Positions 1-46,659 of a stretch of 46,659 nucleotides of DNA are shown here, piece after piece. The stretch covers positions 1 to 46,659 of the forward strand of contig CANKLS010000004.1 in the NCBI GenBank assembly GCA_947483645.1, in the 5' to 3' direction. The stretch's first letter is position 1, and every line of letters begins with the position of its first letter. The notes beneath the pieces are model-generated. The model made no database searches, had not been told where the DNA came from, and saw nothing but the letters and a program-made list of their open reading frames with translations. The DNA is from Bradymonadales bacterium (GTDB lineage: Bacteria > Myxococcota > Bradymonadia > REDH01). Position numbers and translations under genes: made by a program.

Positions 1-376
1 TCTGCTCCGAAGAGCAGGTCACGCTGGCACAGAGGTCCGCACCCGCGTAACAGACGCCCTCGATGCAGCTGGTTCCCGCCTCGCAGTCGCGAATGCCCTG
101 ACACTCCTCTGATGTGCAAACACCGCCGGCGGCAGGGTCAAAGCTCCCGTCGCTGCCGAGGAAGGCGCAGGACTCTTGAAAGCCGGCCGCAAGCTCGTTC
201 GCGCAGCCTTCGTCGCTAGAACAGGAAAAGACGGCGCAGTTGCCGTTGTCGCACACCTTACCGCGGTCACAGTCGGTGCTGGTCGTGCAGGCAGGGTCGC
301 TGCTGCAGGCTGCGAGCCCCGAAGAGAGGAGCAAGACGACCAGTGCAAAAATCTGATGTACCGAACGAATCTGCAT
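1..376 (-). CDS. Cys-rich lipoprotein, truncated by window edge
   Basis: An open frame reads from an ATG at 374-376 on the minus strand to the window edge without a stop, so only the first 125 codons are visible. The N-terminus is a type II signal peptide: MQIRSVHQ, a hydrophobic stretch, then the lipobox LAAC with the acylated Cys at about residue 25. The mature part is rich in Cys, with spacings such as CDRGKVCDNGNC, CQGIRDCEAGTSC and CIEGVC. This resembles the short disulfide modules of many myxobacterial surface lipoproteins. A GAGG stretch lies just upstream of the ATG, and a fair promoter lies at 436-463. It is transcribed divergently from the ParA-like gene. The lipoprotein call is firm. 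Function is unknown. Confidence 0.8.
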   Translation of the reverse strand, partial: MQIRSVHQIFALVVLLLSSGLAACSSDPACTTSTDCDRGKVCDNGNCAVFSCSSDEGCANELAAGFQESCAFLGSDGSFDPAAGGVCTSEECQGIRDCEAGTSCIEGVCYAGADLCASVTCSSEQ

Positions 377-435
377 CGCCTGCCTCGCAACAGGAGAACC
401 TACGTTCTCCAAGAATCTTCACCTTTCAGACGCTC

Positions 436-463
436 ATTCTACCTGTCTGCCACGCAACTGCAA
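436..463 (-). promoter_or_regulatory. candidate sigma70-type promoter of the Cys-rich lipoprotein
   Basis: On the minus strand TTGCAG (458-463) is followed after 16 bases by TAGAAT (436-441). This would start transcription near 429, giving a leader of about 50 bases. The -10 matches the TAGA-type -10 seen elsewhere in this window. Confidence 0.4.
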
Positions 464-564
464 CCCGCAGTCTGCGAACCGGCTCACGGGCTGCCAACGC
501 ACTTGCTGCTTGACACCCAGCTCAATCCCCCACAGTTGGCACAAACTTTCGGAGAGGAACCCAG

Positions 565-1434
565 ATGCGCAGTCTGCTTCGTGACGGCCTCCGTCGCGTG
601 ATGGAGCGTCCCGCAAGGCACGCCAACGGAAACCGCCACGCGACGGTCATCGCCATCGCCTCACAGAAGGGCGGCGTCGGCAAGACAACCACCGCCGTCA
701 ACCTCGCTGCCGCCTTTGCCACGGTGCACAAGCGCAAGGTCCTCCTGCTCGACCTCGATCCGCAGGGTCATGTCCGGGCCGCGCTCAGCGCACTGCTGCA
801 GCCGGGCGGAGGCGCCATCTCCACCGTTCTGCTCGACGAGCGCGGAGATGCAGACCTGCTCGACATCGTCGTCCCAACCCGGCTGCCAGGCCTCGACATC
901 ACCTCCGCTGATACCCGGCTCGCCGAGACCGAATCCATCATCGGTTCGCGCATCGGAAAGGAGATGCTGCTTCGTGACGCGCTGCGCGTCGCACGCACCC
1001 ACTACGACCTTATTTTTATCGACTGCCCGCCCAACCTCGGCAACCTCTCTGTGGCTGCGCTGACCGCAGCCGACCTCGTGCTCGTCCCCTGCGACCTCTC
1101 GCCGCTCGCTGTCCGCGGCGTCGAGTCGCTCATCCGGACCCTCTCCACCATCGGCACCCGGCTCAACCCGTCGCTCGACCTCGCCGGCATCGTGCTCACC
1201 CGCGTCGACACCCGGAATGGCTCGCTCAACGACACCGTGCTGGCCGAACTTTCGGCTCAGTTTGCAGAGGCGATCCTACCGGTGCGCATCGGCGTCACGA
1301 CGAGCCTCGCCAAGGCACAGTCGGTCGGGCTCGACATCTTTTCGTATGACAAGAACTCGCGCGGCGCGAAGAGTTACCGCGAGCTCGCAGCGCTGCTGTT
1401 CGCGCGCCTTCACCCGGCCTCTCGCAACGCATGA
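565..1434 (+). CDS. ParA/Soj-family P-loop ATPase (orphan)
   Basis: A 289-aa protein of the ParA/MinD superfamily, cytoplasmic ATPases that dimerise on ATP and position DNA or protein cargo. The deviant Walker A KGGVGKTT is at residues 35-42, with the signature Lys at 35. A second motif (DLDPQGH) and a Walker B region (LIFIDCPPNLG) follow, as in Soj proteins. The ATG at 565 is preceded by GGAGAGG at 551-557 with 7-base spacing, which supports this start over the in-frame ATG at 601. No parB or parS site is seen next to it, so it may position something other than the chromosome. Its last four bases (ATGA) overlap the start of the M15 peptidase gene, suggesting translational coupling. The family call is secure. 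The cargo is unknown. Confidence 0.9.
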   Translation: MRSLLRDGLRRVMERPARHANGNRHATVIAIASQKGGVGKTTTAVNLAAAFATVHKRKVLLLDLDPQGHVRAALSALLQPGGGAISTVLLDERGDADLLDIVVPTRLPGLDITSADTRLAETESIIGSRIGKEMLLRDALRVARTHYDLIFIDCPPNLGNLSVAALTAADLVLVPCDLSPLAVRGVESLIRTLSTIGTRLNPSLDLAGIVLTRVDTRNGSLNDTVLAELSAQFAEAILPVRIGVTTSLAKAQSVGLDIFSYDKNSRGAKSYRELAALLFARLHPASRNA

Positions 1435-2360
1435 AGCGCGCACTCGTCCAGCCAGTCGCGACGCTGCTGCTGCTCGCCGTTACACTCCTCGCCAGACCTG
1501 CCTCCGCGGCGCCGCTGTCGGGCAACATCGACGACCTCCTTCCGCCGATGCCTGCCACCTGCGGAGATGCCGTCAGCTGCCTGCATGCCGCGCTCGACCG
1601 CTCCTCCACCGGTGTCACCAACCCCGAAGATTCGCTGCCTGCGCTGCGCTCGGGCGGGCCGCGGATGGACGCCCTCACCGGTGCCTGGCTCATCGTCGAT
1701 GAGGCGCTCAACCTCGCCCGCCTTGAGGTCGCGCCCGAGCCCCAGCCACGCCCTGTGAGCATCCAGCGCCGGCTGGCGGCCGAGAACCGGAGCCAGGTCA
1801 AACCCGGGGAACTCCGCCTCTACTCGGTCAACACCCGGGAACGATCGCGAATCCAGCTCTACGACCGCGCAGGCCGCATGACGCAAGAGGGCGTTCGTCA
1901 GGCATCCCATCTGCTCCGCGACCAGCGCAATCGGAGCACCCGCTCCATCGACACCCGGCTGCTCGCCATGCTCTACCTCGTGGGCCAGCACTTCGATGGA
2001 GAGCTGCGGGTGGTGAGCGGCTACCGCACCCGCTATCTCAACGCGACCGAGGGGTCGCGGCATGGTCAGGGGCGGGCTTGTGACTTCAACATGCAAGGCG
2101 TCTCGCTCCAGGAGCTGACCGCCTTTGCAGAGGCGACCTTCGCCCGCGTGGGCGTCGGCGTCTATCCCCACAGCGGCTTTGTCCACCTCGACGCCAGAGA
2201 TTCGACCTACCTCTGGGTCGATGTCTCCAAGTCGAAGAAGTCCAAGTACCGCGCCCGCCCCCTGCGCGATCGTGTCTCCATCGCGAAGGACCCGACGATG
2301 CACGGACCCCACATCAACGAAGAGCTGCTCTACCAGCCCAGGGGCGCATCGCTTGATTAG
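1431..2360 (+). CDS. M15-type (YcbK/DUF882-like) murein peptidase
   Basis: A 309-aa exported protein. Residues 1-26 form a signal peptide ending in ASA. The C-terminal half has the DUF882/peptidase M15 signature: SGYRT, then SRHGQGRACDF with His211 and Asp218 as zinc ligands, then GFVHLD with His252. These are the three metal-binding positions of D,D-carboxypeptidase or endopeptidase relatives such as E. coli MepK (YcbK), which cut peptidoglycan peptides in the periplasm. The N-terminal 150 residues are not recognised. The gene overlaps the parA-like gene by ATGA. It converges on the pseudokinase gene, with the two stop codons overlapping at 2357-2360. All metal ligands are present, so it is probably active. 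The exact bond cleaved cannot be told. Confidence 0.85.
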   Translation: MKRALVQPVATLLLLAVTLLARPASAAPLSGNIDDLLPPMPATCGDAVSCLHAALDRSSTGVTNPEDSLPALRSGGPRMDALTGAWLIVDEALNLARLEVAPEPQPRPVSIQRRLAAENRSQVKPGELRLYSVNTRERSRIQLYDRAGRMTQEGVRQASHLLRDQRNRSTRSIDTRLLAMLYLVGQHFDGELRVVSGYRTRYLNATEGSRHGQGRACDFNMQGVSLQELTAFAEATFARVGVGVYPHSGFVHLDARDSTYLWVDVSKSKKSKYRARPLRDRVSIAKDPTMHGPHINEELLYQPRGASLD

Positions 2361-3811
2361 CCCGCGCTGCTTGCGAGCCAGAGCAGCAGCAATCCCAGTG
2401 CCGCCAGGAGCAACAGGCCGATGACAACCTTGGCCCCCGACGGAATCCCTGAGCCGGCGTGTTGCGCTTGGGCTTCGCGCTCTGCCAGGTGGTCGGTGAG
2501 GCTCGAGGCATCATCACCGACATCGAACCAGTCGCCGCTTGCGCCGCTGCGCCAGGTGGAGGACTCATTGCCGATACGGGTCGCCAGACCGGCCTGAGCG
2601 GGCTCATCGGCCACGGGCGGGGGGGGCATCTTCGAGACGAACGGCGGCACCGCCGGCTCAGCGGCGTCCGCCTCTACCGCGGCGACGGGGAGCGACGATG
2701 GCGTCAAGGGTGCGACGGGCGACCAAGGGTCGGTGTCGTCGATGGCGGGCGAAGCCGTCCGATTTGGACCAAGGGCAGAGGGCGGCGCGTCGTCAAGGTT
2801 CACAATCACCGAGGGGGCGGCAGTCTGCGTCTTCCGCTTCTTCGAGATGGCAGCCATCTGGCCCGTCTGCCGGACGGAGGGCGCGGCGGGCGCGATGCTC
2901 GACTCAAGCGCTGCCAAGAACGAGCCGCTGATCGCTTCGATGCCGACACCGCTGGAGGTCCGCGCGCCGGCGTCCGAGACCGTGTGCTCGTCAGAGAGCG
3001 CCGCACGGAAGGCAGCAACGGAGGAGAACCGCTGCGAAGGGTCCTTCTGGAGCGCCGTCGTGATGGCGTTCTCGATGGCCGGGCTCAGTTTGACGGAGGC
3101 TTTGGCGAGCGCAACGGGCAGCGGCTGCTCCGCCATCTGGCGTCGGAGCGTGCGGGTCGCAGAGCTGGACGCGAAGGGGCTCACGCCGGTAACCATGTAG
3201 TAGAGGATGAGGCCGACGACGTAGATGTCGGAGGCGACGGTCGGGGGCTGGCCCTCCACCTGTTCCGGCGAGAGGAAGGCCGGCTGTCCGACGAACCGCT
3301 CAGGCGACTCGGTAACGACCTTGAGCGGGTCGGAGACACTGTAGAGGAGGTGCTGGCAGGGGTCGGTGACCATGACGCCGTCTGCGTTCAAACCCTGCGT
3401 GAGCAGCACCTTGTTCGGTGTGAGCGCTCCGTGGGCGCCGACCTTCGCGTGGAGATCTTCCAGCGCAACGAGGATGCCGAGACAGATCTCGCTGGCCTGG
3501 TCGCCGGAGAGTCCCTTCTTGACGCTCACGATGGAGGTGAGCGAGGCGCCATCGACCCAATCGGTAGCCTGCCGCGCCCGCTGTTCCTCCATTTCCAATG
3601 CCAGCAATCGGGGGGACCTAGGGGAAGGAGAGGCGATGAGTCGTCCGACCGCTTCCCGGTACTTCTCTCGCCCCGCCTCGTCAGCAAGGGTCCATGCGTC
3701 GAACTCTTTGAGGGCGATCTGGCCAGCAAAACCTGGGTGTTCGCAGACGTGCACTTCGCCAAGTTCGTCGCGACCGACGCTACGGATTTTCTGGAGGTTT
3801 TCGAGAATCAA
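2357..3811 (-). CDS. membrane-anchored Ser/Thr kinase-fold protein, probable pseudokinase
   Basis: A 484-aa protein with an N-terminal Hanks-type kinase fold (about 1-270), a Pro/Ala-rich linker and a C-terminal transmembrane helix (KVVIGLLLLAALG region, about 460-480). The ATP-anchoring Lys35 (IALKEF), the DFG-position Asp150 (TDP), SPEQ and the later SDIYVVG Asp are kept. The catalytic loop reads HGALTPNK at 127-134: the catalytic Asp is Ala129 and the Mg-binding Asn is Lys134. Phosphotransfer is therefore unlikely, and binding or scaffolding is more likely. The start is TTG at 3809-3811, chosen because a perfect AAGGAGG (3820-3826) sits 8 bases upstream. Unlike standard receptor kinases, no extracellular sensor domain follows the membrane helix, which lies at the extreme C-terminus. 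Confidence 0.85.
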   Translation of the reverse strand: MILENLQKIRSVGRDELGEVHVCEHPGFAGQIALKEFDAWTLADEAGREKYREAVGRLIASPSPRSPRLLALEMEEQRARQATDWVDGASLTSIVSVKKGLSGDQASEICLGILVALEDLHAKVGAHGALTPNKVLLTQGLNADGVMVTDPCQHLLYSVSDPLKVVTESPERFVGQPAFLSPEQVEGQPPTVASDIYVVGLILYYMVTGVSPFASSSATRTLRRQMAEQPLPVALAKASVKLSPAIENAITTALQKDPSQRFSSVAAFRAALSDEHTVSDAGARTSSGVGIEAISGSFLAALESSIAPAAPSVRQTGQMAAISKKRKTQTAAPSVIVNLDDAPPSALGPNRTASPAIDDTDPWSPVAPLTPSSLPVAAVEADAAEPAVPPFVSKMPPPPVADEPAQAGLATRIGNESSTWRSGASGDWFDVGDDASSLTDHLAEREAQAQHAGSGIPSGAKVVIGLLLLAALGLLLLWLASSAG

Positions 3812-3850
3812 CGACCAAGCCTCCTTGTGACCCGCTCTGGGACGGCGCCC

Positions 3851-3879
3851 GCACTAGACGACTGATGCGCGAGTTGCCA
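3851..3879 (-). promoter_or_regulatory. candidate promoter of the pseudokinase gene
   Basis: On the minus strand TGGCAA (3874-3879), a 17-base spacer, then TAGTGC (3851-3856). This predicts a start near 3844 and a leader of about 33 bases containing the strong AAGGAGG ribosome-binding site. Confidence 0.35.
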
Positions 3880-4063
3880 CGAAAATAGATGATTCTACAG
3901 CGCAATGGGTGCGCCAGACCCCAAAAGTTCGTCGCTCCGCGCCGCCAGACCCAGACATCTCCCATTCGCAACCTTCGCCCCTGCTTGTGCGGCTGACCTC
4001 AACACACTACCAGTCGGCCCTCGCGCGCCACCGTCGCGGCCGTCCTCAGCCTGAGCAAACTGC

Positions 4064-4504
4064 ATGTCCGAACGCCCCGAAGAGACCTCCTCCGACGCAG
4101 ACGAGGCGACGCCAGAAGCCCTCGCCCCGCTCCCAGATCCTGAGGTGGATAGGCTCGAAGCGGCCGTCGCCGGCCTGGCCCGCGGCGCACTCATTCTCAA
4201 GCTCAGCCCGAAGCGGACCTCCCTGCACCGAGAGAAGCTCCGGCGACTCGCACATGAGGTGAAGCCCATCGTGATGGTCGGTCGTGGCGGACTGAGCGAT
4301 GGTCTGATCGCTGCGATTCGCAGAGGCCTGCTCGACCACGAACTGATCAAGGTGAAGCTTCTCGACGCTGCTCCTGTGAGCCGCGAGGCCTTCGCCCTCT
4401 GGGTACACGAGAAGACGAAGGCGGATGCGATCGCTTGGGTTGGCCGGACGATCATCTTCTACCAGAAGCACCCCGAGAAGCCGAAGATTCACCTCCCTGG
4501 CTGA
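4064..4504 (+). CDS. yhbY: CRS1/YhbY (CRM)-domain RNA-binding protein
   Basis: A 146-aa protein. After a disordered acidic N-terminus (1-45), residues 48-140 match the YhbY/CRM fold. LSPKRTSLHREKLRRLAHEVKPIVMVGRGG includes the GxxG-type RNA-binding loop GRGGLSDG (73-80). HELIKVKLL and AIAWVGRTIIFYQ follow, all typical of YhbY. In other bacteria YhbY associates with pre-50S ribosomal particles, so a role in large-subunit assembly is likely. The roughly 45-residue N-terminal extension is longer than in E. coli YhbY, which is about 97 aa. It stands alone, divergent from the pseudokinase gene, with 252 bases between them. Confidence 0.92.
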   Translation: MSERPEETSSDADEATPEALAPLPDPEVDRLEAAVAGLARGALILKLSPKRTSLHREKLRRLAHEVKPIVMVGRGGLSDGLIAAIRRGLLDHELIKVKLLDAAPVSREAFALWVHEKTKADAIAWVGRTIIFYQKHPEKPKIHLPG

Positions 4505-4564
4505 GCCTGCGGCGACCTTCTCCGTCCCATGCTGGCTGCCAAACCTATTCAACGCAAAGTTCCG

Positions 4565-4593
4565 TTGACGGTCGGTAGAGAGGAGGCTAGCCG
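4565..4593 (+). promoter_or_regulatory. candidate promoter upstream of the beta-barrel gene
   Basis: TTGACG (4565-4570), a 17-base spacer, then TAGCCG (4588-4593), about 160 bases before the GTG start at 4752. The -35 is good and the -10 weak. The rest of 4505-4751 shows no convincing gene. Confidence 0.3.
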
Positions 4594-4751
4594 AAAACTT
4601 CGCTCAGTCCGCGGTCCGTGGCGAGAGAGTGTCGGCGAGATGGAGGAACTGCAGCCCCCGCCCCGCAACCAGAACGCCTCTTCTCCAACCCGACCGTGGC
4701 CTCTGCGCCATCTGGAACGCGACATCGCAGCAAGATTTTCTAGGAGGCTTC

Positions 4752-6071
4752 GTGGCCTACTTTCGTCGTGTAGCATTTGCCCTCACTCTCCTCGCCCCGG
4801 CACTCGCCGCAGCGGACGAGTTCGTACCCGAGGGTTCCGGCCAGCCTGAGCCGTCCGAACCTGCCGCCGTCGAGGGTTCTGGCCAGCCCGAGCCGACCGA
4901 ACCTGCCGCCGTCGAGGGTTCTGGCCAGCCTGAGCCGGCCGATCCTGCCGCCGCCGAGGGTTCCGGCGCCGAAGCGACGCCCCTCGCTGCGCCCGAGGTT
5001 GCACCCGCGCCGGCTGCAGAGATTGCGCCCGTCGTGAATGCCGCAACGGCAACGCTGGCGAGTGCCGCGACCGGTGCGACCATCAGCACAGCCGATGTTG
5101 CCGCAGCCGAAAAGCTCCTCCCCATCGACATCACGGTTTCGGTCGGCGTCCGCAGCTCGCTCGGCACCATCTTCCGCCCCGAGTACATCTCGAGCGGTGT
5201 CGTGACCAACACCTACTCGCTGAGCGCAAGCTACAGCGTGAACGATGAGATTGGCGTGAGCCTCGACGCCGGCATGACCACCTACCTGTCGAAGTATTCA
5301 GGCGGCTGCTACGGCAATCAGCTTCGAACGGTCTGCTTCTCGAGCCCGAGCCTGGGCCTCTCCTACAGCGGCTTCGAGCTTGGCGACAGCGGCGCGAGCG
5401 TCAGCTTCAGCGGCGGCGCGTCGGCCGGCCTCACGCCCGACGACCTCTTCCAGCACCGCTACGGCGACCTCAGCGTGGGCTCAGACCTGAGCTGGTCCTA
5501 CTCCGACCTCAGCGTCAGCTACTCGCTCGGCTACGCGAAGAATTTCTACCGCGACGCATCGCTCATCGTGGACAACCCGGACGACATCGGCGGCGACGTC
5601 TTTCAGCCCTCCCCCGAGTCGCGGGAGCAGTCGTTGGTCAGCACCATCACCGACACGACCAAGAACTACAAGACGGCAGAGACGGCGGTCTTCTTGGACT
5701 CCGGCATCTTCGCCTCCTACAGCGTGAGCAACGACTTCTCGCTGCGCTACAAGTGGGGCAAGTCGGGCGTCTCGACCGGCATGAGCTTCGGCATCGCCGA
5801 CAGCTACGCCTACGATGTGGCCTCGCTGACAGACAAGAGCGTGCGCAACTCGCCCTACTCCATCGCAGGAACGCGACAGGGCCAGTCGATGTCGGGCGGC
5901 TTCAATGCCTCCTATCGGATCAACGAGGTCTTTGGTTTGTCGGCCTCCATGACTACGCGGAATGCGACCACAACGCGTGACCACAAGAGCACGCCCTTCC
6001 CCTTCTTTGATCTTGAGTCAGGCAACCTTCGGTACACCTCGGTGGGACTGTCGGTCCGCGCCTCCTACTAG
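4752..6071 (+). CDS. secreted outer-membrane beta-barrel protein with N-terminal tandem repeats
   Basis: A 439-aa protein starting at GTG 4752, preceded by AGGAGG (4742-4747). The open frame extends upstream to 4629, but only the GTG gives a clean signal peptide (MAYFRRVAFALTLLAPALAAA). The mature N-terminus holds three 14-residue repeats of the type EGSGQPEP(S/T/A)(E/D)PAA(V/A), then an Ala/Pro-rich linker to about residue 120. The remainder is rich in alternating Ser/Tyr/aromatic strands, such as SLSASYSVNDEIGVSL and LRYTSVGLSVRASY. It ends in an aromatic Tyr, as expected of Bam-assembled barrels. No specific family is recognised. The metalloprotease follows 77 bases later on the same strand, and the two may form one unit. 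Confidence 0.75.
   Translation: MAYFRRVAFALTLLAPALAAADEFVPEGSGQPEPSEPAAVEGSGQPEPTEPAAVEGSGQPEPADPAAAEGSGAEATPLAAPEVAPAPAAEIAPVVNAATATLASAATGATISTADVAAAEKLLPIDITVSVGVRSSLGTIFRPEYISSGVVTNTYSLSASYSVNDEIGVSLDAGMTTYLSKYSGGCYGNQLRTVCFSSPSLGLSYSGFELGDSGASVSFSGGASAGLTPDDLFQHRYGDLSVGSDLSWSYSDLSVSYSLGYAKNFYRDASLIVDNPDDIGGDVFQPSPESREQSLVSTITDTTKNYKTAETAVFLDSGIFASYSVSNDFSLRYKWGKSGVSTGMSFGIADSYAYDVASLTDKSVRNSPYSIAGTRQGQSMSGGFNASYRINEVFGLSASMTTRNATTTRDHKSTPFPFFDLESGNLRYTSVGLSVRASY
4830..4955 (+). repeat. three tandem 42-bp repeats inside the beta-barrel gene
   Basis: Units at 4830-4871, 4872-4913 and 4914-4955 are near-identical 42-mers encoding 14 residues each. A partial fourth unit begins at 4956 (GAGGGTTCCGG). 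Because 42 is a multiple of three, copy number can change without a frameshift. The product is a Pro/Glu-rich spacer behind the signal peptide. Confidence 0.9.
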
Positions 6072-6148
6072 AACCCTGTTAATCCAACGTTTCTGAACAA
6101 TTCAAACAGTCTGCGTGGCGCCTGACGCCACCTTGAAAGGAGTAGAGC

Positions 6149-9100
6149 ATGTCGCGTCGAAATCGGATGACTACAATGAGCTTGGTGCTTGTGGGCGTTG
6201 CCTACCTCGCCGGATGTGCTGAGGTCCCCGGCGACATCGACCGGACGCAGCCCAACAAGATTGCGAAGAAGATGTTCGAGGGCGAGTGGTACTTCCGCCA
6301 GACGGTGGTTGATGCCAACTCGACCGCTTACACCATGTTCCAGGGCCTTGAAGGCAACATGGAGAAGCTCAAGTTCGAGTTCACCGAAGACAGCCTCATC
6401 GGTCGCCGGACCCATGAAGATGTCATCGGTATCTCGACCAGCCAGCAGGGCGTTCAGGGCTTCACGCCCGAGTACGGCCAGCCGATTGTGAGTTTCCGTG
6501 TCAGCCAGTACTTCGACGTGCAGCGTGACTACAGCGCCGCCACCGGCGAGCGTACCAACACCATCTCGGAGAACGGTTCGGACCGTCCCTGGTATGAGCG
6601 TGAGTACCTCCGGGTTGACTGGACCAACAACCAGATCTCCTCCGAGTCTGACCCATTCCCGAGCATCGAGATGATGGGCCAAGTCGCCGTCACCCCCCAG
6701 GACTCCGGCAAGGAGATCACCTTCCGGACCGAGTGCTCCGACAAGGAGGGCAAGTCTGTCGATTGCACGACGGAGAACAGCGAGGTCATCTACTTCGACG
6801 TTGTGACCACCTACGTGAGCGCCTCGCCTTGGATCGAGTGCATCACTGACTTCGGTTACCCGAACAACGGCGCCGACTGCGGCCCCGAGACCATCGAGGT
6901 CCGTTCGTCGTTCCGCAAGATTGACCCGACCGACGATTACATCGCACGTCAGTACGACGAGTACGACATGCTCAAGTTCGGCTTCTTCCGGACCGAGCGC
7001 TGCGTCTACGATCGCTTCTACGGCTGCCGCGACTCGTCGAAGGTGCTGCTCGCCAACAACTGGAAAATCTTCCAGAACTATCGCAACGAAGATGGCTCTG
7101 TGAAGCCGATTGCTGAGCGCACTGCCAAGCCGCTGGCCTTCTACCTCAACACGGAGTTGCCGGTCCCGCTGATCGACGACACCTTCCGCGCAACGGAGCA
7201 GTGGAGCGCGGTCTTCGCGCGTGCGGTCGCCGCCGCCCAGGGCAAGACCCCGGAGCAGGTCGGCCGCATGTTCTACCTCTGCTTCAACCCCGGCTTCGAC
7301 AACATCGCCGACTTCCAGTCCACGATCGACGGTTGGAAGGCTGAGTTCAAGGACCCCGCCGCCGCCGAGCTTCTGCAGGCCGCTGCTGAGGCCTCGGCCG
7401 AGGGCTATGCCAAGGGAATCTGCAAGCAGGTTGGCAAGGAGAAGCTTCTGGGCGACCTTCGCTACAGCTACATCAACTGGGTCAACAACCAGACCACGCT
7501 GCCCTGGGGCGGCTACGGCCCGAGCGCCGCAGACCCCATCACCGCCCAGATCGTGAGCGGCAACGCCAACATGAACGGCGCGAACTACGACGAGTCTGCA
7601 AACCGGGTCTACGAGCTCCTCCAGATCCTGCTCGGCGAGCTCGAGCCTGAGGATGTGGGCTTCGCGAAGCCAACGAAGGAGTACTTCGAGAGCCTCCGTG
7701 CCCAGTTCCCGGCGGATGCCTACTTCGGCAACCTCAAGAACGAGGGGCAGGCCAAGTACTTCAACTACCTCAAGGGCGAGATCAACAAGAACCTCAAGAA
7801 CTTCGAGCGGGCCAAGCGCACCAACCTCGAGGTGCTGAACCGTCCCCGCGTCAAGACCATCCTCAAGCAGAAGCCTGAGTTCTTCCGGGCAAAGACCGCG
7901 ATGCAGAGCGAGCCCCTCGAGGTCTTCCGCGGGTCGTCTGTGGAGCAGCGTGCCAAGCTCGCCGACTTCAAGCAGATCTTCCCCGCCGCCGAGATCGCCC
8001 GCCAGGCAGGCAAGGAGCTGACCGACGACGAGCAGACGATGGCGTCGAGCTTCGAATCGCCCATCGACTTCGGCACGCTCAAGGCGGTTAGCCGCCGCAT
8101 CAACGAGCGTCAGCGTCAGTTCGGCATGAAGAGCTTCTGCTTCATGGACGGCGCTTGGGACTCGGACATGGTGGGCCTTGCCTACCAGCTTGCCAAGTAC
8201 CGCGCCGGGCTCCTTGAGCGGCACCCTGAACTCATCAACGACAGGGAGGCGCTCCGCCTCGAGCTCTGGCAGTGGGTCCGTGGCATCATGCACCGCGCGA
8301 CGCTCGAGCACGAAATCGGACACACGGTTGGCATGCGCCACCAGTTCCGCGCCTCGTCCGACGCGATGAACTACTTCCCGCAGTACTGGGCGCTTCGTCA
8401 CGAGACCTTCAACGAGGACTGCGACGACGCGGGCTACAAGACCTTCAAGGTTGACGGCTACGCCACCGGTGACGTGGCCCCCGCCTCTTGCGGCGGCAGC
8501 GAAGCCGACCGTCTGGCCCAGAGCCCCGCGCTGCTTCAGCAGCTCCGCGAGGGTCGTCTTGCCGACGGCACCGAGTTCGACAACAGCATCACCGAGTACC
8601 AGTACACCTCGACGATGGAGTACGCCCGCAAGCCCAACTCCGACATCTCGGGCCTCGGCATGTACGACTACGCCGCCATCGCCTTCTCCTACGTGAACAT
8701 GGTTGAGGTCTTCAACGAGGCCCCGAGCAAGCTCAAGGTCCGCGCCAGCTTCGACCCCGTTACCGGCTCGTTCGACAGCAGCGTCATCTCCCGCTCGCCC
8801 AACAAGGTCACCACCATGCTTGACGTGGACGACTACACCTACACCGCTGCTGGCGCGACCGACACCGACCCCGAGGGCGACCGGATCCGCGATAACCAGT
8901 GGAGCTACTGGCACTACAGCACCCTGCCCGTCATGTTCTATAACACCGACGCAACCGCGATTGACCCGAACTCGAACGTGGCCTTCGCCTACGCTCCCGA
9001 GATCAAGGCCGGCCTTGCGCACCTCAAGGGCATGACCCCCATGTACAACCGCAGCATGCGGTTCGCCGACCAGCTCGGCGCCGGCGAGGTCAAGGTCCCC

Positions 9101-10603
9101 TACGGCTTCTGCTCGGATGAGTACAACGGCTCCGCCAGCGACTGCCGCGTCTTCGACTCCGGCGCCGACGATTATGAGAACTTCGTCAACCTCAAGGAGA
9201 TGTACGAGTCTCGCTACGTCTACTCGATGTTCCGTCGCGAGCGTCCTGGCTTCGCCATCTCGATCTACCCGGTCTTCGCCGGCTCGATGAGCAGCTTCTT
9301 CACGCCCGCCCTCAACGCCTACCAGTTCTGGCTCCTCAAGGCCTCGGGTCGTGGCGTCGAGTGGTACAACACCGAGCACGGCGGCCTCATGGCCTCGATC
9401 GCGGCGCAGGAAGCCATCAACTTCATTGCTGAGGCCATCACCATCCCCAGCCCCGGTACCTACGCGACGGACAATGTCACGGGCCAGCTCGTCAACCTCT
9501 CCTACGAGTATGACTACCGCCTGCCCTCGACCTCCGAAGCCGCCCAGAAGGGCTACTACGGCGACGACTACACCAACGTGACCCTCTCGGACGGCGCCCG
9601 CTACAGCTTCGCGCAGTTCAAGGAGAACGAGGATGGCCAGATCGGTTACTACGACGCCTACTTCGGCCTCGGCACCGAGATCATGTCGCACTTCTGGCAC
9701 AAGTATGCCGCGATGATCGCCCTGATGAGCGGCGACGTCGAGGTTGTCGGCGCCGACACCGACTCCAACCAGTCGGGCTTCGTCATCCCGCCCTACATCG
9801 TCTTCTCGGACGACCTCACCAAGTTCATGGGTGGTATCATCACCGAGAACTTCGATGACGTGGGCCGCTGCGTGTCGCGTAACGATGACGGTACCGTCAC
9901 GATCGAGCCCATCCCGGCCATCCGCGGTGCTGGCCCCTCCTGCGCTGCCGGCCAGCAGATCCTCAACCCCTACGCCGACATCTACGGCCGCAGCGACTTC
10001 AACATGCGGACGCTCGGCACGCTCTACCCCACGGCCTACTTCCAGTCGACCTACAGCTCGCGCTGGCTCGATAGCGCCGCCATCTACGTTGTCGCTCGCG
10101 ACACCACGGGCGAACTCCCGGCCGGTTTCGAGTGGTTCACCTACACCAGCGACCTGGGCATCCAGTACGCCACGAAGATCCCCACCGGCTTCGACCCCAC
10201 CGACCGCGCCTCCGACAAGATCCGCATCGGCTACGACATGCTCGCGAAGATGAACACGCTCCAGATCGAGAAGGACTCGCTCACGGAGATCTCGACCCTG
10301 CTCAATGGCCTCCCGGCCAGCGCCAGCGCGGCCGACTTCGAGGAGCTCTTCGTCGCCATCACGACGGACGGCCCCTCGGGTGACTCCTTCTCGTCGGTCG
10401 TCCGCGACCCCGAGTTCCAGGCCATCATCCGCGCAGGCTTCCTTGACCGCGCGGCAGTGAACCGCCTCGACTCGCTCGTGCCGGGCCTCATCGACAGCAT
10501 CCTCTTCGACCTCCAGTCGCAGGAAGAGGATGTTCGCTACCTTGCCGACTCCGTGCGCATGATGCAGGGCCTCAACGTCTTCATGCCCGGCATCGACTTC
10601 TAA
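6149..10603 (+). CDS. very large lipoprotein zinc metalloprotease (metzincin-type motif)
   Basis: A 1484-aa lipoprotein. The signal peptide ends in LAGC with the lipid-bearing Cys at residue 23. The ATG at 6149 is preceded by AAAGGAG. Residues 721-731 read HEIGHTVGMRH, the full HExxHxxGxxH zinc-binding motif of metzincins. About 90 residues later STMEYA, with Met823, fits the Met-turn, and DISGLGMYDYAAI follows, as in large zinc-dependent metalloproteases of the DUF5117/DUF4953 type. The ~700-residue N-terminal region and ~650-residue C-terminal region are rich in aromatic residues and Asn and are not assigned. The protein is probably anchored in the outer membrane or at the cell surface and degrades protein. 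It is unusually long. It ends at a strong hairpin terminator. Confidence 0.85.
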   Translation: MSRRNRMTTMSLVLVGVAYLAGCAEVPGDIDRTQPNKIAKKMFEGEWYFRQTVVDANSTAYTMFQGLEGNMEKLKFEFTEDSLIGRRTHEDVIGISTSQQGVQGFTPEYGQPIVSFRVSQYFDVQRDYSAATGERTNTISENGSDRPWYEREYLRVDWTNNQISSESDPFPSIEMMGQVAVTPQDSGKEITFRTECSDKEGKSVDCTTENSEVIYFDVVTTYVSASPWIECITDFGYPNNGADCGPETIEVRSSFRKIDPTDDYIARQYDEYDMLKFGFFRTERCVYDRFYGCRDSSKVLLANNWKIFQNYRNEDGSVKPIAERTAKPLAFYLNTELPVPLIDDTFRATEQWSAVFARAVAAAQGKTPEQVGRMFYLCFNPGFDNIADFQSTIDGWKAEFKDPAAAELLQAAAEASAEGYAKGICKQVGKEKLLGDLRYSYINWVNNQTTLPWGGYGPSAADPITAQIVSGNANMNGANYDESANRVYELLQILLGELEPEDVGFAKPTKEYFESLRAQFPADAYFGNLKNEGQAKYFNYLKGEINKNLKNFERAKRTNLEVLNRPRVKTILKQKPEFFRAKTAMQSEPLEVFRGSSVEQRAKLADFKQIFPAAEIARQAGKELTDDEQTMASSFESPIDFGTLKAVSRRINERQRQFGMKSFCFMDGAWDSDMVGLAYQLAKYRAGLLERHPELINDREALRLELWQWVRGIMHRATLEHEIGHTVGMRHQFRASSDAMNYFPQYWALRHETFNEDCDDAGYKTFKVDGYATGDVAPASCGGSEADRLAQSPALLQQLREGRLADGTEFDNSITEYQYTSTMEYARKPNSDISGLGMYDYAAIAFSYVNMVEVFNEAPSKLKVRASFDPVTGSFDSSVISRSPNKVTTMLDVDDYTYTAAGATDTDPEGDRIRDNQWSYWHYSTLPVMFYNTDATAIDPNSNVAFAYAPEIKAGLAHLKGMTPMYNRSMRFADQLGAGEVKVPYGFCSDEYNGSASDCRVFDSGADDYENFVNLKEMYESRYVYSMFRRERPGFAISIYPVFAGSMSSFFTPALNAYQFWLLKASGRGVEWYNTEHGGLMASIAAQEAINFIAEAITIPSPGTYATDNVTGQLVNLSYEYDYRLPSTSEAAQKGYYGDDYTNVTLSDGARYSFAQFKENEDGQIGYYDAYFGLGTEIMSHFWHKYAAMIALMSGDVEVVGADTDSNQSGFVIPPYIVFSDDLTKFMGGIITENFDDVGRCVSRNDDGTVTIEPIPAIRGAGPSCAAGQQILNPYADIYGRSDFNMRTLGTLYPTAYFQSTYSSRWLDSAAIYVVARDTTGELPAGFEWFTYTSDLGIQYATKIPTGFDPTDRASDKIRIGYDMLAKMNTLQIEKDSLTEISTLLNGLPASASAADFEELFVAITTDGPSGDSFSSVVRDPEFQAIIRAGFLDRAAVNRLDSLVPGLIDSILFDLQSQEEDVRYLADSVRMMQGLNVFMPGIDF

Positions 10604-10635
10604 GCCGCTCGGGCCTCACAGCCTGCGCGTTCGTT

Positions 10636-10664
10636 GGCCCGCTCTGCGGGCCTTCGCCGTTTTT
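10636..10664 (+). terminator. rho-independent terminator after the metalloprotease gene
   Basis: A perfect 7-bp stem, GGCCCGC (10636-10642), loop TCT, GCGGGCC (10646-10652), is followed by TTCGCCGTTTTT. It lies 33 bases past the stop. The remainder up to 10882 shows no gene and no obvious terminator for the convergent PBP1A operon. Confidence 0.7.
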
Positions 10665-10882
10665 GGCCCCCGGCGTTGACGTTTCCGGCTCAGCTGCCGT
10701 CGGCGCTTCCGCTGTCTGAACATGCGTAGGAGCGCGCCGCGAGGGCGAGCTGTCTGGGAGTTCCTCCTTCTGCGACCCTGATGCACCGCCCTAAGCTGCC
10801 CAAGCAGGGGCTGATGAGCGGTTGCAGGCTGCCGCACATACACCGCTGAGCGAATAGCCCGCCCCAGCCCTCGTCGGCCTGT

Positions 10883-13360
10883 CTAGAAGCCGTCGTCCGG
10901 TTCGACCTGCTCGCCGCTGCCCTGCACGGCGCCACCCTGCAAGATGAGATCGTTGACAGATGGGTCGCCAGCAGTGGAGCCGGCCTCCGTCGGCTCAGTG
11001 CCCGCCAGGAAGAACTCGGTGCGCTTCCGCTTCGTCTCTGCGCTCACCAGCATGCCCGTCGCTGTATCGACGACGGCCGAGACAATGCCTTCCGGGGCTG
11101 CTGCGAAGGCTGGCGGCCGGCGCTGCTCAATGGCTGCCCGCATCGCCTCGGTCCAGATCGGGACGGCGCTGCCGCCGCCTGTCGCGCCGCGACCCAGCGG
11201 GCCGTTGTCGTCACGACCCAGCCAGACGCCCATCACAAGGTCGCTGGTGAAGCCGATGAACCAAGCGTCGCGGGCGTCGTTCGTGGTCCCCGTCTTGCCC
11301 GCGATCTCCACCTTGAGCCGCTTCGCGTGTGTTGCCGTCCCCTCCTCCACAACAGAGCGCATCAGTGAGGTGGTGAGCCAGGCAACGGCCGGGTCGATGG
11401 CCCGAACGGGCGCGGCTGCATGCTGGTAGACGGTAGAGGCGCCATCATCGCCGAGCTGGCGCGGCCCGCGAATCTCCGTCACGAAGACGGGGGGTTCGTA
11501 GCTACCGCCGGCGGCGAAGGTGGCGAAGGCGTTGGTTGCCACGAGGGGTGAGGCCTCTGCCGAGCCGAGCGACAGCGTCAGGTTGTTGGTGAGGCCGGAG
11601 GTAAACCCGATGCTCTTGGCCAGGCTGATCACAGCCGGGATGGTTGCCTGTTCGAGTGCGCGCACCGCGATGACATTGCGTGACTGTGCGAGCGCGGTCC
11701 GGACAGACATGAGCCCCTTGAAGGAGCCGTCGTAGTTCTTGGGGCGCCAGGTGGTGCTGCCGTCGATCACGAAGCTGGCAGGCTGATCGGCGTAGATGGT
11801 GGCGGCGGTCGCAGTGCGCGATGCAAGGAGCTGCGCGTAGACGAGAACCTTGAAGCTGCTGCCCATCTGGCGCTGCGCGGAGATCGCCCGCTGAAAGCCC
11901 GAGCCCGAGACCTGGTAGCCGCCGACGATGGCGCGCACGGCCCGCGTCGCAGGATCGATGGCAACGATGGCGCCTTCGGCCTCGCCCGCGAGTCGGACGG
12001 GGGCGTCGTCGCCAGCTGGCCCTCCGACCGGGCGGACGACCGTGAAGAGACCTCCGACTGGGAAACGCTCCTTGAGGTCGGCCTCGTCCTTGGCGAATCG
12101 GATGAGCGGGTCGAGCTTGAGTTCAAGCCGGACCTCGCGGCCGAATCGCATCCAGACCTTCTCGCCTTCGATGGCGTCGACCATACCGACGGCCGGCTTG
12201 CCCGGTTTGAGGTCGCCGTTCAGGTGCTCTGCCTTGGCGGCCTTGAGCCACTTGTCGCGGTCGGTCTGCTTCACCAGCGTGCGCTTGGGGGTGACGAGTC
12301 CGTGCTCGGCGTCGTGCTTGCTGAGTCCCTTGCGGAGAGCGGCGACAGAGGCGCGCTGCAGGTCGAGATCGAGGGGGGTGTAGATGCTCCAGCCTGCGCC
12401 AAGCAGCTTGTCTTTGCCGAGCTCCCGGTCGAGCCATTCGCGCACGGCGACCACATAGTCAGGGGCGGCCCCCTCGGCACCATCGCGCTTGGCGGGATCG
12501 ACAAGGGTCACCTTGGCTTCGGAGGCCTGGGTCCACTCGGCGGCGGTGATAAAGCCCTTCTCCTTCATCTGTCCGAGCACATAGCGACGGCGGCCGAGCG
12601 CTGCCTCGAGGTTCTTGAAGGGGTTGTAGCGGTTGGGGGACTGCACCAGACCGGCGAGCAACGCGGCCTCGTCGAGCGTCAACGCAGAGGCACCGTGGCC
12701 GAAGTAGAAGCGGCTCGCCTCCTCCACGCCGTAGGCCTGCGCGCCGAAGAAGACCTCGTTGAGATAGATGGCGAGGATGTCGTCTTTGCGCAGATAGCGG
12801 TCGAGTTTGACGGCGAGTTGCGCCTCCTGAATCTTCCGTTTGATGGTGCGCTCAGGCGTCAGGATGAGGTTTTTGACCACCTGCTGTGTGATGGTGCTGG
12901 CGCCCTGCCCCAACTTTCCGCGCTGGAGGTTCCTGACCACCGCACGGACGAGGCCCATGTAGTCCACCCCTTCGTGCTCGTAGAAGTTTGCATCTTCGGC
13001 GGCCAGGAGCGCCTTGCGCATGACCATGGGGATTTCATCGAAGGGCAGCACCGTGCGCCGAATGAGATCGTCGCCGACGATCGTGGCGATAACCTGTCCG
13101 TCGGCAGCGTAGACGCGGGTCGTCTGCGCAGGTCGGTAGTCCTGCAGGGTGCGAATGTCTGGCAGGTCTTGCCCCCAGTACCAGAAGAGGCCTGCGACGC
13201 CGCCAGCTCCAACGGCCCCCGCAACGAGGAGCGAGCCAAGCCCCCAGATCGCAACCTTGCGGCCCCAGCCTGCCGAGGCAGCGGGAGACTTCGCGGGCTT
13301 CTTGCCCTGCTTTCCGGTCGGCTTCACGCTGACACCACGATTTGTCCGTTCGCTGCTCAC
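10883..13360 (-). CDS. mrcA: bifunctional class A penicillin-binding protein (PBP1A-like)
   Basis: An 825-aa inner-membrane enzyme that polymerises glycan strands and cross-links peptides. It has a short basic cytoplasmic tail and one transmembrane helix. The GT51 glycosyltransferase domain shows EDANFYEHEGVDYMGLVRA with the catalytic Glu, and GASTITQQVVKN. The transpeptidase domain shows GSSFK (catalytic Ser), SRN and KTGTTNDARDAWFIGF. The start is uncertain. GTG at 13358-13360 has a GAGGG just upstream. A TTG at 13450 would add 30 low-complexity residues, overlaps thiL and lacks a ribosome-binding site. It is the last gene of the minus-strand chaperone/cell-wall run, and a possible activator (LpoA-like) lies three genes upstream of it. 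Confidence 0.93.
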   Translation of the reverse strand: MSSERTNRGVSVKPTGKQGKKPAKSPAASAGWGRKVAIWGLGSLLVAGAVGAGGVAGLFWYWGQDLPDIRTLQDYRPAQTTRVYAADGQVIATIVGDDLIRRTVLPFDEIPMVMRKALLAAEDANFYEHEGVDYMGLVRAVVRNLQRGKLGQGASTITQQVVKNLILTPERTIKRKIQEAQLAVKLDRYLRKDDILAIYLNEVFFGAQAYGVEEASRFYFGHGASALTLDEAALLAGLVQSPNRYNPFKNLEAALGRRRYVLGQMKEKGFITAAEWTQASEAKVTLVDPAKRDGAEGAAPDYVVAVREWLDRELGKDKLLGAGWSIYTPLDLDLQRASVAALRKGLSKHDAEHGLVTPKRTLVKQTDRDKWLKAAKAEHLNGDLKPGKPAVGMVDAIEGEKVWMRFGREVRLELKLDPLIRFAKDEADLKERFPVGGLFTVVRPVGGPAGDDAPVRLAGEAEGAIVAIDPATRAVRAIVGGYQVSGSGFQRAISAQRQMGSSFKVLVYAQLLASRTATAATIYADQPASFVIDGSTTWRPKNYDGSFKGLMSVRTALAQSRNVIAVRALEQATIPAVISLAKSIGFTSGLTNNLTLSLGSAEASPLVATNAFATFAAGGSYEPPVFVTEIRGPRQLGDDGASTVYQHAAAPVRAIDPAVAWLTTSLMRSVVEEGTATHAKRLKVEIAGKTGTTNDARDAWFIGFTSDLVMGVWLGRDDNGPLGRGATGGGSAVPIWTEAMRAAIEQRRPPAFAAAPEGIVSAVVDTATGMLVSAETKRKRTEFFLAGTEPTEAGSTAGDPSVNDLILQGGAVQGSGEQVEPDDGF

Positions 13361-13436
13361 GCCGCCCTCACCATTCGTCGAACCGCCCCGCCATGGAGGC
13401 CCTCTACCACGACCGCTGCCCTGTCGCGCAACTTTG

Positions 13437-14372
13437 TCATGGCTGACCAAAACGATGGAGGTAGCCGGCAGGTGCGACTGGGAGGAGCGTCCCGTCTTCT
13501 CGCTCGACGAAGCAGCCCGGGTCGGCCGTGAGCCGCCCTACCTGGCTCCAGCCGCGACCCGGGCTGGCCGGTGCCGCAACGAGGCGCACATAGTCGTCGC
13601 CGCCTGCAAGCTGCCAGGCCGTGAGTGTTTCACCATCCGCCGCGAGGTGCAGGAGCTGCTCGCGGCCCGGTAGCTGGTCGCTTACAACGAGCCCGCAGCC
13701 CGAGGCGCGCGCGAGGCGCGAGGCGTCGAGCAGGAGGCCATCGCTGATGTCGATGCAGGCGTGAGCGGCACGGAGAGCACCCGGCAGCAGCGGCTTCGGA
13801 GAGGGGCGTCGATGTGCCGCGACCGCGACCTCGCTCCGGTGCGGCGCTCCGCTCTCCAGAAGCGCCAGACCTGCGGCCGCCAGACCGAGCGGCCCGTCCA
13901 CCCAGAGCCGGTCTCCGGCTCGGCCACCGCTCCGAGCGAGCAGGCGCGGCCCCGGCTTGCCGAAGAGCGTCAGCGCCAGCACAGCGGGCCCCTCGACCGA
14001 CGTGGTGTCGCCGCCAATCAGCACAGGGTTGCACCAGCGCGCAGAGGCCGCCTCGAGCCCCTCGGCAAAGGCGTCGAGTGCAGCCGCGGAGAGACCGCTG
14101 GGGAGCGCCAGCGTGAGCAGCATTGCGGTTGGGCGGCCGCCCATCGCGAAGATGTCGCTCACGTTGCGCGCCAAGAGTTTGAAGCCCACATCCGACCAGC
14201 TGCTCCAGCGGAGGTCGAAGTGGCGGCCCTCCACCATGGAATCGGTAACGACCAGCCGATCCTGCGCGGCAAGCAGCGCCCCGTCGTCGCCCACACTCCA
14301 AAGCCCTGACCGCCCGAGCGACAGGCTGCGCGTCAGGCGCTCAATGACCGCGAACTCGTCAAGCCGGCTCAC
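13437..14372 (-). CDS. thiL: thiamine-monophosphate kinase ThiL
   Basis: A 311-aa enzyme phosphorylating thiamine monophosphate to the active cofactor thiamine diphosphate. Typical motifs are GDDGALL, DSMVEGRHFDL, ARNVSDIFAMGG, GGDTTSVEGP and CIDISDGLLLDASRLA, which bind Mg-ATP and substrate. The start is GTG 14370-14372, giving VSRLDEFAVIERL. It overlaps the stop of the upstream gene as GTGA, which implies coupled translation. A longer open frame upstream is not homologous. No other thiamine gene and no TPP riboswitch is seen, so it is a salvage or final-step enzyme housed in an unrelated operon. Confidence 0.94.
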   Translation of the reverse strand: MSRLDEFAVIERLTRSLSLGRSGLWSVGDDGALLAAQDRLVVTDSMVEGRHFDLRWSSWSDVGFKLLARNVSDIFAMGGRPTAMLLTLALPSGLSAAALDAFAEGLEAASARWCNPVLIGGDTTSVEGPAVLALTLFGKPGPRLLARSGGRAGDRLWVDGPLGLAAAGLALLESGAPHRSEVAVAAHRRPSPKPLLPGALRAAHACIDISDGLLLDASRLARASGCGLVVSDQLPGREQLLHLAADGETLTAWQLAGGDDYVRLVAAPASPGRGWSQVGRLTADPGCFVEREDGTLLPVAPAGYLHRFGQP

Positions 14373-15115
14373 GGAAGCAGGTGCTGTTGCGCCTTCATCA
14401 GGCGGACGAGCCAGGCCGCGGCGACCGCCAGAAGCACCACCACAACGGCTGCCAAGCCCCACTTCACAGAGCGGCTCGCGTCGCTGACCGTTGTCTTGAT
14501 CTGCTCGCGCGCAAGCGACTGCGCCACCATCTGCGCACGCTGCGCCAGACCGCTCAGCGCCATCTGCGAAACTTCGTCGCCGGGGTAGTCTGCGAGGTGA
14601 TGACGGTAGAGCCGGATCGCATGGTCCGCCGCCTGCTCTTTGACTGCAAAGGCCTCGAACTCGGCGTGTGCGGAGGCGTCAGATTCCTCTGCGACAAGCC
14701 TGCGAAAGGCGCTCTCTACGCGACCGAATGCGACCTTTCGGTTGGCTGGAATCTCCTCCCATGGCCTCCTCTTCTGGGCGTTGGCAAAGACCAGGCCGCA
14801 CTTGTGGCAGGCAACAGCGTCGTCCTGCCGATGCCCGCACTTGGGGCACTTGTGGGGGGGTAGACCGGCTGCGGGCGCAGCGGGTTTGGACGGCAGTTCG
14901 GGCTCCAGCCGCTCCATACGCTCGACGGCGTTCGAGACGCCCGTCGTTGCGTAGCGGGTGCTCTCGACGGGCGGCGCGGGAGCATCGGGCTTCGGCGGCC
15001 TGATCAGCGGCGACGCCTCGCCGCAGCTTCCGCAAACCACCCAGATGGCCCCCTCTACGCTGCGCGCATCAGCGGCTTCGCCCTCGTGACCACAATGTTC
15101 GCATCGAATCTGCAT
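14369..15115 (-). CDS. double zinc-ribbon protein with C-terminal membrane anchor
   Basis: A 248-aa protein. The first ribbon has Cys5, Cys8, Cys28 and Cys31 (RCEHCGH ... VVCGSCGE), the MJ0042-like spacing. A second ribbon around residues 88-107 reads KCPKCGHRQDD ... CHKCGLVF. A helical region (about 120-215) follows, then one transmembrane helix near 220-240 (AAVVVVLLAVAAAWLV). The first ribbon has exactly the spacing found in the GltJ-like protein at 21809. Function is unknown; a tail-anchored regulator or adaptor is plausible. It lies between the LpoA-like gene (48 bases) and thiL (4-base overlap). Confidence 0.8.
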   Translation of the reverse strand: MQIRCEHCGHEGEAADARSVEGAIWVVCGSCGEASPLIRPPKPDAPAPPVESTRYATTGVSNAVERMERLEPELPSKPAAPAAGLPPHKCPKCGHRQDDAVACHKCGLVFANAQKRRPWEEIPANRKVAFGRVESAFRRLVAEESDASAHAEFEAFAVKEQAADHAIRLYRHHLADYPGDEVSQMALSGLAQRAQMVAQSLAREQIKTTVSDASRSVKWGLAAVVVVLLAVAAAWLVRLMKAQQHLLP

Positions 15116-15163
15116 GCTGCTCTCCAGCGCTCGTCCGCACGGTGGCGAACTCCGGCGCGCGAA

Positions 15164-16354
15164 TCAATCATCCCACGAAGAGGCCCGCGGAAAAATCTCG
15201 CCCTCGGCATCGACGCTCCAGAGCTGTAGCGGATGCGACAGCACCCCTGCGGGCGACCAAGAGAGCCTTCCGCAGACGCCATCTACCTCTCGCTGCGCCA
15301 TGATTGCCGCGGCCCACGCCTCGGGCGAAGCCACGCCGGCTGGGAGCGCCGCTCTGCCCCGATTGGCCATGGTCGCGGCGTCGTAGACCTCGGCATCGAA
15401 GCGGGTTGGAAGCTCCGCAAAGGCGCCCTCGAACCGGTCGACAAAGTCGCGGGCGGCGTCGCGCTGATCGTTCCACGGACAGCTCTCCACCACGCTCACA
15501 TGGGCCAGGAACGAGGCTGCCGTAGCGAGCTCCGGTCCCTCCCACGACCCCGTTCCGAAGAGTCGCAGCGGAGTGGGCTCATCGAACCAGCCCTTTACGC
15601 CCAGCGCCGGCAGCAGCGCCGCACCCTGGCCTGCGGTCGCCAGCGCGACGAGAACCGTCGGGCGGCCGCTCGCAGCAGCCTTGCCACCCGCAGCGCGAGG
15701 CGCCACTGGCCAGCCCGCCTGCACCTGGGCAGGGGCCTGCAGCCGCGTGCCCCCCTGCTCCAGCGCTGCAACCGTGCGGCCAAAGTCGCGCTGTGCGGAC
15801 GGGAACCGGACGAGGCGCGAGAGCGCAACGCCTTTGTCCGTGAGACAGCCAGCGAAGGCCGCCACCGCCTCGTCGCCCGCGGCGCCCTCGGGCGCGATCA
15901 GGGCGATGCGCGCGCCTTCTATGGGAGCAACGCGCTCGCAGATCGCGCGGAGTTCATCGGCGGGTGCGGTGCGGCCGCGCATCCGTTTGGGCGCCCTGCC
16001 GTCGCCAGCGACACCAGAGAGCGAGAGCATCGACAGCCGTGTAGGTGCGAGCGTACGCGCCACCTCCTCCGTCTCCAGCGCACCAACGGGCCCCAGCACG
16101 AGTGAAGCCCCCGCCTCCACCGCCCGCTCCGCCGCCGCACGCGCAGAGGGCGCTGTGTCGAAGACCACCACCCTGATACGGCTGCCAGCGAGTGCCAGCG
16201 AGACCAGCGAGACAACCCGCTTTCCAATCGCCGCCTGCTTACCTGTGGTCGGTGCCAACAGCGCCAGCACCGGCACCGCAGGGCTGGGAAGCTCAGCTCC
16301 TTGGGCGGGCAGCGCCGCGAGCAGCAATGCGGTAAGCGCTGCAGCCCGCCTCAC
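15164..16354 (-). CDS. periplasmic-binding-fold protein, LpoA / PBP-activator-like
   Basis: A 396-aa exported protein. It starts at GTG 16352-16354, which overlaps the J-domain gene stop as GTGA. The signal peptide is RRAAALTALLLAALPAQGA. The mature part has a type I periplasmic-binding fold: VPVLALLAPTTGKQAAIGKRV, then GASLVLGPVGALETEEVARTL, ARIALIAPEGAAGDEAVAAFAGCL, and a C-terminal YDAATMANRG. This fold is shared by amino-acid ABC binding proteins and the C-terminal domain of LpoA, the outer-membrane activator of PBP1A. No ABC permease is nearby but PBP1A is in the same operon, so a PBP-activator role is the better guess. There is no lipobox, unlike E. coli LpoA. Confidence 0.7.
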   Translation of the reverse strand: MRRAAALTALLLAALPAQGAELPSPAVPVLALLAPTTGKQAAIGKRVVSLVSLALAGSRIRVVVFDTAPSARAAAERAVEAGASLVLGPVGALETEEVARTLAPTRLSMLSLSGVAGDGRAPKRMRGRTAPADELRAICERVAPIEGARIALIAPEGAAGDEAVAAFAGCLTDKGVALSRLVRFPSAQRDFGRTVAALEQGGTRLQAPAQVQAGWPVAPRAAGGKAAASGRPTVLVALATAGQGAALLPALGVKGWFDEPTPLRLFGTGSWEGPELATAASFLAHVSVVESCPWNDQRDAARDFVDRFEGAFAELPTRFDAEVYDAATMANRGRAALPAGVASPEAWAAAIMAQREVDGVCGRLSWSPAGVLSHPLQLWSVDAEGEIFPRASSWDD

Positions 16355-17145
16355 CGCTCCTCCGCGTCGGCGCGCATCGAGAAGAGGTCGAGTAGCCCGG
16401 AATGAAGTGCCTGATGCGCCTCCAGCAGGGGCGACCACGCCGCATCTGCGGGCAGTGGCCAGCGCGGCTGCAGCGTCACGATAAGGTCGCCTCGTCCGCC
16501 GTCACGTCGGGGCAGCCCTCGCCCCGAGAGACGGAGTTTTGTGGTGGCCGGGTGGCGCGGCTCCAGCGTTACGAGCACCCGCCCTTCCGGAGCTGAGATG
16601 GAGACATCGCCGCCGCCAAGCCACTCGACCATCGAAATGGGCTGCGAGATCCGCAGGTCGTCGCCCTTCACGGCCGCCGATGGCATCTCCGAGCTCGCCA
16701 CCTCGACCACCAGCGCGCCGCGCGCACGGCCCCGTTGCCAGCCGTGTCCGGCCCAACGAAGACGCGCGCCCACCGCCGTCATAGGCGGGAAGGTGAACTC
16801 GAGCGTCCGGCCTCCGGCCGGCAGCGTCGCGCCGTCGCTGCGCGGGTGGACGGGATAGGCGAGCCGCCGCTCCGTGCCCAAGACGAGCTCCCGCGGGGTG
16901 AAGTGAAGCCGGGTAATAAGGTCGAGCGAACTCCCGTCGCTGCCCGTTGTCGCGGCCGCCATGGCAAGCTCGTCGAGAAGGCGGATGTAGGCGGAGCGCG
17001 CCTCGTCGAAGGCAGCCTCCGAGGCACCGTGACCGCGCCCGTCCGGGTGGGTCTGACGAGCACGCTGCCGAAAGGCCCGTTTGACCTGCGCCGGCGTCGC
17101 GCCGCGCGCGAGCCCCAGGACCTCGTAAGGGTCACGCTGCGGCAT
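16351..17145 (-). CDS. J-domain co-chaperone (CbpA-like, no zinc domain)
   Basis: A 264-aa DnaK partner. The J domain at 1-65 (DPYEVLGLARGATPAQVKRAF) carries the essential HPD at 33-35. A short linker leads to a DnaJ C-terminal substrate-binding region (about 90-245, including RLRWAGHGWQRG and LRLSGRGLPRRDGGRGDL). The Cys-rich zinc domain of classical DnaJ is absent, making it a class B J protein. It starts 8 bases after the dnaK stop, so it is almost certainly co-expressed with DnaK. Its end overlaps the LpoA-like gene. Confidence 0.88.
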   Translation of the reverse strand: MPQRDPYEVLGLARGATPAQVKRAFRQRARQTHPDGRGHGASEAAFDEARSAYIRLLDELAMAAATTGSDGSSLDLITRLHFTPRELVLGTERRLAYPVHPRSDGATLPAGGRTLEFTFPPMTAVGARLRWAGHGWQRGRARGALVVEVASSEMPSAAVKGDDLRISQPISMVEWLGGGDVSISAPEGRVLVTLEPRHPATTKLRLSGRGLPRRDGGRGDLIVTLQPRWPLPADAAWSPLLEAHQALHSGLLDLFSMRADAEER

Positions 17146-17153
17146 GGGTTAAC

Positions 17154-18974
<1,821 letters not shown>

Positions 18975-19028
18975 TCCAGCTCACCTCACGTAGGGAATAC
19001 CGTGTGCGTGGCTAAGCGACCGAGCACT

Positions 19029-19060
19029 GTTGCACAAGTTTATCCTCGCGCAACAAACTT
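19029..19060 (-). promoter_or_regulatory. two interleaved inverted repeats in the grpE-dnaK spacer
   Basis: In the minus-strand transcript AAGUUU can pair with AAACUU (6 bp), while the next segment GUUGCGC can pair with GUGCAAC (7 bp with one G-U). The pairing strands alternate, so the two hairpins exclude each other: a pseudoknot would have zero-length crossing loops. The element lies about 55 bases before the dnaK ATG. It may be a bistable leader, a DNA operator or chance. Confidence 0.35.
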
Positions 19061-19078
19061 CTGGGTCGCCCACGCGCC

Positions 19079-19831
19079 CTACCCTTTGGCCTCGTCTGCA
19101 CTCTCTTGGGCAACTTCGATGACCTCGCCGAGCGTCGCACGAACCTCTTCCACTTCGATGGCCGGAGCCTCTTCTATTTCGATGGGCGGAGCCTCTTCCA
19201 CTTCGATGGGCGGAGCCTCTTCTATTTCGATCGTCGGAGCCTCTTCCATTTCGATGGCCGGAGCAGCCGTCGGCGAGGGACCGCCCGTCGCCACGACAAC
19301 CATCGCCGGCCTCAGCAGGCGGTCGTGGAGTTTGTAGGCTCGCTGAAACTCCCGGATAACCGTGCCTTCGGGGACCGAGTCATCGACCAGCTGCTGCAGC
19401 GCCTCGTGCATCTGGGGGTCGAACAGGGTGCCAACAGCGCTCTCCGAGGTCACGCCGCGGCGCTCCATCGTCGTCACGAACTTGCGGTGAACGAGCCGCA
19501 CGCCCTGCACCATGTTGTCCACCTCCGCGATGCCAGTGGCATCGGCGGGAAGATGCTCAACTGCACGATGAAGGTCGTCGAGAATGCCGACCATGTCTTT
19601 GATGACACCCTCGGTCGCATACTGCTGGTCGTCGGTCCGCTCTTTCAGGTGGCGCTTCCGCTGGTTCTCGAGGTCTGCCGCCTTTCGCTGCGCGAGGAGC
19701 TTGAACTGCTCGGCCTCTTGGCGCGCCACGGCCAGCTCTGCTTCGAGGGCTGCGACTTCGTTCGAACTCTCCTCCTCGTCGGCGGGCAGAAAGATGTCGT
19801 CGTCAGAAGGCTTCTCGGTCTCTTGGCTCAT
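19079..19831 (-). CDS. grpE: nucleotide-exchange factor GrpE with repetitive acidic tail
   Basis: A 250-aa GrpE that releases ADP from DnaK. The start is the ATG at 19829-19831 (MSQETEKPSDDD); the open frame reaches 19975 but the upstream part has no homology. An acidic N-terminus and a long coiled coil (EVAALEAELAVARQEAEQFK) precede the GrpE core with DMVGILDDLHRAVEH and the C-terminal beta domain (GTLFDPQMHEALQQL, REFQRAYKLHDRLLRPAMV). After the normal end near residue 190 comes a roughly 60-residue tail with five copies of APxIExEE. This tail is not part of standard GrpE. hemW lies upstream (79 bases) and dnaK downstream. Confidence 0.93.
   Translation of the reverse strand: MSQETEKPSDDDIFLPADEEESSNEVAALEAELAVARQEAEQFKLLAQRKAADLENQRKRHLKERTDDQQYATEGVIKDMVGILDDLHRAVEHLPADATGIAEVDNMVQGVRLVHRKFVTTMERRGVTSESAVGTLFDPQMHEALQQLVDDSVPEGTVIREFQRAYKLHDRLLRPAMVVVATGGPSPTAAPAIEMEEAPTIEIEEAPPIEVEEAPPIEIEEAPAIEVEEVRATLGEVIEVAQESADEAKG
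19145..19264 (-). repeat. five tandem 24-bp repeats encoding the GrpE acidic tail
   Basis: Five consecutive 24-base units start at 19145, 19169, 19193, 19217 and 19241. Each encodes an APxIExEE octapeptide. Variation between units is confined to a few bases, suggesting recent expansion. Changes in copy number would keep the frame. Confidence 0.9.
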
Positions 19832-19910
19832 GGCACCACTTGGCAGCAGAGGTTGAAAAAAGTCGGCACACCACTTTCGGCACGCAATCCAGATGCGCCA
19901 GATCCACACG

Positions 19911-21071
19911 CTAGAAAATCTCCGCAGCGAGCGAGTCTGCCAGCCGCCGGGCCTCGGGGGTGAACTGCACGGCACCCTCTACCACGCGGCAGAGCCCCCT
20001 TTCAACCCAAGCGTCAAGGTGGGGCCCGAGTACGGCATCGACCTGACTGCTCCGGCCCCGAAGTTCCGAAAGCGAAAGCGGCGCCACGCGGCGGCAGGCG
20101 AGCATGAGTAGCTCGCGTAGATGGGTCTCGCTGGTCAGCTCCTCGGACGAGAACGAGGCCCGCTCCTCGCCGAGGTAGTTCCGGGTTGAGCGGTCGTTTG
20201 CCCTCCGAACCACGGTGCTTGAGGCTTCGTCAACGCGAAGCGAATGGGCGCCTGGCCCCAGTCCCACATACTCGTCGCCGACCCAGTAGCTGCTGTTGTG
20301 GCGCGAGATGCCCCCCGGCCGCGCGAAGTTGCTGATTTCGTACCTCGAGAAGCCCGCTGCATTGAGCCGCAGCTCGACCTCGTCGAAGCAGGAAGCGAGC
20401 AGGTCTTCGTCCCACGGGGTGAGCCGCCCCTGCTGCTTGGCTACGGAGAAGGCCGTTCGGGGCTCGAAGGTCAACTCGTAGGCTGAGATGTGGTCGACCT
20501 CGGGCCAGATGGCGACGGCGGAGACCTCTTCTAAAAAGCCGGCCATCGTCGCGCCCGGTGCGCCATAGATTAGATCGACAGAGATGTGTCGGATGCCGGC
20601 CCCGTGCAGCCGCTCGACCGCGCGCCGGACATCCGAGCCTGTGTGGTTGCGCCCTAGCGTCCGTAACACCTCGTCGTTCAGGCTCTGTGCACCGAGACTC
20701 ACCCGAGTGAAGCCGGCTGCCGCCACCTGCTCCGACCAGCCTTCGACCACAGACTCTGGGTTCACCTCCAGCGTGACCTCCGCATCCGGCGCCCGCTCGC
20801 CTGCGGCCGCCTTCACCCCGTCGAGCAGCCGCCCGAGCGATGCTACGGAGAGCAGCGAGGGGGTGCCGCCGCCAAAGTAGATGGTCGTCAGCTGGCGCCC
20901 CACGAGCTCGTTGCGGCGCTGTTCCAACTCGCGGAGCATCGCCTCCACAAAGTCTGCTTCCGGCACGGTACGCATGACCGCCACCGTGAAGTCGCAGTAG
21001 GGACAGCGGCGAAGGCAGAAGGGCACATGGAGATAGACCCCCAGGCGGCCCGTTGGCGCAAACTGATCCAT
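19911..21071 (-). CDS. hemW: HemW-type radical SAM protein
   Basis: A 386-aa radical SAM enzyme. The 4Fe-4S motif CLRRCPYC has Cys19, Cys23 and Cys26, preceded by GVYLHVPF. GGGTPSLL, EVNPESV and GAQSLNDEVLRTLGRNH follow, all diagnostic of HemN-like HemW. HemW handles haem (transfer to haem proteins) rather than oxidising coproporphyrinogen. The extra Cys motif of true HemN is absent. The start at ATG 21069-21071 is supported by TAGGAG 5 bases upstream. The open frame continues further upstream, where it overlaps the 174-aa gene in another phase and is not homologous. The linkage of hemW to grpE-dnaK also occurs in other bacteria. Confidence 0.93.
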   Translation of the reverse strand: MDQFAPTGRLGVYLHVPFCLRRCPYCDFTVAVMRTVPEADFVEAMLRELEQRRNELVGRQLTTIYFGGGTPSLLSVASLGRLLDGVKAAAGERAPDAEVTLEVNPESVVEGWSEQVAAAGFTRVSLGAQSLNDEVLRTLGRNHTGSDVRRAVERLHGAGIRHISVDLIYGAPGATMAGFLEEVSAVAIWPEVDHISAYELTFEPRTAFSVAKQQGRLTPWDEDLLASCFDEVELRLNAAGFSRYEISNFARPGGISRHNSSYWVGDEYVGLGPGAHSLRVDEASSTVVRRANDRSTRNYLGEERASFSSEELTSETHLRELLMLACRRVAPLSLSELRGRSSQVDAVLGPHLDAWVERGLCRVVEGAVQFTPEARRLADSLAAEIF

Positions 21072-21078
21072 CTCGCTC

Positions 21079-21603
21079 CTACGGTTCGACCCGAGCCGAG
21101 AAGATTCCCTGATCCGACTCGATGCGAAGGTTGGCAGGGCGATGGTCGTTCGGCGCGGTCGCACCGGGGAATTTCGCAGTGGAGGCCCCCTCCCAAAGCG
21201 ACAGGCCAGGCTGCCTCGGAATGCCAAAACGCGGCGTAAAGTCAGACATCTGGCACTCAACAGTCCCGTAGGCCGGGACCTGCGCAACGCGGAGAAGATA
21301 GATGTCGTCGGCGTCGACAAGGACGTTTGTCCACGCCTTCGCGGTATCGTTGTGGACCGTGAGAAAGACAGAGCCCTGCTCGGTCTGACCAACATCGAAG
21401 AGCAGCCGCTCTACCCGCTGCGCGCCCCAGAACGAGGCCGACCAGACGAGTGAGGCGAGGGCTGCTACACCGTAGGCACCGAGCGCCAAGCGGCGCAGAC
21501 GCTCTAAGCCCGCATAGCCGGAAAAAAGCTCTCGCCAGCGGCCGGCAGGCGCCGGAAGCGGCGGCGGAAGCGCTGCCATCCGTTGGGTGGTCGGCCGTGT
21601 CAT
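21079..21603 (-). CDS. 174-aa single-pass membrane protein, unknown function
   Basis: A short Pro-rich cytoplasmic N-terminus is followed by a hydrophobic helix near residues 40-60 (LALGAYGVAALASLVW). About 110 exported residues follow, including GSVFLTVHNDTAKAWTNVLVDADD and GTVECQMSDFTPRFG. The exported part looks like a small beta domain. No family is recognised. The stop is 8 bases before hemW, so it appears to be the first gene of the minus-strand run. The ribosome-binding site is poor, and a candidate -10 ends only 6 bases before the ATG, so the mRNA may be leaderless. Confidence 0.65.
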   Translation of the reverse strand: MTRPTTQRMAALPPPLPAPAGRWRELFSGYAGLERLRRLALGAYGVAALASLVWSASFWGAQRVERLLFDVGQTEQGSVFLTVHNDTAKAWTNVLVDADDIYLLRVAQVPAYGTVECQMSDFTPRFGIPRQPGLSLWEGASTAKFPGATAPNDHRPANLRIESDQGIFSARVEP

Positions 21604-21609
21604 GGGCCC

Positions 21610-21638
21610 CGCCTAACCCACCGAGAGGTCGAGAGCAA
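21610..21638 (-). promoter_or_regulatory. candidate promoter giving a leaderless transcript of the minus-strand run
   Basis: On the minus strand TTGCTC (21633-21638), a 17-base spacer, TAGGCG (21610-21615). Transcription would start at about 21603, the A of the ATG itself. This fits the lack of a good Shine-Dalgarno sequence. Confidence 0.35.
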
Positions 21639-21663
21639 CAACCCATCGGCAGGGCCGTTCGGC

Positions 21664-21693
21664 TTGCAACCCTGTCGCGCGGGGTGCTAGACA
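21664..21693 (+). promoter_or_regulatory. promoter of the GltJ-like operon (TTGCAA-N18-TAGACA)
   Basis: TTGCAA (21664-21669), 18 bases, TAGACA (21688-21693). The same two hexamers with the same spacing occur before mglB at 42057-42086. Transcription would begin near 21700, giving a leader of about 109 bases. Confidence 0.5.
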
Positions 21694-21808
21694 TCGCCCA
21701 TTGCACGCTCGTTGCTTGGATGCACGCGCTGAAGTCCCTGCCACCGATCTCGCGCTTCGGACACGGCCTGCTGCGATGCGCCATGACGATGCTGAGATTG
21801 GAGTTCTG

Positions 21809-23554
21809 ATGAAGTTTTCCTGCGAGGCCTGCGCGGCCCGTTACTACATGGATGACGACAAGGTGCGTCACAAGACGCTCCGCATCCGCTGCAAGAAGTG
21901 TGGCAATGTCATGACCGTCGGCGACGGCGAGACGACACTTTCCGAGCAGGGAAGCGGGCCCGACCTTGCATCTGTAGCGCCTCGAGAGCAGCTGCAGCCC
22001 ACGGCCGATAGCGTCTGGTTTTACGCCGCGGCCGGACAGACCTATGGCCCCTACGCGGAAGGTGAGCTGTTTCTGCGTTTCGAAACGGGGCGCATCGCAG
22101 AAGAGGTCCATGTCTGGAAGCAGGGATTCGACGCATGGCTCCCGGCCGGTGAAGTCGAAGCATTCGCCGCCGCGATTCAGCAGGCTCGTCCGGGCCGTCA
22201 GCTGACGCAGGCCATCGACATCGGCACCTTGAATCTTGCGCCGGCAGCCCCCGCGAGACCAACGCCCGCAGCAACTCCGCCCATCGGCGACGCAGAGGCA
22301 AAGGCGCGGCTTACGGCACTTCGCGACGGCCTGCGCAAGAGCCGGGGTGCAGAGAGCGGTACGAGCATCAAGCCGCAGACGCAGGGCCCCGTCTCCTCGG
22401 CCGGCGCGAGCGCCGAGGCCGGGTTCGAGATGTTGGACCTGCTTGACGGCAGTATCGCCGACGCCACCGCGAGTCTCCTCTCAAAGGCGCAAGCTTCGGC
22501 AACGCCGCTCACTTCTGCGTCTACTCCGTCGGTGGCTGCTGAGGCCATTCCGGCCGAGGTCGCCGAGACGGAGCCTACGCTGGAAGTCGCTCCGGCTGCG
22601 GCTGTCGCAGCGGCGTCGGCTCCCGCAGCAGCTCCGACGCCATCAGGCCTATCCTCGATCCCGAGACTCCCGGTACTCGCAGACGCCGCGCTGCTTCCCC
22701 AAGGTCAGGGGCCTGCAAGCGGCGCCATGGCAAGTGCGCTGGGCGGCGCGCCCACCGCCTCACTGATGCTGCAGATTGAGCATACCAAGTCTGCAAACCG
22801 CACACGCATGCTCATCGGTGGCGGCGTCGTCGCACTCGTGGTGGGCGGCGCTATCTTTGGCCTGGGCAGCCGCGCCGACAAGCCGGCGGCCACTCCCGCC
22901 GCTGAGGTGCGCAACACGATAGAGCCCGATCTGACGCTCACGCCCGAGCAGGCGGCGCTCAAGGCCGCCCGGAGCGACAGCGCGGTCACGGCCGCCAAAG
23001 AGCAGCTCCGTAGTGCGATGCGCGAAGGGGCCTCGTCGGCGGTGACCACCATCATGAAGAAGCGCATGGCCGAAGATGCCGCCCGTAAGAAGAGGGGAAT
23101 GTCGGCCGTCTCACGGACGACCAAGGTCGTATTCAACGAAGCGACCGGCTCCATCGCCGAAACCGATATCAACGCCCCGGAGCAGCCGCCGGTTGCCTCC
23201 GCAACCGCGCGGGCACGTGGCATCGGCGTAGCCATTGCTGCACCCAAACTCGGTCGCGTAAGCAGCCCGGCCGCGCTGCCCGCGAGTTACTTTGCGGCTG
23301 GACTGCGCAAGGTCGAAGAGTCGATACAGTACTGCAATCAGCGACAGCTCTCCGCCGAAGGTCGCCTGCGGAAGCCCCGCGTCGAACTGAAGTTCAGCAT
23401 CCTGCCTTCGGGAAGGGTCAGTACCGTGGACTTCAACAACGAGGTCGGAGCCACAACCTTCGCGGGCTGCATGCGCGGACGGAAGGATCGGTGGCTGTTC
23501 GCACCATTCGAGGGCGAGCCCCTGCAGATCGCCAAAACCTATATCGTTGAGTAG
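21809..23554 (+). CDS. GltJ/AgmX-like zinc-ribbon, GYF and TonB-C-like envelope protein
   Basis: A 581-aa protein. The start at ATG 21809 (MKFSCEAC) is preceded by GGAG; the open frame extends 36 codons further without homology. The MJ0042-type zinc ribbon has Cys5, Cys8, Cys28 and Cys31. A GYF_2-type domain lies at about 69-122 (VWFYAAAGQTYGPYAEGEL). A long Ala/Pro-rich disordered stretch, one transmembrane helix (about 334-355) and a periplasmic helix follow. The C-terminal ~90 residues (YFAAGLRKVEESIQYCNQRQ ... GRVSTVDF) resemble the AgmX/PglI TonB-C-like domain. This is the architecture of Myxococcus GltJ, the gliding-machine component whose cytoplasmic part works with MglA. It could instead serve another TonB-like trans-envelope system. 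The next gene lies close downstream. Confidence 0.8.
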   Translation: MKFSCEACAARYYMDDDKVRHKTLRIRCKKCGNVMTVGDGETTLSEQGSGPDLASVAPREQLQPTADSVWFYAAAGQTYGPYAEGELFLRFETGRIAEEVHVWKQGFDAWLPAGEVEAFAAAIQQARPGRQLTQAIDIGTLNLAPAAPARPTPAATPPIGDAEAKARLTALRDGLRKSRGAESGTSIKPQTQGPVSSAGASAEAGFEMLDLLDGSIADATASLLSKAQASATPLTSASTPSVAAEAIPAEVAETEPTLEVAPAAAVAAASAPAAAPTPSGLSSIPRLPVLADAALLPQGQGPASGAMASALGGAPTASLMLQIEHTKSANRTRMLIGGGVVALVVGGAIFGLGSRADKPAATPAAEVRNTIEPDLTLTPEQAALKAARSDSAVTAAKEQLRSAMREGASSAVTTIMKKRMAEDAARKKRGMSAVSRTTKVVFNEATGSIAETDINAPEQPPVASATARARGIGVAIAAPKLGRVSSPAALPASYFAAGLRKVEESIQYCNQRQLSAEGRLRKPRVELKFSILPSGRVSTVDFNNEVGATTFAGCMRGRKDRWLFAPFEGEPLQIAKTYIVE

Positions 23555-23576
23555 CATCTCGCAGAGGCTGGAACGG

Positions 23577-24827
23577 ATGGTTCAAATGCTACGGCGACTC
23601 CTCAAAAATTTTGGAAAACCGGCCGGCGAGCCGCCTCGGCGGAATCGCCTCGACGCCATGCTCGAGGGGGCGCGCGAGCCGTGGTTGGCGGAGCTGCCGA
23701 AGAGCAGCCTCGCACCGCTGCCCCTGCTCTACCGTCACGCTATCCGCACGGAGTTGGCAGATGGCGCCTCCGCACAGGGGCTCGACGAGGCCGGCTTTGA
23801 CCGCTTTGCGGAGGCCTGGTGCGCACTGCTCGCTGAAAACGCTCGTCTGCCCGAGAGTCTGCAGATTCCTGATGCCTCCATCCACATGCCCCGCAACCTG
23901 CTGCTCGCCTACTTCGGCGACCAGTCGACGCTCGCCCGCGAGGCGCAGATCATGCTCCGGTATGTCGAGGCCCAGTTCGGTGCAGGCGGCTACGCGCAGG
24001 TAGAAATTCTGCTTCGGCTCTTCGAGACCGAGGCCATCACGCAGCGCAACAACGAGCGGAACATCTTCTTCGAGCGCTGCAACAAGAAGCTTCTGAGCAC
24101 GCGCCCCAAGAGTTCTCCGCCGCGCGTGGAGCTCTGGCAGGCCGCGCTCTCAGACTCCCTCAAGCGTCCGGGCGAAGGGCTGCCCGCAGCGCTCGCTGCA
24201 CTCGCCGACCATGCCGGCGCCCGCTTCCATCTCCTCTCGCAAGACATGCAACAGGTGGAACGCTGGACCACCGCGACGGCCCGTTTGTCGCCGCAACATC
24301 GCCTCGAGTTCCTGCAGACCGTTCCCGGCTGGCGCTTTCGCCCGGTCGACGACCTCGCTGCGGCAGAGCTCACGGCAAACCTTGTTGGCATGACCCTCTT
24401 CACAGGCACCGAAAACCATCTCCGTCAGCTTGTCATGGCCTGCTACTTTGTTGCACTCGCGACGGGCAGAACGGGACAGGAACCGCTCATCGCAGAAACC
24501 CTGCGTTGGTTGCGCGGCACCGTAGCGCCAGAAGCCAATCGGATTCTCTCCGAGATGCATCGGCGCTGTTCGGTCAATGACGAGGGCCTCGTCGACGCGA
24601 CCAACCTCGTTTTGCGCGAGTTCATCCCCGACGGGGCACTGCCGTCCGCCTTCTCCGAGACGCAGATCCGAGACGCCTGCGCCGTCGTCCACCGCCGCCT
24701 AGCACAGGTGCAGATCGCCAACCTTGCTGAGGGCGAATACGACCTCGGCGGCCTCATCCTCGACGAGCTCCTCGGATTCAGGCGCTCCGACATGACAGAC
24801 CAACTTAAGCTCCATCGATTGGTGTAA
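23577..24827 (+). CDS. 416-aa helical protein, unknown function
   Basis: A soluble protein of predicted all-helical character, rich in Leu, Ala and Arg, without signal peptide or membrane segment. No family is recognised. Notable segments are RNNERNIFFERCNKKLLSTRP in the middle and a conserved-looking end, YDLGGLILDELLGFRRSDM. The ATG at 23577 is preferred over TTG 23547, which would overlap the previous gene; AGAGG lies 9 bases upstream of it. It is packed between the GltJ-like gene and the TPR gene (2-base gap), so it is very likely a partner of both. Confidence 0.7.
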   Translation: MVQMLRRLLKNFGKPAGEPPRRNRLDAMLEGAREPWLAELPKSSLAPLPLLYRHAIRTELADGASAQGLDEAGFDRFAEAWCALLAENARLPESLQIPDASIHMPRNLLLAYFGDQSTLAREAQIMLRYVEAQFGAGGYAQVEILLRLFETEAITQRNNERNIFFERCNKKLLSTRPKSSPPRVELWQAALSDSLKRPGEGLPAALAALADHAGARFHLLSQDMQQVERWTTATARLSPQHRLEFLQTVPGWRFRPVDDLAAAELTANLVGMTLFTGTENHLRQLVMACYFVALATGRTGQEPLIAETLRWLRGTVAPEANRILSEMHRRCSVNDEGLVDATNLVLREFIPDGALPSAFSETQIRDACAVVHRRLAQVQIANLAEGEYDLGGLILDELLGFRRSDMTDQLKLHRLV

Positions 24828-24829
24828 CG

Positions 24830-27800
24830 ATGGCCGCCGTTCAACTCCGCGACAACCAGGGTTCGGCAAACCGCGTACAGGCGCTGCCGCTCAGCATGGA
24901 GATTGAACGGGGCCGCGGCTACCTCCTCGCCAAGAGCCGCCGCATCCATCCGCTCTGCGACCTGGAGCAGCTGCGGCTCGAGATCCCTGCGATCAAGTTC
25001 CCGTTCACGCTCGGTGATGGCGACAACCCGCTTGCCTCCGCACGGACCCGCATCGACATCGTCCGCGCCCTCACCTCCGAGCAGGACGCATCTCATTTCC
25101 TCACCTCTGCGCTGGCCAAGGTCTCTCCCGGAACCGACGCCTGGCTGAGCCTCGGCAAGCAGCATGTTGACCTGCTGCTCCGACTCGAACCGACCGAGGG
25201 CCCCGTCGAACTCTGCATCCGCCTCGGCTTCGCGCTCGAAGATGTTGACGGCCGCCATCGCGTCCGTGTCGCCCCGCTCCGCACCTTTGCCCTCGGAAAC
25301 ACCGCGGCGCCCGTTTCGGTGCTGCTTGCCGACCTTTGGAGAGCCTGGACCTCGTCGGAGGACCGCGCCCCCTTTGGCCCGCAGTCGGAGCGCGATCTGC
25401 TCTGGTTCGAGCCCCTGCGCCTCGTCGCAGAACAGGTCGCCTCGCAGCGCGGCTGGAAGCTGCCCGGCGAAGAGGGGCTGCGGCGCTTCACAGCCCATCT
25501 CCGCGGCCGCGAGGTGCTCTGGGGCGCGCAATCCGACGGACGCGTGCCGGCGCTGCATGATGAGCGCGACACCTATGCGCTGCTCACAGAGGACGCCGGC
25601 CGTTGGCAGGAGGCCTGGGCGCTGGGAGCACAGGCAGACGAAGCGGCAATCGGCGGAGACTACGAGCAGGCCCGCCAGCTCTTCGAGACCCAGATTCGCC
25701 GCCTGGGTCCGCAGACGCATTGGCAAGACAGGCTGCTCGACCTCCTCTGCGCCATGAACACCGCGGATGCCACCGCCGAGGCGCGGCAACGGGCCCGCGA
25801 CCGGCTTGCTCGGCTCCCCAGCGACCTCGTTGCGATCAGCGCCCTGCTCCGGCTCGCCGATCGCGACGGCGACAGGACCACGGCCACCCAGCTCCGCGCC
25901 AAGCTCCTCGACCTCGCACAGGTGGAGCAAGACACCGTGCTGGAGGTTGGCTGTCATCTCGCCATCGCACGCAGCCTCTCGCGCTCCGACCTTGCTCTAT
26001 CGGCGCAGCATGTGGACGCTGCGCGTACCATCGCGCCCGGCCTCCGCTGCATCCATGCGCTCCGTCGTGAGCTCGCCCGCCGCGCAGGCGACCCCATCGC
26101 GCTCCGCATCTCGCTCGAGTCCGAGATTGCCTCAACGACAGACCGCGACACCCGCATTGGCCGGACCGTGGAGCTCGCCGAGCTCTTTGCCTATGAACTC
26201 GGCGACCTCTCTCATGCGCGCGTCCTCCTCGACCGCGTGCTCGAGACCTCGCCCTCCTCTGCCACCACCTGGCGGCTGCGCGGCGACATCGACACCAAAC
26301 TCGAGCGGCCGCTCGATGCGGTCCGCGCCTTCGAGCGGGCGGCAGCGCTCAGCGAGTCAACAGAGCCCGAACTGTCCGCCGCCGACCGGGTCCGCGCAGC
26401 GGAGCTCTGGATGGGCTCGCTCAACGACCCGCGCACCGCCGAGAGCCACCTCCGAAAGGCGCTGCTTGCGCAGCCGCGGAACGCTGAGGCCTGCAGGCTC
26501 CTCAGCCGCATCCTCATCGCCGAAGCCCGACTCGATGAGGCGCTCGGGCTCCATGTTGCGACCAACGAACTCGTCGGACTCGGTGAGCCACGCGACGGCG
26601 AACTCACCCGCGCCGAGTGGTACGATCTGAAGGCCGAACTAGAGACCGCCCGAGGCCGCGAAGACGAGGCGCGCGCCATGCGCCACCAAGCGCAGAACCT
26701 GCGCGCTTCCGAGGCCGTCCGGCAGACCGCTGCCCCCCAGCAATCACCAGCCTCCGCCCGAGAGGCAGCGCAGCTCGCCCGCGAGGCCGGCGACGGAAAG
26801 AAGGCGATCGAACTGCTCCTCGCGGCGGAGCAGCAGGAGCCCTTCGACTCCGGCAAGGCCCGACTCTGGACCGAAATCGCAACCCTCTACGACGAAGTCC
26901 TCGAAGACGACGACGCAGCCTGGAGCGCCGTGATGCGGGCGCTCGACCTCGATGAGCGGGCGCTCGAAGCCACACCTGCGCTCCTCATGCTCGTGAGTCG
27001 GCAGGCGCCGCAGCGTGGCGCACTCGCCCGAGGCGCCGAGGCGCTCGCGCTGCTTGCGCGGACCGCCGAGCAGGATGTGAACCGCGGCATGCAGCTCACG
27101 CAGGCAGCCGACTGGCTCTACCAGGCCCGCCCCGACGACCCGCGCCTCCTCGGCTGGACCGCAGACGCCCTGCAGGCCGCACCGACCATGCTCTCCGCCT
27201 ACGCCATGCGTGCTCGCATCCTATCGGCCCGTGGCCAGTTTGCAGATGCCATCGCGACGCTCCGGCGGGCGCTTGCCATCGAAGAGTCGGAGCCGCTCGA
27301 GCGGGCGCCCCATGCACGCATGGCCGCAGAGCTGCTGATGCAGACGGGCGATGCAGATGCGGCCATCTCCATCCTGCTCGACATGCGCGCCTCCACCACC
27401 GCCGACGGAGCCTCCGAACGGCTACTCCTCAAGGCTCGCGAACAGGCGGGCCGCTTCGCTGAGCTCCGAGACGAGGCCACCGCGCGCGCCGCCCAGCAGC
27501 TCGGACAGAGCGCGACCACGCCGCTCGCGGTCTGGAAAACGCTGCAGGTTCCGCCGGCCGATATCTCGCGTGAGCTCGCTGCCGACGCGCTCGCCCAGGC
27601 AGCTCGCTACGCTGCCCGCATGAAGGATTCTGCCTGCGCCGAGTGGCTCGCACAGGCGGAGCGGTTCGGGGCCTACGAGAACGCGCTCACGCAAGCCCGC
27701 ATCGCTGTTGGTCGGGCCACGAGCGACCACGCCATGCTCGCAGCCGCCCTCCGCGCCATGGCAGCCGAGCTCCTCGACCCGGCGGAGGCAGAGCGCCTCG

Positions 27801-28492
27801 TTGCCGAAGCCGAGCTCGCCGAGCGCAAGCTCAAGCCCAAGCTCAAGACGACCCCCAAGCCGGTGCAGCAGCCACCGATGCCGACCGCGCCGGAGCGGAA
27901 CCCGGCCGCCGCGGCTGCGCGCACCTCGGCCCGTCTGGAGCAACTCGCTGAAGGTGTGACCGAGTCGCGCAAGCCCTCGGTGGCAACGACGGCGACAGGC
28001 GGTCCCGCCAATGCCATCGCCGAGCTCGACCGCATGGTGGAGGCCGGGCAACGGACAGCTGCCATCGAGCAGATTGACGAACTCCTCCGCGCCACCCGGA
28101 CCTCGCGCGACAGCGCCGTTCGCCGCAGCCTTCTGCTCCGAAAGGGTCGCTGGCTGCTCGATGAAGGCACGCTCGGCCGAGATGTCACGCTGGCGCTGAC
28201 GGGCGCGCTCATCCTCGACGACAGCTCCGCCGAGACCCGATTCGAACTCTTCCGCGCCTACACGCTCGGCCGCGATGCGCGGGGCGCGACCGAACAGCTC
28301 CGCTCCCTCTTCGACGCCCTGCGGCAGACGCCTCAGGCGGTTGAGCCGGATCGGATCGTGAAGTTGATGCTCCGCTTGGAGCAGCTCGACCGTGCCCCCG
28401 ACTTCGGCCAGCAGCTCGAACTCGCAAGCGAGGCCTCGCCCTCGCTCGCGGCCGCCCTCCGCCAAGCGGCGCCGCGCTCCGCAAAGGGATAG
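24830..28492 (+). CDS. 1220-aa TPR-repeat protein
   Basis: A very long, Ala/Arg/Glu-rich helical protein with no signal peptide. From about residue 260 onward there are repeated helix pairs of TPR type. Examples are GDYEQARQLFETQI, DLSHARVLLDRVLETSP, ATTWRLRGDIDTKLERPLDAVRAF, NAEACRLLSRILIAEARLDEAL and GQFADAIATLRRALAIEE. A Lys/Pro-rich break (KLKPKLKTTPKPVQQPP) near residue 1010 separates a last helical domain. The first 250 residues are not repeats and are not recognised. TPR arrays are protein-binding scaffolds. Its place behind a GltJ-like gene recalls Myxococcus GltI/AgmK, a giant TPR gliding protein, but that is analogy. It starts 2 bases after the previous stop without a good ribosome-binding site, so coupling is likely. 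Confidence 0.8.
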   Translation: MAAVQLRDNQGSANRVQALPLSMEIERGRGYLLAKSRRIHPLCDLEQLRLEIPAIKFPFTLGDGDNPLASARTRIDIVRALTSEQDASHFLTSALAKVSPGTDAWLSLGKQHVDLLLRLEPTEGPVELCIRLGFALEDVDGRHRVRVAPLRTFALGNTAAPVSVLLADLWRAWTSSEDRAPFGPQSERDLLWFEPLRLVAEQVASQRGWKLPGEEGLRRFTAHLRGREVLWGAQSDGRVPALHDERDTYALLTEDAGRWQEAWALGAQADEAAIGGDYEQARQLFETQIRRLGPQTHWQDRLLDLLCAMNTADATAEARQRARDRLARLPSDLVAISALLRLADRDGDRTTATQLRAKLLDLAQVEQDTVLEVGCHLAIARSLSRSDLALSAQHVDAARTIAPGLRCIHALRRELARRAGDPIALRISLESEIASTTDRDTRIGRTVELAELFAYELGDLSHARVLLDRVLETSPSSATTWRLRGDIDTKLERPLDAVRAFERAAALSESTEPELSAADRVRAAELWMGSLNDPRTAESHLRKALLAQPRNAEACRLLSRILIAEARLDEALGLHVATNELVGLGEPRDGELTRAEWYDLKAELETARGREDEARAMRHQAQNLRASEAVRQTAAPQQSPASAREAAQLAREAGDGKKAIELLLAAEQQEPFDSGKARLWTEIATLYDEVLEDDDAAWSAVMRALDLDERALEATPALLMLVSRQAPQRGALARGAEALALLARTAEQDVNRGMQLTQAADWLYQARPDDPRLLGWTADALQAAPTMLSAYAMRARILSARGQFADAIATLRRALAIEESEPLERAPHARMAAELLMQTGDADAAISILLDMRASTTADGASERLLLKAREQAGRFAELRDEATARAAQQLGQSATTPLAVWKTLQVPPADISRELAADALAQAARYAARMKDSACAEWLAQAERFGAYENALTQARIAVGRATSDHAMLAAALRAMAAELLDPAEAERLVAEAELAERKLKPKLKTTPKPVQQPPMPTAPERNPAAAAARTSARLEQLAEGVTESRKPSVATTATGGPANAIAELDRMVEAGQRTAAIEQIDELLRATRTSRDSAVRRSLLLRKGRWLLDEGTLGRDVTLALTGALILDDSSAETRFELFRAYTLGRDARGATEQLRSLFDALRQTPQAVEPDRIVKLMLRLEQLDRAPDFGQQLELASEASPSLAAALRQAAPRSAKG

Positions 28493-28501
28493 GGCGACAC
28501 C

Positions 28502-29212
28502 ATGAAGGGGCTGGCACCACACCGCAGGTTCGTCGCCCTCTCCGCGCTTCTGCTCTCGCTCGCAGCATGCAGCGCGGCGCCCCTGCAAGGCCCGGCAGAC
28601 GCTGCTGCGGAAGGCAGCGGCTCCAGCGGTAGGTCCGATGCGAGCCCGTCCAGCGATCTCTCGAACGATGCAGTATCGGATGCCAGCACCGTCGATGGCA
28701 CGGGCGATGTCGGCGAAATCATCGACGCGCAGGACGACGCGGCCACCTCTCCTGACGGCTCCGCCGACGCGGAGGGCAGCGACGCTGCGGGGGAAGATGC
28801 CACCCCGCCAGAGCCGATCGGCCCTTGGATGGAGATCGGACACGGTGAAACCGGCTTCGAAAGCGTCGACGAGAGCAGCTTGGTGAGCTGCATCTTCGGA
28901 CCACAGGGCAGCTACCATGTCTGGGCCGCGATTCGCCTCCACAACATCGAGCCGTCGGCCGTTCTCGTCGATACGACTGCCGAGATCGGTGGCACGGCCG
29001 TTGGCGCAGGCTTTGCGGCGCCGCTCAACTCCGAGTGGACCGTCAACCCGGACGGCACCGCCGACATCTTCGGCCAGTTCCTCTACCTCGACTTCGGCAC
29101 CAACTTCCCCGCGCTTTCTGAACAGCCCGTCACCCTGCGCGCCACCGCCCGCAGCGATTCGGTCAACATGGTCGTCGCGACGGCAACCGGTAGGTTTCTA
29201 TGCATCCAGTAA
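28502..29212 (+). CDS. acidic Asp/Ser-rich lipoprotein
   Basis: A 236-aa lipoprotein. The signal peptide ends in LAAC with the acylated Cys at 23. Residues 24-105 are a disordered Asp/Ser/Gly/Ala linker, which is common in surface lipoproteins of Myxococcota. Residues 110-236 form a compact domain (WMEIGHGETGFESV ... YHVWAAIRLHN ... VTLRATARSDSVNMVV) resembling small beta-sandwiches, with Cys residues near both ends (VSCIFGP, FLCIQ). The specific function is unknown. It lies 9 bases after the TPR gene, and its last 13 bases overlap the epimerase start, so it shares their transcript. Confidence 0.8.
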   Translation: MKGLAPHRRFVALSALLLSLAACSAAPLQGPADAAAEGSGSSGRSDASPSSDLSNDAVSDASTVDGTGDVGEIIDAQDDAATSPDGSADAEGSDAAGEDATPPEPIGPWMEIGHGETGFESVDESSLVSCIFGPQGSYHVWAAIRLHNIEPSAVLVDTTAEIGGTAVGAGFAAPLNSEWTVNPDGTADIFGQFLYLDFGTNFPALSEQPVTLRATARSDSVNMVVATATGRFLCIQ

Positions 29213-30108
29213 CGGCTCGAACCTTCGTCATCACAGGCGCCTCAGGCTGGCTTGGCCAAGCGCTCGCGACCCACCTCCAAGCGGAGGGCCACACGGTGCG
29301 CCGGCTGGTGCGGCGCGCCCCGGCCGATGCGCAGGAGTTCCAGTGGGACCCGGCGACCGGCGCCTTCGACCGCGCCGCGCTCGTGGGCGCCGACGTCATC
29401 GTGCATCTGGCCGGTGAGGGCATCGCCGACGCCCGTTGGACCGCGGCGCGCAAGCAGCTCATCCTGCGTAGCCGCGTGGAGGGCACAGAGCTCATCTCCC
29501 GCGAGGCCGCTGTGGCGGGCAACCCCAACCTCCACCTCATCTCCGCGTCGGCGGTGGGCTTCTATGGCAACGCGGGCGCGAAGGCGTGCGACGAGACAGC
29601 CTCCTCCGGCAGCGGCTTTCTCGCGGAGGTCTGCCGCGCCTGGGAGGGCGCCACCGCCGCTGCTGCCGCGCTCCCCGTGACCCATATCCGCATCGGCGTC
29701 GTGGTGGGACCGAGCGGAGGCTTCCTCGCGCGCATGCTCCCCATCTTTCGCGCCGGACTTGGCGGACGCCTCGGCACGGGCGAGGCCTGGACCAGCTGGA
29801 TCTCGCGCCACGACCTCTGTCGCGCCATCGGCTGGATTGCCGCGCAGCACCTCACAGGCACCGTCAACCTCACCGGCCCCGCGCCCTGCACCAACGCCGA
29901 ACTGACCGCAGAGCTCGGCGCGCTGCTCCACCGTCCAACACGGCTGCCCGCCCCCTCCTTCGCGCTCCGATTGGCGATGGGTGAGATGGCCGACGAGCTG
30001 CTGCTCGCAGGCCAGCGCGCCCTCCCCGCTCGTCTGCAGGCCAGCGGCTTTTCGTTCGAGCACCCCACCTTCCGCGATGCAGCCCGCTGGGCACTGGAGG
30101 AAAAATGA
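29200..30108 (+). CDS. TIGR01777-family NAD-dependent epimerase/dehydratase (YfcH-like)
   Basis: A 302-aa short-chain-dehydrogenase fold. The Rossmann motif TGASGWLG is near the N-terminus. VIVHLAGEGIADARWTAARKQLILRSRVEGT is the hallmark of the TIGR01777 (YfcH/SULA-like) family, with SASAVGFYG and a C-terminal DUF1731-like region (LPAPSFALRLAMGEMADELLLAGQRALPARL). The substrate of this family is not established. ATG 29200 has TAGG 5 bases upstream. It overlaps the lipoprotein end and overlaps corA by ATGA. Confidence 0.92.
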   Translation: MHPVTARTFVITGASGWLGQALATHLQAEGHTVRRLVRRAPADAQEFQWDPATGAFDRAALVGADVIVHLAGEGIADARWTAARKQLILRSRVEGTELISREAAVAGNPNLHLISASAVGFYGNAGAKACDETASSGSGFLAEVCRAWEGATAAAAALPVTHIRIGVVVGPSGGFLARMLPIFRAGLGGRLGTGEAWTSWISRHDLCRAIGWIAAQHLTGTVNLTGPAPCTNAELTAELGALLHRPTRLPAPSFALRLAMGEMADELLLAGQRALPARLQASGFSFEHPTFRDAARWALEEK

Positions 30109-31301
30109 CCGACTCCTCGAACCCGCCCGCAGCCGCAACAACCGATGGCCGTCTCTTCTTCAACAAGAAGACGGTGCAGCCTAAGATCCGCAAGCGCTCT
30201 GAGGCGGCCCCGGCAGCAGCCGCGAAGGTCTACCGCGACGGCCACTGTGAGGTCCATCAGGAGCCCTCGGCGGAAACCCTCGCCCGGCTCCACGCCGAAC
30301 CCGGACTGCTCTGGCTCAACATCGACGGCAGCCACATTGTCGACGCGAACGGCGTCGAGCAGCCATCGCCCTGGCTCGAGGCAATCGGGGAGATGTTCAA
30401 CTTCCACGCACTTGCGATGGAAGACGTTCGCAACCGCAAGCAGCGCGCAAAGCTGGACCGATTTGATGACGGCTCGTCTGTGCCTCATCTGTTCATCGTC
30501 GCCCGAATCCCGGACGCGAGCGATCCTGGCGAGACCGAGCAGATCAGCATCTTCCTGAGCGAAGACCTCGTCGTGACCATCCAAGAGTCGCCGGGCGGCG
30601 ACTGCTTGAGCCACGCGCGCAGGGTTGCACGCGGCGCAGCGCAGCGAGGCACACTGTCGGCGAGCCTGCTCGTCGCAGAGATCCTCGACGCCGCCGTCAT
30701 GGACTACATGGCCCATCTGCCCGGACCCGAAAGCGTCATCGAGCAGCTCGGCAACAGGATCGGCACCGCCAAGACCGATGACCTCGTCCACAAGTTCCAC
30801 CACTTCCGAATCGAAGCCCTCCATCTGCTCCGCGATCTTCGACCCCTCGAAGCCGTGCTGACCGTTCTCGCCAACACGAACGACGACCCGCTGATCAAGC
30901 CCGCCGCCCGCGCGAAGTTCAAAGACGCACTCGACCACCAGCAGCGGGCGGTCGATACGCTCAACCACCTGGCTGACGAATCCAAGGAGCTCATGAACCT
31001 CACGCTGGCCATGGCGAGCCACAAGATGAACGAGGTGATGCAGGTGCTGACCATCATCTCGGCCATCTTCATTCCGCCGACGCTGATCGCCGGTATCTAC
31101 GGCATGAACTTTCAGCACATGCCCGAACTCGCATGGCAGCACGGCTACTTCTACGTGCTCATGGTCATCGCCTGCATCACCACCGTCCAGCTGGGCATGT
31201 TCTGGTGGAAAGACTGGCTTGTCCTGCCGAACTTCTTGTCGAGACTGACACCGCCGTTCCTTCGGCAACGAAAGGCACAGCGGCGACGCCGTTCGCCTTG
31301 A
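30105..31301 (+). CDS. corA: CorA-family Mg2+/Co2+ channel
   Basis: A 398-aa inner-membrane divalent-cation channel. A large cytoplasmic N-terminal domain includes WLNIDGSHIVD and HALAMEDVRNRKQRAKLDRFD. The long stalk helix is followed by two C-terminal membrane helices. The first ends in the selectivity motif YGMNF and the second is YFYVLMVIACITTVQLGMFWW. A basic tail (RQRKAQRRRRSP) ends the protein. The N-terminal ~35 residues are an extra basic, disordered segment. It overlaps the epimerase by ATGA and is the last gene of the 21.8-31.3 kb run. The gap promoter overlaps its stop. Confidence 0.95.
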   Translation: MTDSSNPPAAATTDGRLFFNKKTVQPKIRKRSEAAPAAAAKVYRDGHCEVHQEPSAETLARLHAEPGLLWLNIDGSHIVDANGVEQPSPWLEAIGEMFNFHALAMEDVRNRKQRAKLDRFDDGSSVPHLFIVARIPDASDPGETEQISIFLSEDLVVTIQESPGGDCLSHARRVARGAAQRGTLSASLLVAEILDAAVMDYMAHLPGPESVIEQLGNRIGTAKTDDLVHKFHHFRIEALHLLRDLRPLEAVLTVLANTNDDPLIKPAARAKFKDALDHQQRAVDTLNHLADESKELMNLTLAMASHKMNEVMQVLTIISAIFIPPTLIAGIYGMNFQHMPELAWQHGYFYVLMVIACITTVQLGMFWWKDWLVLPNFLSRLTPPFLRQRKAQRRRRSP

Positions 31302-31327
31302 CGCTCTCGCGCACACCGCCCTAGAAG
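31298..31327 (+). promoter_or_regulatory. promoter of gap-pgk-tpiA
   Basis: TTGACG (31298-31303), an 18-base spacer, then TAGAAG (31322-31327). The predicted start is near 31334, with a leader of about 60 bases before the ATG at 31394 and its GAGGAG ribosome-binding site. Confidence 0.5.
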
Positions 31328-31393
31328 CCCGCAGCCGCTGACTGCCCCCATCTGAGCATAGCTCTCGCTCACACCGACCAACCGAGGAGTCCC

Positions 31394-32392
31394 ATGTCTG
31401 TTCGCATCGCCATCAACGGATTCGGCCGCATCGGCCGCACGATCGCCCGTGCCGCCCTCCGCCGCAACGACATTGAGATCGTCGCCGTCAACGACCTGAC
31501 CGACGTCGCGACCCTCGCCCACCTCTTCAAGTATGACTCGGTTCATGGCCGCTACAACGGCACGGTTGTGGCTAAGGATGGCGCCATCGAGATCGACGGC
31601 CGCGAGCTCAAGGTCATCTCGGAGAAGGACGCCGCCAAGCTCCCCTGGGGCGAGCTCGGCGTCGACCTCGTCCTCGAGTGCACCGGCCGCTTCAAGGGCA
31701 AGGAGGACGCCTCCGCCCATATCGCCGCCGGCGCCCGCAAGGTCATCATCTCGGCCCCCGCCAAGGCTGTAGACGTCACCATCGTCATGGGCGTCAACCA
31801 GCACATGCTCGACAAGGTGAACCACACGGTCATCTCCTGCGGCTCCTGCACCACAAACAGCCTGGCCCCGCTCGCCAAGATTTTCGACGCCGCGCTTGGC
31901 ATCGAGAAGGGTCTCATGACCACCATCCACTCCTACACCTCCGACCAGCGCCTGCTCGACGCGCCCCATGAAGACATGCGCCGCGCCCGCAGCGCAGCCC
32001 TCTCCATGATCCCCACCTCCACCGGCGCCGCCATCGCCGTCGCCGAGGTCCTCCCGCAGCTCAAGGGCAAGCTCGACGGCATGGCTGTCCGCGTCCCAAC
32101 GCCCAATGTCTCGCTCACCGACTTCACCTTCGTGGCCAAGCGCGACACCACGGTCGCTGAGGTCAACGCACTCATCCACACCGCCTCGCTCGGCGAGCTC
32201 GCCGGCATCGTCGAGTACCTCGTCGACCCCGTCGTGAGCATCGACATCAACGGCAACACCCACTCCTCCGTCTTCGACCCGAGCCAGACCCGCGTACAGG
32301 CCGGCAACCTCGTGAAGGTGCTCTCCTGGTACGACAACGAGTCCGGCTTCTCCAACCGCATGTGCGACCTCTCGGTCCTCTTCGCGGGATAA
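31394..32392 (+). CDS. gap: glyceraldehyde-3-phosphate dehydrogenase
   Basis: A 332-aa glycolytic enzyme converting glyceraldehyde-3-phosphate to 1,3-bisphosphoglycerate. The NAD-binding start is [22 protein letters not shown] carries the Asp expected for NAD preference. The catalytic Cys152 is in [12 protein letters not shown], with [13 protein letters not shown] and [11 protein letters not shown] near the end. GAGGAG lies upstream of the ATG. It is first of a three-gene glycolysis operon, with a 15-base gap to pgk. Confidence 0.98.
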
Positions 32393-32407
32393 CCCTTTCG
32401 AGGCCCC

Positions 32408-33619
32408 ATGGAACTCTCAGGTATCCGCTCTCTCGAGCAGATTGATGTCGACCGCCGCATCGTCTTCGTCCGGGTCGACTTCAACGTCCCGATGAAGGAT
32501 GGCGTCATCACCGATGACTCCCGCATTACCGCGGCCCTCCCCACCATCAACCACCTGCGCGAGAAGGGGGCCCGGATCGTCCTCGGCAGCCACCTCGGCC
32601 GGCCCAAGGGCCACGACCCGAAGCTCTCTCTTGAGCCCATTGCGGTCCACCTCGCCAAGCTGCTCAACACCGAGGTCGTCTTCCCCGAAGAGTGCGTCGG
32701 CGACGGCCCCAAGAAGGTCATCCGCGACCTCCCCGAAGGCGGCATCTGCCTCCTCGAAAACCTCCGCTTCCACGAGGCAGAGGAGCAGGGAGACCAGGTC
32801 TTCGCTGCCGACCTCGCCGCGCTGGCCGAGGTCTATGTGAACGACGCCTTTGGCACCGCGCACCGAGCGCATGCCTCGACCTACACGATGGTCCGCCACT
32901 TCCCCGACGGCCGCCGCGCCGCCGGCCTGCTCGTTGCCAAGGAGCTCAAGTTCCTCGGCGGCCTCATGCAGGGGGCGGAGAAGCCCTACATCGCCATCCT
33001 CGGCGGCTCCAAGGTGTCCGACAAGATCAAGGTCATCGAGAACCTGATCGGCCGCATCGACACGCTGCTCATCGGCGGCGCGATGGCCTACACCTTCCTC
33101 CGCGCCAAGGGCATCGGCACGGGCAACAGCCTCGTCGAGGCCGACAAGCTCGATGTCGCACGCTCGCTTATGTCGAGCGCCGAGGCCCGCAAGACCCGCC
33201 TTGTGCTCCCTGTCGACCATGTCGTCGCCCCCACGATCACGGCAGAAGAGGGCGTCGTAACCGAAGGTGTCGAGGTGCCGGTTGGCACGGCCGCCTTCGA
33301 TATCGGCCCCAAGACCGTCGCCCTCTTCGAGAGCCACATCGCCAAGGCCAACACCATCTTCTGGAATGGCCCGCTCGGCGTCTTTGAGCGCGATCCCTTC
33401 TCCAAGGGCACGTTCGCCATCGCCGGCGCCGTCGCAAACAACGACGGCGTCACGGTCATCGGCGGCGGCGACTCGGTTGCAGCGCTGGTGGCTGCAGGCC
33501 GTGCCAAGGATGTGAGCCACGTCTCCACGGGCGGTGGCGCCAGCCTGGAGTTTGTCGAGGGTCGCGACCTTCCCGGCATCGCCGCGCTCCGCGCCGGCCA
33601 CAAGTTCGAGGAGAACTGA
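32408..33619 (+). CDS. pgk: phosphoglycerate kinase
   Basis: A 403-aa enzyme making ATP and 3-phosphoglycerate from 1,3-bisphosphoglycerate. Diagnostic segments are RVDFNVPMKDG, LGSHLGRPKG, LLENLRFHEAEE, ILGGSKVSDKI, GNSLVEADK, GPLGVFERDPF and GGGDSVAAL plus STGGGASLEFVEG. Length is normal. Its stop TGA shares one base with the tpiA ATG. Confidence 0.98.
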   Translation: MELSGIRSLEQIDVDRRIVFVRVDFNVPMKDGVITDDSRITAALPTINHLREKGARIVLGSHLGRPKGHDPKLSLEPIAVHLAKLLNTEVVFPEECVGDGPKKVIRDLPEGGICLLENLRFHEAEEQGDQVFAADLAALAEVYVNDAFGTAHRAHASTYTMVRHFPDGRRAAGLLVAKELKFLGGLMQGAEKPYIAILGGSKVSDKIKVIENLIGRIDTLLIGGAMAYTFLRAKGIGTGNSLVEADKLDVARSLMSSAEARKTRLVLPVDHVVAPTITAEEGVVTEGVEVPVGTAAFDIGPKTVALFESHIAKANTIFWNGPLGVFERDPFSKGTFAIAGAVANNDGVTVIGGGDSVAALVAAGRAKDVSHVSTGGGASLEFVEGRDLPGIAALRAGHKFEEN

Positions 33620-34368
33620 TGCGCACCAACTTCGTCTGCGGAAACTGGAAGATGAACACGACGCGCGCGTCGGCGATCGCACTGGCGGAGGCCTGCGTGG
33701 TTGCAAGCCGTCAGACCCCGTCGGTCCGCGTGGGAATCGCGCCGCCCGCCATCTGGCTGAGCGACGTGGCTGCCACCATCGCGGGCAGTAGGGTCGCCCT
33801 CTTCGCACAGAACGGCCACCCCGCAGCCTCGGGCGCCTTCACGGGCGAGAGCTCCTACGGGATGCTCAAAGAGGCGGGGGCCATCGGCGTCCTGGTCGGC
33901 CACTCCGAGCGGCGCCAGCTGTTCGGTGAGACAGACGCGCTGGTCGCAACCAAGGTGACTGCTGCGCGCATGCTGGGGCTGGAGGTCATCCTCTGCGTCG
34001 GCGAGACACTCGAAGAGCGGGATGCCGGAACGACCCTCGAGGTGGTGAATCGCCAGGTCGACGCCGGCCTTCGCGAGATTGAAAGCCTCGACGGCATCAC
34101 CATCGCCTACGAGCCCGTCTGGGCCATCGGCACCGGCCGCAATGCAACCGCGGCGCAGGCGCAGGAGGTGCACGCCGCCATCCGCGCCCGCCTTGCCGGC
34201 CGCTTCGCCTCGCAGGCCGATGGGGTTGTCATCCAGTATGGTGGCTCGGTGAAGCCAGAGACGGCTGCTGCGCTGCTCGCAGAGGCCGATGTTGACGGTG
34301 CCTTGGTCGGTGGCGCAAGCCTCGATGCCAGCGCCTTTGGAAGCATCATCGCCGCGGGCGCTGTCTAA
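33619..34368 (+). CDS. tpiA: triosephosphate isomerase
   Basis: A 249-aa enzyme interconverting dihydroxyacetone phosphate and glyceraldehyde-3-phosphate. The catalytic residues are visible: Lys11 (GNWKMN), His95 (GHSERRQ) and Glu165 (YEPVWAIGTG, leading the mobile loop). IQYGGSVKPE and DGALVGGASLDASAF bind phosphate. The ATG overlaps the pgk stop by one base. It is the last gene of the operon; no hairpin terminator is evident before the secG promoter. Confidence 0.98.
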   Translation: MRTNFVCGNWKMNTTRASAIALAEACVVASRQTPSVRVGIAPPAIWLSDVAATIAGSRVALFAQNGHPAASGAFTGESSYGMLKEAGAIGVLVGHSERRQLFGETDALVATKVTAARMLGLEVILCVGETLEERDAGTTLEVVNRQVDAGLREIESLDGITIAYEPVWAIGTGRNATAAQAQEVHAAIRARLAGRFASQADGVVIQYGGSVKPETAAALLAEADVDGALVGGASLDASAFGSIIAAGAV

Positions 34369-34370
34369 CC

Positions 34371-34399
34371 TTGCGCAACCCGCCGATTCTCTCTAGCCT
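34371..34399 (+). promoter_or_regulatory. candidate promoter of secG
   Basis: TTGCGC (34371-34376), 17 bases, TAGCCT (34394-34399), immediately after the tpiA stop. The -10 is weak. It would give a leader of about 55 bases. Confidence 0.35.
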
Positions 34400-34459
34400 T
34401 TGCCCCCCGAATCCCTACTACCGAGCCGATTTACGGCCCCGTAGCAACGCGTGGTTTTC

Positions 34460-34879
34460 ATGATCGCAGCTCTCTACACGGTCTACATTTTCTGTTGCAT
34501 CTTCCTCATCCTCGTGGTGCTGCTTCAGGCAGGCCGCGGCGGTGGCATGGCACTGGGCGGCGGTTCGCAGCAGCAGGCCTTTGGTGGTGGTGGCGCAGCC
34601 CCCATCATGAAGAACCTGACGATGGGTACCGCAGCGCTCTGGCTGGTGCTCAACCTTGTGTTGGCCTACCTCGGTTCGTCGCGTAACTCGGCGGCAGACG
34701 GCGAGTTCAAGCGTGCAGAAGCCCCCATCGCAGCTGGTTCGGGCGCAACCGCTCCTGCAGCGGGTTCGGCTGCCCCTGCTGAGAAGGTGGAGGCTCCTGT
34801 TGCCCCCGCTGCTGGCTCGGGTACGGCTCCCGCTGGTTCGGGTACGGCTCCGGCCGGGTCGGGCTCGGGCGCAAAGTAA
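34460..34879 (+). CDS. secG: preprotein translocase subunit SecG
   Basis: A 139-aa small subunit of the SecYEG channel. Two membrane helices (YTVYIFCCIFLILVVLLQAG and TMGTAALWLVLNLVLAYLG) flank the conserved cytoplasmic loop GRGGGMALGGGSQQQAFGG. A roughly 70-residue Ala/Gly/Ser/Pro tail with repeated AGSGTAP units follows; it is longer than usual for SecG. ATG 34460 is preferred because it starts right before the first helix; GTG 34451 is possible, and neither has a clear ribosome-binding site. The order tpiA-secG-tRNA-Leu is common in bacteria. Confidence 0.93.
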   Translation: MIAALYTVYIFCCIFLILVVLLQAGRGGGMALGGGSQQQAFGGGGAAPIMKNLTMGTAALWLVLNLVLAYLGSSRNSAADGEFKRAEAPIAAGSGATAPAAGSAAPAEKVEAPVAPAAGSGTAPAGSGTAPAGSGSGAK

Positions 34880-34908
34880 CGGTTTAAGGAAAAGTTCTTC
34901 AATCCGAG

Positions 34909-34937
34909 TTGACATGTTGAACTGGGACGCGTAAGAC
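34909..34937 (+). promoter_or_regulatory. promoter of tRNA-Leu
   Basis: A consensus -35 TTGACA (34909-34914), a 17-base spacer, then TAAGAC (34932-34937). The predicted start near 34944 lies about 26 bases before the tRNA. Confidence 0.6.
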
Positions 34938-34969
34938 CCGCGCCCCTGCATCGGGTAACACCGAAGCAA

Positions 34970-35053
34970 GCGAGAGTGGTGGAATTGGCAGACACGCAGG
35001 ACTAAGGATCCTGTGGCTTAAACGCCGTGCGGGTTCGACTCCCGCCCCTCGCA
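34970..35053 (+). tRNA. tRNA-Leu, anticodon AAG
   Basis: A class II tRNA with a long variable arm. The anticodon stem-loop is CAGGA/CUAAGGA/UCCUG, with U33 followed by AAG at 35004-35006. It would decode CUU, and more codons if A34 becomes inosine. The T arm GCGGG-TTCGACT-CCCGC and discriminator A73 are typical of tRNA-Leu. CCA is not encoded. The acceptor stem has one A-C mismatch at the 6-67 pair (34975 against 35047). A strong terminator follows. Confidence 0.93.
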
Positions 35054-35056
35054 CTA

Positions 35057-35084
35057 CCCCGGTCTTCGGACCGGGGTTTTTTTT
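35057..35084 (+). terminator. rho-independent terminator after tRNA-Leu
   Basis: A perfect 8-bp stem CCCCGGTC, TTCG tetraloop, GACCGGGG, followed by eight T. It isolates the tRNA-Leu transcript from serS. Confidence 0.95.
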
Positions 35085-35118
35085 CGCCCATTTTCCGCCC
35101 CAGCCCCTCGGACAGGCC

Positions 35119-36378
35119 ATGCTCGACCTCCGCTTCGTCGCAGAACACCTCGACATCGTGAAGACCAAGACCGCGCAGCGCCAGGTCGCCTTCGACTTCG
35201 CTCCCCTTGAGCAGCTCGAAGAGGCACGCCGTCGCGCCATCCGCGACTACGAGACGGTACGCGCAGAACAGAAGCGGGCCTCCGATGGCATGAAGGCCCT
35301 CAAGCCCGGCTCGCCCGAGTTCGACGCGCTCCGCGCAACCCTCAAAGAGATGGCAGACCGCGGCAAGGCGCTCGAAGAGGAGAAGCGCCTCATCGAAGAG
35401 GCCATCCCGCCGCTGCTCCTCCGCATCCCCAACCTCTGCCACGACTCCGTGCCCGTCGGAGAGAGTGCCGACGACAACTACCTCGTCCGCTCCCACGGCG
35501 ACATCAAGCCGCTCGGCTTCGCCCCGCTAGACCACGTCGCCATCGGCGAAAAGCATGGCATCCTCGACTTTGAGCAGGCGGGGAAGGTCTCCGGTGCACG
35601 CTTCTGCTTCCTGCGCGGCCAGGCCGCCCGGCTCGAGCGATCCCTCATCAACTTCATGCTCGACATCCACACCCGCGAGCACGGCTACGAAGAGATCTTC
35701 CCGCCCCTCATGGTCAATGCCGACGCCATGACCGGCACGGGCCAGTTGCCGAAGTTTGAAGAAGACCTCTTCAAGACAGACAACCTCTACCTCATCCCCA
35801 CGGCAGAGGTCCCGGTCACCAACCTCTACCGCGACACCCTCCTCGAGAGCCTCCCCAGCACGCTAAAGATGGTCGCCTACACGCCTTGCTTCCGCCGCGA
35901 AGCGGGCAGCCACGGACGCGACACCCGCGGCCTCATTCGGCAGCACCAGTTCAACAAGGTCGAGCTGGTCAAGATCGCCCCACCCGAGGAGAGCTACGAC
36001 GAGCTCGAGAAGCTGGTGAACGACGCCTGCACCATCTTGCAACGCCTCGAACTCCCCTATCGGGTCATGGGCCTCTGCACGGGCGACATCGGCTTCGGCG
36101 CGGCCAAGTGCTACGACCTCGAGGTCTGGCTCCCCTCGCAGAACACCTTCCGCGAGATCTCCTCCTGCTCCAACTTTGAGGCCTTCCAGGCGCGCCGTGC
36201 CAACATCCGCTTTCGCGACAGCAGCGGCAAGGCCCAGTTTGCCCACACCCTCAACGGGAGCGGACTCGCCGTCGGCCGCACGCTCGTGGCAATCCTCGAG
36301 AACTTCCAGAACGCCGACGGCAGCGTCACCATCCCCGACGCACTTCGGCCCTACACCGGCTTCGACCGCATCGGTTGA
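35119..36378 (+). CDS. serS: seryl-tRNA synthetase
   Basis: A 419-aa class II synthetase charging tRNA-Ser. The N-terminal coiled-coil tRNA-binding arm (about 27-105) is followed by the catalytic core. Motif 2 is [22 protein letters not shown], broken here as FRREAGSHG and [29 protein letters not shown] and [15 protein letters not shown] follow. Motif 3 is [18 protein letters not shown]. Length is normal. All four tRNA-Ser genes lie within the next 2.6 kb. Confidence 0.97.
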
Positions 36379-36429
36379 TCTGACGCGAAGCGTTGTTCTC
36401 TGCTCGGACAGGGCGCCAAGCTCAGTCTG

Positions 36430-37707
36430 ATGATGGGTTGTCAGCAGCGATCCGCAGGTCTGTTCATCGGAGCGTTGGCCCTAGATCTGGGCAAAGCGAT
36501 GGTAGACGCTTTGGCGCGCGACAAAGAGCATGCCGTCGTCATCTTCGACATCGACCACTTCCGCCTCCACAACGATCTGGTGGGTCAGCATGCAGCGGAT
36601 GACCTCATTCGGGAGACAGCCAAGCGGATTGCGGGAGCGTTGGCAGGAAACGGCACGCTGGTCCGGTATTGCGGCGACCAGTTCGCCGTGCTGATGACCC
36701 GTCCCGCAGCGGAGGCCTGCGAACTGACCGCCGAGATTCTTCAAGCCATACGGCAGCCCGATGGCGAGTTGGCGAGCACGCTCACCCTCTCTGCCGGGCT
36801 CGCCCGTTGGGTGCCCTCGAAGTCCTCTATGGAGGGCGCGGCGGCGCAGGCGCTGGAGGCGGTCGAATTCGCGAAGCGGCTTGGCCGCGACCGCTGCGTC
36901 GTCCATGGCGAGCGGGCCACTTCGGGCGCCGGACAACGGGGCGTAGTGGCGCGCATGCTCAAGCAGGCCCTCGACGACGACGCGCTGGAGGCCCACTTCC
37001 AGCCCATCGTCCGGCTCGGCGATACCACCATCAAGGGCTTCGAGCTGCTAGCCCGTCTTCGCGGCGCTGCGCGATCGGAGCTGATGCCCGCCGTCTTCAT
37101 CCCGGTGGCGGAGCAGAGCAACCTCATCGACATCATCGGCACGCGGGTGCTCCGGATCGCCTTCCGGACGCTGGCGGAGCAGGCGGCGCTCTTCTCAGGC
37201 CTGACACTGAGCGTGAATGTCTCCTTCCGGCAGCTCTTGCGCGACGGGATGGCGGAGGAGACGACCGCGATGGCGGCAGCCTTCGGCATCTCGCCCGAAC
37301 AGGTGGTGCTGGAGGTCACGGAGAGCGAGTGGCTCGATGGCGACACACCTGCGCCCGATGTCCTGGTTGCGCTCAAGCGTGCCGGCTTCGGCTTGGCGCT
37401 GGACGACTTCGGGACGCGCCACGCGGCGCTGAGCCACCTGCAGACGATCCCCTTCGACCATGTGAAGATAGACCGCTCCTTCACGATGCAGCTCGACGAG
37501 ACACCGCGCGGTCAGGCCCTGTGCAAGGCGGTCGTAGCGATGTCGTCGGCCTTCGGCATGAAGGTAACGGCAGAGGGCGTGGAGACCGAGAGCCAGGCGG
37601 CGGCGCTGCGCGCCATGGGCTGCCAGCACGGCCAGGGCTACCTCTGGGGTCGCCCTGTGTCGCTCGCCGAGACGCTGAAGCTGCTTCAAGGGTCGCGGCC
37701 GGTCTGA
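36430..37707 (+). CDS. degenerate GGDEF plus EAL cyclic-di-GMP phosphodiesterase
   Basis: A 425-aa cytoplasmic protein. The GGDEF domain (about 10-160) keeps FDIDHF but its signature is CGDQF (81-85) instead of GGDEF, so cyclase activity is unlikely. The EAL domain (about 180-420) has ELL with Glu205 in the EAL position, NVSFRQL, EVTES, DDFGTRHAALSHL, VKIDRSF, AEGVET and QGYLWGRP. This covers the metal and catalytic residues, so it can plausibly hydrolyse c-di-GMP. No membrane helix or sensor domain is seen. The start lacks a good ribosome-binding site. It interrupts the serS-tRNA-Ser neighbourhood. Confidence 0.88.
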   Translation: MMGCQQRSAGLFIGALALDLGKAMVDALARDKEHAVVIFDIDHFRLHNDLVGQHAADDLIRETAKRIAGALAGNGTLVRYCGDQFAVLMTRPAAEACELTAEILQAIRQPDGELASTLTLSAGLARWVPSKSSMEGAAAQALEAVEFAKRLGRDRCVVHGERATSGAGQRGVVARMLKQALDDDALEAHFQPIVRLGDTTIKGFELLARLRGAARSELMPAVFIPVAEQSNLIDIIGTRVLRIAFRTLAEQAALFSGLTLSVNVSFRQLLRDGMAEETTAMAAAFGISPEQVVLEVTESEWLDGDTPAPDVLVALKRAGFGLALDDFGTRHAALSHLQTIPFDHVKIDRSFTMQLDETPRGQALCKAVVAMSSAFGMKVTAEGVETESQAAALRAMGCQHGQGYLWGRPVSLAETLKLLQGSRPV

Positions 37708-37756
37708 GGCGGAGCGCGGTGATCATGGAAAAGGTGGAAAGGATGCGCTTAGAGGC

Positions 37757-37786
37757 TTGCTCGCGGCAGTCCGCTTGTGGTAGAGG
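37757..37786 (+). promoter_or_regulatory. candidate promoter of the tRNA-Ser pair
   Basis: TTGCTC (37757-37762), 18 bases, TAGAGG (37781-37786), about 17 bases before tRNA-Ser(UGA). Confidence 0.45.
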
Positions 37787-37803
37787 GCCCGCCCCACAGG
37801 TTC

Positions 37804-37890
37804 GGAGGAGTGGCCGAGCGGTTGATGGCGGCGGTCTTGAAAACCGTTGAAGGTGAAAGCCTTCCGGGGGTTCGAATCCCTCCTCCTCTG
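37804..37890 (+). tRNA. tRNA-Ser, anticodon UGA
   Basis: A class II tRNA. The anticodon loop CUUGAAA has TGA at 37838-37840, which reads UCA. The T arm is GGGGG-TTCGAAT-CCCTC with one wobble. The discriminator is G73, and CCA is not encoded. The first pair is G1-U72 instead of the usual G-C. Confidence 0.95.
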
Positions 37891-37942
37891 CTGGCCTTTG
37901 TGCCACGGTTCTTTGAAAAGTCGGATTGGATGACAGGCATCT

Positions 37943-38032
<90 letters not shown>

Positions 38033-38051
38033 CTGAAGATGACGGGCGCGG

Positions 38052-38080
38052 TTGACGCATGGCAGGATTGCCGTTAGACG
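38052..38080 (+). promoter_or_regulatory. promoter of the tRNA-Arg(ACG)-tadA unit
   Basis: TTGACG (38052-38057), 17 bases, TAGACG (38075-38080). The predicted start near 38087 is about 17 bases before tRNA-Arg. No terminator separates the tRNA from tadA. Confidence 0.55.
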
Positions 38081-38103
38081 CTGCTCCCCCGGAATCGGGA
38101 GAT

Positions 38104-38177
<74 letters not shown>

Positions 38178-38191
38178 CTGGAGAGGTGGCG

Positions 38192-38668
38192 ATGTGGGAC
38201 GAGGTGGCCGAGCGTGACCTGAAGTACATGCGCGAAGCCTTGAGAGAGGCCGAAGCGGCAGGCGCGGCAGGCGATGTCCCCGTCGGAGCCATCGTGGTGC
38301 TCGGCGACCGCATCGTGGGTCGCGGCCGGAACGAGCGAGAGCTCACCGGTGACCCCCTTGCCCACGCAGAAATTGTAGCGCTGCGAGCCGCGGCGGCCGA
38401 ACTCGGCCACTGGCGACTCGATGAGGCCGAACTCTTTGTAACACTTGAACCCTGCCCCATGTGCGCAGGAGCCATCGTCCAATCCCGACTCCGTTCTTTG
38501 ACATATGGAACTCCCGATGCCCGAGGTGGCGCCGCTCGATCCCTTTTCCGGATCTGCGACGACCCGAGGACCCATCATCGGGTAGATGTACGAAACGGCA
38601 TCCTGGCAGAAGAGTCCGCCAGCCTGCTCACTGAGTTCTTCCGCGCGAAGCGGAAACCTAGACCTTGA
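38192..38668 (+). CDS. tadA: tRNA adenosine(34) deaminase TadA
   Basis: A 158-aa zinc deaminase converting A34 of tRNA to inosine. The zinc and catalytic motifs are HAE at 58-60 and PCPMC with Cys88 and Cys91. VPVGAIVV, GRNERE and DPLAHAEIVALRAAA are typical of TadA. ATG 38192 is chosen because GAGAGG (38181-38186) lies 5 bases upstream; the in-frame GTG at 38186 overlaps that site. Its known substrate, tRNA-Arg(ACG), is immediately upstream and apparently co-transcribed. tRNA-Ser(CGA) follows 10 bases after the stop. Confidence 0.96.
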   Translation: MWDEVAERDLKYMREALREAEAAGAAGDVPVGAIVVLGDRIVGRGRNERELTGDPLAHAEIVALRAAAAELGHWRLDEAELFVTLEPCPMCAGAIVQSRLRSLTYGTPDARGGAARSLFRICDDPRTHHRVDVRNGILAEESASLLTEFFRAKRKPRP

Positions 38669-38678
38669 AAAATCACCC

Positions 38679-38765
38679 GGAGAGGTGGCGGAGTGGTCGA
38701 ACGCGCTTGACTCGAAATCAAGAGTCCTTTCACGAGGACCGTGGGTTCAAATCCCACCCTCTCCT
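38679..38765 (+). tRNA. tRNA-Ser, anticodon CGA
   Basis: A class II tRNA. The anticodon loop CUCGAAA has CGA at 38713-38715, which reads UCG. The acceptor stem GGAGAGG/CCTCTCC is perfect. The discriminator position (38765) is T where tRNA-Ser normally has G. The bases that follow (CTTTGAC) match those after tRNA-Ser(GGA), so the alignment is unambiguous. CCA is not encoded. Confidence 0.93.
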
Positions 38766-38828
38766 CTTTGACTTGAACACGGTAGTCCCATCAGCGGCCC
38801 CAACCAGCCGCTGCGTTTCGTACCCTAA

Positions 38829-38915
38829 GGATAGGTGGCCGAGTGGTTGAAGGCGCACGCCTGGAACGCGTGTTTACGGGCAACCGTAACGTGGGTTCGA
38901 ATCCCACCCTCTCCG
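38829..38915 (+). tRNA. tRNA-Ser, anticodon GGA
   Basis: A class II tRNA. The anticodon loop CUGGAAC has GGA at 38863-38865, which reads UCC/UCU. The acceptor strand GGATAGG faces CCTCTCC, leaving a U4-C69 mismatch. The discriminator is G73 and CCA is not encoded. The SRP RNA begins 42 bases later and may share its transcript. Confidence 0.92.
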
Positions 38916-38956
38916 CTTTGACCTTCGCGCTTCCCATCGAAGCCGAACTTGAGTTA

Positions 38957-39044
38957 TGTCGGACTTTACGACGCACGATCGCAAACCCCGCCAGGCCCGG
39001 AAGGGAGCAACGGTAGTGATACGGCGTGTGTGAAGTCCGGCACC
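38957..39044 (+). ncRNA. ffs: small (4.5S-type) signal recognition particle RNA
   Basis: An approximately 88-base hairpin RNA. The closing stem pairs 38957-38966 with 39033-39042 over 10 bp. The apex has the universally conserved SRP segment GCCAGGCCCGGAAGGGAGCA with the GGAA tetraloop, the binding site for Ffh. T7 at 39045-39051 directly after the stem acts as its terminator. Its place just before dnaX-ybaB-recR is the same as the SRP RNA gene in Bacillus. The long dnaX frame reading through it is not coding here. Confidence 0.93.
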
Positions 39045-39065
39045 TTTTTTTCCCCTCTGGATGCG

Positions 39066-41114
39066 ATGTCCTACATCGTCCTCGCCCGCAAATGGCGGCC
39101 TCAAACCTTCTCCGACCTCACGGGCCAAGACCATGTGACGCGGACCCTTACCAACGCCATTCACCTGCAGCGCGTGCCCCACGCCATGCTGTTCACAGGT
39201 GCGCGCGGCGTCGGTAAGACCTCCTCGGCACGCATCATCGCCATGGCGCTCAACTGTGTCTCCGGGCCCACGCCGAGCCCCTGCGGCAGCTGTGACGCCT
39301 GCACCGAGATCCAGCGCGGCTCCTCCGTCGACGTCATCGAAATCGACGGTGCCTCCAACCGCGGCATCGGCGAGATCCGTGAGCTCCGCGATGGCGTCCG
39401 CTACGCACCGCAGCGCGACCGCAACAAAATCTACATCATCGACGAAGTCCACATGCTGACCACCGAGGCCTTCAACGCACTGTTGAAGACACTCGAAGAG
39501 CCGCCGCCCAATGTGCACTTCATCTTCGCCACCACCGAGGTCCACAAGATCCCGGTGACCATCCTCAGCCGCTGTCAGCGCTTTGATTTCCGGCGCATTT
39601 CGCACGCCGACATCGTCGCCCGCCTCTCTTACATCGTGGAGCAGGAGAAGCTGGAGATCCCCGCTGAGGTGCTCCACCTGGTGGCCCGTCAGGCAGCCGG
39701 CGGCATGCGCGACGCGCTCAGCCAGCTCGACCAGATCATCGCCTTCGCCGGCCCCAGTGCTACGGTCGAACAGGTCGCTCCGCTGCTCGGCGCCGCGGAG
39801 CGCTCACGCCTCTTTGCCATCAGCAGAGCGCTGCTCGACAAGGACCTGCAGCTCGCGCTGGAGACGGTCGATGAGATCGCAGCCTATGGCGGCGACATGG
39901 GCCACTTTGCCGAGCAGCTCATCGGCCACTTCCGCGACCTCACGGTCGTCGCCGTGAGCAACGCGCCGGAGCGCCTCACTTCGCTCTCCGATGCCGAGAT
40001 CGCCGAGGCGCGCGGACAGGTCGAGGGGCGCTCCTCCGAGCTCCTGCACCGCATGTTTGAGGAGCTGGTGCAGAGCAGCGAGGCCATCACCCGCTCGCTC
40101 TTTCCCAAGCTGCTCCTCGAGATGGCACTCATCCGCCTCTGCGCGATGGAGCCGGTCGTGCGAGCCGAGGAGCTGATCGCCCGCTTCGAGGCGCTGGCCG
40201 GCGGCCACCGCTCGCCGCCGTCCGGCGGCTCTGGCGGTCCGGCGCCTACACGCGCCCCGGCGGCAGTGGCAGCGGCGGAGCCACCGCCGCGGCCGGTCGC
40301 GCGACACATCGAGGGCCCTGTCATCCGTCCACCGGCACCGCCCATGGCTCCGGCCGTTGTGCCGAAGGCCGCGCCGGCTGCGCCCCCTGCCCCCGTGGCC
40401 GTAGCGGCCCCGCCGGTGGATGTAGCCGACCACAGCCGGCTCATCCCTCCCCCCGCCGAGGCGCCGCCGCTGCCCGTGCCAGAGATTGCAGCGCCCTCCA
40501 CTGCTGCGACGGCCCCTGCCGATGCGGAGGAGGCAGCGCCAGTCGCCCTCCACAGCCGGCTCATCGAGGCACCCCCCGCGGCGCCACCGCTGCCCGCTGC
40601 TGCACAGGCGGATGCCCCGTCGGATGCGCAGGACGACGACTTCCCGGAACCCGACCACGCGCCCTGGGATGAGCCCGCTGGAGTCACGGCAGTGGACGCG
40701 GACCAGTGGCGCGCCTGGGTCGCCACAGTCCGTGCGCGTGATACGCGCCTAGGCCAGATGATGGCGCTCGCCCTCTTCGTGCCGGCTCCTTCCGGAGAGC
40801 TCCGGCTGGCCTACGCCCCCCACATGCAGACGGTGTTGAAGCCGGCGGACCGGGCCCTCATTGAGCAGGCCTGCATCGACCTCGCGGGCGGGCCTGTGAG
40901 CGTCCGCTGGGAGGTCACAACCTCGGTCAGTGAGGAGGAGCGGACGGGCGGCGTCTCCGTCATCCTGCTCGAAGAGGCCGAGGCGCTTTCTCGCAAGACG
41001 ATGCTTGCGGACAACGTCCGCAATCACCTATCCACGCAACTCCTTCTCGGGGCCTGGCCGCAGGGCCGACTCGAGATTCGGATTCAAGATCGACTGGAAC
41101 AGGACACACCATGA
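39066..41114 (+). CDS. dnaX: DNA polymerase III subunits tau/gamma
   Basis: A 682-aa clamp-loader ATPase of the replisome. It starts at ATG 39066 (MSYIVLARKWRP), after the SRP RNA terminator; the frame extends to 38949 but runs through that RNA. Walker A is GARGVGKT (45-52). The zinc Cys residues are 64, 73, 76 and 79. DEVH is at 126-129, followed by LLKTLEEPP and SRCQRFDF (sensor/SRC Arg finger). A long Pro/Ala linker (about 380-560) contains a duplicated HSRLI...APPLP segment. A C-terminal domain (about 570-682) follows. It overlaps ybaB by ATGA. Confidence 0.96.
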   Translation: MSYIVLARKWRPQTFSDLTGQDHVTRTLTNAIHLQRVPHAMLFTGARGVGKTSSARIIAMALNCVSGPTPSPCGSCDACTEIQRGSSVDVIEIDGASNRGIGEIRELRDGVRYAPQRDRNKIYIIDEVHMLTTEAFNALLKTLEEPPPNVHFIFATTEVHKIPVTILSRCQRFDFRRISHADIVARLSYIVEQEKLEIPAEVLHLVARQAAGGMRDALSQLDQIIAFAGPSATVEQVAPLLGAAERSRLFAISRALLDKDLQLALETVDEIAAYGGDMGHFAEQLIGHFRDLTVVAVSNAPERLTSLSDAEIAEARGQVEGRSSELLHRMFEELVQSSEAITRSLFPKLLLEMALIRLCAMEPVVRAEELIARFEALAGGHRSPPSGGSGGPAPTRAPAAVAAAEPPPRPVARHIEGPVIRPPAPPMAPAVVPKAAPAAPPAPVAVAAPPVDVADHSRLIPPPAEAPPLPVPEIAAPSTAATAPADAEEAAPVALHSRLIEAPPAAPPLPAAAQADAPSDAQDDDFPEPDHAPWDEPAGVTAVDADQWRAWVATVRARDTRLGQMMALALFVPAPSGELRLAYAPHMQTVLKPADRALIEQACIDLAGGPVSVRWEVTTSVSEEERTGGVSVILLEEAEALSRKTMLADNVRNHLSTQLLLGAWPQGRLEIRIQDRLEQDTP

Positions 41115-41434
41115 GCAAGCAGGCAGGAATCGGCGGAATGATGAAGCAGGCGCAGCGCCTCCAGCAGCAGATCGGCAAGCTCCAAGAGGAGCTGAACGAT
41201 CGAGAGTTCTCAGCCTCTGCCGGCGGCGGCGTTGTGGTCGCCGTGGTCAACGGCAAGCAGCAGCTCCTTCGCATCACCATCGCCAAAGAGGTCGTTGACC
41301 CGAACGATGTGGATTCGCTTCAGGATCTTGTCACGATCGCCATCAATCAGGCGCTGGAGAGTTCGCAGTCCATCGTCGAGGCCGAGGTCGGCAAGTTGAC
41401 GGGCGGTCTCAATCTTGGCGGCCTCTTCGGATGA
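41111..41434 (+). CDS. ybaB: YbaB/EbfC nucleoid-associated protein
   Basis: A 107-aa dimeric DNA-binding protein. It has a helical N-terminus (MKQAQRLQQQIGKLQEEL), the strand region FSASAGGGVVVAVVNGKQQLLRI and a Gly-rich end. The size and the position between dnaX and recR are standard for the family. It overlaps dnaX and recR by 4 bases each, so the three are translationally coupled. Confidence 0.97.
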   Translation: MSKQAGIGGMMKQAQRLQQQIGKLQEELNDREFSASAGGGVVVAVVNGKQQLLRITIAKEVVDPNDVDSLQDLVTIAINQALESSQSIVEAEVGKLTGGLNLGGLFG

Positions 41435-42033
41435 GCCAGGCCGGCGACGCCATCGGCGCGCTGGTCACCCAGCTCAGTCGCCTACCCGGCATCGGGGAGC
41501 GTACCGCCACGCGTCTGGCCTTCTTCTTTCTGTCGGGTCCGCCTGATCTGCCCGAGGCGCTCGCCGAGGCGCTCATCAGGGTCAAGACCAAGGTGCGGCG
41601 CTGCAGCTGCTGCGGCAATGTGACGGAGGCCGATCCCTGCCGCATCTGCGCATCGACGACCCGCGACCGCTCCATGATCTGCGTCGTGGAGGGGCCATCG
41701 GATGTGGTGGCGCTGGAGCGGACGGGCGAGTTTCGAGGGACCTATCATGTGCTGAACGGGCTGCTCCGGCCGCTCGACGGGGTGGGCCCCGACGCGCTGA
41801 ACCTTGCCAGTCTGGTCCGCCGGATCGGCACCGAGCCCATCACAGAGGTGGTGGTCGCGACCAATCCGAGCGTGGAGGGTGAGGCGACCGCCGTCTACAT
41901 TCGGAACATCCTTGGCGTGGTAGGTGTGAAGGTCTCGCGCATCGCCAGCGGCATCCCGATCGGCGGCGAGCTTGAGTATGCAGACCGAGCAACGCTGGGC
42001 CGGGCGCTCACGGGCCGCCAGACCATGAGTTGA
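41431..42033 (+). CDS. recR: recombination mediator RecR
   Basis: A 200-aa DNA repair protein acting with RecO/RecF to load RecA. A helix-hairpin-helix (LSRLPGIGERTATRLAFF) is followed by a four-Cys zinc motif (CSCCGNVTEADPCRIC) and a TOPRIM domain (ICVVEGPSDVVALERTGEF, YHVLNG). The ending GIPIGGELEYADRATLGRAL is canonical. Its length is normal. It is the end of the dnaX operon. Confidence 0.97.
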   Translation: MSQAGDAIGALVTQLSRLPGIGERTATRLAFFFLSGPPDLPEALAEALIRVKTKVRRCSCCGNVTEADPCRICASTTRDRSMICVVEGPSDVVALERTGEFRGTYHVLNGLLRPLDGVGPDALNLASLVRRIGTEPITEVVVATNPSVEGEATAVYIRNILGVVGVKVSRIASGIPIGGELEYADRATLGRALTGRQTMS

Positions 42034-42056
42034 TACCGATTCGGGCGGCTGCTCGG

Positions 42057-42086
42057 TTGCAACCTCGCTCCCGAGTCGTCTAGACA
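42057..42086 (+). promoter_or_regulatory. promoter of mglBA (TTGCAA-N18-TAGACA)
   Basis: TTGCAA (42057-42062), 18 bases, TAGACA (42081-42086); identical in both hexamers and spacing to the GltJ-like operon promoter at 21664-21693. The predicted start near 42093 lies about 34 bases before the mglB ATG. Confidence 0.5.
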
Positions 42087-42126
42087 GAGGTCTGAAGAGA
42101 TCCGACTTCCAGCCGCGAGCTACCCC

Positions 42127-42618
42127 ATGAACGCTCAGAGTGTCATCTACGAAGACGAGCAGAAGCAGCTCGCAGAGATCTGCCAGCGCCTGCTCCGCGA
42201 GGCGTTGGCCAAGACCATCTTCCTGCTCGACCGGAACGGTCAGGTCATCGTCTCCATCGGCGAGATCGCAGAGATCGATGTAACCAGCCTGGCCAGCCTC
42301 GTGGCCGGTACAACTGCCGCAACCTCGAGCCTTGCGAAGCTCCTGGGTGAGCCCGAATTCCCGGTTCACTTCCACGAGGGAAAGCGGGACCACCTGCACA
42401 TCTCTCTGGCGGGCGAAGAGTTCATTCTGACGGTCATCTTCGATCAGCGCTCGAGCCTCGGTCTGGTGCGTCTGCGGGTGAAGAAGACGACGGAGCGGCT
42501 GCAGGAGGCCTTCGTTGCGATGGAGGAGCGTCGGCGGTTGCCAGCCCCTCAGGGCGCCGGGCTGTTCGACGAGATCACTGACGACGATATCGACAACCTC
42601 TTCGGAGACGGATTCTAA
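42127..42618 (+). CDS. mglB: MglB-like roadblock/LC7 protein
   Basis: A 163-aa roadblock-fold protein. The core (about 8-125) includes ICQRLLREALAKTIFLLDRNGQVIVSIGE, SLASLVAGTTAATSSLAKLLGE and HISLAGEEFILTVIFDQRSSLGLVRLRV. In Myxococcus MglB is the GTPase-activating protein of MglA and marks the lagging pole. Size (159 aa there) and the order mglB-mglA agree. A C-terminal acidic tail (DEITDDDIDNLFGDGF) ends the protein. mglA starts 53 bases later. Confidence 0.92.
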   Translation: MNAQSVIYEDEQKQLAEICQRLLREALAKTIFLLDRNGQVIVSIGEIAEIDVTSLASLVAGTTAATSSLAKLLGEPEFPVHFHEGKRDHLHISLAGEEFILTVIFDQRSSLGLVRLRVKKTTERLQEAFVAMEERRRLPAPQGAGLFDEITDDDIDNLFGDGF

Positions 42619-42671
42619 GCAGGCCGCCCGCGCCCCGCCCCTGAACCGACCGCAGCGATGAACGAGGAACC

Positions 42672-43268
42672 ATGTCCTTCATCAACTATTCGAGCCGAGA
42701 AATCATCCTGAAGATCGTCTATTACGGTCCGGGACTCTGCGGGAAGACGACCAACATCAAGTTCATCTACGGCTCGACCAATCCCGATGCGCGCGGCAAG
42801 TTGATCAGCCTCGAGACGAAGGCGGAGCGGACGCTCTTCTTCGACTTCCTGCCGCTGAGCCTGCCGCCCATCCGGGGCTTCAAGACGCGGCTCCACCTCT
42901 ACACGGTGCCTGGACAGCTGTTCTACTCGGCCTCGCGCCGGCTGATCATGAAGGGCGCAGACGGCGTGGTCTTTGTTGCGGACAGCCAGCGAGAGCGGTT
43001 CGAGGCGAACCAGATCTCGATGGACGACCTGAAAGAGAACCTGGCTGCCTATGGCTACGACATCACGAAGCTCCCCTTCGTCGTGCAGTACAACAAGCGG
43101 GATTTGCCGAACATCAATACGGTCGAGGAGCTTCGCGCGGAGTTCAATCCCATGGGCGCCCCCGACTTCGCAGCGGCGGCAGGTCACCCCGAGGGGCCTG
43201 GCGTCTTCGACACGCTCAAGAGCGTGGTGAAGATGATCCTGCAGGACCTCAAGAACCCGCAGTCCTGA
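42672..43268 (+). CDS. mglA: MglA-type polarity GTPase
   Basis: A 198-aa Ras-like GTPase. The P-loop is GPGLCGKT (19-26). KTTNIKFIYGS and the switch region LETKAERTLFFDFLPL are typical of MglA. TVPGQLFYSASRRL covers switch II with Gln in the catalytic position. NKRD is the guanine-binding motif. In Myxococcota MglA sets leading-pole polarity and drives motility complexes. ATG 42672 has GAGG upstream. Together with mglB this predicts surface motility or another polarised process. Confidence 0.96.
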   Translation: MSFINYSSREIILKIVYYGPGLCGKTTNIKFIYGSTNPDARGKLISLETKAERTLFFDFLPLSLPPIRGFKTRLHLYTVPGQLFYSASRRLIMKGADGVVFVADSQRERFEANQISMDDLKENLAAYGYDITKLPFVVQYNKRDLPNINTVEELRAEFNPMGAPDFAAAAGHPEGPGVFDTLKSVVKMILQDLKNPQS

Positions 43269-43552
43269 CCCAGGGCCACGATGACGGTGAGCGTGAAAAA
43301 AGGTCCCTCGCTGGAGCGCCTGATACTAGCGCGTACACCGTATCAACGGCCTGGGGGGTTGTACGTGGGCCGTCCAGCGAGGAACGGTGAATCGGTTAGT
43401 GGGCCACCGTGTCAAAATCAAGGCAGAGGTGGGCAAAATTGGGTAGGGGGAACGGTTGTCGGATGGCCACGCCGAACTCGTGACACATGGCGTCAAATGG
43501 GGGCTCGACGGTTGACCTGTGACGGCATTCGGATGATAAAAAGAGGTTCGCG
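43269..43552 (+). other. 284-base intergenic region, no convincing gene
   Basis: This stretch is less GC-rich than its neighbours and contains G-rich runs. GTGTCAAAA near 43410 and GCGTCAAATG near 43490 look alike but no clear repeat or hairpin stands out. A 91-codon frame at 43281-43556 has Arg/Gly-rich composition unlike a protein. TTGACC (43512-43517) followed after 17 bases by GATAAA would place the start only about 6 bases before the GTG at 43553, so its role is doubtful. Confidence 0.5.
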
Positions 43553-44494
43553 GTGAGCAAGCAGATCGCCGTTTTTTCGAACCGCCGGTCGCGGCAGAAC
43601 CGTCTCCGTCCGCAGCTGCTCGCGGGGCTGAAGGAGGCCTACGGCGAGCAGGCCGACTTCTTCGAGCCGGAAGACATGCTTGCGCTTCGGCAGGCGGCCC
43701 GCACGGTGTTGGAGCGGGGCTACCGCCACCTCGCGATCAACGGTGGCGACGGGACAAACCATCAGGTGCTGACGGCCTTTGGCGAGGTGAGCGAGGGCCG
43801 GGCGCTGCCGCGGGTCTGCCTGCTGCGCGGCGGCACCATGAACAACGTGACAGACAGCTTCGAGATTCGAGGCACACCGATGAGCATCCTCGGCACGCTT
43901 TGCGCGGCAGTGGCTGCAGGGTCTGAGCAGAAGGTGACCCGTCGCGCGATGCTGCGGGTGGAGGATGGGGAGACAGCGCGGCTAGGGTTCATCTTCGGCA
44001 CGGGGCTGATGGCGAACTTCTTGAAGGCCTACTACGCGGCGGGCGAGACCTCACCGTGGACGGCATCCTGGATGGCGGCGAAGGTCTGCGCTTCGGTGGC
44101 CGTGCAGGGGAGCCTCTTCGAGCAACTATCCGAGAAAGAGAAGCATATAATTCATGTAGATGGTGAACTTTGGCTAGACAAAGAATTGTTCTGCTTAATG
44201 TGTGCAACCACCGAGCAGGTCGGACTCCGGCTGTCCCCGTTCACCAGCGCGGGACGCCACCCCGACCGGTTCTGCGCGCTCGCGCTCGAAGGTCCCATGC
44301 TCTCCATCGTGACCGCCCTGCCCGCCATCTGGCGTGCCGCTCCCATGACCATGCCCGGCTTCGAGGAGCGGCTCATGCAGCGGCTTGAAGTCCAACTGCC
44401 CAGAAAGTTTGACTATACGATTGATGGCGACCTTTATGTCGCCGCACGGATCACCCTCTCCATGGGCCCCGTCCTTGAACTGTATATTCCGTAG
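43553..44494 (+). CDS. diacylglycerol/sphingosine-kinase-like lipid kinase
   Basis: A 313-aa member of the DAGK_cat (YegS/LCB5) family. The nucleotide-binding motif GGDGTNH starts at 64, with CLLRGGTMNNVTDSF as the second hallmark. FIFGTGLMANFL and two DGE/DGD motifs (HVDGELW, TIDGDLY) mark the C-terminal beta domain. It probably phosphorylates a lipid at the inner membrane; the substrate is unknown. GTG 43553 has AAGAGG upstream. Three short AT-rich stretches (about 44131-44209, 44402-44440 and 44473-44494) with rare codons such as ATA and TTA contrast with the GC-rich rest. PP2C follows 12 bases later. Confidence 0.88.
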   Translation: MSKQIAVFSNRRSRQNRLRPQLLAGLKEAYGEQADFFEPEDMLALRQAARTVLERGYRHLAINGGDGTNHQVLTAFGEVSEGRALPRVCLLRGGTMNNVTDSFEIRGTPMSILGTLCAAVAAGSEQKVTRRAMLRVEDGETARLGFIFGTGLMANFLKAYYAAGETSPWTASWMAAKVCASVAVQGSLFEQLSEKEKHIIHVDGELWLDKELFCLMCATTEQVGLRLSPFTSAGRHPDRFCALALEGPMLSIVTALPAIWRAAPMTMPGFEERLMQRLEVQLPRKFDYTIDGDLYVAARITLSMGPVLELYIP

Positions 44495-44506
44495 GAGCAG
44501 CACGCC

Positions 44507-45271
44507 ATGAAGGTTCAATTCTCCGGTTCGACCGACGTCGGTCTCAAGCGTGACCACAACGAAGACAGCTTCTTCCTCATGGCGGAGCAGAACCTCTACA
44601 TGGTAGCCGACGGCATGGGTGGCCACAGTTCCGGCGAGGTCGCGTCGCGCATCGCAGTGGAGACAGTCGCAAAATTTTTCGCCGACTCGGACGCCGACGA
44701 GGACCTCACCTGGCCCTATCGGATGGACAAGGGCATCTCCTATGAGGAGAACCGGCTTGCATCGGGCATCATGCTGGCGAACCGGCGTATCCACGAGGCG
44801 GCCACTGAAGGCAAGAAGGGCATGGGCACCACGCTGGTGGCCTGTGTGCTGGTCGATGGCGGCGTTGTGATTGGCCATGTGGGCGACTCGCGCGTCTATC
44901 GGTGGCGGCGCGGCGAGCTGACGCAGGTGACCGAGGACCACTCGCTGCTCAACGACTTCATGAAGGTGAAGAAGCTTTCCGACGAGGAGATTGCCAACTT
45001 CCCGCACAAGAACGTCATCGTTCGTGCCCTCGGCATGAAGGACAATGTGCAGGTCGATGTGCGGACCGACGTGCCCGAAGAGGGCGACCTCTACCTGCTC
45101 TGCTCGGACGGCCTCTCGGGCATGGTCACGGATGCGGAGATGGCCGCGATCCTATCGACCGACCAGGACGATGTGGAGGGGCTCTGTTCGCGCCTCATTG
45201 CTGCGGCCAACCGGGGTGGCGGCGTGGACAACATCACGGCAGTCATCATCCGGCTCATCGCCGGGGAGTGA
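44507..45271 (+). CDS. PP2C-family protein phosphatase (Stp1/PrpC-like)
   Basis: A 254-aa metal-dependent Ser/Thr phosphatase. The motifs are DVGLKRDHNEDSF (metal Asp/Glu), VADGMGGHSSGE (Asp35), GMGTTLVAC, HVGDSRVYRWRRGEL, CSDGLSG and GGGVDNITAVII, all PP2C metal-site signatures. There is no membrane segment, so it is cytoplasmic. GTAGGAG precedes the ATG. It follows the lipid-kinase gene by 12 bases and probably shares its transcript. No kinase gene adjoins it; the only kinase fold in the window lacks catalytic residues. Confidence 0.95.
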   Translation: MKVQFSGSTDVGLKRDHNEDSFFLMAEQNLYMVADGMGGHSSGEVASRIAVETVAKFFADSDADEDLTWPYRMDKGISYEENRLASGIMLANRRIHEAATEGKKGMGTTLVACVLVDGGVVIGHVGDSRVYRWRRGELTQVTEDHSLLNDFMKVKKLSDEEIANFPHKNVIVRALGMKDNVQVDVRTDVPEEGDLYLLCSDGLSGMVTDAEMAAILSTDQDDVEGLCSRLIAAANRGGGVDNITAVIIRLIAGE

Positions 45272-45302
45272 CGTCGCGCCGCTAGCCAGGCCCCTGCCCG
45301 CG

Positions 45303-46328
45303 CTAGCCGGTACGGACCAGCGTGGAGCCGATGAGGATGCGGCGGGTCTGCTCCTGCTCTGCAACGGCACCGTAGGCCAGGACGCTCTCTGCGACATGGG
45401 AGCCCGCTGGCACCTTACAGCCGGCGCCGACGACGGCGTAGGGGCCCACCGAAGCGGTGCTATCGAGGGTCGCTGCGGCGGAGATAAAGGCAGGGCCTGC
45501 GACGGCCACGCCTTGGCAGGCTAGCGTGCTGTCTGCAGCAACGAAGTCTCCGAGCGGCGCCTTCGCAGGCAGTGGCCAGTTTTCGCGGCCGAGTTTGAGG
45601 AGCTGCCAGGTGGCTTGGAGAAAGCGGAGGGGGGTTCCGACATCGGCCCAGAAACCTTCATGGTGCAGGGCGGAGATGGTGGCGCCCTGCTCCAGCGCGA
45701 TGGCGATGCCCTCGCGGATGAGGCAGGAGGGTTGGTCTGGAAGGAGGTCGATGACCCAGGGTTCGATCAGGCAGACGCCGGCGTAGGAGACGCGACGATT
45801 GGGGAGGGAGTCGGGGCCAACCACAACGCCGCTTCGGCCGGGGAGGGTGGTGATGCGACCGCCATCGGCATCGACCCAGACTTCGCCCTCGCCTGGGATG
45901 GCGGGGACGGTGAGGAGGGTGGCTGCTGCGCCCGAGGCGCGATGGTGGCGCAGGAGCTCGGCGATGGGGGCGCTGAGGACCACGTCACCATTGTGGAGAA
46001 GGATGGGGTGGTCTGGGCGTCCGAGCGCCTCATAGAGGCGCTTTGCGCCGGCGCCGGTACCCAGCAGCAGCGGCTCGTGGGAGAGGGTGAGCGGGATGTT
46101 TCCGTAGCGGTCGGCCCAGTTGCGGGCGGCCTCGGCCATCTGTTCCGGGAGATGGTGGGTGTTGACGGCGATGGCGGTTACGCCCGCGGCTCCGAGGGCG
46201 GCAAAGGCCTGCTCGGCGAGCGGGATGTCGAGGAGCGGGATGAGCGGTTTGGGGATTGCGTCGGTGAGGGGGCGCAGCCGGTTCCCGAGTCCTGCGCAGA
46301 GAACCATGCCGGAGAAGGGGGCGCTCAT
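45303..46328 (-). CDS. sugar-1-phosphate nucleotidyltransferase (MurU-like) with left-handed helix tail
   Basis: A 341-aa enzyme. The Rossmann-like N-terminal domain begins GMVLCAGLGNRLRPLTDAIPKPLIPLLD, the NTP-binding signature, followed by LLHNGDVVLSAPI (metal Asp) and GFWADVGTP. The last ~90 residues (DSTLACQGVAVAGPAFISAAATLDSTASVGPYAVVG) look like left-handed parallel beta-helix repeats with an acyl-transferase-like shape. The start overlaps the stop of an AmgK-like kinase (ATGA). AmgK-MurU pairs activate cell-wall sugars (MurNAc) for recycling. MurU is usually shorter and lacks the helix tail, so a mannose or other sugar pathway remains possible. Confidence 0.82.
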   Translation of the reverse strand: MSAPFSGMVLCAGLGNRLRPLTDAIPKPLIPLLDIPLAEQAFAALGAAGVTAIAVNTHHLPEQMAEAARNWADRYGNIPLTLSHEPLLLGTGAGAKRLYEALGRPDHPILLHNGDVVLSAPIAELLRHHRASGAAATLLTVPAIPGEGEVWVDADGGRITTLPGRSGVVVGPDSLPNRRVSYAGVCLIEPWVIDLLPDQPSCLIREGIAIALEQGATISALHHEGFWADVGTPLRFLQATWQLLKLGRENWPLPAKAPLGDFVAADSTLACQGVAVAGPAFISAAATLDSTASVGPYAVVGAGCKVPAGSHVAESVLAYGAVAEQEQTRRILIGSTLVRTG

Positions 46329-46659
46329 GGCTCCGTCCGGAGGGCCGGGTCGACCTGGGCGAGGAGTGCTGCAAGCTCAGCGAGTTCGGGGAGCCGGGCG
46401 AGAGCATCCTTCACGTAGCGGAGGCTGGAGGGGATGAAGGGGAGGAAGTTCGGATTTTTCTTCACACGATCAATGAACACAAATCGACCAGAATCCTTGA
46501 GTTTGCGCTGTACTGTTTGAAGAAAAAACCAGCGTTCGATGGTTGCTGCGTCGTGGCCTTCGATGGCGGGAAGGCCGGCGGCCTGCTGGGCATAGTGCCG
46601 GACGAGTTCAGAGAGGAGGTCGGAGGGAATCTCGACATAGCTGTCTCGCAGCAGCGCCA
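46325..46659 (-). CDS. AmgK-like aminoglycoside-phosphotransferase-fold kinase, C-terminal part
   Basis: An open frame enters from the window edge and ends at TGA 46325-46327, giving the last 110 residues. LVRHYAQQAAGLP, ERWFFLQTVQRKLKDSGRFVF and FLPFIPSSLRYVKDAL match the C-terminal helices of AmgK/APH-family sugar kinases (compare FxLxxLQRxLKxLGxF and the later IPxxLxYVxxxL). It would phosphorylate an anomeric sugar hydroxyl, making the sugar-1-phosphate used by the overlapping nucleotidyltransferase gene. The catalytic region lies outside the window, so activity cannot be judged. Confidence 0.75.
   Translation of the reverse strand, partial: ALLRDSYVEIPSDLLSELVRHYAQQAAGLPAIEGHDAATIERWFFLQTVQRKLKDSGRFVFIDRVKKNPNFLPFIPSSLRYVKDALARLPELAELAALLAQVDPALRTEP

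Follow-up and report, generated by a model that had tools for sequence, protein, structure and literature searches.

The GltJ (AgmX) protein of the M. xanthus Glt gliding machine contains a zinc ribbon and a GYF domain. According to Table 1 of PMC3169522, gltI (agmK) of this species codes for a TPR protein of 4132 aa that lacks a signal peptide, and it adjoins gltJ, whose product has one transmembrane (TM) segment. Another M. xanthus protein, SopA (MXAN_0371), is described in PMC11580455 as a cytoplasmic, lineage-restricted protein of 405 aa without a Foldseek match; the same paper reports an interaction with the TPR protein SgmX and a stimulating effect on the formation of type IV pili. SgmX itself is presented in PMC7519303 as a 1060-aa protein with TPRs at both of its ends. 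Gliding and type IV pilus genes are also reported for Bradymonas and Persicimonas (PMC7188933).

The locus described here resides in a stretch of 46,659 nucleotides (hereafter the window) from a Bradymonadales bacterium, and it comprises four open reading frames (ORFs) that a first-pass annotation had correctly placed on the + strand (Table 1). That annotation suggested that the four products could together reach from the cytoplasm to the outer membrane, in the manner of a reduced Glt machine. The genes are separated by gaps of 22, 2 and 9 bases, and the two junctions immediately downstream of gene 4 are overlaps, of 13 and 4 bases. Given that gaps of 22 bases or fewer are common in the window (12 of the 20 listed same-strand pairs, and still 9 of 17 when the four-gene set is left aside), spacing does not mark out these four genes. 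All four are under selection. Relative to genomes G001 and G004, dN/dS is 0.13-0.25 for gene 1, 0.09-0.10 for the 416-aa gene and 0.04-0.07 for the TPR gene. Gene 4, which was compared with G001 only, has the highest value (0.42) and thus the weakest constraint.

Table 1. Features of the locus, with one gene pair of the window included for context
Feature	Coordinates	Strand	Remarks
Gene 1 ORF	21809..23554	+	581 aa; same-frame longest ORF from 21701
Gene 2 ORF	23577..24827	+	416 aa; longest ORF from 23547
Basic amphipathic N-terminal segment of the 416-aa protein	23586..23618	+	MLRRLLKNFGK; possible membrane anchor
C-terminal domain of the 416-aa protein	24120..24824	+	pLDDT 92.3 when folded alone
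Gene 3 ORF (TPR protein)	24830..28492	+	1220 aa
N-terminal domain of the TPR protein	24830..25609	+	~260 aa; conserved GWKLP motif
Gene 4 ORF (acidic lipoprotein)	28502..29212	+	236 aa
MglB-like gene	42127..42618	+	MglB model 78.4 of 200 bits; context only
MglA-like GTPase gene	42672..43268	+	sequence reading; context only
MglB-like/MglA-like pair	42127..43268	+	context only

The product of gene 1 has a layout like that of GltJ, as the first-pass annotation remarked. It carries a zinc ribbon (PF13717) and a GYF_2 domain (PF14237), both above the Pfam cut-off, a single hydrophobic (TM) segment at residues 332-354, and a TonB-like tail that resembles the AgmX/PglI-type C-terminal domain at 31.4 bits, which is below the 40-bit cut-off. 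Gene 1 also adjoins a TPR gene as gltJ does, and given that gltI and gltJ are neighbours in M. xanthus, the resemblance of this set to Glt has a basis. However, the GltJ equivalog model (NF033761) yields 48.7 bits, far below its 450-bit cut-off, and the match is a single stretch confined to residues 1-62. Judged by its sequence, gene 1 is GltJ-like in layout only.

These resemblances notwithstanding, we consider it very improbable that the four products form a reduced, envelope-spanning gliding complex of the Glt type. The NCBIfam models for GltJ and GltG exceed their cut-offs in none of the 57 genomes of the class, and sub-cut-off matches to them occur in all 57. None of the four genes has an FHA domain by Pfam, and therefore GltG, which combines FHA and TonB_C domains, is not encoded at the locus. 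GltG-like proteins are found at other places in the relatives. In four genomes (G011, G043, G055 and G037), such a protein is encoded one to three ORFs from a gene for a TPR giant, away from the locus of the type seen in the window. In G001, which is the nearest relative compared (it shares 41% of the 31-letter words sampled from the window), a protein of 581 aa that has both FHA and TonB_C domains is encoded on another contig, just before a TPR giant. The FHA domain is confirmed by Pfam in the GltG-like proteins of G037 and G001, and those of G011, G043 and G055 match the GltG model at its FHA end.

The TPR giants measure 4148 aa in G011, 4154 aa in G043 and, read as an open frame, 4198 aa in G055; that of G037 is incomplete, as it ends with the stretch examined, and that of G001 is cut by the contig end at a length of at least 1946 aa. 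All ten pairs among these five proteins give mutual matches (E from 1.8e-72 down to 0), and the TPR protein of the window matches three of the five (best E=7.6e-8 over 349 residues). The window protein shares with GltI the TPRs, the lack of a signal peptide and the proximity of a GltJ-type gene, but it has 1220 residues rather than 4132, and it is the giants of the relatives, at another locus, that are of GltI-like size. The likeness in size and layout suggests that these GltG-like/TPR-giant loci are a better Glt counterpart than the set in the window.

The TPR protein of the window exhibits weak TPR matches, one of which is just above the cut-off (TPR_19, 25.7 of 25 bits). Neither this protein nor the 416-aa protein is predicted to have a signal peptide or a TM segment, and thus both are probably cytoplasmic. 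For the TPR protein, the lack of any hydrophobic segment makes a role as a periplasmic scaffold unlikely. Its first ~260 residues, which have no TPR matches, can be aligned across members from four families of the class (f1, f2, f5 and f7) with the GWKLP motif kept. Among 282 genomes of the phylum, a profile of this region has matches at E<=1e-3 in 75, divided between 40 of the 57 genomes inside the class and 35 of the 225 outside it. Thirteen of the out-of-class matches reach E<=1e-10, and some of the weaker ones are limited to the part of the profile nearest the TPRs. By these alignments and searches, the N-terminal region is a separate conserved domain that is not restricted to the class. 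The first-pass annotation had judged the first 250 residues to be novel, which holds to the extent that they belong to a domain of their own with no curated family over the cut-off, but not with regard to its distribution, since the domain is present in other classes of the phylum.

Some relatives also provide a faint signal for the LmeA-like phospholipid-binding domain (PF11209), which is evident in overlapping stretches of 4 of 12 TPR-protein N-termini (best E=5.5e-4, 20.5 bits) and was matched in a genome search by the TPR gene of G006 too. All of these N-terminal scores fall below the 27.3-bit gathering cut-off, the window member gives no match, and an hhalign comparison of the domain with one member of the LmeA-like family was no better than shuffled controls. 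The likeness is therefore sub-threshold and confined to relatives.

Gene 4 begins with a hydrophobic segment ending in LAAC, which reads as a lipobox. The lipoprotein was found in the three genomes of the same genus that were examined (G001, G002 and G004), and no match to it was obtained at the loci of G005 and G006, which represent two sister genera. At these loci, the TPR gene is followed by genes that we read as encoding an esterase-like lipoprotein (G005) and a CAP-domain-like lipoprotein (G006). Thus the exported part of the proposed complex is not conserved. An envelope-spanning complex of four products, and with it the suggested reach across both membranes, is not supported: the products of genes 2 and 3 show no export or membrane signal, other lipoproteins take the place of gene 4 in the two sister genera, and the genes are dispersed in relatives as described below.

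The new element of this neighbourhood is the 416-aa protein, which on the basis of our searches represents an uncharacterised, lineage-specific family. In agreement with the first-pass annotation, no Pfam family is matched up to E=0.1, and the only NCBIfam match is at chance level (IS110 transposase, 13.5 of 140 bits). The protein is predicted to be almost entirely helical (pLDDT 88, pTM 0.86, with low confidence for residues 1-18). Foldseek searches of the PDB returned no match to the complete model (best E=0.53) and nothing at E<=0.001 for its C-terminal domain. Residue 4 is a near-invariant Met in the family, and therefore the true start of the gene may be at 23586.

Members of the family are present in 39 of the 57 class genomes, with one locus per genome. 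These represent 39 of the 41 genomes in five families (f1 6/6, f3 7/8, f4 1/1, f5 20/21, f7 5/5) and none of the 16 in two others (f2 0/13, f6 0/3). Among 320 genomes of the phylum outside the class, the profile has no match at E<=1e-3 (best E 0.138). A search among 5.8 billion proteins produced 139 matches at E<=1e-3, including entries from Persicimonas caeni and Bradymonadales, and the few proteins that carry a name among the 120 matches listed are called hypothetical or uncharacterized. The member in Persicimonas caeni is FIV42_04390, and Bradymonas sediminis has a homologue. Seven polar residues are invariant or nearly so (N88, E131, Q141, N159, T299, E302 and D396). The amphipathic character of the start is more variable: the best moment near the start exceeds the 95th percentile of the background in 64 of 110 members and not in the other 46, and the feature is missing from the three aligned f7 members. 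Many members also carry a long spacer after the N-terminus, which is not present in the window's protein.

The merits of grouping these genes were judged from their order in relatives. Genes 1-3 are contiguous in all six genomes of the window's family, with one contig break (G003). Gene order is conserved within this family over almost all of the 46 kb, and even in G006, which belongs to a different genus, 29 of the 35 ORFs of the window recur in unchanged order. Adjacency in this family therefore says little about function and is mostly inherited gene order. In G005, the triad of genes 1-3 is intact although the order of the window breaks directly downstream of it, which is a small point favouring a real unit.

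In other families, the genes are found apart. Best matches to the 416-aa gene, the TPR gene and gene 1 are located at 3.52, 1.18 and 2.32 Mb in G011, at 1.94, 4.97 and 1.10 Mb in G037, and at 1.18, 5.81 and 0.89 Mb in G048. Separations in these three single-contig genomes thus range from 0.28 to 4.9 Mb, where the gene 1 positions are those of best matches whose orthology is not proven. The f2 family has the TPR N-terminal domain in 10 of 13 genomes and the 416-aa gene in none, and the f3 family has the 416-aa gene in 7 of 8 and the domain in none. Overall, 30 of the 57 class genomes contain both, 9 only the former gene, 10 only the latter domain and 8 neither, which is not beyond chance (Fisher p=0.13, genomes treated as independent). 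The co-occurrence analysis that the first-pass annotation recommended thus does not link the two, and the dispersal of the genes is an arrangement that the annotation itself regarded as incompatible with its four-gene unit.

A narrower proposal is that, only in the window's family, the products of genes 1-3 form an inner-membrane module in which the cytoplasmic zinc ribbon and GYF domain of the GltJ-like protein hold the 416-aa protein as an adaptor and the TPR protein as a scaffold. The contiguity of the triad, its persistence in G005 and its tight gaps are consistent with this arrangement, as is the presence of PPPP, a possible GYF ligand, in 28 of the 53 family members that are at least 480 aa long. 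However, PPPP is present within the first 300 residues in 0 of the 57 shorter members, including that of the window, the collinearity with G006 indicates that the linkage is not selective, and the genes are separated in other families. On balance, we regard such a module as unlikely, albeit worthy of consideration.

The neighbours of the 416-aa gene also differ from family to family. An NtrC-type regulator and a histidine kinase are encoded near it at no fewer than 10 of 15 f5 loci, followed by what we take to be a prepilin peptidase on account of its motif, which is not named in the NCBIfam scan. All seven f3 loci carry genes that we read as encoding a small lipoprotein, a single-domain response regulator and an RNase III-like protein, and a single-domain response regulator adjoins the gene at the single f4 locus. 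These changing associations, together with the conserved polar residues, would fit an enzyme or signalling protein that is unrelated to motility and is a chance neighbour of its flanking genes. Neither an enzyme-family match nor a clear enzyme fold was evident, in searches of limited power, and we consider this interpretation doubtful.

The explanation we tentatively favour, with somewhat less than even confidence, is that the 416-aa protein is a membrane-peripheral cytoplasmic adaptor that works like SopA, that the TPR protein is a separate scaffold, and that no envelope machine is formed. The basic amphipathic N-terminal helix would seat the protein on the cytoplasmic membrane from the inside, followed by the long spacer in those members that have one, and the helical domain of ~340 residues would serve to bind other proteins. 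The neighbouring TPR protein, with its own N-terminal domain, would be a cytoplasmic scaffold with a presumed binding role. In the weakest step of this scheme, which relies on the analogy with SopA and SgmX, these gliding predators would use the adaptor to adjust a polar process that depends on MglA, for example the activity of type IV pili.

Both SopA and the 416-aa protein are ~400 aa in length, are predicted to be soluble without a TM segment or signal peptide, are lineage-restricted and have no Foldseek match, and SopA shares with many members of the 416-aa family conserved ends and a long spacer. Moreover, SopA works with a cytoplasmic TPR protein, and the 416-aa gene is located beside a gene for a probably cytoplasmic TPR protein in one family. 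The likeness seen is one of description, and the family profiles match none of the 320 out-of-class genomes at E<=1e-3. Similarly, SgmX and the TPR protein of the window are of comparable length and lack signal peptides and TM segments, but the TPRs of SgmX start N-terminally whereas the window protein opens with its non-TPR domain. MglA homologues are present in 55 of the 57 class genomes and PilT-type ATPases in all 57 (55 over the cut-off). Since both are near-universal even where the 416-aa family is absent, their co-occurrence gives the motility link no support, and it is from the analogy that we infer that the family may have a motility role. A more elaborate scheme, in which the family is a new fold of single origin in the Bradymonadales-like class and acts at the membrane face to couple the TPR scaffold and the zinc-ribbon/GYF TM protein to MglA-controlled surface machines for predation, appears improbable to us.

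Regardless of which explanation applies, this is a largely ordinary neighbourhood. It holds a single orphan family that merits attention and, next to it, a TPR scaffold with an N-terminal domain found repeatedly across the phylum. The tight spacing is largely inherited order, from which a complex should not be deduced. The GltG-like/TPR-giant loci offer a place to look for the gliding machinery of these bacteria. The 416-aa family, given its near-complete retention in five families, strong purifying selection and a confidently predicted fold unmatched in our PDB searches, is a good target for the study of clade-specific biology, and the named members of the class are predators.

Throughout its length (1-46659), the window is collinear with a stretch of G006, the genome of another genus in its own family (G006:C60:75-128 kb), with order kept for 29 of the 35 ORFs and protein identities of 26-81% between collinear ORFs. 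The 174-aa protein shares 31% identity with the collinear stretch. An ORF of 1484 aa with a lipoprotein-like start (6149-10603) has a G006 counterpart conserved at 37%. The window's tRNA-Leu (AAG) recurs at the matching collinear position of a different genus (L125:5950-6034); this anticodon is unusual in bacteria.

In two other families of the class, the homologue of the window's 1220-aa TPR protein is followed by a gene for a TRAP transporter T-component (TAtT) lipoprotein (f2; two of the three loci scanned) or for an OmpA-domain protein with TSP_3 repeats (f5).

Features in the window and in stretches of relatives' genomes (L)
Feature	Coordinates	Strand	Remark
174-aa protein	21079-21603	-	no known family
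tRNA-Leu	34970-35054		anticodon AAG
f2, gene after TPR homologue	L067:13846-14784; L068:13757-14701; L078:13677-14588		
f5, OmpA-domain/TSP_3 protein genes	L062:4116-5912; L064:3769-5577; L066:4927-6669		

MglB-like and MglA-like GTPase genes occupy 42127-43268 of the window, downstream of genes whose sequences read as ybaB and recR. MglA homologues were found in 55 of the 57 class genomes. TPR giants (4148 and 4154 aa where complete) lie close to a GltG-like gene at L155:370-9063 and also in L152, L153, L154 and L156, and we consider these loci a candidate for the Glt G1-type cluster of the class.
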